This document shows, one piece after another, positions 1 through 64,000 of a stretch of 64,000 bases of DNA (within the stretch, counting starts at the first letter, position 1; the number at the start of each line of letters is the position of its first letter). The DNA comes from Streptomyces sp. CB03234 (lineage in GTDB: Bacteria; Actinomycetota; Actinomycetes; Streptomycetales; Streptomycetaceae). Location of the stretch: assembly GCF_001905885.1 (NCBI RefSeq), contig NZ_LIYH01000001.1, positions 62,001 to 126,000 on the forward strand, read 5' to 3'. The notes under the pieces are model-generated. The model was not told the origin of the DNA. It was given only the letters and a program-made list of their open reading frames with translations, and did no database searches. The position numbers and the translations under genes were made by a program.

Positions 1-141
1 TCGTACGTCCTGCACCCGTACCAGATGGTGAAGGACCTCCGCACGGAGTTCGAGGTCGGCAACCCGCAGGCGGTGCTGGACGGCGAGATCGACGGGTTCC
101 TCGAAGCGGGCATTCGCTGGCGGAAGCAGCAGGAGAAGTAG
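1..141 (+). CDS. prfB: Peptide chain release factor 2, C-terminal end (partial)
   Basis: The window opens inside an ORF that reads in frame 1 to a TAG at 139-141. The 46 residues include [20 protein letters not shown] and end in RWRKQQEK, which is the typical C-terminal tail of bacterial RF2. RF2 recognises UGA and UAA stop codons and triggers peptide release on the ribosome. The GGQ catalytic loop and the start lie upstream of the window. A strong terminator follows at 178-214. The ftsEX-smpB genes found downstream are the usual neighbours of prfB in Streptomyces, which supports the call. Confidence 0.9.
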
Positions 142-177
142 CACCCAGAAGTAACCCCCGAATTCACCGGGCCTTTC

Positions 178-214
178 GGCGCCGGACAGCCCGTCGAGCG
201 GGCGGTCCGGCGCC
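178..214 (+). terminator. Rho-independent-like terminator of prfB
   Basis: A 10-bp perfect stem GGCGCCGGAC / GTCCGGCGCC (178-187 with 205-214) encloses an inner 5-bp stem GCCCG/CGGGC (189-193 with 199-203) and a TCGAG loop. It lies 36 nt after the prfB stop. There is no T-tract, as is common for Streptomyces terminators. Confidence 0.75.
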
Positions 215-320
215 GCTCGCGTACGGGTGGGAATTCGCTGGCGCAAGCGGCCCGTTGGCACTGAGCTCGCTTTGTCGACAAGGAAACTGGCTTGTGACAG
301 GCGGGTGTTCGCCTTTTACG

Positions 321-355
321 TCACAGTTGCATCGTTGCAGGCCAGGCAACTGTGA
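321..355. promoter_or_regulatory. 10-bp inverted repeat in the leader of the LAXTG repeat protein
   Basis: The 392-nt gap between prfB and the repeat-protein gene contains TCACAGTTGC (321-330) and its exact reverse complement GCAACTGTGA (346-355), separated by 15 nt. It could be an operator or an RNA hairpin. A TTGACG hexamer at 383-388 may be a -35 box, but I see no convincing -10 at 17-18 nt. No other gene is visible in 142-533. Confidence 0.45.
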
Positions 356-358
356 TCA

Positions 359-1601
<1,243 letters not shown>

Positions 1602-1615
1602 AGGGCCGTAGAGCG

Positions 1616-1664
1616 ACGGAAGGGCCCGGGCGGGCCGACCATGGCCCCGCCCGGGCCCTTCCGT
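1616..1664 (+). terminator. Very strong terminator, 19-bp perfect stem
   Basis: ACGGAAGGGCCCGGGCGGG (1616-1634) is the exact reverse complement of 1646-1664, with an 11-nt loop. It lies 14 nt after the repeat-protein stop and could act in both directions, also ending transcripts of the convergent gene at 1720-1911. Confidence 0.88.
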
Positions 1665-1665
1665 G

Positions 1666-1715
1666 CGTACAGCGCCGTACAGCGACGTACAGCGATGTAC
1701 AGCGACGTACAGTGA
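1666..1715. repeat. Five tandem 10-bp repeats
   Basis: Directly after the terminator stem, five imperfect copies of CGTACAGCGA run head to tail (starts 1666, 1676, 1686, 1696, 1706). They occupy the space between two convergent genes. A 10-bp period matches one helical turn. I see no coding role. Confidence 0.8.
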
Positions 1716-1719
1716 ATCC

Positions 1720-1911
1720 TTACGCGGTCTGGTGGGCCAGCAGGACCACCGCCGCAACCAGAATGACCAGGAGCGCCAGCAGGGCCACCGGGCTCAGTCC
1801 ACCGAAGGGGCCCTCCTGCTCGAGGCGCTCCCGGTTCGCCCGGCAGACGGGGCACCGGCCCTCGCTGACGGGCGCCGCGCAGTTGGCGCACACCAGTCGG
1901 TCGTAGGTCAT
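1720..1911 (-). CDS. Small zinc-ribbon, single-TM protein
   Basis: This 63-aa protein starts at ATG 1911, which follows the ribosome site GGAGGAG. An upstream in-frame ATG at 2013 lacks one. The N-terminus carries two CxxC-type pairs, CANC and CPVC, in a zinc-ribbon-like arrangement (MTYDRLVCANCAAPVSEGR...). After a short charged linker a hydrophobic helix (LSPVALLALLVILVAAVVLL) runs almost to the end, so this is a tail-anchored or C-terminal TM protein with a cytoplasmic metal-binding head. It is convergent with the repeat protein and divergent from ftsE. I do not recognise a function. Similar short proteins sit beside ftsE in other Streptomyces as I recall, which argues that it is real. Confidence 0.7.
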   Translation of the reverse strand: MTYDRLVCANCAAPVSEGRCPVCRANRERLEQEGPFGGLSPVALLALLVILVAAVVLLAHQTA

Positions 1912-2124
1912 GCGCTCTCCTCCTCCCGCGCGGCGGAGCCGCAGACGCGGACCGTGCACCGTGACGCGGACTGTGCACACAGTTCTCTCCGCACAACGCT
2001 CAGGGAAACGCATCCGTTCCCCCTACCACTGTGCCAGCTCCGGAGAGTTTAGGCGCGCCCCGCCGGATTCCCCCGGTCCGGGCTTGTACCTCACCCGGAC
2101 AAAAGGCGCAAGGCAGAACGCCGA

Positions 2125-2154
2125 CTGCACGCGGCATCCCCAGTCGCGTATGGT
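2125..2154 (+). promoter_or_regulatory. Candidate ftsE promoter
   Basis: CTGCAC (2125-2130) and TATGGT (2149-2154) are separated by 18 bp and end 36 nt before the ftsE GTG. The -35 is weak. The rest of the 1912-2190 gap, which is also the upstream region of the divergent zinc-ribbon gene, shows no other clear element. Confidence 0.35.
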
Positions 2155-2190
2155 CACGCACACCTACTCCCGGCCGACCGTGGTGCACCC

Positions 2191-2880
2191 GTGATCCGAT
2201 TCGACAACGTCTCCAAGACCTACCCGAAGCAGAACCGCCCCGCGCTGAGGGACGTCTCCCTCGAGATCGAAAAGGGCGAGTTCGTCTTCCTGGTGGGGTC
2301 CTCCGGCTCCGGAAAGTCCACCTTCCTGCGGCTGGTCCTGCGCGAGGAGCGCGCCAGCCACGGCACGGTGCACGTTCTGGGCAAGGACCTCGCCCGGCTG
2401 TCCAACTGGAAGGTGCCGCACATGCGGCGCCAGCTCGGAACCGTCTTCCAGGACTTCCGCCTGCTGCCCAACAAGACCGTCGCGCAGAACGTGGCGTTCG
2501 CGCAGGAGGTCATCGGCAAGCCGCGCGGCGAGATCCGCAAGGCCGTCCCCCAGGTCCTCGACCTCGTCGGCCTCGGCGGCAAGGAGGACCGGATGCCGGG
2601 CGAGCTGTCCGGCGGTGAGCAGCAGCGGGTCGCCATCGCGCGCGCGTTCGTCAACCGGCCGATGCTGCTGATCGCCGACGAGCCGACCGGCAACCTGGAC
2701 CCGCAGACCTCCGTGGGCATCATGAAGCTGCTGGACCGGATCAACCGCACCGGTACCACCGTCATCATGGCGACGCACGACCAGAACATCGTCGACCAGA
2801 TGCGCAAGCGGGTCATCGAGCTGGAGAAGGGCCGTCTCGTACGCGACCAGGCGCGCGGCGTCTACGGCTACCAGCACTGA
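2191..2880 (+). CDS. ftsE: Cell division ATP-binding protein FtsE
   Basis: FtsE is the cytoplasmic ATPase of the FtsEX complex, which uses ATP hydrolysis to activate peptidoglycan hydrolases during division and wall remodelling. The protein has 229 aa, the normal length. Walker A is GSSGSGKST at residues 36-44. The Q-loop region is [13 protein letters not shown], with the typical FtsE sequence context. The ABC signature LSGGEQQ is at 139-145 and Walker B ends LLIADEP with D163/E164. The H-loop is MATHDQ. The GTG at 2191 is the only start that gives the family N-terminus [12 protein letters not shown]; no clear Shine-Dalgarno is seen. ftsX follows after 43 nt and is presumably co-transcribed. 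Confidence 0.97.
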
Positions 2881-2923
2881 GCACCAGCAGCACCCCGCAG
2901 CAAGGAAAGGCTGAACGCACGCG

Positions 2924-3844
2924 ATGCGCGCCCAGTTCGTACTGTCGGAGATCGGTGTCGGCCTCCGTCGCAATCTCACGATGACCTTCGCCGTCATCGT
3001 CTCCGTGGCTCTGTCACTCGCCCTCTTCGGCGGTGCGCTGCTCATGCGCGAGCAGGTCAGCGTGATGAAGGACTTCTGGTACGACAAGGTCAACGTCACG
3101 ATCTACCTCTGCAACAAGAACGACGCCGCGGCAGGCGGAACGTGCAACAAGGGCGCGGTCACCGCCCAGCAGAAGAAGGAGATCGAGGCCGACCTCAAGA
3201 AGCTGGACAACATCGTGGAGAAGGTCCACCACGAGACGGCGGACGAGGCGTACAAGCACTACAAGGAGCAGTACGGCGACACCGCCATCGCCAGCATCAT
3301 CACGCCGGACCAGATGCAGGAGTCGTACCGGGTCAAGCTGAAGGACCCGGAGAAGTACAAGGTCGTGGCGACCGCGTTCGCGGGGCGGGCCGGTGTGCAC
3401 TCCGTACAGGACCAGCGCCAGACGCTGGAGAACCTGTTCCAGATGATGCGGGGCATGAACGTCGCCGCCCTGTGCGTCATGGCGTTGATGCTCGTCATCG
3501 CACTGATGCTGATCGTCAACACGGTGCGCGTCTCGGCGTTCAGCCGGCGCCGGGAGACCGGCATCATGCGGCTGGTCGGCGCGTCGAGCTTCTACATCCA
3601 GATGCCGTTCATCATGGAGGCCGCCGTCGCGGGCCTGCTGGGCGGCGTCGTGGCCTGCGTGATGCTGCTGGTCGGCCGGTACTTCATGATCGACGCGGGG
3701 CTCAACCTCGCCCAGAGCATGCCGCTGGTCAACTTCATCGGCTGGGACGCGGTGATAACGGTGCTGCCGCTCGTCGTCGTCATCGGCCTGTTGATGCCCT
3801 CCCTTGCGGCTGCCATCGCGCTGCGCAAGTACCTGAAGGTGTGA
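2924..3844 (+). CDS. ftsX: Cell division protein FtsX
   Basis: FtsX is the membrane partner of FtsE. It has 306 aa, ATG 2924 and an AAGGAAAGG ribosome site about 10 nt upstream. The topology is that expected of FtsX: a first TM helix (residues about 20-42, MTFAVIVSVALSLALFGGALL), a large extracytoplasmic loop (about 45-170) and three further TM helices (about 185-205, 235-255 and 275-300). The loop has two cysteines (LCNKN and GGTCNKG), which is common in actinobacterial FtsX. The extracellular loop would recruit or activate a NlpC/P60 type hydrolase (RipC-like), by analogy with mycobacteria. A perfect terminator follows the gene. Confidence 0.96.
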   Translation: MRAQFVLSEIGVGLRRNLTMTFAVIVSVALSLALFGGALLMREQVSVMKDFWYDKVNVTIYLCNKNDAAAGGTCNKGAVTAQQKKEIEADLKKLDNIVEKVHHETADEAYKHYKEQYGDTAIASIITPDQMQESYRVKLKDPEKYKVVATAFAGRAGVHSVQDQRQTLENLFQMMRGMNVAALCVMALMLVIALMLIVNTVRVSAFSRRRETGIMRLVGASSFYIQMPFIMEAAVAGLLGGVVACVMLLVGRYFMIDAGLNLAQSMPLVNFIGWDAVITVLPLVVVIGLLMPSLAAAIALRKYLKV

Positions 3845-3855
3845 CGATCGCCCCT

Positions 3856-3889
3856 GGCGCCGTACGGTCAACAACCGTACGGCGCCTTT
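3856..3889 (+). terminator. Terminator of the ftsEX operon
   Basis: A 13-bp perfect stem GGCGCCGTACGGT / ACCGTACGGCGCC (3856-3868 with 3874-3886) has a 5-nt loop and is followed by TTTCGCTTGT. This is one of the few hairpins here with a partial T-tract. Confidence 0.88.
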
Positions 3890-3898
3890 CGCTTGTCC

Positions 3899-3904
3899 TA
3901 GAGT
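3899..3904 (+). promoter_or_regulatory. -10 box TAGAGT, probable leaderless start of the S41 protease
   Basis: TAGAGT fits the Streptomyces TAnnnT -10 and ends 7 nt before ATG 3912, the spacing at which RNA polymerase would start on or next to the A of the ATG. There is no Shine-Dalgarno. No good -35 is visible because the ftsX terminator occupies that position. Confidence 0.5.
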
Positions 3905-3911
3905 GGTCGCC

Positions 3912-5096
3912 ATGCTGGGCCCCGAGTTCTGTACCCGGCCCCGCGGCGCTCGCGGCCGCGGGGCGGCCCTGACATTGGTCTTCGCCTCCGTCCTCGCCGC
4001 CGCCGCGGTGACCAACTGCCTTCCCCAGGAGGAGGACCCGCCCGAGCGGCCCGTCTCCCGGGCCGCCCCCGGCGCCGGTGCCGGGCGCGGCGAGGTCGAC
4101 CGGCGGGAGCTGGCCCGCGCGGCGGCCGAGGCCATGGCGGACGGCAAGTCCGGCGCCAAGGCGGCCCAGGAGGTCGTCAGCCGCAGCGGCGACCGCTGGG
4201 GCGCCGTCTACGACCAGCGCGCGTACGAGGAGTTCGAGCAGGCCCTGGACGGGCGGTACACGGGTGTCGGCCTGTCCGCCCGCCGCGCCGCCGACGGGCG
4301 TATCGAGGTGGACCGCGTCCAGCCCGGCGGCCCGGCGGACCGGGCGGGCCTGAAGGCCGGGGACCGGATCCGCACGGTCGACGGCCGCCGCGTGGACGGC
4401 CGCCCCGCCGCCGAGGTCGTCGCCCTGCTGCGGGGGGACGGCGCACCGCCCGGCTCGGTCGTCTCCGTCGGGGTGCAGCGCGGCACGCGCGCGTGGAGCG
4501 AGACGCTGCGGCGGGCCAGGCTCGCCACCGAGGACGTGACCGTGCAGCGGCTGGACGACGGCGCCGTGAGGATCAGGGTCGCGGCGTTCACCAAGGGCAC
4601 GGGGCAGCGGATCAGGGACGCCGTGCGCAAGGCCCCCAAGGGCGCGGGTGTCCTGCTGGACCTGCGGGGCAACAGCGGCGGCCTGGTCACCGAGGCCGTC
4701 ACGGCGGCCTCCGCGTTCCTGGACGGCGGCCTCGTCGCCACGTACGACGTACACGGCAGGGAACAGGCGCTGTACGCCCAGCCGGGCGGCGACACCGGCA
4801 GGCCCCTGGTGGCACTGGTCGACGGCGGCACCATGAGCGCGGCCGAGCTGCTCGCGGGGGCCCTGAAGGACCGTGGCCGGGCGGTCACCGTCGGTAGCCG
4901 GACCTTCGGGAAGGGGTCGGTCCAGATGCCGAGCCGGCTGCCCGACGGATCGGTCGCCGAGCTGACCGTCGGCCACTACCGCACGCCCGCCGGGCACGGC
5001 GTCGACGGCCGCGGCATCACGCCGGACCTGGTGGCCACCGACCGCGCCGAGGAGCGGGCCCGCACGGTATTGAGTGGCCTCGGGGGCGGCTCGTAG
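3912..5096 (+). CDS. S41 family C-terminal processing peptidase (PDZ-Tsp)
   Basis: This is an exported serine protease of the CtpA/Tsp family with 394 aa from ATG 3912. GTG 3903 is an alternative, but it lies inside the -10 region. A signal anchor (LTLVFASVLAAAAVTN) precedes a low-complexity linker. A PDZ domain (residues about 110-190, GVGLSARRA...GLKAGDRIRTVDG) is followed by the S41 catalytic core. The Ser of GGTMSAAE (S309) and the Lys of FGKGSVQ (K334) form the expected Ser-Lys dyad. Such enzymes trim C-termini of membrane or secreted proteins. It lies between ftsEX and smpB, an order conserved in Streptomyces, but no substrate is indicated. Confidence 0.92.
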   Translation: MLGPEFCTRPRGARGRGAALTLVFASVLAAAAVTNCLPQEEDPPERPVSRAAPGAGAGRGEVDRRELARAAAEAMADGKSGAKAAQEVVSRSGDRWGAVYDQRAYEEFEQALDGRYTGVGLSARRAADGRIEVDRVQPGGPADRAGLKAGDRIRTVDGRRVDGRPAAEVVALLRGDGAPPGSVVSVGVQRGTRAWSETLRRARLATEDVTVQRLDDGAVRIRVAAFTKGTGQRIRDAVRKAPKGAGVLLDLRGNSGGLVTEAVTAASAFLDGGLVATYDVHGREQALYAQPGGDTGRPLVALVDGGTMSAAELLAGALKDRGRAVTVGSRTFGKGSVQMPSRLPDGSVAELTVGHYRTPAGHGVDGRGITPDLVATDRAEERARTVLSGLGGGS

Positions 5097-5114
5097 TGCG
5101 AAAATGGGGGCACT

Positions 5115-5600
5115 ATGGCCAAGGAAAAGAACACAGGGCGCAAACTGATCGCGCAGAACAAGAAGGCGCGGCACGACTACACCATCATCGACACCTACGA
5201 GTGCGGGCTGGTGCTGACCGGCACCGAGGTGAAGTCGCTGCGCCAGGGGCGGGCCTCGCTGGTGGACGGGTTCGTCCAGATCGACGGCAACGAAGCCTGG
5301 CTGCACAACGTGCACGTACCGGAGTACGCGCAGGGGACGTGGACCAACCACAGTGCCCGCCGCAAGCGGAAGCTGCTGATGCACCGGTACGAGATCGACA
5401 AGCTGGAGTCGAAGTCCCAGGAGACGGGTCACACCATCGTGCCCCTGTCGCTGTACTTCAAGGACGGCCGGGCGAAGGTCGAGATCGCGCTGGCGAAGGG
5501 CAAGAAGGAGTACGACAAGCGCCAGACGCTGCGGGAGAAGCAGGACCGCCGTGAGGCGGAGCGGGTGATCTCGGCGGTCAAGCGCCGCGAGCGGGCCTGA
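5115..5600 (+). CDS. smpB: SsrA-binding protein SmpB
   Basis: SmpB binds tmRNA and delivers it to stalled ribosomes in trans-translation. The protein is 161 aa from ATG 5115, with a GGGGG site upstream and an 18-nt gap after the protease gene. Hallmarks are [20 protein letters not shown], the [14 protein letters not shown] box, the [11 protein letters not shown] segment and the long basic C-terminal tail ([26 protein letters not shown]) that inserts into the mRNA channel. The tmRNA gene itself lies 157 nt downstream, so both partners of the rescue system are adjacent. Confidence 0.98.
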
Positions 5601-5657
5601 CCGGCTCGGCCCGCCGCCCCGACAACCGCCCGCAGCTCCGGAACCGCCGGTCGCCCC

Positions 5658-5683
5658 GGAATAGGCTGGCACCGTCCGGCGTT
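5658..5683 (+). promoter_or_regulatory. Perfect SigR-type promoter upstream of ssrA
   Basis: GGAAT (5658-5662), exactly 18 bp, then GTT (5681-5683). This equals the Streptomyces SigR consensus GGAAT-N18-GTT. A second, housekeeping-like promoter may overlap it (CTGGCA 5666-5671, TACGAT 5691-5696, 19-bp spacer). SigR is the thiol-oxidative (disulphide) stress ECF sigma factor. I recall that ssrA has been reported in its regulon in S. coelicolor, which fits. Confidence 0.8.
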
Positions 5684-5700
5684 GGTCACGTACGATGGCA

Positions 5701-5740
5701 CCTGCCCCTCACAGCGGGGGCGCGCCCCCTCGGGGGCAGG
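5701..5740 (+). promoter_or_regulatory. Hairpin in the tmRNA precursor 5' leader
   Basis: CCTGCCCC (5701-5708) can pair with GGGGCAGG (5733-5740). The inner sequence GGGGGCGCGCCCCC is itself self-complementary. It lies between the promoter and the mature 5' end at 5758, so it would be in the precursor and removed on processing. It could alternatively attenuate read-through from smpB. Confidence 0.5.
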
Positions 5741-5757
5741 GTTTGAAAAATCAACAT

Positions 5758-6125
5758 GGGGATGATCGGTTTCGACAGCGGATGTCGAAGCAGGGGAAGC
5801 GTGTCGAGGAAGCGGCAATGATCTCGTAAACCATATGTCGCAAAAAATAATCGCCAACACCAAGCGCGATTCCTTCGCCCTCGCTGCCTAAGTAGCGAGC
5901 TTGCGAAGTGTCAGCCCGGGGCTGTTCCCGACCCGGATCCTGGCATCAGCTAGGGAACTAAACCTCTAGACCCGGTCACGGGGTGCAGAGGGAAACCAAA
6001 CAGTGACTGAGCCCGTCGGAGACTTGTCCGCGTGATCTCCGGGGCCGAGAAAATCGCAGCGGACTGCACACGGAGAAGCCCTGATTCTGCACCGTTGGAC
6101 GCGGGTTCGATTCCCGCCATCTCCA
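5758..6125 (+). ncRNA. ssrA: Transfer-messenger RNA (tmRNA)
   Basis: The RNA is about 368 nt. The 5' GGGGATG (5758-5764) pairs over 7 bp with CATCTCC (6118-6124), giving the tRNA-like acceptor stem with discriminator A6125; CCA is not encoded. The T-arm is GCGGGTTCGATTCCCGC near the 3' end. The resume and tag frame is 5853-5891, encoding ANTKRDSFALAA and a TAA stop, and ends in the usual ALAA degron read by ClpXP. The middle contains pseudoknot-forming G/C blocks. tmRNA with SmpB rescues stalled ribosomes and tags nascent chains. The tag is 12 residues, shorter than the longer one I remember for S. coelicolor. Confidence 0.97.
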
Positions 6126-6140
6126 CTCATCCCATGTGGG

Positions 6141-6187
6141 CAAAGACCCTCTGACCTGCGAAAACTTCGCCAGGGCAGGGGGCTTTG
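6141..6187 (+). terminator. Probable ssrA terminator
   Basis: An imperfect hairpin starts with CAAAG (6141-6145) and ends with CTTTG (6183-6187). The pairing between them is CCCTCTGACCTG against CAGGGCAGGGGG, with mismatches. It begins 15 nt after the mature 3' end of tmRNA. Confidence 0.6.
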
Positions 6188-6276
6188 TCATGTCGTGGCA
6201 GCACGGCGGGTCAAACGGGACTGAGCTGCGTGCCCAGTGCGGCGGGCAACCCTGCTCGCCCGCGGTCACCGGTAGC

Positions 6277-6534
6277 TCAGTAGTGATACCGGGCCTTGAG
6301 GATCTTCACTTCCTTCTCGTCCGCCCGGTACACGAGCCGGTGCTCGTCGTCGATGCGCCGGGACCAGTAGCCCGACAGGCCGCCCTTCAGGGCTTCGGGC
6401 TTGCCGATGCCGGTGAACGGGTCGCGCTGGATCTCGCCGATCAGGCGAGTGATCCGTCGCGCCATCTTCCGGTCCGAGGCGAGCCAGAACAGGAAGTCCT
6501 CCCAGCCGTCGGGGTCGAAGTGAACGCTCCTCAC
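6277..6534 (-). CDS. yoeB: YoeB-family ribosome-dependent mRNA interferase toxin
   Basis: This 85-aa toxin of the RelE/YoeB fold cleaves mRNA in the ribosomal A site. It reads [23 protein letters not shown] and ends ILKARYHY. The C-terminal His-Tyr pair is the YoeB signature, and the internal Glu and Arg of [15 protein letters not shown] and [11 protein letters not shown] are in the expected positions for the E46/R65/H83 catalytic set. The ATG overlaps the antitoxin stop by 4 nt (6531-6534), so the pair is translationally coupled. The pair lies next to ssrA, a common place for insertions, but I see no integrase. Confidence 0.93.
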
Positions 6535-6806
6535 TCCTCGCCCCCGGCCATCTCCCTCAGTTCATCCATGGTCGTGGCGATCGTGGGCGCGCTCGCGCGG
6601 TCCCGGGCGACGGCCTCCATCAGGCGCTTGGCGTTCTCGGGGGAACGCAGCAGGTAGACGGTCTCCTGCCACGAATCGTAGTCGTCGGCGGACATGAGGA
6701 CGGCGTCGCCGCTCTTGGAGCTGATCCGCACGGGGGTGTGATCGTTGTTGACGCGCTCGATGAGCGGGAACAGCGTGGCCCTGGCTTCGCTGGCGCTTAT
6801 GGACAT
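6531..6806 (-). CDS. yefM: YefM/Phd-family antitoxin
   Basis: The 91-aa antitoxin starts at ATG 6806, 8 nt after AGGAG on the minus strand. The ORF could be extended to 6896, but the MSISASEAR start is the family N-terminus. The Phd/YefM DNA-binding domain is [22 protein letters not shown]...[21 protein letters not shown]. The C-terminal part ([14 protein letters not shown]...[10 protein letters not shown]) would wrap and inhibit YoeB. The protein should also autorepress the operon from repeats upstream. Confidence 0.92.
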
Positions 6807-6862
6807 GGCGGTCAAACTCCTGTCTCGATAGTACGGGTCTACGGTACCGCACTCGTACCGGA
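6807..6862 (-). promoter_or_regulatory. Promoter/operator of the yefM-yoeB operon
   Basis: On the minus strand a TACTAT -10-like box stands 6 nt before AGGAG. Around it are three GTAC-centred elements (GGTACG, GGTACC, CGTACT) at roughly helical spacing, plausible half-sites for YefM autoregulation. The decamer GTGCGGTACC also occurs in the operator of the second toxin-antitoxin pair at 44200. Confidence 0.5.
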
Positions 6863-6921
6863 AAGTCGTACGACTGGCCCGCCTCAGACCCATCACCCCA
6901 TGGGGGCGGGGCCGCGTGTCG

Positions 6922-8211
6922 TCATGACAGCCGGGCCTTCGCTGTGCCCAGGACCGCCAGGGCCAGGGCGAGTGCGGCTGCCGCGATCGGCACGGCGTAC
7001 CCGGCGGGGGCGCCGGCGTGCTCGACCGTCCAGCCGCCGGACGCGGAGCCCACCGCTATACCGCCGAGCAGGGCGGTGACGGCGAGCGTCATGCCCTCGT
7101 TGAGCTGCGCCGTCGGCGTCAGGCGCTGGACCAGCGTCATGCCCGTCACCATGGTCGGCGCGGTCGCCATCCCCGCCAGCAGCAGCGCGCCCGACAGCGC
7201 GAGCAGCGAACCGGTGCCGGTCGCCGCGAGCAGCGGCAGCGACATCAGGGCGGTCATCGCGGCGAGGCAGGCCGGCAGCCGGCGCCCCACGTGGCGGGCC
7301 GGCCGCACCGAGCCGTACACCAGGCCCGCCACGCACGAACCGGCCGCCTGGAGCGCCAGCACCGCGCCGGCCGCCGGGCCGTCCACGAAGGCGAGCGTGA
7401 CGACCTCCATCGACCCGAAGACCGCGCCCGTCGCCAGGAACACCGCCAGCAGGGCAGGCATACCGGGCGTACGCAGCGGTGTGCGCGCCCGGCCGGTGCG
7501 GGGCGAGACGGGGGGCTCGGTCGCGCGCTGTGCCGCGAACACCAGCACCCCGGTGAGCAGCAGGACCGCACCGGTCAGGGTGCCGGCCTCCGGGAACAGG
7601 GCGGCGCACAGGAACGCGGCGAGCACCGGGCCCAGCATGAAGCACAGCTCGTCGGCGGCCTGCTCGAAGGCGTTCGCGGTGTGGACGGCTGTCGGGTCGT
7701 CCCGGTGCAGGTGCGCCCACCGGGCGCGGGACATACCGCCGGTGTTGGGTGTCGTCGCGGTCGCGGCGTACGCGGCGAACAGGGTCCACGCGGGCGCGTG
7801 GTGGTGTACGCACAGCAGCAGGGCCAGCGACCCGAGGACGGCCACCACGGTGGCGGGCACGGCGACGGGCGCCTGCCCGTACCGGTCCACCAGCCGTGCG
7901 GTGAACGGTGCCACCAGCGCGGTGGCGGCGAGCCCGGTGGCGGTGACGGCGCCGGCGAGGGCGTAGGAACCGTACGCGCCGGCGATCATGATGACCGCGC
8001 TCACGCTGAACATGCCCATGGGGAGGCGGGCTATCAGGTTCCCGGCGGTGAAGGCCCGGGCGCCCGGCGTCGCGAACAGGCGGCGGTAGGAGGCGAGGGC
8101 TCCGGGCGGCTTGCGGGCGGGCTTCGTGGCTCGCTGCTCCTGGTAGCGCGGGGTCAGGACCAGGGACTCGGGGGTGAGGGCGAGCAGCGGAGGGTTCGTC
8201 GTTCGCGGCAT
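6922..8211 (-). CDS. MFS transporter, divergent from a LysR gene
   Basis: The protein is about 429 aa when started at ATG 8211 (MPRTTNPPLLALTPES); an ATG at 8274 would run into the LysR promoter region. About 12 hydrophobic helices fill the sequence, with the A-loop motif LVDRYGQAP between helices 2 and 3 and a second-half copy RPARHVGRR. The N-terminal 45 residues are hydrophilic. The best guess is a drug or metabolite exporter. The divergent LysR-type regulator at 8295 is probably its controller. Substrate is unknown. Confidence 0.82.
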   Translation of the reverse strand: MPRTTNPPLLALTPESLVLTPRYQEQRATKPARKPPGALASYRRLFATPGARAFTAGNLIARLPMGMFSVSAVIMIAGAYGSYALAGAVTATGLAATALVAPFTARLVDRYGQAPVAVPATVVAVLGSLALLLCVHHHAPAWTLFAAYAATATTPNTGGMSRARWAHLHRDDPTAVHTANAFEQAADELCFMLGPVLAAFLCAALFPEAGTLTGAVLLLTGVLVFAAQRATEPPVSPRTGRARTPLRTPGMPALLAVFLATGAVFGSMEVVTLAFVDGPAAGAVLALQAAGSCVAGLVYGSVRPARHVGRRLPACLAAMTALMSLPLLAATGTGSLLALSGALLLAGMATAPTMVTGMTLVQRLTPTAQLNEGMTLAVTALLGGIAVGSASGGWTVEHAGAPAGYAVPIAAAALALALAVLGTAKARLS

Positions 8212-8282
8212 GCGCTCAGCCTCGCCTCGCGGGGCGCTGCCGGTCCAACACCTGGTGAGACCCCATTGACGCACCCTCGTTG

Positions 8283-8288
8283 TAAATT
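8283..8288 (+). promoter_or_regulatory. -10 box TAAATT, probable leaderless start of the LysR gene
   Basis: TAAATT ends 7 nt before GTG 8295, so transcription is expected to start at or next to the start codon. There is no ribosome site. The 83-bp divergent gap (8212-8294) should also hold the LysR operator, but I cannot define a clear T-N11-A palindrome. Confidence 0.45.
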
Positions 8289-8294
8289 CGGCGC

Positions 8295-9260
8295 GTGGCC
8301 CATGACATCGAACCCCGGCTGCTGCGCGCCTTCGTGGCCGTCGCCGACGAGCTGCACTTCACCCGCGCCGCCGCCCGGCTGTACGTCGCCCAGCAGGCGC
8401 TCAGCCGCGACATCCGGCGCTTGGAGCGGGAGTTGGGCGCCGAGCTGTTCACCCGTACCACCCGGCAGGTGGCGCTCACGGTGGACGGCGAGCGGCTGCT
8501 GCCGTACGCGAACGGCGTGCTGGCGGCGTACGACGAGCTGGGCGCCGCCTTCGCCGACGAGGCGCGGCCGCTGCTGGTGGACCTCAACACGGACGGCATG
8601 ATCAGCGGGCGGGTGCTGGCACGGGCCCGCGAACTGGCCCCTCAGTGCGAGCTGATGGCCCGCTACGAGAGCGGGCTGACCGGCGCGGCCACCAAGATCG
8701 TCGCCGGACGGCTCGACGTGTCCTTCGGGCGGTTCGCCGGCCTGCCGTCCGCCGTACGCGCCCGGCTGGCGGCGCAGCCCGTACGGTACGAGCCGATGGC
8801 CGTGCTGCTGCCGCCCGATCACCCGCTGGCCGGCCGGCCGGAGGTGGAACTGGCCGCGCTCGCCGGCGAGTCCGTGTACGCGGGTGCCGGCAACCCCGGC
8901 ACCAGGGAGTGGACCGACCTGGCTGAGCGGCTCTTCGCGGGGCGCGGGATCAAGGTCGCCCCGCCGGCGCCGGTGGCGATCGGGTTCGAGGAGTTCCGCC
9001 GGGTCATGGCCAAAACCCGTACGCCTGTCCTGGTCGCCGTTGACTTTCCGGCCGTGCCCGGGAGCGTGCTCCGGCCACTGGTCGACCCCGTACCGCTGTC
9101 ACCGGTGTCGCTGGTGTGGCGCAAGGGGCTGAAGCACCCGGGGCTCGACGCGCTGCGTGCGGCGGCGGCCGCCTTCGCCGGGGAGGAGGGGTGGCTGGAG
9201 CGGCCGACCGGGGCCTGGCTTCCGGAGGGTGATTTGTTGCACATGTGCACGAATCAATGA
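8295..9260 (+). CDS. LysR-family transcriptional regulator
   Basis: This 321-aa regulator starts at GTG 8295. The N-terminal winged helix is canonical (LLRAFVAVADELHFTRAAARLYVAQQALSRDIRRLERELG, residues about 6-45), followed by the LFTRTTRQVALT wing. The remaining 240 residues are a periplasmic-binding-protein-like effector domain. It is transcribed away from the MFS gene and is presumably the activator or repressor of that exporter, responding to the transported compound. Confidence 0.88.
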   Translation: MAHDIEPRLLRAFVAVADELHFTRAAARLYVAQQALSRDIRRLERELGAELFTRTTRQVALTVDGERLLPYANGVLAAYDELGAAFADEARPLLVDLNTDGMISGRVLARARELAPQCELMARYESGLTGAATKIVAGRLDVSFGRFAGLPSAVRARLAAQPVRYEPMAVLLPPDHPLAGRPEVELAALAGESVYAGAGNPGTREWTDLAERLFAGRGIKVAPPAPVAIGFEEFRRVMAKTRTPVLVAVDFPAVPGSVLRPLVDPVPLSPVSLVWRKGLKHPGLDALRAAAAAFAGEEGWLERPTGAWLPEGDLLHMCTNQ

Positions 9261-9284
9261 ACTGTAAGCCCCTCTGTCACAGGC

Positions 9285-10592
9285 GTGCGCTACATTCATG
9301 GTCCGGGTGCAGTGTGGTGGGGGCGCTCCGGCAGGGTGGGGGCCCGGTCCGGCGCGAGTACCCAGATGTTCCGTGTGCGCACCCTTGGTCCATTCAGTGG
9401 GGGATGTGCGTACAAAGTGGACAATTGGCGAGAAGGTGCCCGAGATGGGCACCAGAATGAGCCACTCGACAGCACCGTCCAAGTGGACAGCCTGAGCGCG
9501 TTCGACGCGTTCGACGCCTTTGGGCGTCGGGGTGACGGTGCCGGACTCCAGCCCGACGGCCATGGACACCAGGCCGGTACGCCTGGATACCAGGCCGACC
9601 CGCACGGCTACCACGCCGACGGCCTCGAACCCCACGACCCGGGCTACCGGACCGGCGGTTCCGGCTACGCGGCCGACGGGCCGGGCTACGCCGCCGATGG
9701 CTCCGGCTATCGCACCGACGGTTCCGGGCACGCGGCCGACGAGCTGGGCTACCGCGCCGACGGTTCGGGGCACGCGGCCGGTGACGGGTTCGGACACCAG
9801 CCCGGCGACTTCGGCCTCGGCCATGAGGACGAGACCATCGCCTACCGGGCCGACAGCCTCGGCCTGGAGCCCGGTGGCCCGGAGTTCCAGACCGCCCAGC
9901 TCCCGGCCGTGACCGCCACCGCCACCCCCACCGTGGCCGCGACCGTCCCGGGACCGGCGTCCGTACCCGCGTCCGCGCCGACGGAGCAGGAGCCGTCCGA
10001 CGGGCCGGTGTTCGTCGACGAGAGCGGCCGCCGCAGCAAGAAGCTCCGCAAGCTCGGCTGGGTGCTGGCGACCGCGTGCGCGGTGTACGCCATCACGCTC
10101 GTCGTCGCGGTGATCGGCGGCAACTCCGCCGCGCCCTGGCTGCTCATACCCGGCCCCGCCGACGAGAAGAAGACCGAGACCACCCGGGTCGAGCCCGTGC
10201 CGAGCACCAGCGAGGCGCCCAGGGACGACACCGGCGGGGACGTCCCCGACTCCCCGGCGCCCACCGACTCCACGGGCGCGGTCATCCCGCAGCCCGCCGA
10301 CGGCGCCTCGCAGGGCGTGTCCGCCACCCCCCGCCCCGGCGAGTCCTCGGCGCCGGACGTCACGCCCAGCCGTGAAACCGGCGGCGGCCCGGACGACGAA
10401 AAGCCCGGCAACAGGCCCACCGTGTCCCGGCCCACCGACGACGGCGCCACCCGTCAGCCGCCGCCCGTCACCCCGCCTCAGACGGCGAACCCGGACCCCA
10501 CGGACACGCCGACGACTCCCACGGAAGAACCCACCGACCCGCCGGTCGAAGAAAGCGGCGGTCAGCCCATGGCCGCGGAAGGCGCACAGTAA
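9285..10592 (+). CDS. matA: MatA, membrane protein of the exopolysaccharide (mat) operon
   Basis: The ORF from GTG 9285 gives 435 aa, but the start is uncertain. Codons before about 9480 have poor third-position GC, so translation may really begin at GTG 9417 or GTG 9483. The N-terminal part is cytoplasmic, rich in Gly/Tyr/His/Asp with repeated GYxADG and GHAADG units. A basic patch (GRRSKKLRKLG) precedes one TM helix (VLATACAVYAITLVVAVIGG). The outside tail of about 150 residues is rich in Pro/Thr/Ser. The stop codon abuts the matB ATG directly. In S. coelicolor the matAB pair is needed for pellet formation and for a poly-beta-1,6-GlcNAc-like polymer. The assignment here rests on position next to matB and on topology. 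Its biochemical role is unknown; a synthase partner or wall-spanning guide is plausible. Confidence 0.72.
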   Translation: MRYIHGPGAVWWGRSGRVGARSGASTQMFRVRTLGPFSGGCAYKVDNWREGARDGHQNEPLDSTVQVDSLSAFDAFDAFGRRGDGAGLQPDGHGHQAGTPGYQADPHGYHADGLEPHDPGYRTGGSGYAADGPGYAADGSGYRTDGSGHAADELGYRADGSGHAAGDGFGHQPGDFGLGHEDETIAYRADSLGLEPGGPEFQTAQLPAVTATATPTVAATVPGPASVPASAPTEQEPSDGPVFVDESGRRSKKLRKLGWVLATACAVYAITLVVAVIGGNSAAPWLLIPGPADEKKTETTRVEPVPSTSEAPRDDTGGDVPDSPAPTDSTGAVIPQPADGASQGVSATPRPGESSAPDVTPSRETGGGPDDEKPGNRPTVSRPTDDGATRQPPPVTPPQTANPDPTDTPTTPTEEPTDPPVEESGGQPMAAEGAQ

Positions 10593-12779
10593 ATGACAAC
10601 CTCAGGCAGACGGCGCGCCAAGAAGATGCGCGCCGTCCGGCGCAGGCTGCCCATGCGCTATCTGCTGCCCTCGGTCTTCCTGGTCGCACTCTTCGCGATG
10701 CTGATGCTGCGCGGCTATGTGCACAACGAGATCCAGCCCGATCACCGCATCCGGCTCCTCGAAGACCGCGACCAAGTGCCCCCGGCCATGCACAAGGGCG
10801 GCCCGGTCATCGACGCCCGCGACCCGGAGAAGCCCGTCAGTCTGAACGTCCCGAACGACAAGATCGTTCTGACCTTCGACGACGGCCCGGACCCGGTCTG
10901 GACGCCCAAGGTCCTCGACCAGCTGAAGGAGCACGACGCCCGCGCGGTCTTCTTCGTCACCGGCGCCATGACCGCCCGCCACCCCGACCTGGTCGAGCGG
11001 ATGGTGAACGAGGGCCACGAGGTGGGCCTGCACACCTTCAACCACCCCGACCTGTCCCTCCAGTCGCAGGAGCGCATCGACTGGGAGCTGTCCCAGAACC
11101 AGATGGCGCTCGCGGGCGCGTCGGGAGTCCGCTCCTCCCTCTTCCGCGCGCCGTACTCGAACTTCGTCTGGCACTTGGACAACAAGAACTGGGACCTGAT
11201 CAAGTACGCCGGCAGCCGCGGCTACATCGCGGCGTTCAACGACACCGACAGCCACGACTGGCGACGGCAGGGCGTCGACAAGATCGTCAAGAACGCCACG
11301 CCGAAGCCCGGCAAGGGCGCGATCGTCCTCATGCACGACTCCGGCGGCAACCGCGAGCAGACGGTCGCCGCACTCGCCCGCTTCCTGCCGCAGCAGAAGG
11401 CGAAGGGCTACGAGTTCACCACGCTCACCGAGGCCCTCGGAGCGCCCAGCGCGCACACCGAGGTCAGCGGCATGGAGCTGTGGAAGGGCAAGGCGTTCGT
11501 CTACGCCGTCGGCATCTCCGAGAACATCACCGGCGTCCTGGTGGGCGGCCTCGCGATCGTCGGCGTCCTCGTCATCGGACGCTTCGGCCTGATGCTCGTC
11601 CTCGCCTTCGCGCACGCCCGCAAGGTCCGCCGCCGCCGCTTCCGCTGGGGCCCTCCCGTCACCGAACCGGTCACCGTGCTGGTCCCGGCGTACAACGAGA
11701 AGGAGTGCATCGAGAACACGGTCCGCTCGCTGATGGCGAGTGACCATCCGGTCGAGGTCATCGTCATCGACGACGGGTCCTCGGACGGCACCGCCGACAT
11801 CGTCGAGCGGATGTGGCTGCCCAACGTACGCGTCGTCCGCCAGGAGAACTCCGGGAAGCCCGCCGCCCTCAACAACGGCATCGCGCACGCCAGCCACGAC
11901 ATCATCGTGATGATGGACGGCGACACGGTCTTCGAGCCGTCCACCGTCCGCCAGCTGGTGCAGCCCTTCGGCGACCAGCGCGTCGGCGCGGTCGCCGGCA
12001 ACGCCAAGGTCGGCAACCGCGACACCCTCATCGGCGCCTGGCAGCACATCGAGTACGTGATGGGCTTCAACCTCGACCGCCGCATGTACGACGTGCTGCG
12101 CTGCATGCCCACCATCCCGGGTGCGGTCGGCGCCTTCCGCCGTACCGCTCTGGAGCGGGTGGGCGGCATGAGCGAGGACACCCTCGCCGAGGACACCGAC
12201 ATCACCATGGCCATCCACCGCGACGGCTGGCGCGTCGTGTACGCGGAGAACGCCCGCGCCTGGACCGAGGCCCCCGAGTCAGTCCAGCAGCTGTGGTCCC
12301 AGCGCTACCGCTGGAGCTACGGCACCATGCAGGCCATCTGGAAGCACCGCGGCGCCGTGTTCGACCGCGGCCCCTCCGGCCGCTTCGGCCGCGTCGGCCT
12401 GCCGCTGGTCTCCCTCTTCATGGTGATCACACCGCTGCTCGCGCCGCTCATCGACGTCTTCCTGCTGTACGGCCTGATCTTCGGCCCCACCCAGAAGACG
12501 ATCCTGGCGTGGCTGGGCGTCCTCCTGGTGCAAGCGGTGTGCGCGGCGTACGCCTTCCGGCTCGACAAGGAGAAGATGACCCACCTCATCTCCCTGCCGC
12601 TCCAGCAGATCCTCTACCGGCAGCTGATGTACGTCGTGCTGCTCCAGTCCTGGATCACCGCTCTCACCGGCGGCCGCTTGCGCTGGCAGAAACTGCGCCG
12701 TACCGGGGTCGTGGAGGCACCCGGCTCCATTCCCACGCAGCGTGCCTCCCACAGTGACGATCGGAGCGCGGTCGGATGA
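10593..12779 (+). CDS. matB: MatB, bifunctional polysaccharide deacetylase / glycosyltransferase 2
   Basis: The protein has 728 aa and its ATG lies immediately after the matA stop. An N-terminal TM (residues about 21-39) leads to an extracytoplasmic NodB-type deacetylase (about 85-285) with metal/catalytic motifs TFDDGPDP (D96/D97) and HTFNH (147-151). A TM region (about 300-345) returns to a cytoplasmic GT2 domain with PAYNE (Y367), DDGSSDG (D393/D394), DGD (442-444), the EDTD acceptor site (533-536) and QRYRW (570-574). Several TM helices follow (about 605-690). This set matches processive synthases such as IcaA/PgaC, fused to a PgaB/IcaB-like deacetylase. The predicted product is partially deacetylated poly-beta-1,6-N-acetylglucosamine on the hyphal surface. 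Confidence 0.95.
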   Translation: MTTSGRRRAKKMRAVRRRLPMRYLLPSVFLVALFAMLMLRGYVHNEIQPDHRIRLLEDRDQVPPAMHKGGPVIDARDPEKPVSLNVPNDKIVLTFDDGPDPVWTPKVLDQLKEHDARAVFFVTGAMTARHPDLVERMVNEGHEVGLHTFNHPDLSLQSQERIDWELSQNQMALAGASGVRSSLFRAPYSNFVWHLDNKNWDLIKYAGSRGYIAAFNDTDSHDWRRQGVDKIVKNATPKPGKGAIVLMHDSGGNREQTVAALARFLPQQKAKGYEFTTLTEALGAPSAHTEVSGMELWKGKAFVYAVGISENITGVLVGGLAIVGVLVIGRFGLMLVLAFAHARKVRRRRFRWGPPVTEPVTVLVPAYNEKECIENTVRSLMASDHPVEVIVIDDGSSDGTADIVERMWLPNVRVVRQENSGKPAALNNGIAHASHDIIVMMDGDTVFEPSTVRQLVQPFGDQRVGAVAGNAKVGNRDTLIGAWQHIEYVMGFNLDRRMYDVLRCMPTIPGAVGAFRRTALERVGGMSEDTLAEDTDITMAIHRDGWRVVYAENARAWTEAPESVQQLWSQRYRWSYGTMQAIWKHRGAVFDRGPSGRFGRVGLPLVSLFMVITPLLAPLIDVFLLYGLIFGPTQKTILAWLGVLLVQAVCAAYAFRLDKEKMTHLISLPLQQILYRQLMYVVLLQSWITALTGGRLRWQKLRRTGVVEAPGSIPTQRASHSDDRSAVG

Positions 12780-14398
12780 CGGGCAATTACACGGGCGGGT
12801 CCTACGACGACCGTTACGAGGCCTGGCCGCACGAGCGGTCCGGGGCGGACGACGCGACGCAGCCGTACCCGCCGACCGCACCGGAGGCGGACCACTTCGC
12901 GCCCTTCGGAACGACGCACCACACCCCGCCGCACGCGCACTTCGCCTCGGAACCGGATCCGTTCGCGTCCGCCACGACGGAGCGGGCGCCGCAGACGTAC
13001 CCGTCGTACGAACAGGAACCCGGCTTCCCTTCCGTGGAACCGGACCCCTTCACCCAGCCCTACGGGCAGCCCTACGCGCAACCCGGCGGCCAGACCTGGA
13101 CGGCGCCCCAGCAGCCGGCCTACGAGGCCGCTCACCCGTCGGCCTCCGCGACCCTCACCGCGCCCGGCACCGTCCCTCGGGTGGAGCCCGAGCCCGCCCC
13201 CGCCGCCGAAGCCGCCGAAGCCGCCGAAGCCGCCGAAGCCGCGCCGAAGAGGCCCGGCCGCGACCGGTACTTCGACCTGCTGCGGGCGCTCGCCCTCTTC
13301 CGAGTGGTGCTCTACCACCTGACCGGCTGGATGTGGCTCCCGCTGGTCTTCCCGTCGATGGGCGTCATGTTCGCCCTCGCGGGCAACCTGATGGCGCGCT
13401 CCCTCAAGCGCCCGCCCGGCCAGGTCATCAAGAGCCGGGTCCGGCGCCTGCTGCCCCCGCTGTGGGCCGCCGGTGCCGTCGGCGTGACCGGCATGCTGGT
13501 GCAGGGCTGGGGCCCGGCGGAGGGGGAGGACACCCTCACCTGGTGGCTGGAGCTGCTGTTCTGGGTCCTGCCGCTCAGCGACCCGCCCAACGCCGCCGAG
13601 CTGGCCGGTGTCCCCGGCATCCTGCCCGGGACCTGGGCCGAGCCCTTCGCCGGCCCCCTGTGGTACATCCGCGCCTACCTCTGGTTCGTCCTGCTGTCGC
13701 CGCTCTTCCTGGCGGCCCTGCGCAAGCAGCCGTGGGTGACGATCGCCGCGCCGCTCGTGCTGATGGCCGCGCTGAATTTCGGCTACCTCCAGGCCGCCGA
13801 GGAGATCGCCCCGATCCTGTACGGCATCGGCGAGTTCGGCGCCTGCTGGATCCTCGGCATGGCGCACCAGGAGGGCGTCCTGAAGCGCCTGCCCAACTAC
13901 GTGATCCCGTCCATCGCGCCGTTCATCATGGGCTTCGGCATCTGGTGGGCCGTCGATCACGGGCTGAGCGCCGAGAACCAGCTGGGGAACATGCCGTTCG
14001 CCTCCGCCTTCTGGGGCTTCGGGTTCGTCCTCCTGCTGCTGCACTTCAGCCCGTCGTGGTCCGAGTGGCCGCGCCTGCTGGAGCGCTTCGACGGCGCCAT
14101 CACGCTGCTCAACTCGCGTGCCGTGACCATCTACCTCTGGCACAACGTCTGCATCGCCATCGCCGTGACGATGTGGAACCGGCTGTGGTCCCTGGAAGTG
14201 ATGTGGCGCGACCTGCCGTGGCTGATGAACAGCCCATGGCCGACCCTGATCTTCAGCTGGTCGTTGATCGCCTACTGCATTCTGATGTTCGGCTGGCTGG
14301 AGGACGTGGCCGCCAAGCGGCGGCCGAGGCTGTGGCCGTCCGGCGCGACCACGCGGAACAACGCGACCACGCGGAACAAGAAGGGCCTTGTCGCATGA
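12776..14398 (+). CDS. Acyltransferase 3 family membrane protein
   Basis: The protein is 540 aa and overlaps matB by 4 nt (ATGA), so it is translationally coupled. Residues 1-160 are hydrophilic and low-complexity (YPPTAPEADH, QPYGQPYAQPGG, AAEAAEAAEAA). From about residue 163 (RDRYFDLLRALALFRVVLYH) to the end is an acyltransferase-3 domain with about ten TM helices; the early Arg and the ALFRVVLYH motif are typical. The C-terminus is basic with an NNATTRN repeat. Position suggests an IcaC/WafG-like role: O-acylation (for example succinylation) or export of the MatB polymer. Substrate is inferred from context only. Confidence 0.85.
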   Translation: MTGNYTGGSYDDRYEAWPHERSGADDATQPYPPTAPEADHFAPFGTTHHTPPHAHFASEPDPFASATTERAPQTYPSYEQEPGFPSVEPDPFTQPYGQPYAQPGGQTWTAPQQPAYEAAHPSASATLTAPGTVPRVEPEPAPAAEAAEAAEAAEAAPKRPGRDRYFDLLRALALFRVVLYHLTGWMWLPLVFPSMGVMFALAGNLMARSLKRPPGQVIKSRVRRLLPPLWAAGAVGVTGMLVQGWGPAEGEDTLTWWLELLFWVLPLSDPPNAAELAGVPGILPGTWAEPFAGPLWYIRAYLWFVLLSPLFLAALRKQPWVTIAAPLVLMAALNFGYLQAAEEIAPILYGIGEFGACWILGMAHQEGVLKRLPNYVIPSIAPFIMGFGIWWAVDHGLSAENQLGNMPFASAFWGFGFVLLLLHFSPSWSEWPRLLERFDGAITLLNSRAVTIYLWHNVCIAIAVTMWNRLWSLEVMWRDLPWLMNSPWPTLIFSWSLIAYCILMFGWLEDVAAKRRPRLWPSGATTRNNATTRNKKGLVA

Positions 14399-15288
14399 TG
14401 CTGCGTGCCAGGTGGCTGCTGCTCGCGGTCGCCCCCCTCCTCGTCCTCACCATCTTCGTCGCCACCCCCACCCCGAAGCCGGCGGATCAGCAGGCGGCCG
14501 GTCAGTCGGAGAGCCAGGGCGCCGCCAAGCGGGCGGAGGAGGAGCTGGAGTCGGCCGAGGACCTGCTCGCCAAGATGCCGCCCGGCCTCGCGGCCCCGGA
14601 CAAGAAGGAGCTGGCCCACCAGATCCTCGGCTCCGCCATGAACTCCACGAAGGACTGGCGCACGCTGTACGGCCACATCGCGGACAGCGACGACGGCGAC
14701 GGCTACTGCGGTGGCGTGATCGGCTTCTGCTCCGGCACCAAGGACATGCTGGTCCTGGTCGAGTCGTACACCAAGGAGCACCCGGACAACGGCCTGGCCG
14801 AGTACGTAACCGCGCTGCGCGCGGTCAACGGCACGGACTCGCACGAGGGCCTGGGCGCTGGCTTCATGGAAGCGTGGCGGGAGGAGAGCGAGAAGCCCGC
14901 CTTCCGCAAGGCCCAGGACAGGGTCCGGGACACGATGTACTTCACGTCGGCCGTCGACCTCGCCAAGCTGGACGGCCTGGGCACGCTCGGCCAGTTCATC
15001 TACTACGACGCGATGGTCTTCCACGGCCCCGGCATCGACAAGAACGGCTTCTACGAGATCCGCGAGCGGGTCCGGGCCGCCCACAAGACCAAGGCCGAGG
15101 GCGGCAAGGAGAAGGCGTACCTCGACGCGTTCCTCGACGAATGCCGCAAGGTGATGCTGGAGGCGAACCCCGACCAGGACACCAGCCGCATCGACACCAC
15201 CCAGCGCGCCTTCCTGCGCGACGGCAACCTCACCCTGAAGACGCCCCTGGTCTGGCAGATGTACGGGCAGACGTTCCGCGTGTCGTAA
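14395..15288 (+). CDS. GH46 chitosanase-like protein with catalytic Glu replaced by Met
   Basis: The protein is 297 aa and overlaps the acyltransferase by 4 nt. An N-terminal hydrophobic segment (WLLLAVAPLLVLTIFVA) is a signal peptide or anchor. From residue about 70 it follows chitosanase GH46 closely: KKELAHQILGSAMNSTKDW, DGDGYCGGVIGFCSGTKDM, LGQFIYYDAMVFHGPG, DTSRIDTTQRAFL. Aligned by eye with Streptomyces N174 chitosanase, the general acid Glu22 (SSAENSS) is Met82 here (GSAMNST). The second acid, Asp40, is kept (D100 in DSDDGDGY). The protein may be a non-catalytic glycan-binding or scaffold protein, or act by a different mechanism, on the MatB polymer. It is the last gene of the mat operon. 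Confidence 0.85.
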   Translation: MMLRARWLLLAVAPLLVLTIFVATPTPKPADQQAAGQSESQGAAKRAEEELESAEDLLAKMPPGLAAPDKKELAHQILGSAMNSTKDWRTLYGHIADSDDGDGYCGGVIGFCSGTKDMLVLVESYTKEHPDNGLAEYVTALRAVNGTDSHEGLGAGFMEAWREESEKPAFRKAQDRVRDTMYFTSAVDLAKLDGLGTLGQFIYYDAMVFHGPGIDKNGFYEIRERVRAAHKTKAEGGKEKAYLDAFLDECRKVMLEANPDQDTSRIDTTQRAFLRDGNLTLKTPLVWQMYGQTFRVS

Positions 15289-15325
15289 AGCCTCACCGTC
15301 GTCTCAGACGGCACGTGAGAGCAAG

Positions 15326-15362
15326 GTTTCAGCCCGGTCACGTCATATGACCGGGCTGAAAC
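15326..15362. promoter_or_regulatory. 15-bp palindrome: mat terminator and candidate GlnR operator of narK
   Basis: GTTTCAGCCCGGTCA (15326-15340) is exactly complementary to 15348-15362, with a 7-nt loop. It would terminate the mat operon 37 nt after its stop. Each arm also reads as a GlnR box gTnAc-n6-GaAAc: GTGAC-n6-GAAAC on the minus strand (15341-15326) and ATGAC-n6-GAAAC on the plus strand (15347-15362). It lies 64 nt before narK, which is a nitrate gene of the type GlnR controls. Confidence 0.65.
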
Positions 15363-15425
15363 GCATCCTCCCTAGCGTCGGTCCTGACGGGATTCAGGAG
15401 CTGACAGCAGCAGTGGAGGTACGCG

Positions 15426-16757
15426 ATGAGCGGCCGGTGGATCGAGCAGTGGGACCCTGAGGACGAGACCTTCTGGCGGGAGAAGGGGGAGAAGATCGCC
15501 AAGCGGAATCTGCTCTTCTCCGTCTTCTCCGAGCACATCGGGTTCTCCATCTGGTCGCTGTGGTCCGTGATGGTCCTGTTCATGGGCCCGCAGTACGGCA
15601 TCGACCCGGCCGGCAAGTTCGCCCTGATCGCCGTGGCGACGCTGGTCGGCGCCATGATCCGGGTCCCGTACACCTTCGCCGTCGCCCGCTTCGGCGGCCG
15701 CAACTGGACGATCTTCAGCGCGCTGCTGCTCCTGCTGCCCACGGGCGCCGCGTACGCCGTCATGGAGCCGGGCACGTCGTACAGCACCTTCCTGCTGGTC
15801 GCCGCGCTCACCGGCGTGGGCGGCGGCAACTTCGCCTCCTCGATGACGAACATCAACGCCTTCTTCCCGCTCCACAAGAAGGGCTGGGCCCTCGGCCTCA
15901 ACGCGGGCGGCGGCAACATCGGCGTCCCCGTCGTCCAGCTGGTCGGCCTGCTCATCATCGGTACGGCAGGGGCCGCCCAGCCGCGGATCGTCCTCGGCAT
16001 CTACATCCCGCTGATCGTGATCGCCGCCGTGTGCGCCGCGCTCCACATGGACAACCTGGCGCCCGTGAAGAACGACACCGGCGCCGTCAAGGAGGCCGTC
16101 AAGGACGCCCACACCTGGATCATGGCGTTCCTCTACATCGGCACCTTCGGCTCGTTCATCGGCTACAGCTTCGCCTTCGGCCTGGTCCTGCAGACCCAGT
16201 TCGGGCGTACGCCGCTCCAGGCCGCGTCCCTCACCTTCATCGGCCCGCTGCTCGGCTCGCTGATCCGGCCGTTCGGCGGCTCCCTCGCCGACAGGCACGG
16301 CGGCGCCCGCATCACCCTGTGGACCTTCGTCTCCATGGCCGCCGCGACCGGCGTGGTCGTCTACGCGTCCGTCATCGAGTCGCTCGCCGTCTTCCTCGTC
16401 GGCTTCATCTCCCTGTTCATCCTCAGCGGGCTCGGCAACGGCTCCACGTTCAAGATGATCCCCGCCATCTTCCAGGCCAAGGCGCACGCCTCGGGACTGG
16501 AGGGCGAGCAGGCCGACGCGTACGGACGGCGGCTGTCCGGCGCCGCGATCGGACTGATCGGGGCGATCGGCGCGATCGGCGGGCTCGGCATCAACCTGGC
16601 CTTCCGGCAGTCCTTCCAGACCGCCGGCACCGGCACCTCCGCCTTCGTCGCCTTCCTCCTCTTCTACGGTGCGTGCGTGACCGTCACCTGGGCGGTATAC
16701 CTTCGCCGCCCGGTGGAGGTCCCCGCCAAGCGGCAGCTCAGCTACTCCGAGGTGTGA
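15426..16757 (+). CDS. narK: Nitrate/nitrite transporter NarK (MFS)
   Basis: NarK is a 443-aa inner-membrane carrier for nitrate uptake and/or nitrite export. ATG 15426 has a GGAGGT site 5 nt upstream. It has twelve TM helices. The nitrate signature appears twice: GGGNFASSMTNINAFFP (first half) and GLGNGSTFKMIPAIF (second half), both typical of the NNP family. The motif LADRHGGARI is the second-half loop. It starts with SGRWIEQWDPEDETFWRE, as in other actinobacterial NarK proteins. nnaR follows after 32 nt and is likely in the same transcription unit. Confidence 0.95.
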   Translation: MSGRWIEQWDPEDETFWREKGEKIAKRNLLFSVFSEHIGFSIWSLWSVMVLFMGPQYGIDPAGKFALIAVATLVGAMIRVPYTFAVARFGGRNWTIFSALLLLLPTGAAYAVMEPGTSYSTFLLVAALTGVGGGNFASSMTNINAFFPLHKKGWALGLNAGGGNIGVPVVQLVGLLIIGTAGAAQPRIVLGIYIPLIVIAAVCAALHMDNLAPVKNDTGAVKEAVKDAHTWIMAFLYIGTFGSFIGYSFAFGLVLQTQFGRTPLQAASLTFIGPLLGSLIRPFGGSLADRHGGARITLWTFVSMAAATGVVVYASVIESLAVFLVGFISLFILSGLGNGSTFKMIPAIFQAKAHASGLEGEQADAYGRRLSGAAIGLIGAIGAIGGLGINLAFRQSFQTAGTGTSAFVAFLLFYGACVTVTWAVYLRRPVEVPAKRQLSYSEV

Positions 16758-16769
16758 ACGCCCACGGTC

Positions 16770-16785
16770 GTAACGGGGGGGAAAT
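16770..16785 (+). promoter_or_regulatory. GlnR-box-like element directly before nnaR
   Basis: GTAAC-GGGGGG-GAAAT fits the GlnR half-site pair gTnAc-n6-GaAAc with one mismatch. It lies 4 nt before the GTG of nnaR and overlaps its ribosome site (the GGGGGG run). GlnR control of nnaR has been described in S. coelicolor as I recall. Here the box would act at the 5' UTR. Confidence 0.5.
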
Positions 16786-16789
16786 ACCA

Positions 16790-17980
16790 GTGAACCGAGA
16801 CCGTCACGGATCCTTGCCAGTCTCTGGTGTCATGCACGAGCACGAGCATGGTTCCCACGGCCCGCTGGCCGGGTTCACCGTCGGCGTCACCGCGGCCCGC
16901 CGCGCGGACGAGCTGGGCGCGCTGCTGGAACGCCGCGGCGCGGCCGTCCAGCACGCCCCGGCGCTGCGGATCGTGCCACTCGCCGACGACGCCGAGCTCC
17001 TCGACGCCACCAAGGCCCTCATCGGCCAGGCCCCGGACATCGTGGTCGCCACCACCGCGATCGGCTTCCGGGGCTGGCTGGAGGCGGCCGACGGCTGGGG
17101 GTACGGGGAGGACCTGCTCGACCGTTTGCGCGGGGCGCAGGTCCTCGCCCGGGGCCCCAAGGTCAAGGGCGCGGTACGGGCGGCCGGGCTGACCGAGGAG
17201 TGGTCGCCCGCCTCGGACTCCATGGCGGAGGTACTGGACCGGCTCCTCGGCCAGGACGTCACCGGCCGCCGCATCGCGCTCCAGCTGCACGGCGAGCCGC
17301 TGCCCGGGTTCGTCGAGGCGCTGCGCGACGCGGGCGCCGACGTCGTGGTCGTCCCGGTCTACCGGTGGATGCCGCCCGAGGACCTCGCGCCCCTGGACCG
17401 GCTCATCGACGCGACCGTCTCCCGGTCGCTGGACGCGGTGACCTTCACCAGCGCCCCGGCTGGCGCGTCGATGCTGGCCCGCGCCGAGGACCGGGGCCTG
17501 CTGCCCGAGCTGCTCGACGCGCTGCGCCACGACGTGCTGGCCGCCTGCGTCGGGCCGGTCACCGCCCTGCCGCTCCAGGCGCACGGCATCGACACCGTCC
17601 AGCCGGCCCGCTTCCGGCTCGGCCCCCTGGTGCAGCTGCTGTGCCAGGAGCTGCCCGGGCGGGCCCGCACCCTCCCCGTCGCCGGGCGCCGCATCGAGAT
17701 CCGGGGCCACGCGGTCCTGGTCGACGGCGACCTGCGCCCCGTGCCGCCGGCCGGCATGTCCCTGCTCCACTCGCTGGCCCGCCGCCCCGGCTGGGTCGTC
17801 TCCCGCGCCGACCTGCTGCGCGCCCTGCCGGGCGCCGGCCGCGACGAGCACGCCGTGGAGACCGCGATGGCCCGCCTCCGCTCGGCCCTGGGCGCGCCCA
17901 AACTGATTCAGACGGTCGTCAAGCGCGGCTACCGCCTGGCCCTGGACCCGGGCGCGGACGCCAAGTACGCGGACGCGTAG
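16790..17980 (+). CDS. nnaR: NnaR: uroporphyrinogen-III synthase-like regulator of nitrate/nitrite assimilation
   Basis: The protein is 396 aa from GTG 16790, chosen because a G-rich ribosome site stands 9 nt upstream; ATG 16832 is an alternative. Residues about 25-280 form a HemD-like (uroporphyrinogen-III synthase) bilobed domain (GFTVGVTAARRADELGALLERRGA...). Residues about 295-390 form an OmpR/PhoB-type winged helix (SLLHSLARRPGWVVSRADLLRALPG...AMARLRSALGAPKLIQTVVKRGYRL). This fusion is the architecture of NnaR, which co-activates nirB, nasA and narK with GlnR. It sits next to narK. A role as the actual haem-pathway HemD is less likely. Confidence 0.9.
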   Translation: MNRDRHGSLPVSGVMHEHEHGSHGPLAGFTVGVTAARRADELGALLERRGAAVQHAPALRIVPLADDAELLDATKALIGQAPDIVVATTAIGFRGWLEAADGWGYGEDLLDRLRGAQVLARGPKVKGAVRAAGLTEEWSPASDSMAEVLDRLLGQDVTGRRIALQLHGEPLPGFVEALRDAGADVVVVPVYRWMPPEDLAPLDRLIDATVSRSLDAVTFTSAPAGASMLARAEDRGLLPELLDALRHDVLAACVGPVTALPLQAHGIDTVQPARFRLGPLVQLLCQELPGRARTLPVAGRRIEIRGHAVLVDGDLRPVPPAGMSLLHSLARRPGWVVSRADLLRALPGAGRDEHAVETAMARLRSALGAPKLIQTVVKRGYRLALDPGADAKYADA

Positions 17981-17984
17981 GGGG

Positions 17985-18400
17985 TCATCGCGGCACGCGG
18001 TGGACGTTGTGCTCCATAACGTCGGTCAGCGGACTCGCCGCGGCGGGGAGGTCCTTGTCGTCGTGGAGACGACGAGGCCGTGGTGAGCCGCTGTAGCGCA
18101 GACAAGCCAGTCGACGACGGACAGGCTCTGGTGCCGGCCTCGCTGGGCGAGGCGGTACTGCGCCGTCTCGATCCACTGCCATGCGCCCTTGGGGACGGGC
18201 ACGTCCGGTTAGAGAGCGCCGAACATGTCCGTCATCGCGTCGTACTCGTCGAGGTTCCGTGCCGAGCGGCGGAACTCCGTGCGCTGCGGGCGACAAGAAC
18301 CGATGCTGCCCTCGTCGGTTTCGTGTCCCCACGCGTCGCCGAGGGCGGGGTCGCGCTGGAGCCGCCGGACGGCGGTCGAGTCGACCAAGTAGCGCAGCAT
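17985..18400 (-). pseudogene. vapC: Disrupted VapC PIN-domain toxin
   Basis: ATG 18400 starts MLRYLVDSTAVRRLQRDP, a PIN N-terminus, 1 nt after the vapB stop. The frame is broken twice. A TAA stop at 18211-18209 follows DMFGAL, where the continuing frame reads PDVPVPKGAWQWIETAQYRLA. A missing base near 18068 shifts the C-terminal part, which resumes as LHDDKDLPAAASPLTDVMEHN and ends with TGA at 17985. Joined, the pieces make a complete PIN protein of about 137 residues. The acidic residues D8 (LVDS) and DD (HDDKD) are still recognisable. No functional RNase can be made without read-through. Confidence 0.8.
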
Positions 18401-18401
18401 G

Positions 18402-18620
18402 TCAGGCAGCGCCCTTCTCCGCCGCGTGCTGCCGCCAGAAGGCCTCCTCGTCCCACTCCTGAGCGGCCTTGAAGTACCGCAGCCTGGCCTCGGTCCGGCG
18501 GCGGCGCTCGGCGTACTCGCGCAAGGCGAGATTCACCGTCTCCTTCTTGGTCCGCGCCCCGGACAGACGCATGGCCTCCGCCAGAGCCTCGTCATCGATG
18601 TCGATCTGTGTCGCGGACAT
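18402..18620 (-). CDS. vapB: VapB-family antitoxin, partner toxin broken
   Basis: The 72-aa protein starts at ATG 18620, 4 nt after AGGAGG. It reads MSATQIDIDDEALAEAMRLSGARTKKETVNLALREYAERRRR, a ribbon-helix-helix VapB of the type II antitoxin class (VapB_antitoxin family). The C-terminal tail (AAQEWDEEAFWRQHAAEKGAA) is the toxin-binding part. The ORF is intact although its vapC is degraded, so it may persist as a regulator or may simply not yet have decayed. Confidence 0.88.
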   Translation of the reverse strand: MSATQIDIDDEALAEAMRLSGARTKKETVNLALREYAERRRRTEARLRYFKAAQEWDEEAFWRQHAAEKGAA

Positions 18621-18741
18621 CCGGCCTCCTTGGGGACGTGGGTCACATACGATGGTGGCCCATGTCGCATACAAAGCCGCATTGCCGCCGACCGGGCAGG
18701 CGGGGTTCCGGTCGCCGCCCCGGGCGGGCACTCTGGGGCGC

Positions 18742-19287
18742 ATGGTGGCATGGCGGTTCCACTCCGGGCGGCTCTGCCTGGACCTGATGGCCGAGCCGCC
18801 GTCCGACGCCGGACGGCTCGCACAGTGGCTCCACACCGCCGGGCTCGTACCGGCGGGCACACCTCTCGACGCGGTGGACGGGCACTGGGTGGAACGGTTC
18901 GCCGAACTCGCCGGGGACATCGACGGGTTGGTGCGGGACGAACTGGCCGGCCACGGCCGGTACGCCGGCCCCCGCCTCGACCACCTCAACGCCCTCGCCG
19001 CCGCCCCGCCACCCGCGCCCCGCGCCGTCCCGGGCGAAGAAGGCCGCCTCGTACGGGCCTTGGCCGCCCCGCCCGGCTGCGGCGCCCTCCTCGCGGTCGT
19101 CGCCCGCGACGCCGTCGAGCTGCTCACCGACCCGGCCACCCGCGCCCAGTTGCGCCAGTGCGAGGGCGAGCGCTGCCGGCGTGTGTACCTGGACACCTCG
19201 CGGGGGCGCCGGCGCCGCTGGTGCTCCAGCGAGATGTGCGGCAACCGGGAGCGTGTGGCCCGCCACCGGGCGCGTACGCACGGCTAG
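18742..19287 (+). CDS. CGNR zinc-finger protein (ABATE-type N-terminal domain)
   Basis: The protein is 181 aa from ATG 18742 (MVAWRFHSGRLCLDLM). An upstream in-frame ATG at 18469 would overlap vapB and is rejected. The N-terminal part resembles the ABATE stress-induced regulator domain (LCLDLMAEPPSDAGRLAQWL). The C-terminal CGNR zinc finger is clear: LRQCEGERCRRVYLDTSRG...RRWCSSEMCGNRERVARHR, with four Cys and the CGNR signature. Such proteins are putative DNA-binding regulators in actinobacteria. Target is unknown. It is transcribed divergently from vapB. Confidence 0.85.
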   Translation: MVAWRFHSGRLCLDLMAEPPSDAGRLAQWLHTAGLVPAGTPLDAVDGHWVERFAELAGDIDGLVRDELAGHGRYAGPRLDHLNALAAAPPPAPRAVPGEEGRLVRALAAPPGCGALLAVVARDAVELLTDPATRAQLRQCEGERCRRVYLDTSRGRRRRWCSSEMCGNRERVARHRARTHG

Positions 19288-19396
19288 TTCCGCAACTTCC
19301 TGAGAAAAAATCTCCCCGCGTTGAGTCGATCGGCTCCCGCCTCCGTAGTGATGGGGGACAACGAGTCAGATCAAGGTCTCGACCGGGAGGTTCCAG

Positions 19397-19990
19397 GTGC
19401 GCAAGGATGCCGCCGTGGCCGATGACCGTCGGGGGACGCATCGCGCCCGGCATCGAGCGGTGCCCGCCCGCACCCAACCCGACGTCCCGGACGAAGAGTT
19501 GATGCGGGCCCTCTACCGTGAACACGCCGGGCCCCTGCTCGCCTATGTACTGCGCCTCGTCGCCGGCGACCGCCAGCGCGCCGAGGACGTCGTACAGGAG
19601 ACGCTCATCCGTGCCTGGAAGAACGCCGGTCAGCTCAATCGGGCGACCGGCTCTGTCCGACCCTGGCTGGTGACGGTCGCCCGGCGTATCGTCATCGACG
19701 GCCACCGCAGCCGGCAGGCCCGGCCGCAGGAGGTCGATCCGTCGCCGCTCGAGGTCATGCCCGCGGAGGACGAGATCGACAAGGCGTTGTGGCTGATGAC
19801 GCTCTCTGATGCGCTCGACGATTTGACCCCGGCTCACCGGGAAGTCTTGGTCGAGACCTATTTCAGGGGGCGTACGGTCAACGAGGCTGCCGAGATCCTC
19901 GGCATACCCAGCGGGACCGTCCGGTCCCGGGTGTTCTACGCACTGCGTTCGATGAAGCTCGCGCTGGAGGAGAGGGGGATCTCGGCATGA
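19397..19990 (+). CDS. sigU: ECF RNA polymerase sigma factor (SigU-like)
   Basis: The protein is 197 aa from GTG 19397, with GGGAGG 9 nt upstream. The sigma-2 region is LMRALYREHAGPLLAYVLRLVAGDRQRAEDVVQETLIRAWKNA, and sigma-4 is LDDLTPAHREVLVETYFRGRTVNEAAEILGIPSGTVRSRVFYALRSM. There is no sigma-3, so it is an ECF (group 4) factor. The cognate anti-sigma gene overlaps its stop by 4 nt. Position and partner match S. coelicolor sigU (SCO2954) as I remember; in that species release of SigU affects differentiation and protein secretion. I could not verify the ECF subgroup. Confidence 0.88.
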   Translation: MRKDAAVADDRRGTHRARHRAVPARTQPDVPDEELMRALYREHAGPLLAYVLRLVAGDRQRAEDVVQETLIRAWKNAGQLNRATGSVRPWLVTVARRIVIDGHRSRQARPQEVDPSPLEVMPAEDEIDKALWLMTLSDALDDLTPAHREVLVETYFRGRTVNEAAEILGIPSGTVRSRVFYALRSMKLALEERGISA

Positions 19991-20802
19991 CGTCGCACCA
20001 CGCTCCACAGGGGAACGAGTCGGTGCACGACGCCGTCGGCGCGTACGTGCTCGGCATTCTGGACGACGCCGAAGCCACCGCCTTCGAGGCGCATCTGGCG
20101 GGCTGCGACCTGTGCGCCCACCACCTGGAGGAGTTCTCCGGGATGGAACCGATGCTGGCCATGCTCGCCGAGGCCCCCGGCCCGGCCGCCCAGCCCGTCG
20201 TCCTCCCGGTGCCGGACCGGCCCGGCGCCCGCGGCGCCCCACCGGCGCCCATGCTCGACCGCCTCGTCGACGAGGTGGCCGCCAAACGGGCCCAGCGCCG
20301 CCGCCGCAGCCGTTTCCTGGTCGCGGCGGCTGCCGCGCTGATCATCGGCGGTCCCACGGCCGCGTTCGTCGCCACCTCCGGCGAGGAGACCAACCGGACC
20401 AACCAGGCGGTCGACCCGCACCCGACCAGCCCCGCCGAGGACGCCTTCTTCCACCACATGGACGAGAAGGTCCAGCACACCGACGCGTCCACCAAGGTCA
20501 GCGCCACCGTCGGCATGGAGAAGAAGGCCTGGGGCACCCACACGGTCCTGGAGCTCAAGAACGTCAAGGGCCCGCTCAAGTGCAACCTGATCGCCGTCTC
20601 CAAGACCGGTGAGGAGGAGGTCGTCACGTCCTGGGCCGTCCCGAAGTGGGGATACGGCATCCCGGGCAGCACGCACGAGGTCGGCAAGAACCCGCTGTAC
20701 GTCCACGGGGGCGCCGCCATGGACCGGAACGACATCGACCACTTCGAGGTCCGGACGTTCGACGGACAGCGCCTGGTGGAGGTCGACGCGACCACCGCCT
20801 GA
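19987..20802 (+). CDS. rsuA: Zinc-finger (zf-HC2) transmembrane anti-sigma factor
   Basis: The protein is 271 aa from ATG 19987 and is translationally coupled to the sigma gene. The N-terminal ZAS domain is HDAVGAYVLGILDDAEATAFEAHLAGCDLCAHHLEEF, with the HxxxCxxC zinc motif (HLAGCDLC). A TM helix (FLVAAAAALIIGGPTAAFVA, residues about 106-125) leads to an extracytoplasmic domain of about 145 aa that may sense envelope stress. It should bind and silence the upstream ECF factor until an external signal triggers release. The name rsuA is by position and synteny. Confidence 0.88.
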   Translation: MTSHHAPQGNESVHDAVGAYVLGILDDAEATAFEAHLAGCDLCAHHLEEFSGMEPMLAMLAEAPGPAAQPVVLPVPDRPGARGAPPAPMLDRLVDEVAAKRAQRRRRSRFLVAAAAALIIGGPTAAFVATSGEETNRTNQAVDPHPTSPAEDAFFHHMDEKVQHTDASTKVSATVGMEKKAWGTHTVLELKNVKGPLKCNLIAVSKTGEEEVVTSWAVPKWGYGIPGSTHEVGKNPLYVHGGAAMDRNDIDHFEVRTFDGQRLVEVDATTA

Positions 20803-20862
20803 CATACCCCCCTCCCGTGGCGTACGCTCGACGGCTGCCCAGCACGTCAGAAGGGGGCCCCG

Positions 20863-23163
20863 GTGGCCGCGCAGGAAGCCGACCGTGGTGTCGATCGTGG
20901 TGTCGATACGGTCCGGGACCGAGAGATCGGTATCGAACAGGACCATCTGGACCAGGTGTACCGCCGCCTCGAGGAGAAGATCCACGAGGCGGAGTTCCTG
21001 ATGAACGACGCCGCCAAGCGCGGCCAGGTCGGCACGCCCGGCGCGCTCGCCGAGCGGGACGCCCAGGTGTTCCGGGCCGGTATCCACCTCAACCGGCTCA
21101 ACAACGAGTACGAGGACTTCCTCTTCGGCCGCATCGACCTGCTGTACGGCAAGGACGGCAAGAAGGGCCCGGACGGCGCGTACACCTCCGTCGAGCCCGC
21201 CGACGACGCCGTACGCCCGGACAGCACCGCCGACATCGGGGAGACCCTGCACATCGGCCGCATCGGCGTCCTGGACTCCGACTACGCGCCGCTGGTCATC
21301 GACTGGCGCGCCCCGGCCGCCGCGCCGTTCTACCGCTCCACACCGGTCGACCCGGGCCGGGTGGTACGCCGCCGGGTCATCCGCTCCCGGGGCCGCAAGG
21401 TCCTCGGGGTCGAGGACGACCTGATGCGCCCCGAGCTGAAGGCCCGGCTCGGCGGCGAGGAACTGGCGGTGATCGGCGACGGCGCGCTGATGGCCGCGCT
21501 CGGCCAGGCGCGCAGCCACACCATGCGCGACATCGTCTCCTCCATCCAGGCGGAGCAGGACCTCGTCATCCGGGCGCCCGCCGCCTCCGTGACGTACGTC
21601 GAGGGCGGCCCCGGCACCGGCAAGACGGCCGTCGCGCTGCACCGCGCGGCCTACCTGCTCTACCAGGACCGGCGCCGGTACGCGGGCGGCATCCTGATCG
21701 TCTCGCCGACGCCGCTGCTGGTCGCCTACACCGAGGGCGTCCTGCCGTCGCTGGGCGAGGAGGGCCAGGTGGCGATCCGCGCGGTCGGCAGCCTGGTCGA
21801 CGGGGCGGAGGCCACGGCGTACGACGAGCCGGCCGTCGCCCGCGTCAAGGGCTCCTCCCGGATGCGCGCCGTGCTGCGCAAGGCCGTGCGGGGCGCCCTG
21901 GAGCTGGGGAACGCCCCGGAGCGGCTGCGGGTGGTGGTCTTCGGGCGGCGCCTGGAGCTGGAGGGCGAGGAGCTGACCCGGATCCGGCACGCCGTCCTCG
22001 GCGGCACCGCGCCGGTCAACCTGCTGCGGCCCCGGGCCCGCAAGCTGCTGCTGGACGCCCTGTACGCCAAGTCGGGCGCGGCGTCCCGGCACCCGGGCGA
22101 CCCGGAGCTGGCCGCCGAGCTGCGCTCCTCCTTCGACGAGGACGTGACCACCGAGGACAGTTTCATCGAGTTCCTGAACGCCTGGTGGCCCGAGCTGACG
22201 CCGCGCCAGGTCCTGACCGCCATGGCGGACGAGAAGCGGCTGGGCCGCTGGGCCCGTCGGGTGCTCAATCAGGGTGAGGTGCGGCGCCTGGCCCGCTCCC
22301 TCAGACGCGACGAGCTGTCCGTGCACGACGTGGCGCTGCTGGACGAGCTCCAGACGCTGCTCGGCGCCCCGGCGCGCCCGCGCAAGAGGCGGGAGCTGGA
22401 CCCGCTGGACCAGCTCACGGGTCTTGAGGAGCTGATGCCGGTACGGGAGGAGACCCAGCGCGAGCGGGCCGAGCGGCTGGCCGAGGAGCGGACCGAGTAC
22501 GCCCACGTGATCGTCGACGAGGCGCAGGACCTCACGCCCATGCAGTGGCGGATGGTCGGCCGGCGCGGGCGGCACGCCACGTGGACGGTGGTGGGCGACC
22601 CGGCCCAGTCGTCGTGGCCACTGCCGGACGAGGCGGCCGAGGCGCGGGACGAGGCGCTGGGCACCCGGCCGCGCCGCCGCTTCGAGCTGACGGTGAACTA
22701 CCGCAACCCGGCCGAGATCGCGGAGCTCGCCTCCAAGGTGCTGGCCCTCGCCATGCCGGGCATGGAGGCGCCGCGCGCGGTCCGCTCGACGGGCGTGGAG
22801 CCCCGTTTCGTCGCCGTGGGCAACGGGGACCTCGCCGACGTCGTACGCGAGGAGGCGCGGCGGCTGCTGGACCGGGTGGACGGCACGGTGGGCGTCGTGG
22901 TGGCGATGAACCGGCGCGAGCAGGCGGCGCGGTGGCTGGCGGACCTGGGCGACCGGGTGGTGGCGCTGGGCAGCCTGGAGGCGAAGGGCCTGGAGTACGA
23001 CGCGACGGTGGTCGTATCCCCGGCGGAGATCGCCGACGAGTCCCCGGCCGGCCTGCGGGTGCTGTACGTGGCGCTGACGCGCGCGACGCAGCAGCTGACG
23101 GTGGTGTCGGGGCGGCGCGACGAGCCGGACGCGGACGGTGTGCCGGACCTGCTCAGGGACTGA
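20863..23163 (+). CDS. HelD-like RNA polymerase recycling motor (UvrD/Rep fold)
   Basis: The protein is 766 aa, GTG 20863 with AAGGGGG upstream. A long N-terminal helical region (EQDHLDQVYRRLEEKIHEAEFLMNDAAK) precedes a split SF1 helicase core with Walker A GGPGTGKT (248-255), the DEAQD Walker B at 552-556, GDPAQS, and ELTVNYRNP (motif IV/V area). The VALTRATQQL motif VI lies near the C-terminus. The coiled N-terminus fits HelD, which enters the RNA polymerase channels and frees stalled enzyme; related Streptomyces proteins (HelR) protect against rifampicin. I see no rifampicin-associated element upstream. A conventional DNA helicase role is the alternative. Confidence 0.85.
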   Translation: MAAQEADRGVDRGVDTVRDREIGIEQDHLDQVYRRLEEKIHEAEFLMNDAAKRGQVGTPGALAERDAQVFRAGIHLNRLNNEYEDFLFGRIDLLYGKDGKKGPDGAYTSVEPADDAVRPDSTADIGETLHIGRIGVLDSDYAPLVIDWRAPAAAPFYRSTPVDPGRVVRRRVIRSRGRKVLGVEDDLMRPELKARLGGEELAVIGDGALMAALGQARSHTMRDIVSSIQAEQDLVIRAPAASVTYVEGGPGTGKTAVALHRAAYLLYQDRRRYAGGILIVSPTPLLVAYTEGVLPSLGEEGQVAIRAVGSLVDGAEATAYDEPAVARVKGSSRMRAVLRKAVRGALELGNAPERLRVVVFGRRLELEGEELTRIRHAVLGGTAPVNLLRPRARKLLLDALYAKSGAASRHPGDPELAAELRSSFDEDVTTEDSFIEFLNAWWPELTPRQVLTAMADEKRLGRWARRVLNQGEVRRLARSLRRDELSVHDVALLDELQTLLGAPARPRKRRELDPLDQLTGLEELMPVREETQRERAERLAEERTEYAHVIVDEAQDLTPMQWRMVGRRGRHATWTVVGDPAQSSWPLPDEAAEARDEALGTRPRRRFELTVNYRNPAEIAELASKVLALAMPGMEAPRAVRSTGVEPRFVAVGNGDLADVVREEARRLLDRVDGTVGVVVAMNRREQAARWLADLGDRVVALGSLEAKGLEYDATVVVSPAEIADESPAGLRVLYVALTRATQQLTVVSGRRDEPDADGVPDLLRD

Positions 23164-23200
23164 ACGCGCGGGAGGGGAAACACTTACCGGGGCGGTTTGT

Positions 23201-23354
23201 TAGCCTGGTGGTGGCACCGGCTCGATCCAAGCCCCCGGGCCCAACCTTCGTCGCTACGAGCGACCACTTGCCGCGAGGCGAGCATGGCGGGTCGGTGCCA
23301 CTCAAGCAGTGAACAGCAGGTCCGTGTCATCCTCCGATGACGCGGGCCTGCTGT
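23201..23354 (+). ncRNA. Strongly structured RNA candidate between helD-like gene and malic enzyme
   Basis: A 9-bp closing helix GTGGCACCG (23211-23219) / CGGTGCCAC (23293-23301) encloses two perfect 6-bp hairpins: GTCGCT-acg-AGCGAC (23250-23264) and CTTGCC-GCGA-GGCGAG (23267-23282), the latter with a GNRA tetraloop. A terminator (23313-23354) follows 11 nt after the closing helix. TAGCCT (23201-23206) may be its -10. It is not coding: short, with no ribosome site and poor codon pattern. It is either a free small RNA or a leader that ends transcription before malic enzyme. I do not recognise the family. Confidence 0.6.
23313..23354 (+). terminator. Terminator with 19-bp stem
   Basis: ACAGCAGGTCCGTGTCATC (23313-23331) pairs with GATGACGCGGGCCTGCTGT (23336-23354) through a CTCC loop, with two G-U pairs and no other mismatch. 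CGTTTGTCC follows. It lies 150 nt after the helicase stop, too far for a simple gene terminator, and directly after the structured element. Confidence 0.82.
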
Positions 23355-23395
23355 CGTTTGTCCGTTGGGGCTTCCGCCAAGACCATGATCTCTCG

Positions 23396-23423
23396 TATGG
23401 TGGAAAACAGTTTCCGAAAACTG
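23396..23423. promoter_or_regulatory. Overlapping inverted repeats upstream of malic enzyme
   Basis: GGAAA (23402-23406) and TTTCC (23411-23415) form one inverted repeat, and CAGTTT-ccga-AAACTG (23408-23423) a second, perfect one, in an AT-richer stretch about 120 nt before the malic enzyme ATG. TATGGT (23396-23401) may be the -10, in which case the repeats sit at the transcription start, a repressor position. Confidence 0.45.
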
Positions 23424-23544
23424 AACGACCGAAACGACCGCTATTACCTGCTACTCGCAGGTAGGTGCGACCATCGGAGGGCTCCGCCCGGCCACCCGCC
23501 GGCGCGGCGCGGCAACGAACCAGGGAAAGCAGAGGAACACGGCC

Positions 23545-24978
23545 ATGGCAACGGCGCCCAGCGTCTCGTACTCGATGACGGTCCGGCTGGAGGTGCCCGC
23601 GAGCGGAACGGCGGTCTCCCAGCTCACCACGGCTGTGGAATCCTCCGGCGGCTCGGTCACCGGCCTCGACGTCACCGCGTCGGGCCATGAGAAGCTGCGG
23701 ATCGACGTCACCATCGCCGCCACGTCCACGGCGCACGCCGAGGAGATCGTGGAGAAGCTGCGCGGCATCGAGGGCGTCGTCCTCGGCAAGGTCTCCGACC
23801 GTACGTTCCTGATGCACCTCGGCGGCAAGATCGAGATGGCGTCCAAACACCCCATCCGCAACCGTGACGACCTCTCCATGGTCTACACGCCCGGAGTGGC
23901 CCGCGTGTGCATGGCGATCGCCGAGAACCCCGAGGACGCCCGCCGCCTCACCATCAAGCGCAATTCCGTCGCAGTCGTGACGGACGGCTCCGCCGTACTG
24001 GGCCTGGGCAACATCGGCCCCAAGGCCGCGCTGCCGGTCATGGAGGGCAAGGCGGCCCTCTTCAAGCGGTTCGCCGGCATCGACGCCTGGCCCATCTGCC
24101 TGGACACCCAGGACTCCGACGCCATCGTCGAGATCGTCAAGGCGATCGCCCCCGGCTTCGCCGGCATCAACCTGGAGGACATCTCCGCCCCCCGCTGCTT
24201 CGAGATCGAGGCGCGGCTGCGCGAGGCCCTGGACATCCCCGTCTTCCACGACGACCAGCACGGCACCGCGATCGTCGTCCTCGCCGCCCTCACCAACGCC
24301 CTCCGGGTCGTCGGCAAGGCCATCGGCGACGTACGGGTCGTCATGTCGGGCGCCGGAGCGGCCGGCACGGCCATCCTCAAGCTGCTGATCGCGGCGGGCG
24401 TCAAGCACGCGGTCGTCGCCGACATCCACGGCGTCGTCCACGCGGGCCGCGAGGACCTCGTCTCCGCCGACCCCGAGTCGCCGCTGCGCTGGATCGCCGA
24501 CAACACCAACCCCGAGGGCGTCACCGGCACCCTCAAGGAGGCCGTCCACGGCGCCGACGTCTTCATCGGCGTCTCCGCCCCGAACGTCCTCTCCGGCGAG
24601 GACGTGGCGGGCATGGCGGACGGCGCGATCGTGTTCGCGCTCGCGAACCCGGACCCCGAGGTCGAGCCCGCAATCGCCCGCCAGACGGCGGCAGTTGTGG
24701 CCACGGGACGGTCCGACTTCCCCAACCAGATCAACAACGTGCTGGTCTTCCCGGGCGTCTTCCGCGGCCTGCTCGACGCCCAGTCGCGGACGGTCAACAC
24801 GGAGATGATGCTGGCGGCGGCGACCGCCCTCGCGAACGTCGTCACCGAGGACGAGCTGAACCCGAACTACATCATCCCATCGGTCTTCAACGACAAGGTC
24901 GCGGGCGCGGTGGCGGGCGCGGTGCGCGATGCCGCGAAGGCCGCCGGCTCCGGTGTGACGGCTCCCACGTCCGTCTGA
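23545..24978 (+). CDS. NAD-dependent malic enzyme with N-terminal ACT domain
   Basis: This enzyme performs oxidative decarboxylation of malate to pyruvate, feeding pyruvate and NADH. It is 477 aa, with an AGAGGAA site upstream. Residues about 7-90 form an ACT-like regulatory domain (YSMTVRLEVPASGTAVSQLTTAVESSGGSV), which suggests allosteric control by a small metabolite. The catalytic part has the YTPGVARVC active-site segment, the substrate/metal segment TIKRNSVAVVTDGSAVLGLGNIGP, the acid pair in NLEDISAPRCFEIE and FHDDQHGTA, and the Rossmann GAGAAGTAI. The order helD-like, malic enzyme, HU matches Streptomyces synteny as I recall it. Confidence 0.94.
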   Translation: MATAPSVSYSMTVRLEVPASGTAVSQLTTAVESSGGSVTGLDVTASGHEKLRIDVTIAATSTAHAEEIVEKLRGIEGVVLGKVSDRTFLMHLGGKIEMASKHPIRNRDDLSMVYTPGVARVCMAIAENPEDARRLTIKRNSVAVVTDGSAVLGLGNIGPKAALPVMEGKAALFKRFAGIDAWPICLDTQDSDAIVEIVKAIAPGFAGINLEDISAPRCFEIEARLREALDIPVFHDDQHGTAIVVLAALTNALRVVGKAIGDVRVVMSGAGAAGTAILKLLIAAGVKHAVVADIHGVVHAGREDLVSADPESPLRWIADNTNPEGVTGTLKEAVHGADVFIGVSAPNVLSGEDVAGMADGAIVFALANPDPEVEPAIARQTAAVVATGRSDFPNQINNVLVFPGVFRGLLDAQSRTVNTEMMLAAATALANVVTEDELNPNYIIPSVFNDKVAGAVAGAVRDAAKAAGSGVTAPTSV

Positions 24979-25018
24979 CCTCCGGCGCGTCGTGACTCCC
25001 GGGCCGTAAACGCGCCTT

Positions 25019-25062
25019 TAGGGTGGCGGTTCGGCCCCGGGAAGTCTCGGAGAGTCTCGGAG
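25019..25062. promoter_or_regulatory. hup upstream region with TAGGGT box and tandem decamer
   Basis: The 323-nt gap before hup has TAGGGT at 25019-25024 and, 18 nt further on, two exact tandem copies of AGTCTCGGAG (25043-25062) followed by a partial third. The rest (25063-25301) is a long, GC-rich leader with a possible hairpin around 25180-25215. I see no ORF with coding character. Confidence 0.35.
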
Positions 25063-25301
25063 GAGTCGACCCAACGTCACCACGGCGGGGCTGTGGCGCT
25101 TTTCGTGTGACTCCGGAGGGTGCCGGATTGGCTTTCCCGCCGCTGGTGGGGGCAGGATGCGTATTCGGGCGCGAGGGTCTGACAGCAGACCCGGGCCCGG
25201 GGACTGTCCGAGGGCCCTGGCAGCATCGGCTTCGCTGTGCCCAATATGCGGCTCCGCCGCGTGGCACGCCTCAACAGCAAGAAGAACACGGGAGTAACAA
25301 C

Positions 25302-25583
25302 ATGAACCGCAGTGAGCTGGTGGCCGCCCTGGCCGACCGCGCCGAGGTGACCCGCAAGGACGCCGACGCCGTGCTGGCCGCGCTCGCCGAGACCGTCGGT
25401 GAGGTCGTCGCCAAGGGCGACGAGAAGGTCACCATCCCCGGCTTCCTGACCTTCGAGCGCACCCACCGTGCCGCTCGCACCGCTCGTAACCCGCAGACCG
25501 GCGACCCGATCAACATCCCGGCCGGCTACAGCGTGAAGGTCTCCGCGGGCTCCAAGCTCAAGGAAGCCGCCAAGGGCAAGTAA
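25302..25583 (+). CDS. hup: HU-family nucleoid protein
   Basis: The protein is 93 aa from ATG 25302, with CGGGAG 8 nt upstream. Upstream in-frame codons are not coding-like. It is complete HU: MNRSELVAALADRAEVTRKDADAVLAAL, then VTIPGFLTFERTHRAARTARNPQTGDPINIPAGYSVKVSAGSKLKEA. The GF, the RNPQTG loop and the proline that intercalates in DNA are present. It lacks the long Lys/Ala-rich tail of HupS, so it is the HupA type. It bends and compacts DNA throughout growth. A strong terminator follows. Confidence 0.97.
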   Translation: MNRSELVAALADRAEVTRKDADAVLAALAETVGEVVAKGDEKVTIPGFLTFERTHRAARTARNPQTGDPINIPAGYSVKVSAGSKLKEAAKGK

Positions 25584-25602
25584 GCCCCCATGGCGCGTTG
25601 AG

Positions 25603-25638
25603 AAGGGCGGCCACCCCTGTGAGGGGGTGGCCGCCCTT
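25603..25638 (+). terminator. hup terminator
   Basis: A 15-bp perfect stem, AAGGGCGGCCACCCC (25603-25617) with 25624-25638, has a 6-nt loop TGTGAG. It starts 19 nt after the hup stop. Confidence 0.88.
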
Positions 25639-25904
25639 CCGCGTGCCCGGCCCGGTACGCGTGCGTGGTGGCCCGGGGCTCGTGCGTCCCGTACGGGCGG
25701 GTCCGTACGCCGTTTGGTGCGGAGCTCGTGGGCCCGGTGTAAACGGCGCGTACGTCCCGCGGGGGCGGCGGCTCGTACGCCGCTGGTGCGGCTTTCATGC
25801 GGCCGGGTCCCGGCGCCCGCACGTGACGCCGGCCGCGTACGACGGGCTCCGCGCGTTGACGGCCGCGAGGGGCGCCGTACGGCGGCGTATGCGACCGCCT
25901 GGAG

Positions 25905-26013
25905 CCCGTACCGGCCCCGTACGCGCCGGTACCCGGCCCCGTACGCGCCCGTACCGGCCCGTACGCGCCCGTAGAGGCCCCGTACACGCCCCCTACGGGC
26001 CCGTACGGGCCGG
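25905..26013. repeat. GTACG-rich degenerate repeat between hup and murA
   Basis: The 25639-26070 gap is extremely GC-rich. Between 25905 and 26013 about ten copies of CCCGTACG/CCGTACCGG variants recur every 9-12 bp, with both orientations because GTAC is a palindrome. ORFs read through here on both strands but look like by-products of the repeat. The two flanking genes converge, and no terminator for murA other than an inverted repeat at 26017-26054 (ACGGCCCCTCGCC / GGCGAGGGGCCGT) is seen. Confidence 0.55.
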
Positions 26014-26070
26014 GAACGGCCGACGGCCCCTCGCCGGGGGCGAGGGGCCGTCGGAAGGGCTTACGGGGCG

Positions 26071-27411
26071 TCAGACGATCGCGCTGCCGGGCAGTTCGAC
26101 CTTCGCGCCGAGCTCCACGAGCTTCTCCATGAAGTTCTCGTAGCCGCGGTTGATCAGGTCGATCCCGTGCACCCGCGACGTGCCCTGCGCCGCCAGCGCC
26201 GCGATCAGGTACGAGAAGCCGCCGCGCAGGTCCGGGATGACCAGGTCCGCGCCCTGGAGCTTCGTCGGGCCCGACACGACCGCCGAGTGCAGGAAGTTGC
26301 GCTGCCCGAAGCGGCAGTCCGAGCCGCCCAGGCACTCCCGGTACAGCTGGATGTGCGCACCCATCTGGTTGAGCGCGGAGGTGAACCCGAGCCGCGACTC
26401 GTACACCGTCTCGTGGACGATGGACAGGCCCGCCGCCTGCGTCAGGGCCACCACCAGCGGCTGCTGCCAGTCGGTCTGGAAGCCGGGGTGTACGTCGGTC
26501 TCCAGGGCGATCGCCTTCAACGGGCCGCCCGGGTGCCAGAAGCGGATGCCCTCGTCGTCGATCTCGAAGGCGCCGCCCACCTTCCGGAACGTGTTGAGGA
26601 ACGTCATCATCGAGCGCTGCTGCGCGCCGCGCACATAGATGTTGCCCTCGGTCGCCAGCGCCGCGCTCGCCCAGGAGGCCGCCTCCAGGCGGTCCGGGAG
26701 CGCGCGGTGGGTGTAGCCGCCGAGCTTGTCGACACCGGTGATCCGGATGGTCCGGTCGGTGTCCATGGAGATGATCGCGCCCATCTTCTGCAGGACGCAG
26801 ATGAGGTCCTCGATCTCCGGTTCCACCGCCGCGTTGGACAGCTCCGTGACGCCCTCGGCCAGCACGGCCGTCAGCAGCACCTGCTCGGTCGAGCCGACCG
26901 AGGGGTACGGCAGCCGGATCTTCGTGCCGCGCAGCCGCTGCGGGGCCTCCAGGTACTGGCCGTCCGCCCGCTTCTCGATCGTCGCGCCGAACTGGCGCAG
27001 CACGTCGAAGTGGAAGTCGATCGGCCGGCCGCCGATGTCGCAGCCCCCCAGGCCGGGGATGAAGGCATGGCCGAGGCGGTGCAGCAGCGGGCCGCAGAAC
27101 AGGATCGGGATGCGCGACGAGCCCGCGTGGGCATCGATGTCGGCGACGTTGGCGGACTCGACGTGCGTGGGGTCCAGGACCAGCTCGCCCGGCTCCTCGC
27201 CGGGGCGGACGGTCACACCGTGCAACTGGAGCAGTCCGCGGACGACGCGGACGTCACGGATGTCGGGCACATTGCGCAGTCGGCTCGGCTCGCTGCCGAG
27301 CAGGGCGGCGACCATCGCCTTGGGCACGAGGTTCTTCGCGCCGCGGACGCGGATCTCGCCCTCCAGCGGGGTTCCGCCGTGGACAAGCAGTACATCGTCT
27401 GTGCCGGTCAT
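26071..27411 (-). CDS. murA: UDP-N-acetylglucosamine 1-carboxyvinyltransferase
   Basis: MurA performs the first committed step of peptidoglycan synthesis: transfer of enolpyruvate from PEP to UDP-GlcNAc. It is 446 aa from ATG 27411 (MTGTDDVLLVHGG); an in-frame ATG at 27540 is rejected because the intervening codons are low quality. The Lys-Asn pair lies in VRGAKNLVPKAM. The active-site cysteine is kept in GGCDIGGRPID (the position of E. coli Cys115), which predicts fosfomycin sensitivity, unlike mycobacterial MurA with Asp. SRPLVVALTQA-type and GGFSYLIAALAAQG motifs close the fold. It is slightly longer than the usual 419-430 aa. Confidence 0.95.
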   Translation of the reverse strand: MTGTDDVLLVHGGTPLEGEIRVRGAKNLVPKAMVAALLGSEPSRLRNVPDIRDVRVVRGLLQLHGVTVRPGEEPGELVLDPTHVESANVADIDAHAGSSRIPILFCGPLLHRLGHAFIPGLGGCDIGGRPIDFHFDVLRQFGATIEKRADGQYLEAPQRLRGTKIRLPYPSVGSTEQVLLTAVLAEGVTELSNAAVEPEIEDLICVLQKMGAIISMDTDRTIRITGVDKLGGYTHRALPDRLEAASWASAALATEGNIYVRGAQQRSMMTFLNTFRKVGGAFEIDDEGIRFWHPGGPLKAIALETDVHPGFQTDWQQPLVVALTQAAGLSIVHETVYESRLGFTSALNQMGAHIQLYRECLGGSDCRFGQRNFLHSAVVSGPTKLQGADLVIPDLRGGFSYLIAALAAQGTSRVHGIDLINRGYENFMEKLVELGAKVELPGSAIV

Positions 27412-27674
27412 GAATCTCGCGTTCCGGAGAGGGGGGGCAGGGGGCCAGGGAAAAGGGTAAGGGGGCGGAGTGGGCTTCTTGGTAGCCCAAGGACGCCAGT
27501 CAGATGTAATGAATTCGGCACAACACCCTCTGTCCTTCACTCCTTGCGGACGGTTACGGTCCGCTTTCGGCCAGGAGGGACACCGGGCGCCGTGTGAGCA
27601 GCGGATCGTTCCCGGTGGTCGCGAGTCGGCCGCTCGCCCCCCGCGGAGGGCCGGGATGCGGGATCATGTCTGGC

Positions 27675-28235
27675 ATGACCGAGGTGTCCTCGCTCACAGG
27701 ACGGCTGCTTGTCGCCACCCCCGCGCTGGCGGACCCGAACTTCGACCGCGCGGTGGTGCTGCTGCTCGATCACGACGACGAGGGCTCCCTCGGCGTGGTC
27801 CTCAACCGGCCGACACCGGTCGGCGTCGGCGACATCCTCGAAGGGTGGGCCCCGCTGGCGGGCGAGCCGGGGGTGGTGTTCCAGGGCGGTCCGGTCTCGC
27901 TCGACGCGGCGCTCGGGCTGGCGGTGATCCCGGGCGACGAGGGGCCGCTGGGCTGGCGGCGGGTGTACGGCGCGATCGGGCTCGTGGACCTGGAGACCCC
28001 GCCGGAACTGCTGGCCGCGGCGCTGGGCAGCCTGCGGATCTTCGCCGGGTACGCGGGGTGGGGCCCCGGTCAGCTGGAGGACGAGCTCGCCGAGGGCGCC
28101 TGGTTCGTCGTGGAGTCCGAGCCGGGGGACGTCTCGTCGCCACGGCCGGAGACGCTGTGGCGGGAGGTCCTGCGCCGCCAGCGCAGCGAGCTGGCGATGA
28201 TCGCCACGTACCCGGACGATCCCTCGCTCAACTGA
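27675..28235 (+). CDS. YqgE/AlgH family protein (UPF0301)
   Basis: The protein is 186 aa from ATG 27675 (MTEVSSLTGRLLVATPALADPNFDRAVVLLLDHD). ATG 27666 is an equally possible start. It is a clear UPF0301/DUF179 member, with SLGVVLNRPTPVGV, FQGGPVSLDAALGL and FAGYAGWGPGQLEDEL. AlgH/YqgE proteins are widespread and small, with no settled biochemical role; some have been linked to regulation. It is divergent from murA across a 263-nt gap (27412-27674) that contains an AT-richer segment near 27505 probably holding both promoters. Confidence 0.9.
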   Translation: MTEVSSLTGRLLVATPALADPNFDRAVVLLLDHDDEGSLGVVLNRPTPVGVGDILEGWAPLAGEPGVVFQGGPVSLDAALGLAVIPGDEGPLGWRRVYGAIGLVDLETPPELLAAALGSLRIFAGYAGWGPGQLEDELAEGAWFVVESEPGDVSSPRPETLWREVLRRQRSELAMIATYPDDPSLN

Positions 28236-28425
28236 GCTCGTCGGGCCACTCGGGGTAATTGCGACAACTTTCGGCCATATGCCCGGGCTGTGCCCTGGCC
28301 GTGCCCTGGCTGCCCGCCCCGGGGTCCGGGGGTGACGGGCTTCACACCCCGTACGCCGGTGTGCGCCGCCGGGCGCGCGGGGCCTCGCTCCCGGGACGGC
28401 GCCGACGTGAGTACCCTTGGAGCTC

Positions 28426-28713
28426 ATGAGCACTCTTGAGCCCGAGCGCGGGGCAGGTACGGGGACCCTCGTAGAGCCGACGCCGCAGGTGTCGCACGGC
28501 GACGGCGACCACGAGCGCTACGCCCACTATGTCCAGAAGGACAAGATCATGGCGAGCGCCCTCGACGGCACTCCCGTGGTGGCGCTGTGCGGGAAGGTCT
28601 GGGTACCGGGTCGCGACCCGAAGAAGTACCCGGTCTGCCCGATGTGCAAGGAGATCTACGAGTCCATGGGCGCCGGTGGCGACAAGGACAAGGGCGGCAA
28701 GGACAAGAAGTAA
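28426..28713 (+). CDS. DUF3039 family protein, Cys-rich
   Basis: The protein is 95 aa from ATG 28426 with TTGGAG 6 nt upstream. The conserved core is HERYAHYVQKDKIMASALDGTPVVALCGKVWVPGRDPKKYPVCPMCKEIYE, which matches the actinobacterial DUF3039 family. One Cys in VALCGK and the CPMC pair suggest a metal site. The tail is Lys/Asp/Gly-rich and disordered. Function is unknown. The 190-nt gap after yqgE shows no clear element. Confidence 0.85.
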   Translation: MSTLEPERGAGTGTLVEPTPQVSHGDGDHERYAHYVQKDKIMASALDGTPVVALCGKVWVPGRDPKKYPVCPMCKEIYESMGAGGDKDKGGKDKK

Positions 28714-28743
28714 CGCCCCCGGCCGGGCGGGCGTACGGGCGCA

Positions 28744-28783
28744 GGCCCCCGGAGCGCGTACGTGTGTACGCGCTCCGGGGGCC
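28744..28783 (+). terminator. Terminator after the DUF3039 gene
   Basis: An 18-bp perfect stem GGCCCCCGGAGCGCGTAC (28744-28761) pairs with 28766-28783 across a GTGT loop. TTCGTCGTCG follows. Confidence 0.88.
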
Positions 28784-28804
28784 TTCGTCGTCGTGTGATC
28801 GCGA

Positions 28805-28848
28805 AGTGGTCGAGACCTCTTGTGGGGGTCACGGGGCGGCTCTACCCT
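28805..28848 (+). promoter_or_regulatory. dre (DasR) operator overlapping the promoter of the sugar ABC operon
   Basis: AGTGGTCGAGACCTCT (28805-28820) matches 14 of 16 positions of the DasR-responsive element AGTGGTCTAGACCACT. A promoter is visible alongside: TTGTGG (28820-28825), 17-bp spacer, TACCCT (28843-28848). The operator touches the -35 box, a typical repression position. DasR is the GntR-family GlcNAc-metabolism regulator released by GlcN-6-P. Confidence 0.78.
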
Positions 28849-28914
28849 CCTGCATGTTGTGCGGCACGAAACGACCGTTGCGCATGCTGCAACGCCTTCG
28901 GAGGGGATCCGCCC

Positions 28915-30210
28915 ATGAAGCTTCCTGCCCGGCTCGTCGCCCCGTTCATCGTCCTCGCGATGGCCGCATGCGCCCCGCAGACCTCCGCCGGCACCGGCGC
29001 GAAGGAGGACGCGAAGACCGGCACCCTTCGCGTCTGGCTCTTCCAGGAGGTCAACAACAAGCCCAAGGAGCAGGTCGTCGACGCGGCCGTCGCCGCCTTC
29101 GAGAAGCGGCACGAGGGCGCCGACGTCAAGGTCGAGTACATCCCCGTCGACACCCGGGCACAGCGCGTCAAGGCCGCCTTCAACGACCCGGCGAGCGCGC
29201 CGGACGTGATCGAGTACGGCAACACCGACACCGCCGGGTACGTGAAGGACGGCGGACTCGCCGACGTCACCGCCGAGTTCGGCGCCTGGGCGGAGGCCAA
29301 GGACACCGACCCGACCGCGCGGGCGTCGGTCACGGTGGGCGGCAAGGTGTACGGCGCGCCGCTCTTCGTCGGCGTACGGGCCCTGTACTACCGCACCGAC
29401 GTGTTCAGGGAACTGGGCCTCGCCCCGCCCAGGACGCAGGCCGAACTGATCGCGACCGCGAAGAAGATCCGCACGGCGAAGCCGGAGCTGTACGGCATCG
29501 CCGTCGGCGGCGCGTACACGTACGGCGCGCTGCCCTTCATCTGGGCGAACGGCGGCGAACTGGCCACCGAGAAGGACGGCTCGTACACCTCCGCCATCAA
29601 CGGCGAGGCCGCCCGCACGGGCATCACCGCGTACACCTCGCTCTTCGGCGACGACAACTGCCCGGCCGCCAAGTGCGCCTCCATGGGCGGCAACGCGACC
29701 GTCACGGCCTTCGCCTCGGGCAAGGCCGGGATGGCGATCGGCGGCGACTTCAGCCGCGCGGCGGTGGAGGCGGGCGAGGTGAAGGGCAGGTACGCGGTCG
29801 TCCCGCTGCCGGGCGTGACCGCCGGATCCATCGCGCCGGCGTTCGCGGGCGGCAACAACATCGGCGTACTGAAGAGCAGTTCACGCCGCACGCTCGCCGT
29901 GGACCTGATGAAGTCGCTGGCGGGGAAGGACACCCAGCGGAGGCTGTTCGACGCGATGGGCTTCCTGCCGACGTACGCGGACGTGCGGGCGGAGGCGGCG
30001 AGGAAGCAGCCGTTCGTGAAGCCGTTCATCGACACGCTGTCGGCCGGCACGAAGTTCGTCCCCGCCTCCCCGGGCTGGGGCCGGATCGACGCCTCGCTGG
30101 TCCTGCCGACGATGTTCCAGGAGATCGTGAGCGGCCGTAAGGACGTGGCGACGGCATCCGACGACGCGGCGAAGAAGATGAACGCGGCGTTCGCCTCGGC
30201 GGCGGGCTGA
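28915..30210 (+). CDS. ABC sugar-binding lipoprotein
   Basis: The protein is 431 aa from ATG 28915, 10 nt after GGAGG. The signal peptide ends in MAAC (MKLPARLVAPFIVLAMAAC), a lipobox with Met at -3, so the mature protein is probably a lipid-anchored extracellular receptor. The rest is a type-1 extracellular solute-binding fold (LRVWLFQEVNNKPKEQVVDAAVAAFEKRHEGADVKVEYIPV; SAPDVIEYGNTDTAGYV; YGAPLFVGVRALYYRTDVF). Two MalFG-type permease genes follow, but there is no ATPase gene in the cluster. A shared ATPase such as MsiK is therefore expected. The dre operator and the GH20 gene point to GlcNAc oligosaccharides as substrate. Confidence 0.88.
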   Translation: MKLPARLVAPFIVLAMAACAPQTSAGTGAKEDAKTGTLRVWLFQEVNNKPKEQVVDAAVAAFEKRHEGADVKVEYIPVDTRAQRVKAAFNDPASAPDVIEYGNTDTAGYVKDGGLADVTAEFGAWAEAKDTDPTARASVTVGGKVYGAPLFVGVRALYYRTDVFRELGLAPPRTQAELIATAKKIRTAKPELYGIAVGGAYTYGALPFIWANGGELATEKDGSYTSAINGEAARTGITAYTSLFGDDNCPAAKCASMGGNATVTAFASGKAGMAIGGDFSRAAVEAGEVKGRYAVVPLPGVTAGSIAPAFAGGNNIGVLKSSSRRTLAVDLMKSLAGKDTQRRLFDAMGFLPTYADVRAEAARKQPFVKPFIDTLSAGTKFVPASPGWGRIDASLVLPTMFQEIVSGRKDVATASDDAAKKMNAAFASAAG

Positions 30211-30214
30211 CCCG

Positions 30215-31150
30215 ATGACGCCCGACGCGATCCCGTCCATCCGGTCCGTCCCGGCGAAGGGCCGGACGGCGCCGGGGCGGCACGGACGGGTCCCGTGGCT
30301 GTACCTCGCGCCCGCGCTGGTCGTGCTGGGTGCCCTGCTCGTGTACCCCATCTACCAGCTCGGGCTCATCTCGGTCCTGGAGTACACCCAGGCCCAGGTC
30401 AGCGGCGGCGAACCGACCTCCTTCCAGGGCCTGGGCAATTACGCGGCGCTCTTCCGCGACCCGCAGTTCTGGCAGGTCCTCCTCTCCACCGTGCTGTTCG
30501 CCGCCGCGTGCGTCGTCGCCACCCTGGCCGTCGGGTGCGTGCTCGCCGTACTCCTCACCCGCGTCCGCGCCGTGCCCCGCCTCGCGCTCATGCTCGCCGC
30601 GCTGGGCGCGTGGGCGACACCCGCCATCACCGGTTCCACCGTCTGGGTGTTCCTCTTCGACCCGGACTTCGGCCCCGTCAACAGACTGCTCGGCCTGGGC
30701 GACTTCTCCTGGACGTACGGGCGCTACAGCGCCTTCGCGCTCGTCCTGTTCGAGGTCGTCTGGTGCTCGTTCCCGTTCGTGATGGTCACCGTCTACGCGG
30801 GCATCAGGGCCATCCCCTCCGAGGTCCTGGAGGCCGCCGCCCTCGACGGCGCCTCCCCCTGGCGGACCTGGCGCTCCGTCACCGCCCCGATGCTCCGGCC
30901 CATCCTGGTCGTCGTCACCATCCAGTCGATCATCTGGGACTTCAAGGTCTTCACCCAGATCTACGTGATGACGAACGGCGGCGGCATCGCCGGCCAGAAC
31001 CTCGTCCTGAACGTCTACGCGTACCAGAAGGCCTTCGCGTCCTCCGAGTACAGCCTCGGCTCCGCCATCGGCGTCGTCATGCTGCTGATCCTGCTCGCGG
31101 TCACGCTGGTGTACCTCCGCCTGCTGCGCCGTCAGGGAGAAGAGCTGTGA
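30215..31150 (+). CDS. ABC sugar permease (MalF type)
   Basis: The protein is 311 aa from ATG 30215, 4 nt after the binding-protein gene. It has six TM helices, the MalF-type N-terminal segment (VPWLYLAPALVVLGALLVYPIYQLG) and the EAA loop EAAALDGASPWRTWRSVTAPML that docks the ATPase. It forms the channel together with the next gene, whose start overlaps its stop by 4 nt. Confidence 0.93.
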   Translation: MTPDAIPSIRSVPAKGRTAPGRHGRVPWLYLAPALVVLGALLVYPIYQLGLISVLEYTQAQVSGGEPTSFQGLGNYAALFRDPQFWQVLLSTVLFAAACVVATLAVGCVLAVLLTRVRAVPRLALMLAALGAWATPAITGSTVWVFLFDPDFGPVNRLLGLGDFSWTYGRYSAFALVLFEVVWCSFPFVMVTVYAGIRAIPSEVLEAAALDGASPWRTWRSVTAPMLRPILVVVTIQSIIWDFKVFTQIYVMTNGGGIAGQNLVLNVYAYQKAFASSEYSLGSAIGVVMLLILLAVTLVYLRLLRRQGEEL

Positions 31151-31989
31151 GCCCGGTACGCCGCGTCCAGCGCCCCTGGCGTCTCGCCGCCGAGGCCACC
31201 GCACTCCTCGTCGCGGCCGTCGTCGCCTTCCCCCTGTACTGGATGGCCCTCTCCGCACTGAAACCGGCGGGCGAGATCCAGTCCACGAACCCCCGCCCCT
31301 GGACCCTGTCCCCGTCCCTCGACTCCTTCCGCCGCGTCTTCGAACAGCAGGACTTCGGCCGCTACTTCCTCAACAGCCTGCTCGTCGCCTCCGCCGTCGT
31401 CGTCGCCTCCGCGCTCATCGCGTTCCTCGCGGCGACGGCCGTCACCCGGTTCCGCTTCCGGTTCCGTACGACGCTGCTCGTGATGTTCCTGGTCGCGCAG
31501 ATGGTGCCGATCGAGGCGCTCACCATCCCGCTGTTCTTCCTCATGCGGGACCTCGGCCAGCTCAACACCCTCGGCTCGCTGATCCTGCCGCACATCGCCT
31601 TCTCCCTCCCCTTCGCGATCTGGATGCTGCGCGGCTTCGTCAAGGCGGTCCCGGAGGCCCTGGAGGAAGCCGCGTCCATCGACGGCGCGAGCCGCGCCCG
31701 CTTCCTGTGGCAGATCCTCTTCCCGCTGGTCTTCCCCGGGCTCGTCGCCACGAGCGTCTTCTCCTTCATCTCGACGTGGAACGACTTCCTGTTCGCCAAG
31801 TCGTTCCTCATCAGCGACACCTCCCAGTCGACCCTCCCCATGGCCCTGCTCGTCTTCTTCAAGCCGGACGAGAACGACTGGGGCGGCATCATGGCCGCGT
31901 CGACCGTCATGACCATCCCGGTCCTGGTCTTCTTCGTACTCGTACAGCGCCGCCTGGTGTCCGGGCTCGGTGGCGCGGTGAAGGACTGA
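31147..31989 (+). CDS. ABC sugar permease (MalG type)
   Basis: The protein is 280 aa from GTG 31147, overlapping the MalF-type gene by 4 nt. It has six TM helices and the EAA motif EEAASIDGASRARFLWQILFPLVFPG. It ends RRLVSGLGGAVKD, the common MalG C-terminus (GAVKG-like). It is the second half of the translocation pore for the presumed GlcNAc oligosaccharide importer. Confidence 0.94.
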   Translation: MSPVRRVQRPWRLAAEATALLVAAVVAFPLYWMALSALKPAGEIQSTNPRPWTLSPSLDSFRRVFEQQDFGRYFLNSLLVASAVVVASALIAFLAATAVTRFRFRFRTTLLVMFLVAQMVPIEALTIPLFFLMRDLGQLNTLGSLILPHIAFSLPFAIWMLRGFVKAVPEALEEAASIDGASRARFLWQILFPLVFPGLVATSVFSFISTWNDFLFAKSFLISDTSQSTLPMALLVFFKPDENDWGGIMAASTVMTIPVLVFFVLVQRRLVSGLGGAVKD

Positions 31990-31993
31990 CCTC

Positions 31994-33625
31994 ATGGACG
32001 ACATGGACCTGGTCCCCGCCCCGTCCGCCTTCTGGTGGGTGCCGCCACCGGGATACGACTGCCTCGACGCGGAGACCCAACTGGAGGCCCAGCCGGGCAC
32101 GGAGGGCGTCGCGAGGTGGCTGCGCGCCACGATCGGAGCCGCCACGGGGCTGCCCTTCCCGGACGGGAATGACGACGACAACCGCATCGTGCTGAGCATC
32201 GACCCGACGCTTCCGCCCGAGGGGTACCGCATCGTCGCCGACGGGTACGCCCGCCGCCTCCAGGGCGGCAGCGCCGCAGGCGTCTTCTGGGGCGCCCAGA
32301 CCTTCCGTCAGCTCCTGGGGCCGGAAGCCTTCCGGCGCGCACCGGTCACGGCCCGCCGGGAGTGGCACCTGCCCCTGGTCGTCGTCGAGGACGCGCCCCG
32401 CTTCCCCTGGCGCGGCCTGATGCTCGACGTCGCACGTCACTTCCTCCGCAAGGACGACGTCCTCCGCTACGTCGACCTCCTCGCCGCCCACAAGCTCAAC
32501 GTCCTCCACCTGCACCTCACCGACGATCAGGGCTGGCGCATCGAGATCAAGCGGTATCCCCGGCTCACCGAGGCCGGCGCCTGGCGGACGCGTACGAAGT
32601 GGGGGCACCGGGCCTCGGACCTCTGGAACGACACCCCGCACGGCGGTTACTACACCCAGGACGACATCCGCGAGATCGTCGCGTACGCCGCCGAGCGGCA
32701 TATCCGCGTCGTGCCGGAGATCGACATACCCGGCCACTCGCAGGCCGCCATCGCCGCGTATCCGGAACTCGGCAACACCGACGTCATCGACACGACCACC
32801 CTCCCCGTCTGGGACACCTGGGGCATCAACCCGAACGTACTCGCCCCCACTGACAACACCCTCCGCTTCTACGAAGGCGTACTCGAGGAAGTCCTCGGCC
32901 TCTTCCCGTCGCCGTTCATCCACCTCGGCGGCGACGAGTGCCCCAAGGACCAGTGGAAGGCCTCCCCGGCCGCCCAGGCCCGCATCAAGGAGCTGGGGCT
33001 GGCCGATGAGGACGAGCTCCAGGCGTGGTTCATCCGGCACTTCGACCGCTGGCTGGCCGAGCGGGGCCGCCGCCTGATCGGGTGGGACGAGATCCTGGAG
33101 GGCGGCCTTCCGCCCGGCGCCGCCGTGTCCTCCTGGCGGGGGTACGCCGGCGGGATCGCCGCCGCCGAGGCGGGCCACGACGTCGTCATGTGCCCCGAGC
33201 AGCACGTGTACCTGGACCACCGGCAGGACGGCGGCGCCGACGAACCGGTGCCGATCGGCTACGTACGCACCCTGGAGGACGTCTACCGCTTCGAGCCCGT
33301 ACCGCCGGGGCTGTCCCCGGACGCCGCCGCACACGTCATCGGTACCCAGGCCAATGTCTGGACCGAGGTCATGGAGACCCGTTCCCGCGTCGACTACCAG
33401 GTCTTCCCGCGCCTCGCCGCCTTCGCCGAGGTGGCCTGGTCCACCCGGCTCCCGGCCGCCCCCGCCGAGCGCGACTTCGCGGACTTCGAGCGCCGCATGA
33501 GCGCCCACTACCGGCGCCTTGACGCGCTCGGCGTCGACTACCGCCCGCCCGGTGGACCGTTGCCGTGGCAGAGGCGCCCAGGGGTGCTCGGACGCCCGAT
33601 CGAGGGGGCGCCGCCAAACGTGTGA
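31994..33625 (+). CDS. GH20 beta-N-acetylhexosaminidase, intracellular
   Basis: The protein is 543 aa from ATG 31994 (ATG 32003 also possible), 4 nt after the permease. An N-terminal GH20b domain (IVLSIDPTLPPEGYRIVADG) precedes the catalytic barrel (PRFPWRGLMLDVARHFLRKDDVLRYVDLLAAHKLNVLHLHLTDDQGWRIEI). The catalytic Asp-Glu pair of substrate-assisted catalysis is D314-E315 in HLGGDECPKD. There is no signal peptide, so it should split imported GlcNAc dimers and oligomers in the cytoplasm. It is the last gene of the dre-controlled operon, which ties uptake to breakdown. Confidence 0.94.
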   Translation: MDDMDLVPAPSAFWWVPPPGYDCLDAETQLEAQPGTEGVARWLRATIGAATGLPFPDGNDDDNRIVLSIDPTLPPEGYRIVADGYARRLQGGSAAGVFWGAQTFRQLLGPEAFRRAPVTARREWHLPLVVVEDAPRFPWRGLMLDVARHFLRKDDVLRYVDLLAAHKLNVLHLHLTDDQGWRIEIKRYPRLTEAGAWRTRTKWGHRASDLWNDTPHGGYYTQDDIREIVAYAAERHIRVVPEIDIPGHSQAAIAAYPELGNTDVIDTTTLPVWDTWGINPNVLAPTDNTLRFYEGVLEEVLGLFPSPFIHLGGDECPKDQWKASPAAQARIKELGLADEDELQAWFIRHFDRWLAERGRRLIGWDEILEGGLPPGAAVSSWRGYAGGIAAAEAGHDVVMCPEQHVYLDHRQDGGADEPVPIGYVRTLEDVYRFEPVPPGLSPDAAAHVIGTQANVWTEVMETRSRVDYQVFPRLAAFAEVAWSTRLPAAPAERDFADFERRMSAHYRRLDALGVDYRPPGGPLPWQRRPGVLGRPIEGAPPNV

Positions 33626-33931
33626 GCCCCGTGGCAAGGCCCACGCGCCCGGGCCCGGCACCTGGGACCGTGGGGCCCCGCCGACCCGCCAGGAATAAGT
33701 CGTACAAGGTCGCCGAGAAGTGGCAATCCGCGCGTGCCGCCAAGGGCGTGGCAAACCGGTCCATCTCGCAGGTCACGGGATGTCCGGGGCGGATGCGTCC
33801 TTCGCGGACCCTCGCGTCGAGCGGCCTCGAAGATGTGCCAGAGTTGCCACGTCGGGGCTGTGAGCACGTACGGTACGGCAACACAGGCGGGACAGCCGGG
33901 ACAGCCGGGACACCGGGAAGGGGCAGCTGGG
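33626..33931 (+). promoter_or_regulatory. Upstream region of the XDH-like operon
   Basis: This is a 306-nt gap. Near its end, 9-bp direct repeats GGGACAGCC (33889, 33898 and a variant at 33907) stand just before the ribosome site GGAAGGGG. The first 80 nt contain G/C-rich complementary blocks (CCCCGTGG and CCGTGGGG) that may terminate the GH20 operon. In-frame codons from 33734 and GTG 33860 extend the next ORF, but they look non-coding. Confidence 0.35.
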
Positions 33932-34807
33932 TTGACCACGCACGCACCGCAGGCGGCGCAGTCCGTGACGCTGCCGGCCACGCTCGGCGAGGCCGTGGCG
34001 GCGCTGAGCGCCATGCCCGCCGCCGTGCCCGTGGCGGGCGGTACGGATCTGATGGCCGCCGTCAACAAGGGCCAGTTGCGACCCGCCGGCCTCGTCGGCC
34101 TCGGCCGCGTCAACGAGATCCGGGGCTGGCAGTACCAGGACGGCCACGCCCTGCTGGGCGCCGGCCTCACGCACGCGCGCATGGGCCGCCCCGACTTCGC
34201 GGCGCTCATCCCCGCCCTGGCCGCCGCCGCCCGCGCGGCCGGACCGCCCCAGATCCGCAACGCGGGCACCCTGGGCGGCAACATCGTCACCGCCGCGCCC
34301 ACGGGCGACTCCCTGCCCGTGCTGGCCGCCCTGGAGGCGGACCTGGTCGTCGCGGGCCCGGGCGGTACGCGCGAGATCCCGGTGACGCACCTGCTGGCGG
34401 GCCGGGAGCTGCTCGGCCCGGCCGAACTGATCGGTTTCGTCCGCGTACCCCTCCTGCACGCCCCGCAGGTGTTCCTGAAGGCCACCGGCCGGACCGGCCC
34501 CGGGCGCGCCACCGCGTCCGTGGCGGTCGTCCTGGACCCGGCGCGGCGCGGCGTGCGCTGCGCGGTCGGGGCGATCGCCCCGATGCCGCTGCGGCCGCTG
34601 GAGGCGGAGCGCTGGATCGCCTCGCTCATCGACTGGGACGGCGACCGGGGGCTGGCGCCGGAGGCGCTGACGGCGTTCGGCGAGTACGTCGCGGCCGCCT
34701 GCATCCCGGACCCGCCGGGCGAGGAGCAGCTGCCGCCCGCCGTACTGCACCTGCGGCGCACGGTCGCCGCGCTGGCCCGACGGGCACTGGGGAGGGCGCT
34801 GTCGTGA
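33932..34807 (+). CDS. Xanthine dehydrogenase family FAD-binding subunit
   Basis: The protein is 291 aa. I chose TTG 33932 because GGAAGGGG lies about 12 nt upstream and the resulting MTTHAPQAAQSVTLPATLGEAV is the family N-terminus; GTG 33860 is the alternative. FAD-binding motifs of the CO dehydrogenase flavoprotein family are present: VPVAGGTDLMAAVNKGQL (FAD-binding 1) and IRNAGTLGGNIVTAAPTGDSLPVL (the TxGGN motif). A C-terminal CO_deh_flav_C domain follows. It should pass electrons from the Fe-S subunit. It overlaps the next gene by 4 nt (GTGA). Confidence 0.9.
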   Translation: MTTHAPQAAQSVTLPATLGEAVAALSAMPAAVPVAGGTDLMAAVNKGQLRPAGLVGLGRVNEIRGWQYQDGHALLGAGLTHARMGRPDFAALIPALAAAARAAGPPQIRNAGTLGGNIVTAAPTGDSLPVLAALEADLVVAGPGGTREIPVTHLLAGRELLGPAELIGFVRVPLLHAPQVFLKATGRTGPGRATASVAVVLDPARRGVRCAVGAIAPMPLRPLEAERWIASLIDWDGDRGLAPEALTAFGEYVAAACIPDPPGEEQLPPAVLHLRRTVAALARRALGRALS

Positions 34808-36102
34808 CCACCGACGAGAACGAGAACCAGCAGGGGCAGGGGCAGGGCGGCTGGCAGCCCACACCCCAGGGCGAGTACGACGGCGACGCCACCGCCTTCG
34901 TCCAGCTGCCGCCCGACATGTCCACGAGCGGCGCCCCACTGGAGGCGCCCGGACACGGGTACGTGCCGCCGGAGGCGTGGGCGGCGCACGACCCGAACGC
35001 GACGGCGCAGTGGAACTTCCCGGCGGCGCCCGCACCCGCGCCCGCGGAGCTGACCGGGCAGTGGACGATCCCGGTCGCCCAGGGGGATCTTCCGGACGAG
35101 TCGGGCGAGTTCACGACGTCGGCGCTGGCCTCGCAGTGGACGAGCGGCAACCCCCCGGCCACCCTGCCGGGCGGCGCGCCCGCGCCCTGGGCGACGCCGG
35201 AGCCGGCCCATGAGGCGGCCGGAGCCCCGGCCGAGGACGCCCCGGAACCGAGACCGGCGCCGGATCCGGAACGGAATCCGGAACGGAATCCGGAACCGGA
35301 ACGGAATCCGGAATTGAGCCCGCATCCGGAACCGGATCCGGTTCATGACCCGCTCCTGGAAGCGGCTCAAGAACCGGCCCAAGAACCGGCCCAAGGATCG
35401 GCCCACGAACCGGCCCAAGAGGCAGCCCAGGAACCGGCCCAGGAACCGGCCCAGGAACCGGCCCAAGAGGCGGCGGCGCCCCAGGCCACCACCCACGTCA
35501 CGGACAGCGACGAGCACCCGCACATCTCGTACGTGCTGCGCGTCAACGGCACCGACCGCCCCGTCACCGAGGCGTGGATCGGCGAGTCCCTGCTGTACGT
35601 GCTGCGCGAACGGCTCGGCCTCGCCGGCGCCAAGGACGGCTGCTCGCAGGGCGAGTGCGGCGCCTGCAACGTCCAGGTCGACGGCCGCCTCGTCGCCTCC
35701 TGCCTGGTGCCCGCCGCCACCGCGGCCGGCAGTGAGGTGCGCACCGTCGAGGGGCTGGCCAAGGACGGCGAGCCCTCCGACGTACAGCGCGCCCTCGCCA
35801 AGTGCGGAGCCGTCCAGTGCGGCTTCTGCATCCCGGGCATGGCCATGACCGTGCACGACCTCCTCGAGGGCAACCACGCCCCGAGCGAGCTGGAGACCCG
35901 CCAGGCGCTCTGCGGCAACCTCTGCCGCTGCACCGGCTACCGCGGCGTCCTCGACGCCGTACGGGAGGTCGTCGCCGAACGCGCCGCCGCCGCGGCCGCC
36001 GCCGCGGAGGCGGCCGGTGCCGCCGAGGCCCCCGAAAACGGCTCCCCGCAGCCCCGTATCCCGCACCAGATCCCCCACCCGCACGACGGAGGCATGGCGT
36101 GA
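34804..36102 (+). CDS. XDH-family [2Fe-2S] subunit with a long disordered N-terminal extension
   Basis: The protein is 432 aa from GTG 34804; typical Fe-S subunits have about 160-180. Residues 1-238 are extra: acidic and Pro-rich, with FVQLPPDM, a QWNFPAAPA and QWTIPVAQ pair, ERNPERNPEPERNPE, and AQEPAQEP repeats. From about 240 the normal subunit follows: a plant-type ferredoxin domain with cysteines DGCSQGECGACNVQVDGRLVASC, then the second cluster domain CGAVQCGFCIPGM...CGNLCRCTGYRGV. The tail is AAAAAEAAGAAEAP. The extension may tether or scaffold the complex. Four-nt overlaps with both neighbours indicate one operon. Confidence 0.9.
   Translation: MTTDENENQQGQGQGGWQPTPQGEYDGDATAFVQLPPDMSTSGAPLEAPGHGYVPPEAWAAHDPNATAQWNFPAAPAPAPAELTGQWTIPVAQGDLPDESGEFTTSALASQWTSGNPPATLPGGAPAPWATPEPAHEAAGAPAEDAPEPRPAPDPERNPERNPEPERNPELSPHPEPDPVHDPLLEAAQEPAQEPAQGSAHEPAQEAAQEPAQEPAQEPAQEAAAPQATTHVTDSDEHPHISYVLRVNGTDRPVTEAWIGESLLYVLRERLGLAGAKDGCSQGECGACNVQVDGRLVASCLVPAATAAGSEVRTVEGLAKDGEPSDVQRALAKCGAVQCGFCIPGMAMTVHDLLEGNHAPSELETRQALCGNLCRCTGYRGVLDAVREVVAERAAAAAAAAEAAGAAEAPENGSPQPRIPHQIPHPHDGGMA
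35254..35475 (+). repeat. Low-complexity repeats in the Fe-S subunit gene
   Basis: Tandem GAACGGAATCCG-type 12-mers (ERNP, about 35267-35313) are followed by GAACCGGCCCAA-type 12-mers (EPAQ, about 35370-35475), in frame. These A-richer runs differ from the surrounding coding sequence and look like recent slippage expansions. Confidence 0.75.
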
Positions 36103-38417
36103 GCAACGACGCGGCCACCGCCATCCCGGCGGTCGACGGCCCCCAGGGGCCCCAGCAGGAGCTGCCGGCCCACGGGCTGGGCGCGTCGCTCCCGCCCGCC
36201 GACGCCCGCGCCAAGACGGAGGGCACCTTCCCGTACGCCTCCGACCTGTGGGCCGAGGGCCTGCTGTGGGCGGCGCTGCTCCGCTCCCCGCACGCGCACG
36301 CGCGCGTGGTCTCGATCGACACCACGGCCGCCGCCGAGATGCCGGGCGTACGGGCCGTGGTGACCCACGTGGACGTGCCCGGGGACGCCACGTACGGCCG
36401 CACGGTCGCCGACCGGCCCGTCTTCGCCTCCGACCTCGTACGCCACCACGGCGAGGCCATCGCGGCGGTCGCCGCCGACCACCCCGACACGGCCCGCCTG
36501 GCGGCCGCGGCCATCGCCGTCGAGTACGAGATCCTCGACCCGGTCACCGACCCCGAGAAGGCCTTCGCCGCCCCGCCCCTCCACCCGGACGGCAACCTGA
36601 TCCGCCACATCCCGCTCCGCTACGGCGACCCGGAGGCGACCGGCGAGGTCATCGTGGAGGGCCTGTACCGCATCGGCCGCCAGGACCCGGCGCCCATCGG
36701 GGCCGAGGCCGGGCTCGCGGTGCCCCGCCCGGACGGCGGCGTCGACATCTACACCGCCTCCACCGACCCGCACACCGACCGCGACCTGGCCGCCGCGTGC
36801 TTCGGCCTCGCCCCCGAGCAGGTCAAGGTCGTCGTCACCGGCGTCCCCGGCGCCACCGGCGACCGCGAGGACCCGGGCTTCCAGATCCCGCTGGGCCTGC
36901 TCGCCCTCCGTACCGGCTGCCCGGTCAAACTCGCCGCCACCCGCGAGGAGTCCTTCCTCGGCCACGCCCACCGCCACCCCACCCTGCTGCGTTACCGCCA
37001 CCACGCGGACGCGGAGGGCCGCCTGGTCAAGGTCGAGGCGCAGATCCTCCTGGACGCGGGCGCGTACGCCGAGGCGTCCTCCGAGTCGCTCGCCGCCGCC
37101 GTCGCCTTCGCCTGCGGCCCGTACGTCGTCCCGCACGCGTTCGTCGAGGGCTGGGCGGTACGGACCAACAACCCGCCCTCCGGCCATGTGCGGGGCGAGG
37201 GCGCGATGCAGGTCTGCGCCGCGTACGAGGCCCAGATGGACAAGCTCGCCTCCCGCCTGGGCGTGGACCCCGCCGAGCTGCGGCTGCGCAACGCCCTCGC
37301 CACCGGTGACATCCTGCCCACCGGCCAGACGGTCACCTGCCCGGCCCCGGTCGCCGAACTCCTCCAGGCCGTCCGGGACTTCCCTCTCCCCGCCCTCCCC
37401 AAGGACTCCCCGGAGGACGGCTGGCTGCTCCCCGGCGGCCCCGAGGGCGCGGGCGAGCCCGGCGCCGTACGCCGCGGCGTCGGCTACGCGCTCGGGATGG
37501 TCCACATGCTCGGCGCCGAGGGCACCGACGAGGTGTCCACGGCGACGGTCAAGGTCCACGACGGCGTCGCGACGGTCATCTGCGCGGCCGTCGAGACCGG
37601 GCAGGGCTTCTCCACCCTCGCCCGGCAGATCGTCCAGGAGACCCTGGGCATCGACGAGGTCCACGTCGCCTCCGTCGACACCGACCAGCCCCCCGCCGGC
37701 CCGGCGACGCACGGCCGCCACACCTGGGTGTCGGGCGGCGCGGTCGAACGCGCCGCGAAAATGGTCCGCACGCAGCTGCTCCAGCCGCTGGCGCACAAGT
37801 TCGGCATGTCCACCGAGCTGCTCCAGATCACCGACGGCAAGATCACCTCCTACGACGGCGTCCTGTCCACCACCGTCACCGAGGCCATGGACGGCAAGGA
37901 ACTCTGGGCCACCGCCCAGTGCCGCCCCCACCCCACCGAACCCCTCGACGACGCCGGCCAGGGCGACGCCTTCGTAGGCCTCGCCTTCTGCGCCATCCGC
38001 GCGGTGGTGGACGTCGACATCGAGCTCGGCTCCATCCGCGTCGTGGAAATGGCCGTCGCCCAGGACGTGGGCCGCGTCCTCAACCCCGCCCAGCTCGCCA
38101 CCCGCATCGAAGCGGGCGTCACCCAGGGCATCGGCGCCGCCCTCACCGAGAACCTCCGCACCGCCCGCGGCCTGGTCCGCCACCCCGACCTCACCGGCTA
38201 CGCCCTCCCGACCTCCCTGGACGCCCCGGACATCCGCATCGTCAAACTGGTCGAGGAACGCGACGTGGTGGCCCCCTTCGGCGCCAAGGCCGCCAGCGCG
38301 GTCCCCGTGGTCACCTCCCCCGCCGCCGTGGCCTCCGCCGTCCGCTCCGCCACCGGCCGCCCCGTCAACCGCCTCCCCATCCGCCCCCAGGCGGCGGTGG
38401 CGGTACCGCAGGCATAA
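36099..38417 (+). CDS. XDH-family molybdopterin-binding large subunit, active-site motifs diverged
   Basis: The protein is 772 aa from GTG 36099, overlapping the Fe-S gene by 4 nt. The Ald_Xan_dh_C and MoCo-binding domains are recognisable (DARAKTEGTFPYASDL; LWAALLRSPHAHARV; ATHGRHTWVSGGAV; VEMAVAQDVGRVLNPAQL). RGEGAMQ (RGxGxxQ) is kept. Two hallmarks are not. The GGGFGGK molybdopterin loop reads GVPGATGDR (248-256), and the KGVGEPP segment carrying the catalytic Glu reads KAASAVP, placing Ala734 at the Glu position. This is either a subclass with different chemistry or a non-molybdenum relative. It forms an operon with the FAD and Fe-S subunits. Substrate is unknown; purine oxidation should not be assumed. 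Confidence 0.85.
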   Translation: MSNDAATAIPAVDGPQGPQQELPAHGLGASLPPADARAKTEGTFPYASDLWAEGLLWAALLRSPHAHARVVSIDTTAAAEMPGVRAVVTHVDVPGDATYGRTVADRPVFASDLVRHHGEAIAAVAADHPDTARLAAAAIAVEYEILDPVTDPEKAFAAPPLHPDGNLIRHIPLRYGDPEATGEVIVEGLYRIGRQDPAPIGAEAGLAVPRPDGGVDIYTASTDPHTDRDLAAACFGLAPEQVKVVVTGVPGATGDREDPGFQIPLGLLALRTGCPVKLAATREESFLGHAHRHPTLLRYRHHADAEGRLVKVEAQILLDAGAYAEASSESLAAAVAFACGPYVVPHAFVEGWAVRTNNPPSGHVRGEGAMQVCAAYEAQMDKLASRLGVDPAELRLRNALATGDILPTGQTVTCPAPVAELLQAVRDFPLPALPKDSPEDGWLLPGGPEGAGEPGAVRRGVGYALGMVHMLGAEGTDEVSTATVKVHDGVATVICAAVETGQGFSTLARQIVQETLGIDEVHVASVDTDQPPAGPATHGRHTWVSGGAVERAAKMVRTQLLQPLAHKFGMSTELLQITDGKITSYDGVLSTTVTEAMDGKELWATAQCRPHPTEPLDDAGQGDAFVGLAFCAIRAVVDVDIELGSIRVVEMAVAQDVGRVLNPAQLATRIEAGVTQGIGAALTENLRTARGLVRHPDLTGYALPTSLDAPDIRIVKLVEERDVVAPFGAKAASAVPVVTSPAAVASAVRSATGRPVNRLPIRPQAAVAVPQA

Positions 38418-38476
38418 CCGCCGATTCCCCTCTCGTGCGAATTTCCGGGGCACAATGGACGCAGCGCTCACCGGAA

Positions 38477-38505
38477 TTGGGGTGCCGCAGGAGACGCCCT
38501 AAGGT
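38477..38505 (+). promoter_or_regulatory. Housekeeping-type promoter of the WXG-like cassette
   Basis: TTGGGG (38477-38482), 17-bp spacer, TAAGGT (38500-38505), 45 nt before the ATG at 38551. The ribosome site GGGGGAA is at 38540-38547. Confidence 0.55.
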
Positions 38506-38550
38506 GGGGTCCGTAGAGCTCTACGCGGACATTCCACGACGGGGGAACCC

Positions 38551-38970
38551 ATGTCGTTCGACGAAGAGTGGGCGTCGGCCAGGGCGTCAGCCGCCGAAAC
38601 CGTCGGCACGCGTCTGAATCAGGTCGGTGGTGCCGGTGGTAGCAGCAATGTCGACTTGGCTGTGAACCAGGACAAGCTGGGGTGGATCGGCCACGCGGCG
38701 TACGAACTGCACAGCCGCCTCAGATCCGATGGCAATCATGCGCGGGCCAGTACGTCGGAAGCGGCAACCATGATGACCGTCAACGGCTTTCAGACCGGCG
38801 CTGCCATGAGAACCGTCCATGACACCTGGAACTCTCAACTGAACACCTTGCTCGACGCCTGCGCGCACATCTCCAACCACCTCGACTACAGCGCCTCCTC
38901 GCAGGCGAAGGTCGATCAGGACATCGCGGCGTCCCTCTCTGTGTCGAAGATCAACGAATACCTTCAGTAG
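38551..38970 (+). CDS. Small helical ESX/WXG100-like protein
   Basis: The protein is 139 aa from ATG 38551 with GGGGGAA upstream. It has no signal peptide and no TM. The sequence is predicted mostly helical, with heptad-like spacing (WASARASAAETVGTRLNQV; AVNQDKLGWIGHAAYELHSRLRSD; MRTVHDTWNSQLNTLLDACAHISNHLDY). The length and the helix-turn-helix with Trp-containing turns resemble WXG100-superfamily partners secreted by ESX/type VII systems. Its next neighbour has a WXG-like N-terminus. Codon GC3 is visibly lower than in the preceding operon. Identity is by resemblance only. Confidence 0.6.
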   Translation: MSFDEEWASARASAAETVGTRLNQVGGAGGSSNVDLAVNQDKLGWIGHAAYELHSRLRSDGNHARASTSEAATMMTVNGFQTGAAMRTVHDTWNSQLNTLLDACAHISNHLDYSASSQAKVDQDIAASLSVSKINEYLQ

Positions 38971-38980
38971 GTGGGGCTTC

Positions 38981-41299
38981 GTGCTGAAGTTCGGTGATGT
39001 CTACCATGCTCCGCTCGACAAGATGAAGGCTGCGGCGGACGACTGGTCGCACATGACCACCAAGCTGGAAAAGCTTGCCACCGATGCCCGTACCACCATG
39101 GCGGCCAGAGCCAGGGACGAGTACTGGAGGGGTGTCAACGCCGAAGTCACAAAGCCGTTCGTCGACAAGACGGCCAAGGAGTTCGACGACGCGGCGAAAG
39201 CCGCCCGGGGCATCAAGGTGATCCTCGAGGAAGGGCACAGCGCCTTCAAGAAGGCGAAGGACGAACTGAAAAGGATCATCGACACTGAGGCCAAGGAGCA
39301 AGGGCTCGTCGTCACCGCGCACGGCAAAGTCGAATCGTCCTACCCCCTGGAAAAGGACCCGACGGCGCGCCACGATCCTGACTACGAGGTCCTTCTCCAG
39401 CAGCAAAACGAGCGGATCAGGGCGCTCCAGCGACGTATCGACGCCATCGTGGAGACGTGTGACGACGCCGATGTGGCCACGGCGAACGCGCTCAAGGCGA
39501 ACATCACCGGGGACCGGCACAACTTCAGCGCACCCACGTACAAGAGCCTCGACGCGGAGGAGGCCCAGCGGGCTCTCGACCTCGCGAAGAAGGGCCGGGA
39601 CCTCTCGCACGAGGAGTTGGCACGGCTGAACGAGCTCCTGAAGGACAACCACACTTCGAAGGAGTTCTCCCGTACCTTCTACAACGGTATGGGGCCAAAG
39701 GGGTCTCTCGAATTCTTCGGGCAGCTTGCGACGGACACCTACGACTACGCAGAGCTTGACAAGCAGCGCCTCAAGGACGTGCAGGAGCTCCAGCGGAACC
39801 TGGGGCTCAACCTCGCCGCGGCGACCCAGGGCGGCGACAAGTGGACCGAGACCTGGTCGGCCGAGATGCGTACACTCGGCACCGAACGCATCCCGCTGGC
39901 CAAGAACGACTACAACGGTCCCTTCGGCTACCAATTGCTCGGTGGCATCATGCGGTACGGCAACTATGACGCCAAGTTCCTCAACCCCATTGCCGAGCAC
40001 GTGGTCCAGCTCCACCAGAAGGACCCGTACATGTTCGCCGACAACAAGGCGATCGGCGGATGGCAGAAGGCCCCCTTCAACCCGTCCGGTGTGAACGGGG
40101 CCGGCTACGACCCGGTCGTGCCGGTGCTGGAGGCGCTGGGCCACAGTCCGGATGCCGCGAAGCTCTTCTTCTCCGCCGATCCGACGGCGTACAACGAGGA
40201 CGGCACGCTGAAGGGCGGGTCGCCGGACCTCGGATCGGACAAGAACGGCAACAAGCTCACCGGCTATCTGGACTACTTCCAGAACGAGGGATATAAGTCG
40301 TTCCCCGACATCGACGGCCATCATCCCGACGATGCCAAGAAGTCCCTCGCCTACCTTCCTGATGCCCTGGGCCATGCCCTGGAAGCGGCCGTCACAGGAC
40401 ATGGCTGGGACGACCCCAACCCTGTGCTGAAGCGTGACGACGACACTGCCGAAATCATGCAGGAAGTGATCAATGACTACGGTTCCGACACTGGCCTACG
40501 GGGGCGGCACGGGGAACTGATGGACAGTCTTGGCCGAATGGGTGCGGCCTACATCGACGACCTCAACTACTCCACGTACAACTTCGGCGGCAGCGCAGAG
40601 GTGGTCGAGCGCGACAAGTTGTTCCCGGGCAGCAGCGACGGCTCCTACCGTACGGACTTTGGTGAGGTGGCGAGCCGGAACTTCATGGCGGCAGTCGCTT
40701 CGAACGAGGACGCGTACAAGACATTGTCTGGGGCTCAGCAGGTGTTCGAGGCCAGCGGCTTGAAGGCGCTGGGTGGTGACAAGGATGCCGCTGCCGAGTT
40801 CGCCTTCAATGCCTCCAAGGTGCACGGCGTCATGGATGAGGCGCGTGCGATCCAGATTGCGGACGACTTCAAGGACGACGAGGACAAGAAGAATCTGGAA
40901 CTCGAGAAGCAGGCGGAGTGGCGCAAGTACGGCGTCAGTTCGGGTGTCGCAGGAGTCGTCGGCATCGGGTCCGCACTGGTGCTCGGTCCTGCGGCTGGGG
41001 TGGTCGCCGTCACCGCCGTTCCGCTGGTGATGGAGGCTGTGGGAGGCGCGGTGAATACGGCTTACGCAACAGAGACGTTGCAATACCTGAAGGATCATGA
41101 GCACAAGAACGACGACCAGGCCTTGAGTGCCATTCAAGAGGCCAAGCAGGCTGGTCAGCGCGGCGCGGTGGTCCCCCTGATTAACTACATCGAAGAGACG
41201 GAGATGACGACGGAGGAAAGGCGTCGCCTCATCTGGCAGGCGGAGCAGTCCTACCTGGCGGGGAACCAGGGTGCCGCCGACGCGATGAAAGTCAAGTGA
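38981..41299 (+). CDS. Large WXG-like / DUF6571-type protein
   Basis: The protein is 772 aa from GTG 38981, 10 nt after the small gene, with GGTGGGG upstream. Residues 1-100 are a helical hairpin with YWRG (DEYWRGVNAEVTKPFVDKTAKEFDDAAKAARG), like WXG/LXG secretion domains. A coiled region (about 130-160) follows. The centre (about 220-460) has FYNGMGPKGSLEFFGQLATDTYDY...KQRLKDVQELQRNLGLNLA and resembles DUF6571 of Streptomyces, from memory. Near 650-695 a hydrophobic hairpin (GVAGVVGIGSALVLGPAAGVVAVTAVPLVMEAVGG) could insert in a membrane. No signal peptide is seen. It may be a type VII-exported effector or a structural protein. There is no recognisable nuclease or protease motif. Confidence 0.7.
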   Translation: MLKFGDVYHAPLDKMKAAADDWSHMTTKLEKLATDARTTMAARARDEYWRGVNAEVTKPFVDKTAKEFDDAAKAARGIKVILEEGHSAFKKAKDELKRIIDTEAKEQGLVVTAHGKVESSYPLEKDPTARHDPDYEVLLQQQNERIRALQRRIDAIVETCDDADVATANALKANITGDRHNFSAPTYKSLDAEEAQRALDLAKKGRDLSHEELARLNELLKDNHTSKEFSRTFYNGMGPKGSLEFFGQLATDTYDYAELDKQRLKDVQELQRNLGLNLAAATQGGDKWTETWSAEMRTLGTERIPLAKNDYNGPFGYQLLGGIMRYGNYDAKFLNPIAEHVVQLHQKDPYMFADNKAIGGWQKAPFNPSGVNGAGYDPVVPVLEALGHSPDAAKLFFSADPTAYNEDGTLKGGSPDLGSDKNGNKLTGYLDYFQNEGYKSFPDIDGHHPDDAKKSLAYLPDALGHALEAAVTGHGWDDPNPVLKRDDDTAEIMQEVINDYGSDTGLRGRHGELMDSLGRMGAAYIDDLNYSTYNFGGSAEVVERDKLFPGSSDGSYRTDFGEVASRNFMAAVASNEDAYKTLSGAQQVFEASGLKALGGDKDAAAEFAFNASKVHGVMDEARAIQIADDFKDDEDKKNLELEKQAEWRKYGVSSGVAGVVGIGSALVLGPAAGVVAVTAVPLVMEAVGGAVNTAYATETLQYLKDHEHKNDDQALSAIQEAKQAGQRGAVVPLINYIEETEMTTEERRRLIWQAEQSYLAGNQGAADAMKVK

Positions 41300-41302
41300 G
41301 TG

Positions 41303-41965
41303 ATGACGAATACCGCACCGTTTCTCAAGAAGGGCGCCCTCGTCGCCGCCGGAGTGTTCTTCCTGGCCGCCTGCACCGGTGACGGATCCGCGCAGAGTGA
41401 GTCGTCCCCCGAACTGAACACATGCCGGGAACTGCTCGGCCGGGAGGGTGTGGACGCCGCGCGGCGGGCTGTCGGTGGCGGTGAGGTGCGGGCGGAGGCA
41501 CCCGTGTCGGCGCGGAAGCTCGCGGACACGATGGCCGGGGAAGCGAGGGTGCGGGCAGCGGACGGGGAGGACCTGGACCGCCGCTCGTACGAACCGTGCC
41601 GGTTGTCGGGGAGTACGGCGGACACCCGGGTGGTGACCCGGGCGAAGTGGTCGGTACTGACCATGGACTCGGTGTCGGAGGGGAAGCTCGCCGTTCAGTG
41701 GCGGGAAGCGGCCAAGGATGTGTACGTCCATGAGACGGACGGTGGAGACCGAGTCGCGCTCCTCGTGACCTGCCAGGTCCCCGAGGCTCCGGCGAGTCAG
41801 CGGGAGGGCGTACCGCTGGAGGTCGAAGTGAGCCGGGCCGGCGCGGCCGACGGTGACGCGCGCCTGCCCGCTCGTCTGGCGCTGTCCTTGGCCGGCAACC
41901 TCCGCGGTCTTCTGGGGTGTACCGACACCGTCACGGTGCCGACCGCGCTGCCCGGGCAGGGCTGA
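41303..41965 (+). CDS. Secreted lipoprotein of the WXG-like cassette
   Basis: The protein is 220 aa from ATG 41303, 3 nt after the stop of the large gene (the GTG 41300 directly after that stop is also possible). It carries a clear lipobox, VFFLAACTG, with LAAC at the cleavage site. The mature protein contains cysteines (NTCRELL, EPCRLSG, LLVTCQV, LLGCTD) likely paired in disulphides. There is no known domain that I recognise. Its tight linkage to the large WXG-like protein suggests a surface partner, such as an immunity or docking lipoprotein. Confidence 0.8.
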   Translation: MTNTAPFLKKGALVAAGVFFLAACTGDGSAQSESSPELNTCRELLGREGVDAARRAVGGGEVRAEAPVSARKLADTMAGEARVRAADGEDLDRRSYEPCRLSGSTADTRVVTRAKWSVLTMDSVSEGKLAVQWREAAKDVYVHETDGGDRVALLVTCQVPEAPASQREGVPLEVEVSRAGAADGDARLPARLALSLAGNLRGLLGCTDTVTVPTALPGQG

Positions 41966-41968
41966 GGC

Positions 41969-42514
41969 GTGGCTGGCCTGCCGCAGGGTTGTGTCGTCCT
42001 CATCACCGGCGTCATGGCCGCCGGCAAGTCCACCGTCGCCCAGGCGCTCGCCGAACGGCTGCCGAGGGCCGCGCACGTGCGGGGTGATGTCTTCCGCCGC
42101 ATGATCGTGTCGGGGCGGGCGGACATGCTGCCGGAGGCGGGCGAGGAGGCCCTCGCGCAGCTGCGGCTGCGGTACCGGCTGTCGGCCGCGACGGCCGACG
42201 CGTACGCGGACGAGAACTTCACGGCGGTCGTGCAGGACGTGGTGCTGGGCGCCGAACTCGCCGCGTACACCGCCCTCGTACGCACCCGGCCCCTCCACGT
42301 CGTCGTCCTCGCCCCGCACGCGCGCGTGGTCGCCGCCCGGGAGGAGGGGAGGGCCAAGACGGGGTACGGCGGCGGCTGGACGCCCGAGCTGCTGGACCGG
42401 GGGCTGCGCGAGGAGACGCCACGGATCGGGCTCTGGCTCGACACGTCGGAGCTGACGGTGGAGGGAACGGTGGACGCGATCCTGGCCGGCCTGGATCGCG
42501 CCCTCGTGCCGTAG
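41969..42514 (+). CDS. P-loop kinase-like protein
   Basis: The protein is 181 aa from GTG 41969, 3 nt after the lipoprotein. Walker A is GVMAAGKST (residues about 14-22), followed by AQALAERLPRAAHVRGDVFRRMIVSG with the acidic residue typical of small-molecule kinases. A lid-like Arg pair lies in ARVVAAREEGRAKTGY, and VVLAPHA is a second strand. It resembles AAA-type phosphotransferases (chloramphenicol phosphotransferase or gluconate-kinase-like folds). Substrate is unknown. Codon use is typical Streptomyces, unlike the lower-GC3 genes before it, so it may be an older neighbour rather than part of the cassette. Confidence 0.75.
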   Translation: MAGLPQGCVVLITGVMAAGKSTVAQALAERLPRAAHVRGDVFRRMIVSGRADMLPEAGEEALAQLRLRYRLSAATADAYADENFTAVVQDVVLGAELAAYTALVRTRPLHVVVLAPHARVVAAREEGRAKTGYGGGWTPELLDRGLREETPRIGLWLDTSELTVEGTVDAILAGLDRALVP

Positions 42515-42520
42515 ACACGG

Positions 42521-42595
42521 TGGAGACCGTGGCGGGATTCGAACCCGCGTCACCAGAGTTGCAGTCTGGCCCCTCAGCCTCTCGGGCACACGGTC
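42521..42595 (-). tRNA. tRNA-Cys (GCA)
   Basis: On the minus strand the acceptor stem GACCGTG pairs with CACGGTC, the anticodon arm is CCAGA-CTGCAAC-TCTGG with GCA, and the T-arm is GCGGG-TTCGAAT-CCCGC. The discriminator is T and CCA is encoded (42523-42521). No integrase or att duplication is seen beside it. Confidence 0.95.
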
Positions 42596-42753
42596 GGGTG
42601 CTTGGTCGGTACGACCGTAGGGTGCGCCGGCGCGGTGGGGGAAGGCATGCAACACGACTGCCACACGGCGTTCATGGACGTACGACCAAGGGACGAGGAC
42701 CGTCCCGTCCCCGGACAGGGGCCAAGCGGGGGGATGCCACTTACGGTGAGTCC

Positions 42754-44195
42754 ATGACCGCATTGAAGAGCAGCCGCACAGGGATATCCACCGCCGGGCA
42801 GCAGAAGCCCGGCGGTGTTCTCGGGCGGGAGCATCGCGCCCTCAGTGTCGGGATCGTCTCCGTGGTGATGCTGATCGCCTTCGAGGCGACCGCCGTCGGT
42901 ACGGCGATGCCGGTCGCCGCGCGGGAACTGCACGGCGTTCCGCTGTACGCGTTCGCCTTCTCCGCGTACTTCACCACCAGCCTCTTCGCCATGGTGCTGT
43001 CCGGCCAGTGGTCCGACCGCGCCGGGCCGCTCGCGCCGCTCACCGGCGGGATCACCGCCTTCGGGGCGGGGCTGCTGATGTCGGGGACGGCGGGCGCCAT
43101 GTGGCTGTTCATCCTCGGGCGGGCCGTGCAGGGACTGGGCGGCGGGCTGGTGATCGTGGCGCTGTACGTGGTCGTCAGCCGGGCGTACGAGGAGCGGCTG
43201 CGGCCCGCGATCATGGCCGCGTTCGCCGCCGGGTGGGTCATCCCCTCGATCGTGGGGCCGCTCGCCGCCGGGACGGTCACCGAGCGGCTGGGGTGGCGGT
43301 GGGTGTTCACGGGCATCCCCGTGCTCGTCGTCCTGCCGCTGGCGCTCGCCCTGCCGGCGATACGCCGCATGGCGTCCGGCCCGGCTGATCCGGGGGCGCC
43401 GGCGCCGTTCGACGGGCGGCGCATCCGCCTGGCGCTCGGGATCTCGCTGGGCGCGGGCCTGCTCCAGTACGCGGGGCAGGACCTGCGCCCGTGGTCGCTG
43501 GTCCCGGCGGTGGCGGGCGCCGCGCTGCTCGTGCCCGCCGCGCTCGGGCTGCTGCCGCGCGGCACCTACCGGGCGGCGCGCGGGCTGCCGTCGGTGGTGC
43601 TGCTACGGGGGCTGGCGGCGGGGGCGTTCATCTCGGCCGAGTCGTTCGTGCCGCTGATGCTGGTCACCGAGCGGGGCTGAGCCCCACCATGGCCGGGCTG
43701 TCGCTGGCGGTGGGCGGCGCGACGTGGGCGCTGGGCTCGTACATCCAGTCGCGGCCCCGCGTGGAGCCGTACCGGGAGCGGCTGATGGTGCTCGGGATGC
43801 TGCTGGTCGCGGCGGCCATCGCGACGGCGCCCAGCGTGCTGATCCACTCCGTACCGGTGTGGATCGTGGGCGTGGCCTGGGGCTTCGGCTGCCTCGGCAT
43901 GGGCATGGTCATCGCCTCGACGAGCGTGCTGCTGCTGAAGCTGTCGGCGCCGGAGGAGGCGGGCGCGAACTCGGCCGCGCTGCAGATCTCCGACGGGCTC
44001 ACCAACGCGCTGCTCCTCACGGGCGGCGGCGCCGCCTTCGCGGCCCTGGGCGGCGGTGCGGTGGCGGGACACGCGGCCTCGCCGGGCGGCTCGCACCCGG
44101 TCGCCTTCGCGGCGGTGTTCCTGCCGATGGCGGCGGTGGGGCTGGTGGGGGCGTGGGTGGCGACGCGGTTGCGGGTCGTTCCAAAACCGCAGTGA
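42754..44195 (+). pseudogene. MFS transporter gene with a single-base frameshift
   Basis: ATG 42754 opens a 14-TM-like MFS protein (ALSVGIVSVVMLIAFEATAVGTAMP; loop GQWSDRAGPLAP). The frame stops at 43680, just after PLMLVTERG. The continuing sequence in the +1 frame reads LSPTMAGLSLAVGGATWALGSYIQSRP and runs to the normal end at 44195 (RLRVVPKPQ). Restoring one C in GGCTGAGC near 43677 gives GGC-CTG-AGC and an uninterrupted protein of about 480 aa. Either a recent inactivation or a sequencing error in a GC-rich stretch. Confidence 0.82.
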
Positions 44196-44200
44196 CACCG

Positions 44201-44220
44201 TGCGGTACCACGCGGTACCG
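44201..44220. promoter_or_regulatory. Direct decamer repeat, operator of the Doc toxin-antitoxin pair
   Basis: TGCGGTACCA and CGCGGTACCG lie head to tail, two turns of GGTACC palindromes, 7 nt before the antitoxin ATG. This is the expected place for antitoxin autoregulation. Confidence 0.55.
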
Positions 44221-44227
44221 TCGAGTC

Positions 44228-44425
44228 ATGGCTGGTCTCAACGTCAGGTTCACCGAGGAAGAGCTGGACGCCCTGCGCAAGCGCGCCGAGGGGGAGGGAC
44301 GCAGCATGCAGTCCTTCGCCCACGACGCGGTCATGAACGCCATAAACGAACACTCCCGGCTGTTCGACGAAGCAGCCGAGCACGTGCTGAAGGTGAGCGA
44401 GGAGCTGAACCGGAGGCTCGCCTGA
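44228..44425 (+). CDS. Antitoxin of the Doc-type pair (RHH-like)
   Basis: The protein is 65 aa from ATG 44228. MAGLNVRFTEEELDALRKRAEGEGRSMQSFAHDAVMNAI is a ribbon-helix-helix domain, and the C-terminal helix (HSRLFDEAAEHVLKVSEELNRRLA) should bind the toxin. It should repress its own promoter through the GGTACC repeat. Its TGA overlaps the toxin ATG (TGATG). Confidence 0.85.
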   Translation: MAGLNVRFTEEELDALRKRAEGEGRSMQSFAHDAVMNAINEHSRLFDEAAEHVLKVSEELNRRLA

Positions 44426-44793
44426 TGCGCTACCTCACGCTGCCTGAGCTGCTCAATCTCGCCGAGCGGCTCGGCACCCCGGACGTGCGCGATTTCGGGC
44501 TGCTCGACTCGGCGCTCGCTCGTCCCCAGTCGAGTGTGTTCGGCCAGGACGCCTACCCGGACGTCTGGCAGAAGGCCGCCGCTCTGATGGAGTCCGTTGC
44601 GCGCAATCACGGGCTCGTCGACGGCAACAAGCGCCTCGCCTGGTACGCGACCTGGGTCTTCCTGCACATGAATGGCCATCCGCTCGATGCGGAGTTCGAC
44701 GTGGACGAGGCCGAGCAGTTCGTGCTCGACGTGTGCCAAGGCGCGCTTGACGTACCCAAGATCGCCGCGCAGCTGCCGCGATTCGCCCGCTGA
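44425..44793 (+). CDS. doc: Doc (Fic-fold) death-on-curing toxin
   Basis: The protein is 122 aa from ATG 44425. The Doc motif is HGLVDGNKRLAW (HxxxDGNKR), the catalytic His and phosphate loop of the Fic superfamily. The N-terminus MRYLTLPELLNLAERLG and FGLLDSALARPQSSVFG are also typical. Doc phosphorylates EF-Tu and blocks translation. The RHH-type rather than Phd-type antitoxin is a variant partner seen in actinobacteria. Confidence 0.92.
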   Translation: MRYLTLPELLNLAERLGTPDVRDFGLLDSALARPQSSVFGQDAYPDVWQKAAALMESVARNHGLVDGNKRLAWYATWVFLHMNGHPLDAEFDVDEAEQFVLDVCQGALDVPKIAAQLPRFAR

Positions 44794-44924
44794 GGGCGGG
44801 CCGGAGGTGTGACCCGCGTCGCACTCCACGAGGTCACGGCGCCGTCCCGGCGGGGGCGGCGCCGAGCCACCGGTAGGGTGGCCCGGTTGTCGTACGTAAC
44901 AGCCGAGAGACCGAATCGGAGACC

Positions 44925-46712
44925 GTGACTACTACCGCCTCCCATCACCTCTCACCCGCCTTCCCCGGCCGCGCGCCCTGGGGTACCGCCAACAAGCTGC
45001 GTGCCTGGCAGCAGGCCGCGATGGAGAAGTACATCCAGGAGCAGCCGCGCGACTTCCTCGCGGTCGCGACGCCCGGCGCCGGTAAGACCACCTTCGCGCT
45101 CACGCTCGCGTCCTGGCTGCTGCACCACCACGTCGTGCAGCAGGTCACCGTCGTCGCGCCGACCGAGCACCTGAAGAAGCAGTGGGCGGCCGCCGCCGCG
45201 CGGATAGGCATCAAGCTGGACCCGGACTACAGCGCCGGGCCGCTGAGCAAGGAGTACCACGGCGTCGCGGTCACCTACGCCGGCGTCGGCGTACGGCCCA
45301 TGCTGCACCGCAACCGCAGCGAGCAGCGCAAGACGCTCGTCATCCTCGACGAGATCCACCACGCCGGTGACTCCAAGTCGTGGGGCGAGGCGTGCCTGGA
45401 GGCCTTCGAGCCGGCCACGCGGCGGCTCGCGCTCACCGGTACGCCGTTCCGGTCGGACACCAACCCGATCCCCTTCGTCACGTACGAGGAGGGCAACGAC
45501 GGGATTCGCAGGTCGTCCGCCGACTACACGTACGGCTACGGAAACGCCCTCGGCGACGGGGTCGTCCGGCCCGTGATCTTCCTCAGCTACAGCGGCAACA
45601 TGCGCTGGCGCACCAAGGCCGGCGACGAGGTCGCCGCCAAGCTCGGCGAGCCGATGACCAAGGACGCCATCTCGCAGGCCTGGCGCACCGCCCTCGACCC
45701 GCGCGGCGACTGGATGCCGAACGTGCTGCGCGCCGCCGACCAGCGGCTCACCGAGGTCCGCAAGGGCATCCCGGACGCGGGCGGCCTGGTCATCGCCTCC
45801 GACCAGGACTCGGCACGCGCGTACGCCAAGCTGATCCGCGAGATCACCGGGACCAGGGCGACGGTCGTCCTCTCCGACGACGCGGGCGCGTCGAAGCGGA
45901 TCGACGAGTTCAGCGAAGGCGACGACCGCTGGATGGTCGCCGTCCGGATGGTGTCCGAGGGCGTCGACGTGCCGCGCCTCGCGGTCGGCGTGTACGCGAC
46001 GACGATCTCGACGCCGCTGTTCTTCGCGCAGGCCGTGGGCCGTTTCGTACGATCGCGCAGGCGCGGCGAGACCGCGTCCGTGTTCCTTCCGACGATCCCG
46101 AACCTGCTGACCTTCGCCAATGAGATGGAGGTCGAGCGCGACCACGCCCTCGACAAGCCGAAGAAGGCGGGCGAGGACGAGGATCCGTACGCCGAGTCCG
46201 AGAAGGAAATGGACGAGGCCAACAAGCAGCAGGACGAGGACACCGGCGAGCAGGACATGCTGCCCTTCGAGGCGCTGGAGTCCGACGCGGTCTTCGACCG
46301 GGTGCTGTACGACGGCGCCGAGTTCGGCATGCAGGCCCACCCCGGCAGCGCGGAGGAGCAGGACTACCTCGGCATCCCCGGGCTGCTGGAGCCCGACCAG
46401 GTCCAACTGCTCCTGCGCAAACGGCAGGCACGGCAGATCGCGCACAGCAGGCAGAAGCCGGCCGAGGAGGCCGACCTGCTGGAGCTGCCGGCCGAGCGGC
46501 GGCCCGTCGTTTCGCACAAGGAGCTGCTGGAGCTGCGCAAGCAGTTGAACACGATGGTCGGTGCGTACGTCCACCAGAGCGGCAAGCCGCACGGCGTCAT
46601 CCACACCGAACTGCGCCGGGTGTGCGGCGGGCCGCCGAGCGCGGAGGCGACGGCGGGACAGATCAGGGAGCGGATCAAGAAGGTCCAGGAGTGGGCCACG
46701 CGCATGCGCTAG
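44925..46712 (+). CDS. Conserved actinobacterial SF2 DEAD/DEAH-box helicase
   Basis: The protein is 595 aa from GTG 44925. Motif I is ATPGAGKTT (residues about 48-56), motif II is DEIHH (142-146), motif III is LTGTPF, and motif VI includes QAVGRFVRSRR. After the helicase core comes an acidic linker (DEDPYAESEKEMDEANKQQDEDTGEQD) and a C-terminal region (LLLRKRQARQIAHSRQKPAEEADLLELPAERRPVVSHKELLELRKQLNTMVGAYVHQSGKPHGVIHTELRR shortened here) that is family-specific. It is related to UvrB/XPB-type helicases, and its role in DNA repair or RNA metabolism is unproven. Confidence 0.85.
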   Translation: MTTTASHHLSPAFPGRAPWGTANKLRAWQQAAMEKYIQEQPRDFLAVATPGAGKTTFALTLASWLLHHHVVQQVTVVAPTEHLKKQWAAAAARIGIKLDPDYSAGPLSKEYHGVAVTYAGVGVRPMLHRNRSEQRKTLVILDEIHHAGDSKSWGEACLEAFEPATRRLALTGTPFRSDTNPIPFVTYEEGNDGIRRSSADYTYGYGNALGDGVVRPVIFLSYSGNMRWRTKAGDEVAAKLGEPMTKDAISQAWRTALDPRGDWMPNVLRAADQRLTEVRKGIPDAGGLVIASDQDSARAYAKLIREITGTRATVVLSDDAGASKRIDEFSEGDDRWMVAVRMVSEGVDVPRLAVGVYATTISTPLFFAQAVGRFVRSRRRGETASVFLPTIPNLLTFANEMEVERDHALDKPKKAGEDEDPYAESEKEMDEANKQQDEDTGEQDMLPFEALESDAVFDRVLYDGAEFGMQAHPGSAEEQDYLGIPGLLEPDQVQLLLRKRQARQIAHSRQKPAEEADLLELPAERRPVVSHKELLELRKQLNTMVGAYVHQSGKPHGVIHTELRRVCGGPPSAEATAGQIRERIKKVQEWATRMR

Positions 46713-46968
46713 CAATGGGTGCACAACGGGACGAAATGTCCGTACGCCCCTCGCTTGCGCCCGGATTCTGGACGAGGGCTTCCGCTGAGCGGAGTCCCTC
46801 GCTACTGTCCCGGCAATCGCAATGCAAACGCCCCGTGGCAACGCCGCCGCGGAGCGCAGCCGGTGCGCCATGGCCTGCCGGCGGCCTCTCCGTGCGTCGC
46901 CGATGGGACCGGTGGCGCATCCGCCGTTGAGAGTGCCCGCCGTCACTCACTCCGAAGGAGAGGGCGTC

Positions 46969-47610
46969 GTGACCGCGGAGACCTCCCAGACGCTCGACCG
47001 AGGACTGCGCGTCCTCAAGCTGCTCGCCGACACCGACCACGGGCTGACCGTCACCGAGTTGTCCAACAAACTCGGCGTCAACCGGACCGTCGTCTACCGG
47101 CTGCTCGCCACGCTCGAACAGCACGCCCTGGTACGCCGTGACCTCGGCGGCCGGGCCCGCGTCGGCCTCGGCGTGCTCCGGCTCGGCCGCCAGGTGCACC
47201 CGCTGGTGCGCGAGGCCGCGCTGCCCGCGCTGCGGTCGCTGGCCGAGGACATCGGGGCCACCGCCCATCTGACGCTGGTCGACGGGGCGGAGGCGCTCGC
47301 CGTCGCGGTGGTCGAGCCGACCTGGACGGACTACCACGTGGCCTACCGGGCCGGTTTCCGCCACCCGCTGGACCGGGGCGCGGCCGGCCGCGCGATACTC
47401 GCCGCCCGCCAGGGCGCCCTCAACGAGCCCGGCTACACGCTCACGCACGGCGAACTGGAGGCGGGCGCGAGCGGCGCGGCGGCCCCGCTGCTCGGGGTGA
47501 CCGGCGTCGAGGGCAGCGTCGGCGTGGTCATGCTCGCGGACGCGGTACCGGAACGGGTCGGGCCGCGCGTCGTCGACGCCGCCCGCGAAGTCGCGGACGC
47601 CCTCCGCTGA
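46969..47610 (+). CDS. IclR-family transcriptional regulator
   Basis: The protein is 213 aa from GTG 46969, with GAAGGAGAG about 10 nt upstream; an in-frame ATG at 46822 lacks coding character. The winged helix is LDRGLRVLKLLADTDHGLTVTELSNKLGVNRTVVYRLLATLEQHALVRRD. The effector domain is shorter than usual (about 140 aa; full IclR proteins have about 250), so ligand binding may be altered. No metabolic target gene is adjacent. The 256-nt gap before it (46713-46968) holds no clear element. Confidence 0.85.
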   Translation: MTAETSQTLDRGLRVLKLLADTDHGLTVTELSNKLGVNRTVVYRLLATLEQHALVRRDLGGRARVGLGVLRLGRQVHPLVREAALPALRSLAEDIGATAHLTLVDGAEALAVAVVEPTWTDYHVAYRAGFRHPLDRGAAGRAILAARQGALNEPGYTLTHGELEAGASGAAAPLLGVTGVEGSVGVVMLADAVPERVGPRVVDAAREVADALR

Positions 47611-47700
47611 CCGGCCGGTCCGCCCCGGCCGGTCCGCCCCGAGCGGGTCGGCCGGGCGCTGCCCGGCACCCTCGCACGGGGCGGATGCCCGGCTGGTGGA

Positions 47701-47840
47701 CGGCGCCGGGGCCGGCCGCCCGGCTCGTGAGCGCCGCCCTCGCACGCGTACGGCGCCGGGGCCGGCCGCCCGGCTCGTGAGCGCCGCCCTCGCACGCGTA
47801 CGGCGCCGGGGCCGGCCGCCCGGTTCCTGAGCGCCGCGCC
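47701..47840. repeat. 50-bp tandem repeat, 2.8 copies
   Basis: Exact copies lie at 47701-47750 and 47751-47800, and a diverging third at 47801-47840. The unit begins CGGCGCCGGGGCCGGCC and ends TCGCACGCGTA. It occupies the 397-nt gap 47611-48007, which is extremely GC-rich and has no gene. Imperfect fragments of the same unit continue to about 47960. Confidence 0.88.
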
Positions 47841-47995
47841 GGGCTGACCGCCCGCTGTTGAGCGCCGCGCCGCGCCGGGACGTCCCATTGCTGAGCCCCG
47901 CCCGTGCCGGGGCCGGCCGTACCTCCGGCCTCGCCCGCGCCGGGGCCGACGGGTGCCCCCGGCCCGCCCCCCGGCGGCCGGCGACCACCGGCCGA

Positions 47996-48001
47996 TAGAT
48001 T
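47996..48001 (+). promoter_or_regulatory. -10 box TAGATT, probable leaderless start of the Lon-like protease
   Basis: TAGATT ends 7 nt before GTG 48008, and no ribosome site exists. The same geometry is seen at the S41 protease (3899) and the LysR gene (8283). Confidence 0.5.
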
Positions 48002-48007
48002 GGCACC

Positions 48008-48796
48008 GTGCTCTCCAGTCTCACGCGTCCCCGCGCGCTCGCCCTGTGCGCCCTGCCCGTCGTCGCCCTGCTCGTCGCCGCCGGGGTCGCGCCGTTGCCG
48101 TTCACCCTCGCGCAGCCGGGGTCGACCAGTGACGTGCTCGGCGAGCACAAGGGGCGGCAGGTGATCACCATCTCGGGCGTGCCCGTCCGCAAGACCGAGG
48201 GCGAGCTGCGCATGACGACGATCGTGGCGACCGGGCCGCGCGCCGACGTGGACCTCGGGGACGTCGTCGACAGCTGGTTCCGCGGCGACCGTGCCGTGCT
48301 GCCGCACGACTCCGTCTACCCGGCCGGCAAGTCCGACGCCGAGATCGAGAAGCGCAACATCGGCCAGATGCGGGCATCGCAGAACAGCGCCGTCCAGGCC
48401 GCCCTCGGCTACCTCGGCAAGAGCCCGAAGCAGGTGAAGGTCGACCTGGAGCTGGCCGACATCGGCGGGCCCAGCGCCGGGCTGTTCTTCGCGCTCGGGA
48501 TCGTCGACAAGATCCAGGGCGACGGCTCGGGCGGCGACCTGACCGGCGGCCGCACGATCGCCGGTACGGGAACGGTCGCCGCCGACGGCACGGTCGGTGC
48601 CGTCGGCGGGGTGTCCCTCAAGACCCAGGCGGCTCACCGCGACGGCGCGACCGTCTTCCTCGTACCGAAGGCCGAGTGCGCGGACGCCCAGGCCGAGAAG
48701 CCGGAGGGGCTGCGGCTCATCCCCGTCACCACGCTCAAGGACGCGGTGTCGTCGCTGCGCGCTCTGGAGCAGGGGAAGAAGGTCCCGAGCTGCTGA
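48008..48796 (+). CDS. Membrane-anchored Lon-like (S16) serine protease, YlbL type
   Basis: The protein is 262 aa from GTG 48008. A signal anchor (ALALCALPVVALLVAAGVA) leads to an extracytoplasmic part. The Lon-type catalytic dyad is Ser in DIGGPSAGLFFALG and Lys in GAVGGVSLKTQAAHRDGA. The PDZ insertion of full-length YlbL (about 340 aa) is missing, so it is a short form. In Bacillus, YlbL degrades a cell-division inhibitor after DNA damage; whether that applies here is unknown. Its 3' end overlaps the convergent MFS gene by 62 bp. Confidence 0.85.
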   Translation: MLSSLTRPRALALCALPVVALLVAAGVAPLPFTLAQPGSTSDVLGEHKGRQVITISGVPVRKTEGELRMTTIVATGPRADVDLGDVVDSWFRGDRAVLPHDSVYPAGKSDAEIEKRNIGQMRASQNSAVQAALGYLGKSPKQVKVDLELADIGGPSAGLFFALGIVDKIQGDGSGGDLTGGRTIAGTGTVAADGTVGAVGGVSLKTQAAHRDGATVFLVPKAECADAQAEKPEGLRLIPVTTLKDAVSSLRALEQGKKVPSC

Positions 48797-50030
48797 CCGC
48801 CGCCGGCCCGTCCATCTCCCGCCAGGAGGGGAAGAACGCCGGTGCCAGCGTCGTCACGAAGTACACCCCGCTGACCGCCAGCAGCGCCGGTACGAGACCC
48901 ACCCGCTCCACCAGGTAACCCGCGCCCACCCCGCCCAGCGGCATGGCCATCAGCGCCCCGGCCGTCGTCACCCCCGCCACCCGGCTGCGCAGCGCGTCCG
49001 GGACCCGCTCGTACACCACCGTCGTCAGGATCGGGTTGAGCGCCCCCGAGCCCAGCCCGCCGACCGCCGCCGTCACCACCATCGGCCACACGCTGTCCGT
49101 CATCGCCGCCATGACGAACGGCGGCGCCCCGCTGACCAGGAACGCGACCGTGAACACGGTGCGCCGCCGGAAGCGGTGCCCCACCGCCGCGTACAGCAGG
49201 GCGCCCAGCAGCGCGCACCCGCCCCACACCGCCATGACCAGGCCGATCGCGGCCGCGCCGCCCAGGTTGAGCTGGGCGTGCACCGGCAGGAGCACCGCGC
49301 TCCAGCCCTGGCTCAGGCCATTGGTGACCATCACCATCAGCGTGATGCCCAGCAGCAGCCGGGAGCCGAGCACGAAGGCGTACCCCTCGCGCAGCTCCGC
49401 CCGGTACCGCGCCACCGACACGGGCGCGCCGTCCCGCCGCGGTTCGGCGGCCTTCACGCCGCGTACGCCGCCGAAGACCAGCAGCGCGGAGAGCCCGAAG
49501 GTCGCCGCGTCGAGCAGCAGGACCGTTTCCGCGCCGACCAGCGCGATCAGTACGCCCGCGAGGGCGGCGCCCGCCATCCGCGCCCCGCGCGACACCGCGT
49601 CGAACAGGCTCGCCGCCCGCGCGAGCGTGGTCCCGGCCTGCTCGGCGAGGTCCGGCACGAGGACGTGCCGGGCCGTCTCGCCGGGCGCGTGGAACAGCCC
49701 GGTGACGCCCATCAGCGCGCACAGCATCCAGAAGTCGAGCCGCCCCGCGTAGTGCAGGAGCGGGATCGCGGCGAGCGCCAGGGCGCAGACCACGTCCGAC
49801 GCGATGCTGACGCGCCGGCGCCCGACCCGGTCGATGACCGGCCCGCCGACGATCGCCGAGACGACGACGGGCAGCGTGGCGCAGAAGGCGACGAGCCCGG
49901 CCTTGCCGGGGCTGCCGGTGGTCTGGAGCGCGAACCACGGGACGCCGATGAGCGTCAGCGAGTTGCCGCTGATGGATACGGCGTTGGCCACCAGCACGGT
50001 GGCGAGCGGCCGCCGCTGCTGCCCGTTCAC
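48735..50030 (-). CDS. MFS transporter (drug-efflux type)
   Basis: The protein is 431 aa from ATG 50030. It has twelve TM helices (LATVLVANAVSISGNSLTLIGVPWFALQTTGSPGKAGL; loop GGPVIDRVGRRRVSIASD, motif A). It resembles MDR/enterobactin-exporter-like MFS pumps. Its ATG overlaps the stop of the small upstream gene, and an ArsR-type regulator is the first gene of the group, so the three genes (50808 to 48735) form a self-regulated export operon. The C-terminus overlaps the protease gene on the other strand. Confidence 0.85.
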   Translation of the reverse strand: MNGQQRRPLATVLVANAVSISGNSLTLIGVPWFALQTTGSPGKAGLVAFCATLPVVVSAIVGGPVIDRVGRRRVSIASDVVCALALAAIPLLHYAGRLDFWMLCALMGVTGLFHAPGETARHVLVPDLAEQAGTTLARAASLFDAVSRGARMAGAALAGVLIALVGAETVLLLDAATFGLSALLVFGGVRGVKAAEPRRDGAPVSVARYRAELREGYAFVLGSRLLLGITLMVMVTNGLSQGWSAVLLPVHAQLNLGGAAAIGLVMAVWGGCALLGALLYAAVGHRFRRRTVFTVAFLVSGAPPFVMAAMTDSVWPMVVTAAVGGLGSGALNPILTTVVYERVPDALRSRVAGVTTAGALMAMPLGGVGAGYLVERVGLVPALLAVSGVYFVTTLAPAFFPSWREMDGPAAVSSSGPSSPAPERAATTPRP

Positions 50031-50224
50031 GCGATACGGGCGGTACGTGGCGGGGGAGCGGCCACCAGCCGGAGGCCCAGCTCGACGAGTGCCCAGCCCA
50101 GTCGCGTACGCAGTGGCGGCTGGTGACGCCGCCGGGGCGCCGGCCGCCGGGGAGCGCGGTCCCTCAATTCAGCGGCGCGCTGCTCGTGCAGTCGGAAGTG
50201 GATGTCGGGGTGCATGGCGGCCAT
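50027..50224 (-). CDS. Small Arg/Pro-rich protein between regulator and MFS
   Basis: The protein is 65 aa from ATG 50224. The stop overlaps the MFS start by 4 nt (50027-50030), and the ATG is 8 nt after the regulator stop. It begins MHPDIHFRLHEQRAAELRDRAPRRPAP after MAA, then a basic Pro-rich stretch and an amphipathic hydrophobic helix (GWALVELGLRLVAAPPP). It is the size and composition of small proteins often seen in such Streptomyces operons. No function is recognised. Confidence 0.6.
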   Translation of the reverse strand: MAAMHPDIHFRLHEQRAAELRDRAPRRPAPRRRHQPPLRTRLGWALVELGLRLVAAPPPRTARIA

Positions 50225-50232
50225 CGGTCCCT

Positions 50233-50808
50233 TCAGTCGTTCTTCTGCGGGAAGGCGTGGAGGTGGACCCGTACGCGGGCGGCGCCTTCACCCGGTTCGA
50301 CGTCGGCATAGCTGTTGATCAGCGCGTGCAGCTTCTCGTCCAGCTCGTGGACTTGCTCGGGGTTGAGCCGGAGCGAGAAGTCGCTCAGGTCCGAGTTCTT
50401 CACCCACTCCGTGGGCCAGTCGCGCATCGTGCCGACCCAGGTGGACAGCTCCTGGTTGTGGATGGTGGCGATCTCGTGGAGGAAGACGTTCAGGGCGCCA
50501 CGGGTCTCGGGGGACTCGTCGTCGTACAGCGAGGCGTCGACGGCAGTGCCCCGCTGCGCCGCCTTCCACCAGCGCTCGCGCCCCTTCCCCCGTTCCGGGT
50601 CGTCCTCGACGAAGCCGTACGTGGCGAGCTGGCGTAGGTGGTAGCTGGTCGCGCCGCTGGACTCGCCGAGCCGCTCGGCCAGTTGGGAAGCGGTGGCTGG
50701 GCCGTGGTGGCGCAGGGCGGCCAGCAGGCGGATCCGCAAGGGGTGGGCGAGGCCGCGCAGGGAGCGCGGATCGAGCTGCCGGACGGATTTCTTCTCGGGC
50801 TCGGGCAT
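50233..50808 (-). CDS. ArsR-type winged-helix regulator
   Basis: The protein is 191 aa from ATG 50808. The HTH is RSLRGLAHPLRIRLLAALRHHGPATASQLAERLGESSGATSYHLRQLATYGFVEDD (residues about 15-68), a clear ArsR/helix_turn_helix-12 domain. The C-terminal part (about 100 aa) is helical and contains HEIATIHNQELSTWVGTMRDWPTEW. There are no metal-binding cysteines, so it probably senses a small molecule. A strong inverted-repeat operator lies just upstream at 50823-50858. Confidence 0.9.
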   Translation of the reverse strand: MPEPEKKSVRQLDPRSLRGLAHPLRIRLLAALRHHGPATASQLAERLGESSGATSYHLRQLATYGFVEDDPERGKGRERWWKAAQRGTAVDASLYDDESPETRGALNVFLHEIATIHNQELSTWVGTMRDWPTEWVKNSDLSDFSLRLNPEQVHELDEKLHALINSYADVEPGEGAARVRVHLHAFPQKND

Positions 50809-50822
50809 ACCCTCACCCTAGA

Positions 50823-50858
50823 GTTGCAAAGAACTGCTTGCAACCACTTCTTTGCAAC
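50823..50858. promoter_or_regulatory. Operator: 11-bp inverted repeat with three TTGCAA boxes
   Basis: GTTGCAAAGAA (50823-50833) and its exact reverse complement TTCTTTGCAAC (50848-50858) flank a third TTGCAA (50838-50843). The three palindromic TTGCAA cores are spaced by 14 bp. It is 15 nt upstream of the regulator ATG and just behind the end of the osmoprotectant operon, and is clearly AT-richer than its surroundings. Confidence 0.75.
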
Positions 50859-50871
50859 AACTCCTTTGGAA

Positions 50872-51840
50872 TCAGCCCTCCTTGATGAACCCCTCCCTCA
50901 CCAGCCACTCCTTCGCCACCTCGTGGGGATCCTCACCGCCCACATCCACCCGCGCGTTCAACTCCCGCGCCACCGCCGTGTTCAGCCGCGCGCTCAGCGG
51001 GTTCAGCAGCTCCGCGATCACCGGGTACTTCTCGTACGTCGCCGCATGCAGCGACGGCGCCGCGTTGTAGTTGGGGAAGAACCGCTTGTCGTCAGCGAGG
51101 GTGTCCAGGTCCATCGCCTCGATCCGGCCGTCCGTCGTGTACGCCTCGCCCAGCAGGCACGTGTCCGACTTCGCGACCTGTGTGTAGATGATCCCGGCGT
51201 CCATCTTGCGGATGTTGGCCGCCGGGATGTTCATGCCGTACGCCTTCTGCATGCCCGGCAGCCCGTCCTCCCGGGACGCGAACTCGTTCTCCACGCACAG
51301 CGTCACCGCAGACGGGTCCTTGCGCGCCAGCTCCGCCACGTCCGACAGCGTGCGCAACCGGTAGGTGGCGTTGTTCCGCTTGTTGATGGCCAGCGTGTAG
51401 GTGTTGTTCAGGGTGGACTGGGGCAGCCAGGTGACACCGTTCCTCACATCCGCGTCCCGCACCGCCCGCCACTGTGCCTGCGGATCGACGATCGGCTTCT
51501 GGTTGCCCTGGTACGTGATCCACGCCGTGCCCGTGTACTCGTAGATCGCGTCCGCGTCGCCCTTGATGATCGCCTCCCGCCCGCTGATGGACCCCGGGAG
51601 GTTCGTCCGGTCCAGCACCTCGGCGCCCGCCGCCTTGAAGATCAGACCGATCATGTGGCCGAGGATGATGTTCTCGCTGAAGTTCTTCGACGTGACCGTC
51701 AACGAGGCGCCCTTGAGCGGCTGCCCGCGCCCCACCGAGCCCGGCCGCACGTCATCCGCCATCGGGGAGCCGCTCTTCAGCCCGCACCCCGACAGCACCA
51801 GCACCAGCCCCGCGCACACCACCCCGCGCCCGTACCGCAT
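50872..51840 (-). CDS. Osmoprotectant ABC transporter, substrate-binding lipoprotein (OpuBC/ProX-like)
   Basis: The protein is 322 aa from ATG 51840 (GTG 51849 also possible), 16 nt after the permease stop. It has a lipobox LVLVLSGCG. The OpuAC fold is visible: LTVTSKNFSENIILGHMIGLIFKAAGAEV, LPGSISGREAIIKGDADAIYEYTGTAW, GLPGMQKAYGM. Such proteins bind glycine betaine, choline or carnitine through an aromatic cage. It is the last gene of a four-gene operon. Confidence 0.92.
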   Translation of the reverse strand: MRYGRGVVCAGLVLVLSGCGLKSGSPMADDVRPGSVGRGQPLKGASLTVTSKNFSENIILGHMIGLIFKAAGAEVLDRTNLPGSISGREAIIKGDADAIYEYTGTAWITYQGNQKPIVDPQAQWRAVRDADVRNGVTWLPQSTLNNTYTLAINKRNNATYRLRTLSDVAELARKDPSAVTLCVENEFASREDGLPGMQKAYGMNIPAANIRKMDAGIIYTQVAKSDTCLLGEAYTTDGRIEAMDLDTLADDKRFFPNYNAAPSLHAATYEKYPVIAELLNPLSARLNTAVARELNARVDVGGEDPHEVAKEWLVREGFIKEG

Positions 51841-51855
51841 CACCCTCACCTCACC

Positions 51856-52647
51856 TCACCCCACCCCCAGCCCGCGCGGTGTCAGGGCCAGCTCCGCCAG
51901 CGACGCCAGCCAGTCGACCAGCAGCGCCAGCACCACCGTCAGGACGGAACCCAGCACCAGCACCGCCATCCGCTGCGTCTGGATGCCCGACGTGATCAGG
52001 TCCCCGAGCCCGCCGCCACCGCCGAACGTCGCCAGCGTCGCCGTACCCACATTGAGCACCAGCGCCGTGCGCACACCCGCCAGGATCAGCGGTACGGCCA
52101 GCGGCAGTTCGACCCGCAGCAGCCTGGCGGTCGCCGACATGCCGATGCCCCGCGCCGCCTCCACCAGCTGCGGGTCGATGGCGCGCAGGCCGGCCACGGT
52201 GTTGGACAGCACCGGCAGGACGGCGTAGACGACCATGCCGACGATCGCGGTCGACGGCCCGATGCCCAGCCAGATCACCAGCAGCGCCAGCAGACCGATG
52301 GCGGGCGTCGCCTGCCCGACGTTCGCGACCGCCGTGGCCACCGGCGCGGCCCGGCTCAGGCCGCGCCGGGTCAGGGCGATGCCGAGCGGGACGGCGATGA
52401 GGAGCACCCAGAAGGTGGAGATCGCCGTCAGCTTCACGTGCTGCCACAGCCGCAACTGCACGTTCCCGCCCGCCAGCGAGTTCTCGGCGATGGTGTCCAG
52501 CCTGGCGTTGCTGATCCAGACGTACGTCACCACCAGCACCACGGCCAGCACGACCGGCATGACCACCAGTTTCCGCCACGGGACGCGCCCCCTTCGTACG
52601 GGGCCGGACGGCGGCGCGGGAGCCTCCTCCTCGACCTCGTACGTCAC
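51856..52647 (-). CDS. Osmoprotectant ABC permease (OpuBB-like), first copy
   Basis: The protein is 263 aa from GTG 52647, overlapping the ATPase stop by 4 nt. An N-terminal basic segment, one early TM and a BPD_transp_1 domain follow (LTAISTFWVLLIAVPLGIALTRRG; ATPAIGLLALLVIWLGIGP; EAARGIGMSATARLLRVELPLAVPLILAGVRTALV). It has a short extracellular loop (DTIAENSLAGGNVQLRLWQHVKL). It pairs with the second permease to form the heterodimeric pore. Confidence 0.9.
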   Translation of the reverse strand: MTYEVEEEAPAPPSGPVRRGRVPWRKLVVMPVVLAVVLVVTYVWISNARLDTIAENSLAGGNVQLRLWQHVKLTAISTFWVLLIAVPLGIALTRRGLSRAAPVATAVANVGQATPAIGLLALLVIWLGIGPSTAIVGMVVYAVLPVLSNTVAGLRAIDPQLVEAARGIGMSATARLLRVELPLAVPLILAGVRTALVLNVGTATLATFGGGGGLGDLITSGIQTQRMAVLVLGSVLTVVLALLVDWLASLAELALTPRGLGVG

Positions 52648-53861
52648 TGGCCGCCCTCCAGCTCCACCTCGGTCCGGTGGTGGCGCATCTCCTCCAGGTC
52701 GTGCTGGTGCTCGATCGCGGCCAGCCGGTCCGCCTCCAGCATCTCGTGCACCGAGTTCATCAGCGTCTCCATGTCGACGACCCCGATGTACTCGCCGCGC
52801 CGCCCCGTCACCGCCACCCGCCCCGCCGAGTCGATCAGCACCGCCTCCAGCGCGTCGTGCAGCGTCGCGTCCCGCGTCACCGTGTCGTGCACCAGCTGCC
52901 CGGCCCGCGCCAGCGAGCCCTTCGCCCGCATCAGGTCGCCGCGCCGCAGCCACTTGTAGGGCCGCCCGCGCCGGTCCAGCATCAGCAGCTCGTTGTGCAG
53001 CCCGCTGCGCAGCCGGTTGAAGATCGTCTGCAGCGGATCGTCCACCGACACCGTGGGGAAGTCGGCGATCTCCACATCTCTCACCCGCGTGAGATTGAGC
53101 CGCTTCAAAGCGGCCCCCGCGCCCACGAAACCCGACACGAAGTCGTCCGCCGGATTCGTGAGGATCGCCTCCGGCGTGTCGAACTGCGCGATGTGCGAAC
53201 GCTCGCGCAGCACCGCGATCCGGTCGCCCAGCTTGATCGCCTCGTCGAAGTCATGCGTCACGAACACGATCGTCTTGTGCAACTCGTGCTGCAGCCGGAT
53301 CAATTCATCTTGCAAATGGTCACGCGTAATGGGGTCGACGGCCCCGAACGGCTCGTCCATCAGCAGCACCGGCGGATCCGCCGCCAGCGCCCGCGCCACC
53401 CCCACCCGCTGCTGCTGCCCGCCCGACAGCTGGCGCGGGTAGCGGCCGTGGAACTCGCGCGGGTCCAGCCCCACCAGGTCCAGCATCTCCTCGACCCGGT
53501 CGCGCACCTTCGCCTTCGACCAGCCCACCATCTTCGGTACGAGGGCGATGTTCTCCGCGACCGTCATATGGGGGAAGAGCCCCGACGACTGGATCGCGTA
53601 CCCGACCTTCCGGCGCAGCTTCACCGGATCGATCCGGGTGACGTCCTCGTCATTGATCCGGATCCGCCCCGACGACGGCTCGATCAGCCGGTTGATCATC
53701 TTCAGGGTGGTCGACTTGCCGCACCCCGACGGTCCCACGAAGATCACCGTTTCCCCGGCCTTGATCTCCATCGACACGTCGTCCACGGCCGGGCTCGGAT
53801 TGCCCGGGTAGCGCTTGGAGAGGTTCTCCAGCTCAATGCTCGCGCCCGACGCCTCAGCCAC
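52644..53861 (-). CDS. Osmoprotectant ABC ATP-binding protein with CBS domains (OpuBA-like)
   Basis: The protein is 405 aa from ATG 53861. Walker A is GPSGCGKST (residues about 43-51), the signature is LSGGQQQRVG and Walker B is VLLMDEPFGAVDP. After the ABC core, residues about 255-380 form a CBS-type pair (VSVDDPLQTIFNRLRSG; VTRDATLHDALEAVLIDSAGRVAVTG), the ionic-strength or c-di-AMP sensing module of OpuA/OpuC ATPases. The C-terminal tail is acidic (HHRTEVELEGG). It overlaps both adjacent permeases, so all four genes are translationally linked. Confidence 0.94.
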   Translation of the reverse strand: MAEASGASIELENLSKRYPGNPSPAVDDVSMEIKAGETVIFVGPSGCGKSTTLKMINRLIEPSSGRIRINDEDVTRIDPVKLRRKVGYAIQSSGLFPHMTVAENIALVPKMVGWSKAKVRDRVEEMLDLVGLDPREFHGRYPRQLSGGQQQRVGVARALAADPPVLLMDEPFGAVDPITRDHLQDELIRLQHELHKTIVFVTHDFDEAIKLGDRIAVLRERSHIAQFDTPEAILTNPADDFVSGFVGAGAALKRLNLTRVRDVEIADFPTVSVDDPLQTIFNRLRSGLHNELLMLDRRGRPYKWLRRGDLMRAKGSLARAGQLVHDTVTRDATLHDALEAVLIDSAGRVAVTGRRGEYIGVVDMETLMNSVHEMLEADRLAAIEHQHDLEEMRHHRTEVELEGGQ

Positions 53862-54501
53862 GGAACCCCCTCGGAATCGTCAGCCGCCCCAGCAGTACGT
53901 ACGCGGCGTCGAAGAGCAGCGCGAGGACCACGATCCCCAGCGTCCCCGCCAGCACCTGGTTGATCGCGTTGGCGCTGCCCAGCGAGGCGATCCCCCGGAA
54001 GATCTCGTTGCCCAGCCCCGGCCCCGAGGCGTACGCGGCGATGGCGGCGATGCCCATGAGCATCTGCGTGGACACCCGGATCCCGGTCAGGATCGGCGGC
54101 CAGGCCAGCGGCAGCTCCACCCGCACCAGCCGGGCGGCCGGGGACATCCCGATGCCCTTCGCGGCGTCCACCAGGGCCGGGTCGACCCCGCGCAGGCCCA
54201 CGATCGCGTTCCGTACGATCGGCAGCAGCCCGTACAGCACCAGCGCGATCACCGTCGGTGGCACGCCCAGCCCCACCACCGGGATCAGCAGACCGATCAG
54301 CGCCAGCGACGGAATGGTCAGCACCGTCGCCGTCGACGTGATCGCCAGATTCCCCGCCCACCCGCTGCGATACGTGCCCAGGGCGATCAGCACCCCCACC
54401 GCGGTGGCGATCACCATGCACTGGAATACGGCGCTGACGTGCTGCAACGCGTCCGTGAACAGCTGCTGGTGCCGAGTGACCAGGTACTCCCAGAAGCCCA
54501 C
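53854..54501 (-). CDS. Osmoprotectant ABC permease (OpuBB/BD-like), second copy
   Basis: The protein is 215 aa from ATG 54501, overlapping the ATPase start by 8 nt. MGFWEYLVTRHQQLFTDALQHVSAVFQCMVIATAVGVLIALGTYR is the typical OpuCB start. It has five to six TM helices with the EAA-type loop VDAAKGIGMSPAARLVRVELPLAWPPILTG. First gene of the osmoprotectant operon, 14 nt after the Lrp-type regulator stop, so the regulator may be co-transcribed. Confidence 0.9.
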   Translation of the reverse strand: MGFWEYLVTRHQQLFTDALQHVSAVFQCMVIATAVGVLIALGTYRSGWAGNLAITSTATVLTIPSLALIGLLIPVVGLGVPPTVIALVLYGLLPIVRNAIVGLRGVDPALVDAAKGIGMSPAARLVRVELPLAWPPILTGIRVSTQMLMGIAAIAAYASGPGLGNEIFRGIASLGSANAINQVLAGTLGIVVLALLFDAAYVLLGRLTIPRGFRG

Positions 54502-54515
54502 GCGCGTCTCCTCCC

Positions 54516-56253
<1,738 letters not shown>

Positions 56254-56597
56254 CGGGGGCGGCGCCCCCGGTTCCCCGGGCGGCGCTCCTGGTCCCGCGG
56301 GTGGGGCACGGCCCCGGCGGCCGCGGCCACCGGGCACGGTGCCCGTGCCGGGGCAGCGCATGCGGCTCGGGGGGCGGGGCGTGGCCCCTCCGGGCTCGGA
56401 CTCTCCCCCAGAGGGGGCCCCACGCGGTCGGCGGGGCGCCCTGTCGCGAGTGGGTGCCCACCATCGCCGCCAACCGCTGCGGGGACGACCCTGCATGGCC
56501 CCGCCCGGCCGTCCGGCGGCTGCGGACGGTCGCGTACGGGGAGCCAGAACGTAGCGCCCGGCCGCCCGGCGCGGGGGGCCGGGCGGCCGGGGACCCG
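56254..56597. other. Intergenic region without a recognised gene
   Basis: The 344 nt are extremely GC-rich, between two convergent genes. Apart from the short hairpin at 56255-56269, which may terminate hppD, and G-rich runs around 56370, I see nothing of interest. Confidence 0.6.
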
Positions 56598-59500
56598 TCA
56601 GCCGCCGGTGTAGCGGATGCTCGGTGCCGGGGGCGTCCGCATTCCGGCGCCGAGGAAGAAGCCGGGGTGCGGCGGCTGGTTGTAGGACACGTTCTGCCAC
56701 GCCACCGCCGTGCGGTACTGCGGGTCGTGCATCAGCGTGCGGAGCTTGTGCTGCGTGGGCGCGGTCGTCGTGTGAACACGCAGCGCCGTGCTGTCCTGCG
56801 TCCGCCAGATGATCTCCTCCCGCCAGTCCCCGAAGAGGTCGGCCTGGAGGACCGGCGTGCCCTTGGTGTGGTTGTTCGACAGCGTGCCGCCCGCGCGGAA
56901 GATCTCCACGGACTTCTGCTCCTCCGCGTCCCACTTGCTGATCGTGCCCACGCCCGCGCCGGCCTGCTCGTCGAAGTCGTGGTCCACGATCTCCCGGAGG
57001 AGGTCACCGTCCCACCAGGCCATGAAGTTCGCCGCCGGAATCCGCCGGCCGATGAGGGTGGAGTCGGCGGCCCTCAGTTCCCCACGCCTGGAGTTCCACG
57101 CCCCGTCCTCGGTGACGGCCCACGCCTCGGCGCCGGGATGGGTGGGATCGATGTCAGCGGCGGCGGCCCGGCCGGTGTCCCGGTCCGCCGGCATCGACCA
57201 CAGGACCGCTCCGGTGCGCGCGTCGCGCATCGTGGCGCCCCGGTTGCCACTGGCGGCCATGTTCTCGTGCGCGGCGAAGACCTCCAGACCGCCGCGCCCG
57301 GGGTCGAGGTCGCCCACGTGCAGGGCGTCACCGTGCCCGAGGCCGGTGCTGTAGAGACCGGTGCCGTCGTCGTCGATGGTTGCCGAGCCGAAGACGATCT
57401 CGTCCTTCTGGTCGCCGTCGACGTCCGCGACGGACATCTGGTGATTGCCCTGTCCCGCGTAGGCGCCGTTGCCCGCCTCCTGGGAGTCGAACGTCCAGCG
57501 GTGGCGCAACGCGGTGCCGTCGAAGTCGAAGGCCGCGATCACCGCGCGCGTGTAGTAGCCGCGGCTGAAGACGACGCTGGGCTTCTCGCCGTCCAGGTAG
57601 GCGACCGAGGCGAGGAAACGGTCCACCCGGTTGCCGTAGCCGTCGCCCCAGGAGGCGACGTCGCCGCGCGGCGGCTCGTACCGCACCGTGTCCACCGCCT
57701 TGCCGGTCAGCCCCTCGAACACCGTGAGCAACTCGGCGCCCTGGAGGACATAGCCGCTGGAGTTGCGGTGGTCGAGACCGGCGTCACCGATCACCTTCCC
57801 GGTGCCGTCCGTGGTGCCGTCGGCGGTCTTCATGACGACCTCGGCCCTGCCGTCGCCGTCCAGGTCGTAGACCATCGGCATGGTGTAGTGCGCGCCGGCG
57901 CGGATGTTCGGCCCCAGCCCGATCCGCCACAGGCGGGTGCCGTCCAGCCGGTAGGCGTCGAGGTACACCAGGCCGGTGTAGCCGCTCTTGGAGTTGTCCT
58001 TGGCGTTGGTGGGCTGCCACAGCTGGAAGATCTCGTACACGCCGTCGCCGTCGGCGTCGCCCACACTCGCGTCGCCCGCGGTGTACGCGTACGGCACGCC
58101 GTCCTTCGTACGGTCGTCGGCCGGCTTGTCCAGGGGTACGTCGAGGTACTGATGTGCCCACACACCGAACTCGGCCGTCGAGCGTGGCTGCTGCCCGCCG
58201 CCGTGGGAGACGATCCGGTAGACCGAGTCGGCGGTGCCCCCGGGATCGGTGTAGTTGGTGCTCGTGGTGACCGGCTTGGCGTTGATCCGCTCTCCGTCGC
58301 GGTACACGTCGAACGCGATGTCCTCCGGATCGAGCCCGAGCATGCGCCAGCCGAGGTACACGCCTTCGCCGGTGGACACGGCCACGGGCGAGCGGTCCAG
58401 GCGCTCCATGGCGCGTACGAGCGTGGTCGCGGCGGGTGTGGTGAGCGGCGCCGACCGCGCGGAGACGCCTCCGGCGTTCACCGAGGCCACGGTGTAGTGG
58501 TAGGCGACGGTGGTCAGGACGCCGGTGTCGGTGAACCGCTCCCGGTCGGCCCTGCCCACGGGCGCGTACGGCCCTTCCGGCTTCGCGGATCGGTAGACCT
58601 GGTAGTACAGGGCGTCCTTGACCGGCTTCCAGTGGAAGGTCAGTTCCCTCTTCTCGACTTTGCCCAGGAGCCGCAGACCGATGGGCACCGCCGCCGTGGC
58701 GACGTCCGGGTCCACGGCGTCGACCTGGAGGGGCTGGGAGCGTACGGACTCCTGGCCTAGCCCGTCCACAGCGGTCACGTAGTAGAGGTACGACAGCCCC
58801 ACCGAGGCACCGGTGTCGCTGAAGGACGTGCCGGACACCTGGGCCAGGCGCTCCACCGCCGCGCCGTCCTTCTCCTTGCGGTGGACCCGGTAGGCCGTTG
58901 CGCCCTCGGCCGCCTCCCAGGACAGGCCGACTGCGGCCCCCGCCTTGGTGACGTCGAGGCTGTTCAGGGCGAGGCCGGTGGGGGCGACGAGGACGGGGGT
59001 GACGTCGAGCCCGTTGAGGTGGGCGGTCTGCCCGCTGAGCACCATGGTCAGCTGCCCGTCGGTGACGTCGACCGCGTTGTACGTACGTTCCGTCAGCGAC
59101 TTGTTCGCCGAGACCTGCCCGTAGCTCCTGCCCTCGATGGTGACGTCGGTCCTGGCCGAGCCCAGGGTGTCCCCGACGTAGGCCTTCACCGCGTACCGGC
59201 CGTTGGGCACGTCCAGCCGGAATTCGTACCGTCCGCCGAAGTGGGCCACGAAGTCCCGCCCGAGGTCACCCGTGCCCGGTCCGCGGTCCCGGTCGATCAT
59301 GCCGGTGGCGTCGGTGATCCCGTAGCCGCGTTCGGGTGTGTACGCGGTGGCCCGGGTGACCTCCGTGTAACCGGCGGCGAGCGGCGCCCCGGCCGGCTGG
59401 AAGTCGAACCGGTACCGAGGCGTACGGGTGGTGACGGACACGGCCTCCGAAGGGGCGGAGTCGCCGCGGCCGTTGACCGCCACGACGCGGAAGGCGTACG

Positions 59501-61010
59501 CGCGGCCTTCGGCGAGGCCCGCCACCTCGGCCTGCGGGAGGACGGACGTGGTGGTGAGCCGGTAGGCCGTATCGGCCTCGGCGGCCTCCTTGCGCAACAC
59601 CTTGTAGATGTCCGCGCCCGCGACGGCGGTCCACTTCAGCGTCGCTCCGGAACCGGAGACGTTGCCGGCGGCCAGCCCGGTGGGCCGGGCCGGGACGTGG
59701 TCGGGGAGTCGCGTCTCCTTGACGTGCGCGGACAGCGGGAGGCCGAGTGCGGCCGTGCCCTGCGCCACGAGCCGCGCCATCTGGATGGCTCCGTACTCCT
59801 GGAAGTGGGTGTCGTCGACGGTTCCGGTGGGCCGGTTGGGGTACACCCCGGCCGGCACGTGCAGGAACACGGACGTGGCGGCCTCCGGGCCGATGGAGTC
59901 GAGGTAGCCGCGGCTGAGCGCGGACAGGTCCACCAGGGCGGCCTTCTCCTCGGCGGCGAGCTGCTTCATGGCGTCCACGTACGCCGGGAAGGAGACGTTG
60001 AACCTCCCGGTCGCCGGGTCGAAGGAGCGTCGCGACACGGGGGTGACCAGGACCGGTGTCGCCCCGCGCTGTCGCGCGCCGTGGACGTACGTCCGCAGGT
60101 ACTCCTTGTACTCGGCCGGTGTGGCGTAGCGGTCGTCGACGCCCTGGGTGGCGTCGTTGTGCCCGAACTGCACCATGAGGTAGTCCTGGGGCCGCAGCGT
60201 CCGCAGCACGGTGTCCAGGCGGCCCTGGGTGAGGAAGTTCTTGGAACTGCGCCCGCCGATGGCGTGGTTGGCGAAGGCCACCTCGTCCGTGAAGAAGCGG
60301 CCGATCATCTGGCCCCAGCCGGCCTGCGGCACCCAGTACGGATCGTAGGTCTGCACGGTGGAGTCGCCGGCGAGGTGCACGGTGGGGACGGTTCCCGGCG
60401 TGCGGTCGGCGTGCCGGGTGATGGACAAGGAGTTGATCTTGGCGGCCGTGCCGGAGAAGTCGAGCTTCAGCCGGCCGTCCACGAGGGCGATGTCGAAGGA
60501 CGTCTCCAGGTACTGGCCGGCCGGCTTGGTGGTGGGCGGCGTCTTGACCATCGACTCGGCGGTGAGGGCGATGTCGGTGGGGCCGGCCGCGTCACCCGCG
60601 ATCAAGGAGACGGTGTAGTCGCCGTACGGCAGATCGACCAGGAAGGAGCCGCGTTCGACGGTGACGAAGTCGGAGCGCAGGGGGTCGGCGGTCGCCCGGT
60701 CGGTCGACGTCACCGCCGCCGTGTCCACGAACCCGTACCCCCTCTCCTCGGTGTACGCGGTCTTCTCCGACACTCCGGTCCAGCCGGCCGCCACCGCGCT
60801 GGTCGTGGTGCCGAAGTCGAAGGCCCTGCGCGGGGTTTCGTCGGCCGCCGAGGCCGCCGTAGCCGGGGGCGCCGTGACCGCCGAGGCCGCCGTAGCCGGG
60901 GGCGCCGGCAGTGCGGCGAGCAGCGGCAGCAGCAGCGCTGCGGCGACCGTGCCCGTCCTGCGCCGGCGGCTGCGGTTCCGTCTGCCGATCGGGCCGTCTC
61001 TTCCGGCCAT
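56598..61010 (-). CDS. Secreted rhamnogalacturonan acetylesterase - lyase fusion (CE12/SGNH + PL11)
   Basis: The protein is 1470 aa from ATG 61010 after GGGAGG. A basic signal peptide with twin-Arg pairs (RRNRSRRRRTGTVAAALLLPLLAALPAPPA) is followed by a malectin-like carbohydrate-binding domain (DFGTTTSAVAAGWTGVSE). An SGNH hydrolase comes next: GDST with S217, HNDAT, and D399-x-x-H402 in VDDTHF, typical of CE12 rhamnogalacturonan acetylesterase. Then an FN3 domain, a second malectin-like domain and two more FN3 domains. From about 865 (AMERLDRSPVAVSTGEGVYLGWRML) to the end is a PL11 rhamnogalacturonan lyase with Asp-rich calcium loops such as DVDGDQKDE. It should deacetylate and cut pectin RG-I. 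Palindromic operators lie upstream. Confidence 0.9.
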   Translation of the reverse strand: MAGRDGPIGRRNRSRRRRTGTVAAALLLPLLAALPAPPATAASAVTAPPATAASAADETPRRAFDFGTTTSAVAAGWTGVSEKTAYTEERGYGFVDTAAVTSTDRATADPLRSDFVTVERGSFLVDLPYGDYTVSLIAGDAAGPTDIALTAESMVKTPPTTKPAGQYLETSFDIALVDGRLKLDFSGTAAKINSLSITRHADRTPGTVPTVHLAGDSTVQTYDPYWVPQAGWGQMIGRFFTDEVAFANHAIGGRSSKNFLTQGRLDTVLRTLRPQDYLMVQFGHNDATQGVDDRYATPAEYKEYLRTYVHGARQRGATPVLVTPVSRRSFDPATGRFNVSFPAYVDAMKQLAAEEKAALVDLSALSRGYLDSIGPEAATSVFLHVPAGVYPNRPTGTVDDTHFQEYGAIQMARLVAQGTAALGLPLSAHVKETRLPDHVPARPTGLAAGNVSGSGATLKWTAVAGADIYKVLRKEAAEADTAYRLTTTSVLPQAEVAGLAEGRAYAFRVVAVNGRGDSAPSEAVSVTTRTPRYRFDFQPAGAPLAAGYTEVTRATAYTPERGYGITDATGMIDRDRGPGTGDLGRDFVAHFGGRYEFRLDVPNGRYAVKAYVGDTLGSARTDVTIEGRSYGQVSANKSLTERTYNAVDVTDGQLTMVLSGQTAHLNGLDVTPVLVAPTGLALNSLDVTKAGAAVGLSWEAAEGATAYRVHRKEKDGAAVERLAQVSGTSFSDTGASVGLSYLYYVTAVDGLGQESVRSQPLQVDAVDPDVATAAVPIGLRLLGKVEKRELTFHWKPVKDALYYQVYRSAKPEGPYAPVGRADRERFTDTGVLTTVAYHYTVASVNAGGVSARSAPLTTPAATTLVRAMERLDRSPVAVSTGEGVYLGWRMLGLDPEDIAFDVYRDGERINAKPVTTSTNYTDPGGTADSVYRIVSHGGGQQPRSTAEFGVWAHQYLDVPLDKPADDRTKDGVPYAYTAGDASVGDADGDGVYEIFQLWQPTNAKDNSKSGYTGLVYLDAYRLDGTRLWRIGLGPNIRAGAHYTMPMVYDLDGDGRAEVVMKTADGTTDGTGKVIGDAGLDHRNSSGYVLQGAELLTVFEGLTGKAVDTVRYEPPRGDVASWGDGYGNRVDRFLASVAYLDGEKPSVVFSRGYYTRAVIAAFDFDGTALRHRWTFDSQEAGNGAYAGQGNHQMSVADVDGDQKDEIVFGSATIDDDGTGLYSTGLGHGDALHVGDLDPGRGGLEVFAAHENMAASGNRGATMRDARTGAVLWSMPADRDTGRAAAADIDPTHPGAEAWAVTEDGAWNSRRGELRAADSTLIGRRIPAANFMAWWDGDLLREIVDHDFDEQAGAGVGTISKWDAEEQKSVEIFRAGGTLSNNHTKGTPVLQADLFGDWREEIIWRTQDSTALRVHTTTAPTQHKLRTLMHDPQYRTAVAWQNVSYNQPPHPGFFLGAGMRTPPAPSIRYTGG

Positions 61011-61041
61011 GGGCGCCTCCCGTGTCGTGAGCGAATCTTGC

Positions 61042-61129
61042 TGAAACGTTTCAAAAGCGCGGCGCGGTCCTCCCCGGGGGCAAGAGGGCGTCAAGGCGCC
61101 CGGGAGGAGGACTGGAAAGCGCTTTCCAG
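61042..61129 (-). promoter_or_regulatory. Two perfect palindromes upstream of the rhamnogalacturonase gene
   Basis: TGAAACGTTTCA (61042-61053, 12 bp) and CTGGAAAGCGCTTTCCAG (61112-61129, 18 bp) are both perfect palindromes with the central CG typical of LacI/GalR operators. They stand 32 and 102 nt upstream of the ATG. The rest of the 61011-61216 gap is unremarkable. Confidence 0.75.
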
Positions 61130-61216
61130 ACAGGTGAGAGGTTCCCAACGTTGTTCCCCGGGGGTCAACCCCCGTGCAGGGAGCACCTCACGGCACGGGA
61201 AGCGGCGGCGGAGACC

Positions 61217-62563
61217 TCAGCCGATCGGCGCGTACAGCACCCCCAGCTTGTCGATCTCCGCTCCCGAGCGGCCCGTGAAGCCGACGATCTGCCGGCCGGC
61301 GGGCGCCGTGAAGGTCACGGTGTCCGAGGTGGCGGAACCGGCCCGCAGCGTACGGGCCTTGTCGGTGGTGAAGGCGGCCGAGAAGAGGCGGGTCCGGCCG
61401 TCCTTCCGGCCGCGCGTGAGGGTCACGGACGTGAGGTGTTCCCCTGGGGCGAGGGTCAGGGACGCGGCGGTGCCGCCCGTACCGCCGTGCGTGAGCGGCC
61501 TGCCGTCGTCGTGCGTGAGCGACACCGCGTCGAGGCGGGAGCCGCCGCGCAGCGTCAGCGTGCGGGGCGAGACCGGCGAGGGGAGGTCGTCCGCGTCGTT
61601 GAACGCCGTGCCGTGCGGGCCGCCGAAGAAGTCACTGGCCCGGAGTGCCGGGGGCAGCGTCCACGAGAAGTCGACCGTGTGCGGGAAGTGGTCGGAGAGG
61701 TGGTCGCCGTCGGCGTCCAGGAAGGACGCCCACTCGTTGTCGTAGCGGGTGGCGGAGAGGTTCACCAGCGTGCTGCCCCGGTAGAGGACCTTGTCCACCA
61801 CCTCGCAGTCGTTCGTCGGCGCCGTCCCCGGGCAGACGATCGCGTCACCGCCCTGCGCCGGGGCGCTGCCGCCACGGACGAGCTGGACCCATGCGTCGGT
61901 CAGGCCGTTCTCCTTCACCAGCGTGCGGATGTTGTCGCCGGTGCGGGTGTAGCGGGTGTTGGTGTCGCCCATGACGATCACGGCGTTGCCCGCCGAGTTC
62001 GCCCGGATGAAGGCGGAGAGCTGCTCGATGTTGGCGCGGCGGGCGGCCAGCGCGGCGTCCGTCACGTCCGCGTTCGCGTGGACGTTGTAGAGGTCGACGA
62101 AGACCCCCTCGGCCAGCCGGACCCGGGCGAGCGTGAACCCCTTGGGGGTGAGGCAGTCGGTGCCCGCGCAGTCGTTCCAGTCGACCCGCTGGAAGTCCTC
62201 GAAGGCGTGGTCCGAGAGGGTGTTGAGGCCGTCGCCGATACCGGCGCCGCCGCTCGTCGGCGTGCGGTACGGGTGGTCGTCACCCGCGTACAGGGCGGCG
62301 TGGTAGTTGAAGTCCTCCTGGACGTTGACGATGTCGTACGCCGCGAGGCGCGGAGAGATCAGCGGCGTGTTGGTCGCGGGGTTCCCGGAACTCAGCCCCT
62401 CCGGAAGGCCGGCGACGTTGTACGTGAGGACGCTGAAGGTGCCCGACCTGTCGGAGGTGGCCACGGGCGCGGCGGCGGTGGGCGCGGCAGCGGCGGGCGT
62501 CGTGGTGGCGAGCCCGGCAAGGGCCAGGGCGCCCGCCACAAGGGTGCCGATGAGTCTTCTCAC
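61217..62563 (-). CDS. Secreted endonuclease/exonuclease/phosphatase-fold protein with jacalin-like tail
   Basis: The protein is 448 aa from GTG 62563 (MRRLIGTLVAGALALAGLATTTPAAA, signal peptide). An upstream start at 63070 is rejected because it overlaps the hydratase gene. The EEP core has FSVLTYNVAGLP, NVQEDF (metal Glu), NVHANAD, VIVMGDTNTRY (GDxN) and GDHLSDHFPH (SDH). The C-terminal 130 residues (LRGGSRLDAVSLTHDDGRPLTHGG...GFTGRSGAEIDKLGVLYAPIG) look like a jacalin lectin domain. This architecture could be a sphingomyelinase-like phosphodiesterase or a nuclease targeted to glycans. Confidence 0.85.
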   Translation of the reverse strand: MRRLIGTLVAGALALAGLATTTPAAAAPTAAAPVATSDRSGTFSVLTYNVAGLPEGLSSGNPATNTPLISPRLAAYDIVNVQEDFNYHAALYAGDDHPYRTPTSGGAGIGDGLNTLSDHAFEDFQRVDWNDCAGTDCLTPKGFTLARVRLAEGVFVDLYNVHANADVTDAALAARRANIEQLSAFIRANSAGNAVIVMGDTNTRYTRTGDNIRTLVKENGLTDAWVQLVRGGSAPAQGGDAIVCPGTAPTNDCEVVDKVLYRGSTLVNLSATRYDNEWASFLDADGDHLSDHFPHTVDFSWTLPPALRASDFFGGPHGTAFNDADDLPSPVSPRTLTLRGGSRLDAVSLTHDDGRPLTHGGTGGTAASLTLAPGEHLTSVTLTRGRKDGRTRLFSAAFTTDKARTLRAGSATSDTVTFTAPAGRQIVGFTGRSGAEIDKLGVLYAPIG

Positions 62564-62728
62564 GAGGGGAGTGTCTCCAGACGCGAAGCGGGGAAGACCG
62601 ACGCCGCTCAGAGTGGCGCCAACCACCGTGCGGCACAAGGCGCATGGGATCCGGCGCCGCGCCGCACGGACCGACCACCGAGCCCCCCCGCCACCGACCG
62701 GCGCGTGGGCGCCGCTAGGGTGCCGGGC

Positions 62729-63013
62729 ATGGCCAGGATGAATGACGTGGGCGGCATACAGGGCTTCGGGCCCATCGACACCGCCGACGACGCCGAGCCC
62801 TTCCACGCCGACTGGGAGGCCCGTGTGTTCGCCCTCAACCGGGCGCTCCTCGGTGCCGGCGTCTACAACCTCGACGAGTTCCGGGACGCCGTCGAGACGG
62901 CGCTGCCGCCCGCCGACTACCTCGCGGCCTCGTACTACGAGCGCTGGTTCCACGCCATCCGCACCCTCCTCGAACGCAAGGGCGTGATCGTGGAGGGCGA
63001 ACTCGATGGGTGA
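62729..63013 (+). CDS. Nitrile hydratase family, beta-subunit N-terminal half
   Basis: The protein is 94 aa from ATG 62729 (ATG 62738 also possible). MNDVGGIQGFGPIDTADDAEPFHADWEARVFALNRALLGAGVYNLDEFRDAVE...YYERWFHAIRTLLERKGVI matches the N-terminal half of nitrile hydratase beta subunits. It ends where a single-chain beta subunit would continue, and the next gene supplies the other half, with 8 nt overlap. The same split exists in thiocyanate hydrolase and toyocamycin nitrile hydratase. It is not a frameshift: each part has its own start and stop and the frames are coupled by overlap. Confidence 0.85.
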   Translation: MARMNDVGGIQGFGPIDTADDAEPFHADWEARVFALNRALLGAGVYNLDEFRDAVETALPPADYLAASYYERWFHAIRTLLERKGVIVEGELDG

Positions 63014-63278
63014 CCGGTTCCGGGCCGGGGACGTCGTCCGCACCGTCCACCACGACCCGCCGCACCACACCCGGCTGCCGCGCTACGCCCGTGGCAAGAC
63101 CGGCACGGTCGTCGAGCCGGAGGGCCGCGCCCCGCTCGCGGACGTCCGCGCGCAGGGCATCGCGGACGCCCCGGTGGAGCAGGTGTACGCGGTACGGTTC
63201 GCCGCCCGCGACCTGTGGGGCGAGGGCGACCACCATGTCGTGCTCGACCTGTTCGAGAGCTATCTGGAGGAAGCGTGA
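63006..63278 (+). CDS. Nitrile hydratase family, beta-subunit C-terminal half
   Basis: The protein is 90 aa from ATG 63006, overlapping the previous gene by 8 nt and the next by 4 nt. FRAGDVVRTVHHDPPHHTRLPRYARGKTGTVVEPEG and VYAVRFAARDLWGEG...VVLDLFESYLE are the SH3-like barrel of beta subunits, including HTRLPRYARGK and the DLWGE motif. It forms the wall of the active site over the alpha subunit. Confidence 0.88.
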   Translation: MGDRFRAGDVVRTVHHDPPHHTRLPRYARGKTGTVVEPEGRAPLADVRAQGIADAPVEQVYAVRFAARDLWGEGDHHVVLDLFESYLEEA

Positions 63279-63859
63279 CCGAGCACTCCGACGCCCTGAT
63301 CTCCCGCCGCGTACGCCGCCTGGAGACGCTCCTCGAAGAGCGCGGCATCGTCGCGGGCGTCGCGGTCGAGGAGGCCATCGACGCCTACCTGGCCGACTCC
63401 GGCCCCGCGAACGGCGCCCGCGTCGTGGCCCGCGCCTGGACGGACCCGGCGTACCGCGCACGCCTCCTCGCCGACGGTACGGCGGCCGTCGCCGAACTCG
63501 GCTACGCCGCCGGCGGCGTACAGAAGCAGCGCCTCCGTGTCGTCGAGAACACCGAGCACCTCCACAACGTGGTCGTCTGCACGCTCTGCTCCTGCTACCC
63601 GCTGCGCCTCCTCGGCCCGTCCCCGGGCTGGTACCGCAGCGAGGCGTACCGCTCCCGGGTGGTACGCGAACCCCGCGCCGTACTGGCCGAGTTCGGGCTG
63701 CACCTGCCCGAGTCGACCGCCGTCACGGTGTGGGACTCGACGTCCGAGACGCGCTACATGGTGCTGCCGCGCCGCCCGGAGGGTACGGAAGGCCTGGACG
63801 AGGACGCCCTGGCGGGCCTGGTCACGCGCAACGCGCTCATCGGTACGGCGGCGCTCTGA
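63275..63859 (+). CDS. Nitrile hydratase family alpha subunit, cobalt type
   Basis: The protein is 194 aa from GTG 63275. The metal-claw motif VCTLCSCY (C102-T-L-C105-S-C107) carries the cysteines oxidised to sulfinate and sulfenate; Thr after the first Cys indicates Co(III) rather than Fe(III). The flanking segments (LVADGT-type YRARLLADGTAAVAELGY; YPLRLLGPSPGWYRSEAYRSRVVREPRAVLAEFGL) match the family. It should hydrate a nitrile to an amide, or be a thiocyanate-hydrolase-like enzyme. A cobalt chaperone gene may follow outside the window, or the split-off beta C-half may fulfil that role. Confidence 0.94.
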   Translation: MTEHSDALISRRVRRLETLLEERGIVAGVAVEEAIDAYLADSGPANGARVVARAWTDPAYRARLLADGTAAVAELGYAAGGVQKQRLRVVENTEHLHNVVVCTLCSCYPLRLLGPSPGWYRSEAYRSRVVREPRAVLAEFGLHLPESTAVTVWDSTSETRYMVLPRRPEGTEGLDEDALAGLVTRNALIGTAAL

Positions 63860-63863
63860 GCGC

Positions 63864-63998
63864 TCACCGCCGGGAGCCCGCCGAAGCGGAAGCCGAAGCG
63901 GAAGCGGGAGCCGCCTCGTGAGCCGAAGCGGAAGGCGGAGCCGGTGCCGACGCTGAACCCGACGCCGGGCCCCGCGCGTCCGCTGCCGAAGGCGAGGC
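63864..63998 (-). CDS. C-terminal tail of an unidentified protein (partial)
   Basis: On the minus strand an open frame runs from the window edge to TGA (63866-63864). Its 44 residues are almost only Ala, Ser, Pro and Gly (APAPPSASAHEAAPASASAS and similar). This is the sort of low-complexity tail found in Streptomyces proteins. The 12-bp GCTTCGGCTTCC-type repeat makes the frame uncertain. Nothing can be said on function. Confidence 0.3.
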   Translation of the reverse strand, partial: ASPSAADARGPASGSASAPAPPSASAHEAAPASASASASAGSRR

Positions 63999-64000
63999 GC

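Follow-up and report, generated by a model that had tools for sequence, protein, structure and literature searches.

Organization of the mat locus

The window, i.e., the whole analysed stretch of 64,000 nucleotides of Streptomyces sp. CB03234 DNA, contains a run of genes in the order matA, matB, acyltransferase and GH46, the GH46-like gene being the last. The features of the locus are as follows:

9285..10592, + strand: matA-like gene, open reading frame directly upstream of matB
10593..12779, + strand: matB, fusion of a CE4 polysaccharide deacetylase and a GT2 synthase (Pfam PF01522, PF13641)
12776..14398, + strand: acyltransferase-3 gene, IcaC/SCO2961-like (PF01757)
14395..15288, + strand: GH46-like gene, 297 aa (open reading frame; Pfam PF01374; phmmer against solved structures)
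14416..14466, + strand: hydrophobic segment, predicted signal anchor, residues 8–24 (hydropathy and motif scan, 10 clade members)
14620..15249, + strand: GH46 domain, residues 76–285 (PF01374)
15326..15362, + strand: 15-bp perfect inverted repeat, terminator-like, 3′ of the GH46-like gene (fold of 15289–15425, z = −7.3)
15426..16757, + strand: MFS transporter gene (PF07690)

The matA-like gene product features a single hydrophobic stretch near residues 257–276 and a Pro/Thr-rich tail. The gene shows partial homology with the matA regions of mat loci in other streptomycetes, and a Pfam search matched no family. MatB possesses both CE4 motifs, TFDDG (94) and HTFNHP (147), and its top NCBIfam model is PgaC/IcaA, with a score under that model's cut-off. 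A homolog of the acyltransferase gene lies downstream of matB in all 30 mat loci examined, the window's own included. ATGA overlaps were found at both junctions, matB/acyltransferase and acyltransferase/GH46; the second of these is present in three genomes (the window, NRRL S-118 (L032) and ISL-96 (L033)). The sequence-only reading described the GH46-like gene as translationally coupled to matAB and the acyltransferase gene. This holds directly for the acyltransferase gene, whereas matA and matB are only located upstream in the same run. The arms of the inverted repeat are identical in NRRL S-118 and absent from ISL-96. In the mat loci L113, L128 and L138, at most ~165 bp separate the acyltransferase match from the start of the MFS gene, too little for a GH46 gene.

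Fold, N-terminus and active site of the GH46-like protein

The window protein belongs to GH46 according to Pfam (PF01374, E = 3.9e-83), with a score of 278.7 bits against a cut-off of 27 and a match spanning positions 1–210 of the 210-position profile. A phmmer search of solved structures retrieved 4ILY (E = 2.4e-78) and the N174 enzyme 1CHK (E = 2.4e-69), and the predicted structure matches the 4ILY fold with a TM-score of 0.90 by target length. The model has pLDDT values below 50 at residues 90–113; a canonical relative, also modelled with 55 sequences, obtains a better model at the counterpart of this segment.

A membrane anchor is predicted, with the protein exposed on the outer side. A motif scan of 10 clade members revealed no lipobox at the N-terminal segment. 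The first A-X-A-like motif beyond the hydrophobic segment of the window protein starts at residue 34, and an AFA motif is located immediately past the corresponding segment of the ISL-96 protein; the N-terminal segment might thus be cleaved instead of serving as an anchor.

The alignment with 1CHK is ungapped, the N174 number being the protein number minus 60, and hence Met82 corresponds to Glu22 and Asp100 to Asp40, as the reading of the sequence alone had placed them. The key positions are as follows:

14638..14640, + strand: Met82 codon ATG, general-acid position (N174 Glu22; 1CHK and clade alignments)
14692..14694, + strand: Asp100 (N174 Asp40, general base; clade alignment)
14707..14709, + strand: Cys105 (N174 Thr45; clade alignment)
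14743..14745, + strand: Asp117 (N174 Asp57, glucosamine recognition at the −2 subsite; clade alignment, role from the residue descriptions in PMC4663542)
15142..15144, + strand: Cys250 (N174 Arg190; clade alignment)

The statement that nearly all GH46 landmarks are kept proved too generous. Asp57, Trp28, Tyr122, His150, Pro152, Asp145 and Arg205 are retained; in addition to Thr45 and Arg190, four further residues are substituted, namely Arg42 (Asp102), Tyr34 (His94), Glu197 (Ala257) and Asp201 (Gln261). Among the ligand-binding residues, Asp57, Tyr122, His150 and Pro152 are kept, and Tyr34, Arg42, Glu197 and Asp201 are changed. Thr45 is assigned the positioning of the nucleophilic water (PMC4663542, Table 1). 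A disulfide between Cys105 and Cys250 across the dead site is an attractive, putative arrangement, and the model is of low confidence at residues 90–113.

The window protein and nine relatives form a clade (n = 10), in which the general-acid position is occupied by Met in nine members. A read error or private mutation at Met82 is ruled out because a minimum of two base substitutions separates Glu from Met and Met also occurs in other species. The conservation of Met82 is, however, incomplete: the S. sannanensis member (P0011), known here from the protein alone, keeps Glu22. The Asp40 counterpart is kept in nine of the ten proteins and is His in ISL-96, where both catalytic acids are gone. The Cys105 position is Cys in 10/10 clade members and Thr in 110/110 other listed matches; for the Cys250 position, the values are Cys in 10/10 and Arg in 108/110. 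The Asp57 counterpart is present throughout the clade (10/10). Treating the nine Met rows as one clade was not rejected (AU p = 0.12), and the best tree needs two changes.

The GH46 domain is complete in all ten members, and GC3 is 0.97. The dN/dS of the GH46-like gene is 0.41 for the window versus S-118 and 0.56 versus ISL-96, compared with 0.10 and 0.30 for matB, so that the GH46-like gene evolves faster; the MFS gene yields 0.16 (window versus S-118). No excess conservation of published cleft positions was found in the clade (13/20 invariant versus 114/213 in the rest of the domain, p = 0.36).

Distribution and relatives of the GH46-like genes

The placement in the mat operon was seen directly for three clade members (window, NRRL S-118 and ISL-96). 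For three more, the GH46 and acyltransferase proteins are located on equally long contigs (P0005/P0123, P0008/P0126 and P0009/P0125). In each of three clade genomes the GH46-like gene is the sole GH46, and no GH46 was present at the gltD site examined. Few streptomycetes carry the clade. When the S. sannanensis protein was used to query 393 Streptomyces genomes, the best hit was the window's own genome (67% identity, E = 1.4e-131), followed by a 62% match (E = 1.2e-116). Of the 112 genomes in which GH46 was matched strongly and matB could be located, 3 have the two within 10 kb of each other (two of these in another arrangement). GH46 is, therefore, not a generally conserved member of mat clusters, and clusters elsewhere do without it. 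A plasmid origin of the gene found no support (best plasmid match 53%).

A separate GH46 lineage with Val at the Glu22 position adjoins mat in two other genomes (G024 and G405). A single origin of the Met and Val mat-linked groups was rejected (AU p = 0.002). Grouping of the Val/His pair at mat with L027 and L059, Val/His copies for which no mat linkage was found, was not rejected (p = 0.19), and the loss of the acid in this lineage may therefore precede the move to mat. Among 200 GH46 rows without a known location at mat, the acid at the Glu22 position is missing in 7 and Arg190 in 28, so that the loss of Arg190 alone is not special. Arg42 is also gone from 106 of the 110 other listed matches, with Arg present in four.

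The nearest relatives outside the clade are the gltBD-linked GH46 proteins of Streptomyces (55–67% identical among the matches listed), represented in S. coelicolor by what we take to be SCO2024. A similar N-terminal hydrophobic segment and linker are shared with the clade in the ten proteins compared, and the flank of L040, holding gltD and gltB, is common to 37 of the 77 other non-mat GH46 loci. Listed relatives outside the clade carry Glu22 in 106/110 cases and Thr45 in 110/110, with the full Glu/Asp/Arg/Thr set in only 3/110. The GH46 chitosanases of Streptomyces sp. N174 (CsnN174, 1CHK), SirexAA-E (4ILY) and Microbacterium OU01 (4OLT) have the same fold over the whole domain and share Asp57, Trp28, Tyr122, His150, Asp145 and Arg205 with the window protein, in which the general acid, Thr45, Arg42 and Arg190 are replaced. 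These enzymes are freely secreted; in contrast, the window protein has a predicted anchor and is encoded in a polysaccharide operon.

The PgaB protein has a hydrolase domain of its own, from a family other than GH46. The ica, pga and mat PNAG operons (IcaADBC, PgaABCD, SCO2963–2961) encode a synthase, a deacetylase and an IcaC-like acyltransferase, as does the window; unlike the window operon, they have no GH46 member named in the operon descriptions of PMC4391728 and PMC5972031. As the sequence-only reading supposed, no description of a GH46 component in mat was found among the papers listed from the open-licence literature searched (PMC), and neither was matAB together with chitosanase or GH46. 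Non-catalytic proteins with a retained fold are represented by YKL-40, a GH18 chitinase-like lectin lacking the catalytic Glu and binding glycan, and by alpha-lactalbumin, which has a lysozyme-superfamily fold without catalysis. YKL-40-type lectins are a functional model for the window protein and differ from it in fold, family and animal origin; alpha-lactalbumin is alike in its kept, non-catalytic fold, but belongs to the GH22 fold family and is not known to have a glycan-matrix role.

Proposed function and alternatives

We consider the GH46-like protein to be a predicted membrane-anchored pseudoenzyme that would bind the glucosamine-containing Mat polymer without cutting it, a reading to which we assign a probability of about 0.5. 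With the catalytic glutamate gone, the protein would be likely to hold or shield the polymer rather than cleave it, and the loss of the acid in nine of ten clade members together with the presence in the mat operon fits a non-hydrolytic Mat component. MatB would make partly deacetylated PNAG, as reported in S. lividans, and the cleft of the presumably inactive GH46-like protein would hold GlcN residues of the emerging chain. On the cell surface, the protein might then serve as a lectin by which the matrix between hyphae is retained, spaced or protected. The gltBD-adjacent GH46 of many streptomycetes is the probable source, moved or re-acquired into mat and, after entry, fixed in a non-hydrolytic form.

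This reading is favoured by the Met82/Cys105/Cys250 pattern set against the 110 other matches, the absence of both acids in ISL-96, the mat linkage, the second mat-adjacent lineage with Val and the status of sole GH46 in three clade genomes, as well as by the intact domains, GC3 and dN/dS values given above. General-acid mutants of solved GH46 enzymes still bind glucosamine oligomers, as in the E19A complexes 6LWU and 7C6D (going by the entry titles) and the OU01 mutant solved with hexaglucosamine (PMC4663542, section 12), and the 4ILY fold is matched. The reading is weakened by Glu22 in S. sannanensis, the rarity of the clade, mat clusters elsewhere lacking GH46, evolution faster than that of matB, the lack of excess cleft conservation, the changes of Tyr34, Glu197 and Asp201, the low pLDDT at residues 90–113 and the losses of the acid and Arg190 in rows not known at mat. 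In addition, the chains described for GH46 clefts are beta-1,4-linked, whereas beta-1,6 linkage is reported for the Mat polymer (PMC5972031).

It is unlikely that the protein is still a hydrolase or transglycosylase, using Asp100 and another proton donor, perhaps Asp102 or Asp188. The Asp40 counterpart is retained in most of the clade, S. sannanensis has Glu, the counterpart of N174 position 128 is Asp in 10/10 clade members and Arg in 110/110 other listed matches, and an active Janthinobacterium GH46 without the Asp and Arg is mentioned in PMC4663542. However, the same review, where it treats these residues, calls the general acid invariably Glu and names Ser as the one near-equal substitute for Thr45, which is Cys in the whole clade; Arg42, the replacement of which drastically lowers N174 activity according to the mutant data of PMC3848431, is gone, and ISL-96 also lacks Asp40.

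We regard as rather improbable a relic, i.e., a GH46 of the gltBD type that landed in the mat operon and now drifts without function. Its rapid evolution relative to matB and the MFS gene, the rarity of the clade and the loss of catalytic residues in relatives (17/110 without Glu22 or Asp40) agree with drift, but the domains are complete, GC3 is high, dN/dS is below 1, the ATGA overlap is retained between orthologs ~65% identical, two clade-specific Cys are fixed in 10/10 and Glu22 is absent at mat in two separate lineages. A role as a shield, in which the dead GH46 coats the cell's own GlcN polymer and blocks the active GH46 of Streptomyces phage tail modules or of competitors, is likewise rather improbable. 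The phage collection contains 30 GH46-matching records, all from Streptomyces phages; the four copies inspected lie amid tail genes and carry Glu22, Asp40, Arg42, Thr45 and Asp57, and the host copy retains the −2 subsite Asp. Against this, the clade is rare and the substrate of the phage GH46 is putative.

What may be new is the occurrence at mat loci, in two lineages, of a dead GH46, which the intact GH46 found in tail modules of Streptomyces phages might oppose. The broader scenario, in which a chitosanase was recruited twice to the Streptomyces mat locus, both copies being dead and now serving as surface glycan holders that shield the cell's own glucosamine polymer from active GH46, including phage tail modules, is a long shot. 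Glycosidases beside polysaccharide synthases are usually regarded as trimming enzymes; a dead glycosidase at mat in two lineages would make chain gripping, not cutting, the useful property. The clade amounts to a naturally occurring general-acid knockout within a well-characterized enzyme family, and the database label "chitosanase" is likely wrong for the clade. The occurrence of GH46 domains in phages hints at a glucosamine polymer as a possible barrier at the Streptomyces cell surface. Through the GH46-like protein, the way in which streptomycetes keep PNAG in place or guard it between hyphae would become open to experiment, a question of relevance to pellet formation in fermenters.

The GH46-like gene and its transcription unit

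The GH46-like open reading frame (14395-15288, + strand) encodes a 297-aa product and closes the following mat run:

9285-10592, matA, first gene of the run
10593-12779, matB (deacetylase and GT2), second gene
12776-14398, acyltransferase, third gene
14395-15288, + strand, GH46-like gene, fourth gene

ATGA overlaps occur at two junctions, matB/acyltransferase and acyltransferase/GH46-like. The coupling to matAB and the acyltransferase proposed in the sequence-only reading thus holds for the acyltransferase, while matAB are linked only as upstream members of the run. A perfect 15-bp inverted repeat (15326-15362) lies 3′ of the GH46-like gene; its arms are identical in strain NRRL S-118 and absent after the ISL-96 GH46-like gene. 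Because this repeat comes next and its arms are common to NRRL S-118, the transcription unit in the window seems to finish with the GH46-like gene. It is the only GH46 copy found in this genome. Between the window and ISL-96, the acyltransferases (12776-14398 and L033 4673-6004) share 47% identity and the MatB proteins 85%, so the acyltransferase either diverges fast or was swapped.

The dN/dS ratios (Nei-Gojobori, two pairs) of window versus S-118 were 0.41 for GH46, 0.10 for matB, 0.11 for the acyltransferase domain and 0.16 for the MFS gene; versus ISL-96 they were 0.56, 0.30, 0.62 and 0.21, respectively. The GH46-like gene is under constraint, but a looser one than matB and the MFS gene.

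Catalytic residues and predicted structure

The PF01374 match spans the whole domain, which also matches the solved structures of the Streptomyces chitosanases 4ILY (E 2.4e-78) and 1CHK (N174; E 2.4e-69). The alignment with 1CHK is ungapped, and therefore the N174 number equals the protein number minus 60. This alignment and the ATG codon (14638-14640) bear out the earlier placement of Met82 at the Glu22 position; Asp100 corresponds to Asp40. Residues were compared between ten clade members (the window protein, listed as P0003, and nine matches 65-89% identical to it) and 110 others, among the 120 matches listed of 2094. Among these, Thr45 is Cys in 10/10 clade members and Thr in 110/110 others, Arg190 is Cys in 10/10 and Arg in 108/110, and Glu22 is retained in 106/110. 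The homolog alignment that had been proposed for Met82 gave Met in nine of the ten clade members and Glu in S. sannanensis (P0011). Tyr34 is His throughout the clade. Asp40 is kept in nine members and is His in ISL-96, whose protein, with Met at Glu22, consequently lacks both acids. Asp57, Trp28, Tyr122, His150, Pro152, Asp145 and Arg205 are present in all ten.

In PMC4663542, Glu22 is described as the general acid, Thr45 (Ser also being possible) as the holder of the nucleophilic water, Arg190-Asp145-Arg205 as the network behind the general acid and Asp57 as the residue that selects for glucosamine in subsite -2. N174 activity falls drastically whatever residue replaces Arg42 (PMC3848431). 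Taken with these roles, the residue comparison indicates a protein in which the general acid, Arg42, Arg190 and the residue that holds the water are missing and the sugar selector is retained. Thus, the claim that nearly all GH46 landmarks are kept stands for Asp100, Asp57 and others, but Thr45, Arg42, Arg190 and Tyr34 are also lost. The protein belongs to the GH46 fold and, on the residues tested, does not fit an active chitosanase.

Among the 110 other matches listed, the full Glu/Asp/Arg/Thr set is present in three, and Glu22 or Asp40 is missing in 17, although such relatives are named chitosanase in databases. The wider GH46 subfamily of many streptomycetes (e.g., L040 5992-6906, beside gltD) looks eroded. 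In a Streptomyces ruber relative (L045), which has no matB in the surrounding 6 kb, the general acid is replaced by Arg.

The AlphaFold2 model has a mean pLDDT of 75, falling below 50 over residues 90-113; for the canonical relative P0117, modelled with the same 55 sequences, block means in that region are 76 and 62 and two strands are modelled. Foldseek returned 13 matches (E ≤ 0.001), all GH46-type chitosanases by title, with a TM-score by target length of 0.90 for 4ILY. All ten clade members have an N-terminal hydrophobic stretch and none a lipobox, and a membrane anchor is predicted; A-X-A-like motifs lie close to the end of the stretch in some, e.g., ISL-96.

Linkage to mat loci and origin

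Among 111 loci, the order matA-matB-acyltransferase-GH46-MFS was found, besides the window's own, in NRRL S-118 (L032, 86%) and ISL-96 (L033, 65%), both with Met at Glu22. No acyltransferase adjoined GH46 in 29 loci (L003-L031), whose flanks of ≤1.5 kb could show the acyltransferase and not matB. For three further clade members, the GH46 gene and the nearest acyltransferase relative lie on equally long contigs: P0005/P0123 (2,934 bp), P0009/P0125 of NPDC000229 (116,272 bp) and P0008/P0126 of NPDC045431 (288,462 bp). The identical sizes indicate the same contig for each pair, short of proven adjacency. MatB is followed by an acyltransferase homolog in each of the 30 mat loci inspected, the window's own among them. 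An MFS gene lies at most ~165 bp past the end of the acyltransferase match in L113, L128 and L138; mat clusters elsewhere manage without a GH46 gene. Most other mat loci stop too soon past the acyltransferase to judge GH46 presence, so a genome-wide count of matB-GH46 distances is the better measure.

A strong GH46 match (E ≤ 1e-100 to P0011) was present in 114 genomes, in 112 of which matB was located, and the two genes lie ≤10 kb apart in 3/112 (the window's, G024 and G405); in G418, G238 and G115 the GH46 match starts <5 kb from the contig's first base, where matB proximity is possible. The G024 and G405 copies lie on the upstream side of matA and are divergently oriented:

9839-10738 of L180 (G024), second-lineage GH46 gene beside matA/matB
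about 5937-6836 of L181 (G405), second-lineage GH46 gene beside matA/matB

Their proteins (78% identity) have Val in place of Glu22 and His in place of Arg190, and retain Asp40 and Thr45. They fall far from the Met clade in a tree of 37 rows from which the trait columns had been left out. A single clade for both mat-linked groups was rejected on this tree (AU p 0.002). Val/His also occurs in L027/L081 and L059, GH46 copies not found at mat, and the AU test does not reject their common origin with G024/G405 (p 0.19). A larger comparison covered 212 distinct domains, of which 12 were taken as mat (including the unplaced clade members P0004, P0006, P0010 and P0011). Among the other 200, rows not known to lie at mat, position 22 carries no acid in seven and Asp in five more. 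The dead-acid excess at mat (2/2 lineages versus 7/200 rows, Fisher p 0.0018) ignores kinship and uses lineages named after being seen, and is thus a pointer only.

Many of the closest relatives outside mat lie beside gltD/gltB: the flank of L040 with these genes is common to 37/77 other non-mat GH46 loci. No GH46 was found in the gltD stretch (~4.8 kb past its end) of the window, S-118 and ISL-96 genomes (L177, L178, L179), an absence consistent with relocation in these three genomes with a mat copy. The two genes that border GH46 in L040, gltD and a rhomboid gene, both occur in ISL-96, 187 bp apart; in the stretches examined, S-118 has the vWA gene and no rhomboid gene, and the window's genome neither. 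Since each genome holds a single GH46, the gene probably moved to mat, or the old gltD copy was lost once the mat copy had arrived.

A putative glycan-binding role and phage GH46 domains

In S. lividans and S. coelicolor, MatAB is reported to produce PNAG, which glues hyphae (PMC5972031), and SCO2961 is compared to IcaC in PMC5972031 and PMC4391728. The window MatB has CE4 motifs, and its polymer is therefore expected to be deacetylated in part. The fold matches include, by their titles, structures of the general-acid mutant E19A (6LWU, 7C6D) still holding glucosamine oligomers, as the OU01 general-acid mutant also does (PMC4663542). Because GH46 proteins without the general acid keep binding such oligomers, and the protein, predicted to sit on the outer face of the membrane, would be produced together with the synthase, the simplest view is that this natural Glu-to-Met GH46 would hold the Mat polymer. 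A glycan-binding pseudoenzyme is the best-supported, though unproven, reading of these sequences. The linkage type is where this reading is weakest, GH46 being known for beta-1,4 chains. Substitutions specific to the clade near the -1/+1 site (Met82, His94, Cys105, Gly106) may, as a guess, refit the protein to the Mat polymer. Published cleft positions showed no excess conservation (13/20 versus 114/213 elsewhere in the domain, p 0.36), and the binding idea gains no help from this.

In the open-licence PMC literature searched, no GH46 protein was placed in the mat system, and titles and abstract starts on inactive chitosanases held nothing on such a mat component, in agreement with the earlier statement that none had been described. 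Staphylococcal plasmids NZ_CP118847, NZ_CP043848, NZ_CP121530, CP090925 (S. epidermidis) and NZ_CP134826 (S. capitis) encode a relative of GH46 type with 32-35% identity to the query. PNAG is also produced by S. epidermidis, through its ica operon.

GH46 matches were found in 30 records of a phage collection (50,697 records), all Streptomyces phages, some represented by two records. In the four regions examined (L183-L186: Ponzi, Psst4, GirlPower, TonyStarch), the domain lies among tail genes and has the full Glu22/Asp40/Arg42/Thr45/Asp57 set; in three, Arg190 and Arg205 are Leu or Ile, and Gly, at positions where the pairwise alignment is uncertain. Given this intact set, the GH46 of Streptomyces phages is apparently active. 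This suggests that the genus has a surface glycan sensitive to GH46 and raises the idea that a dead GH46 may shield its producer's own polymer.
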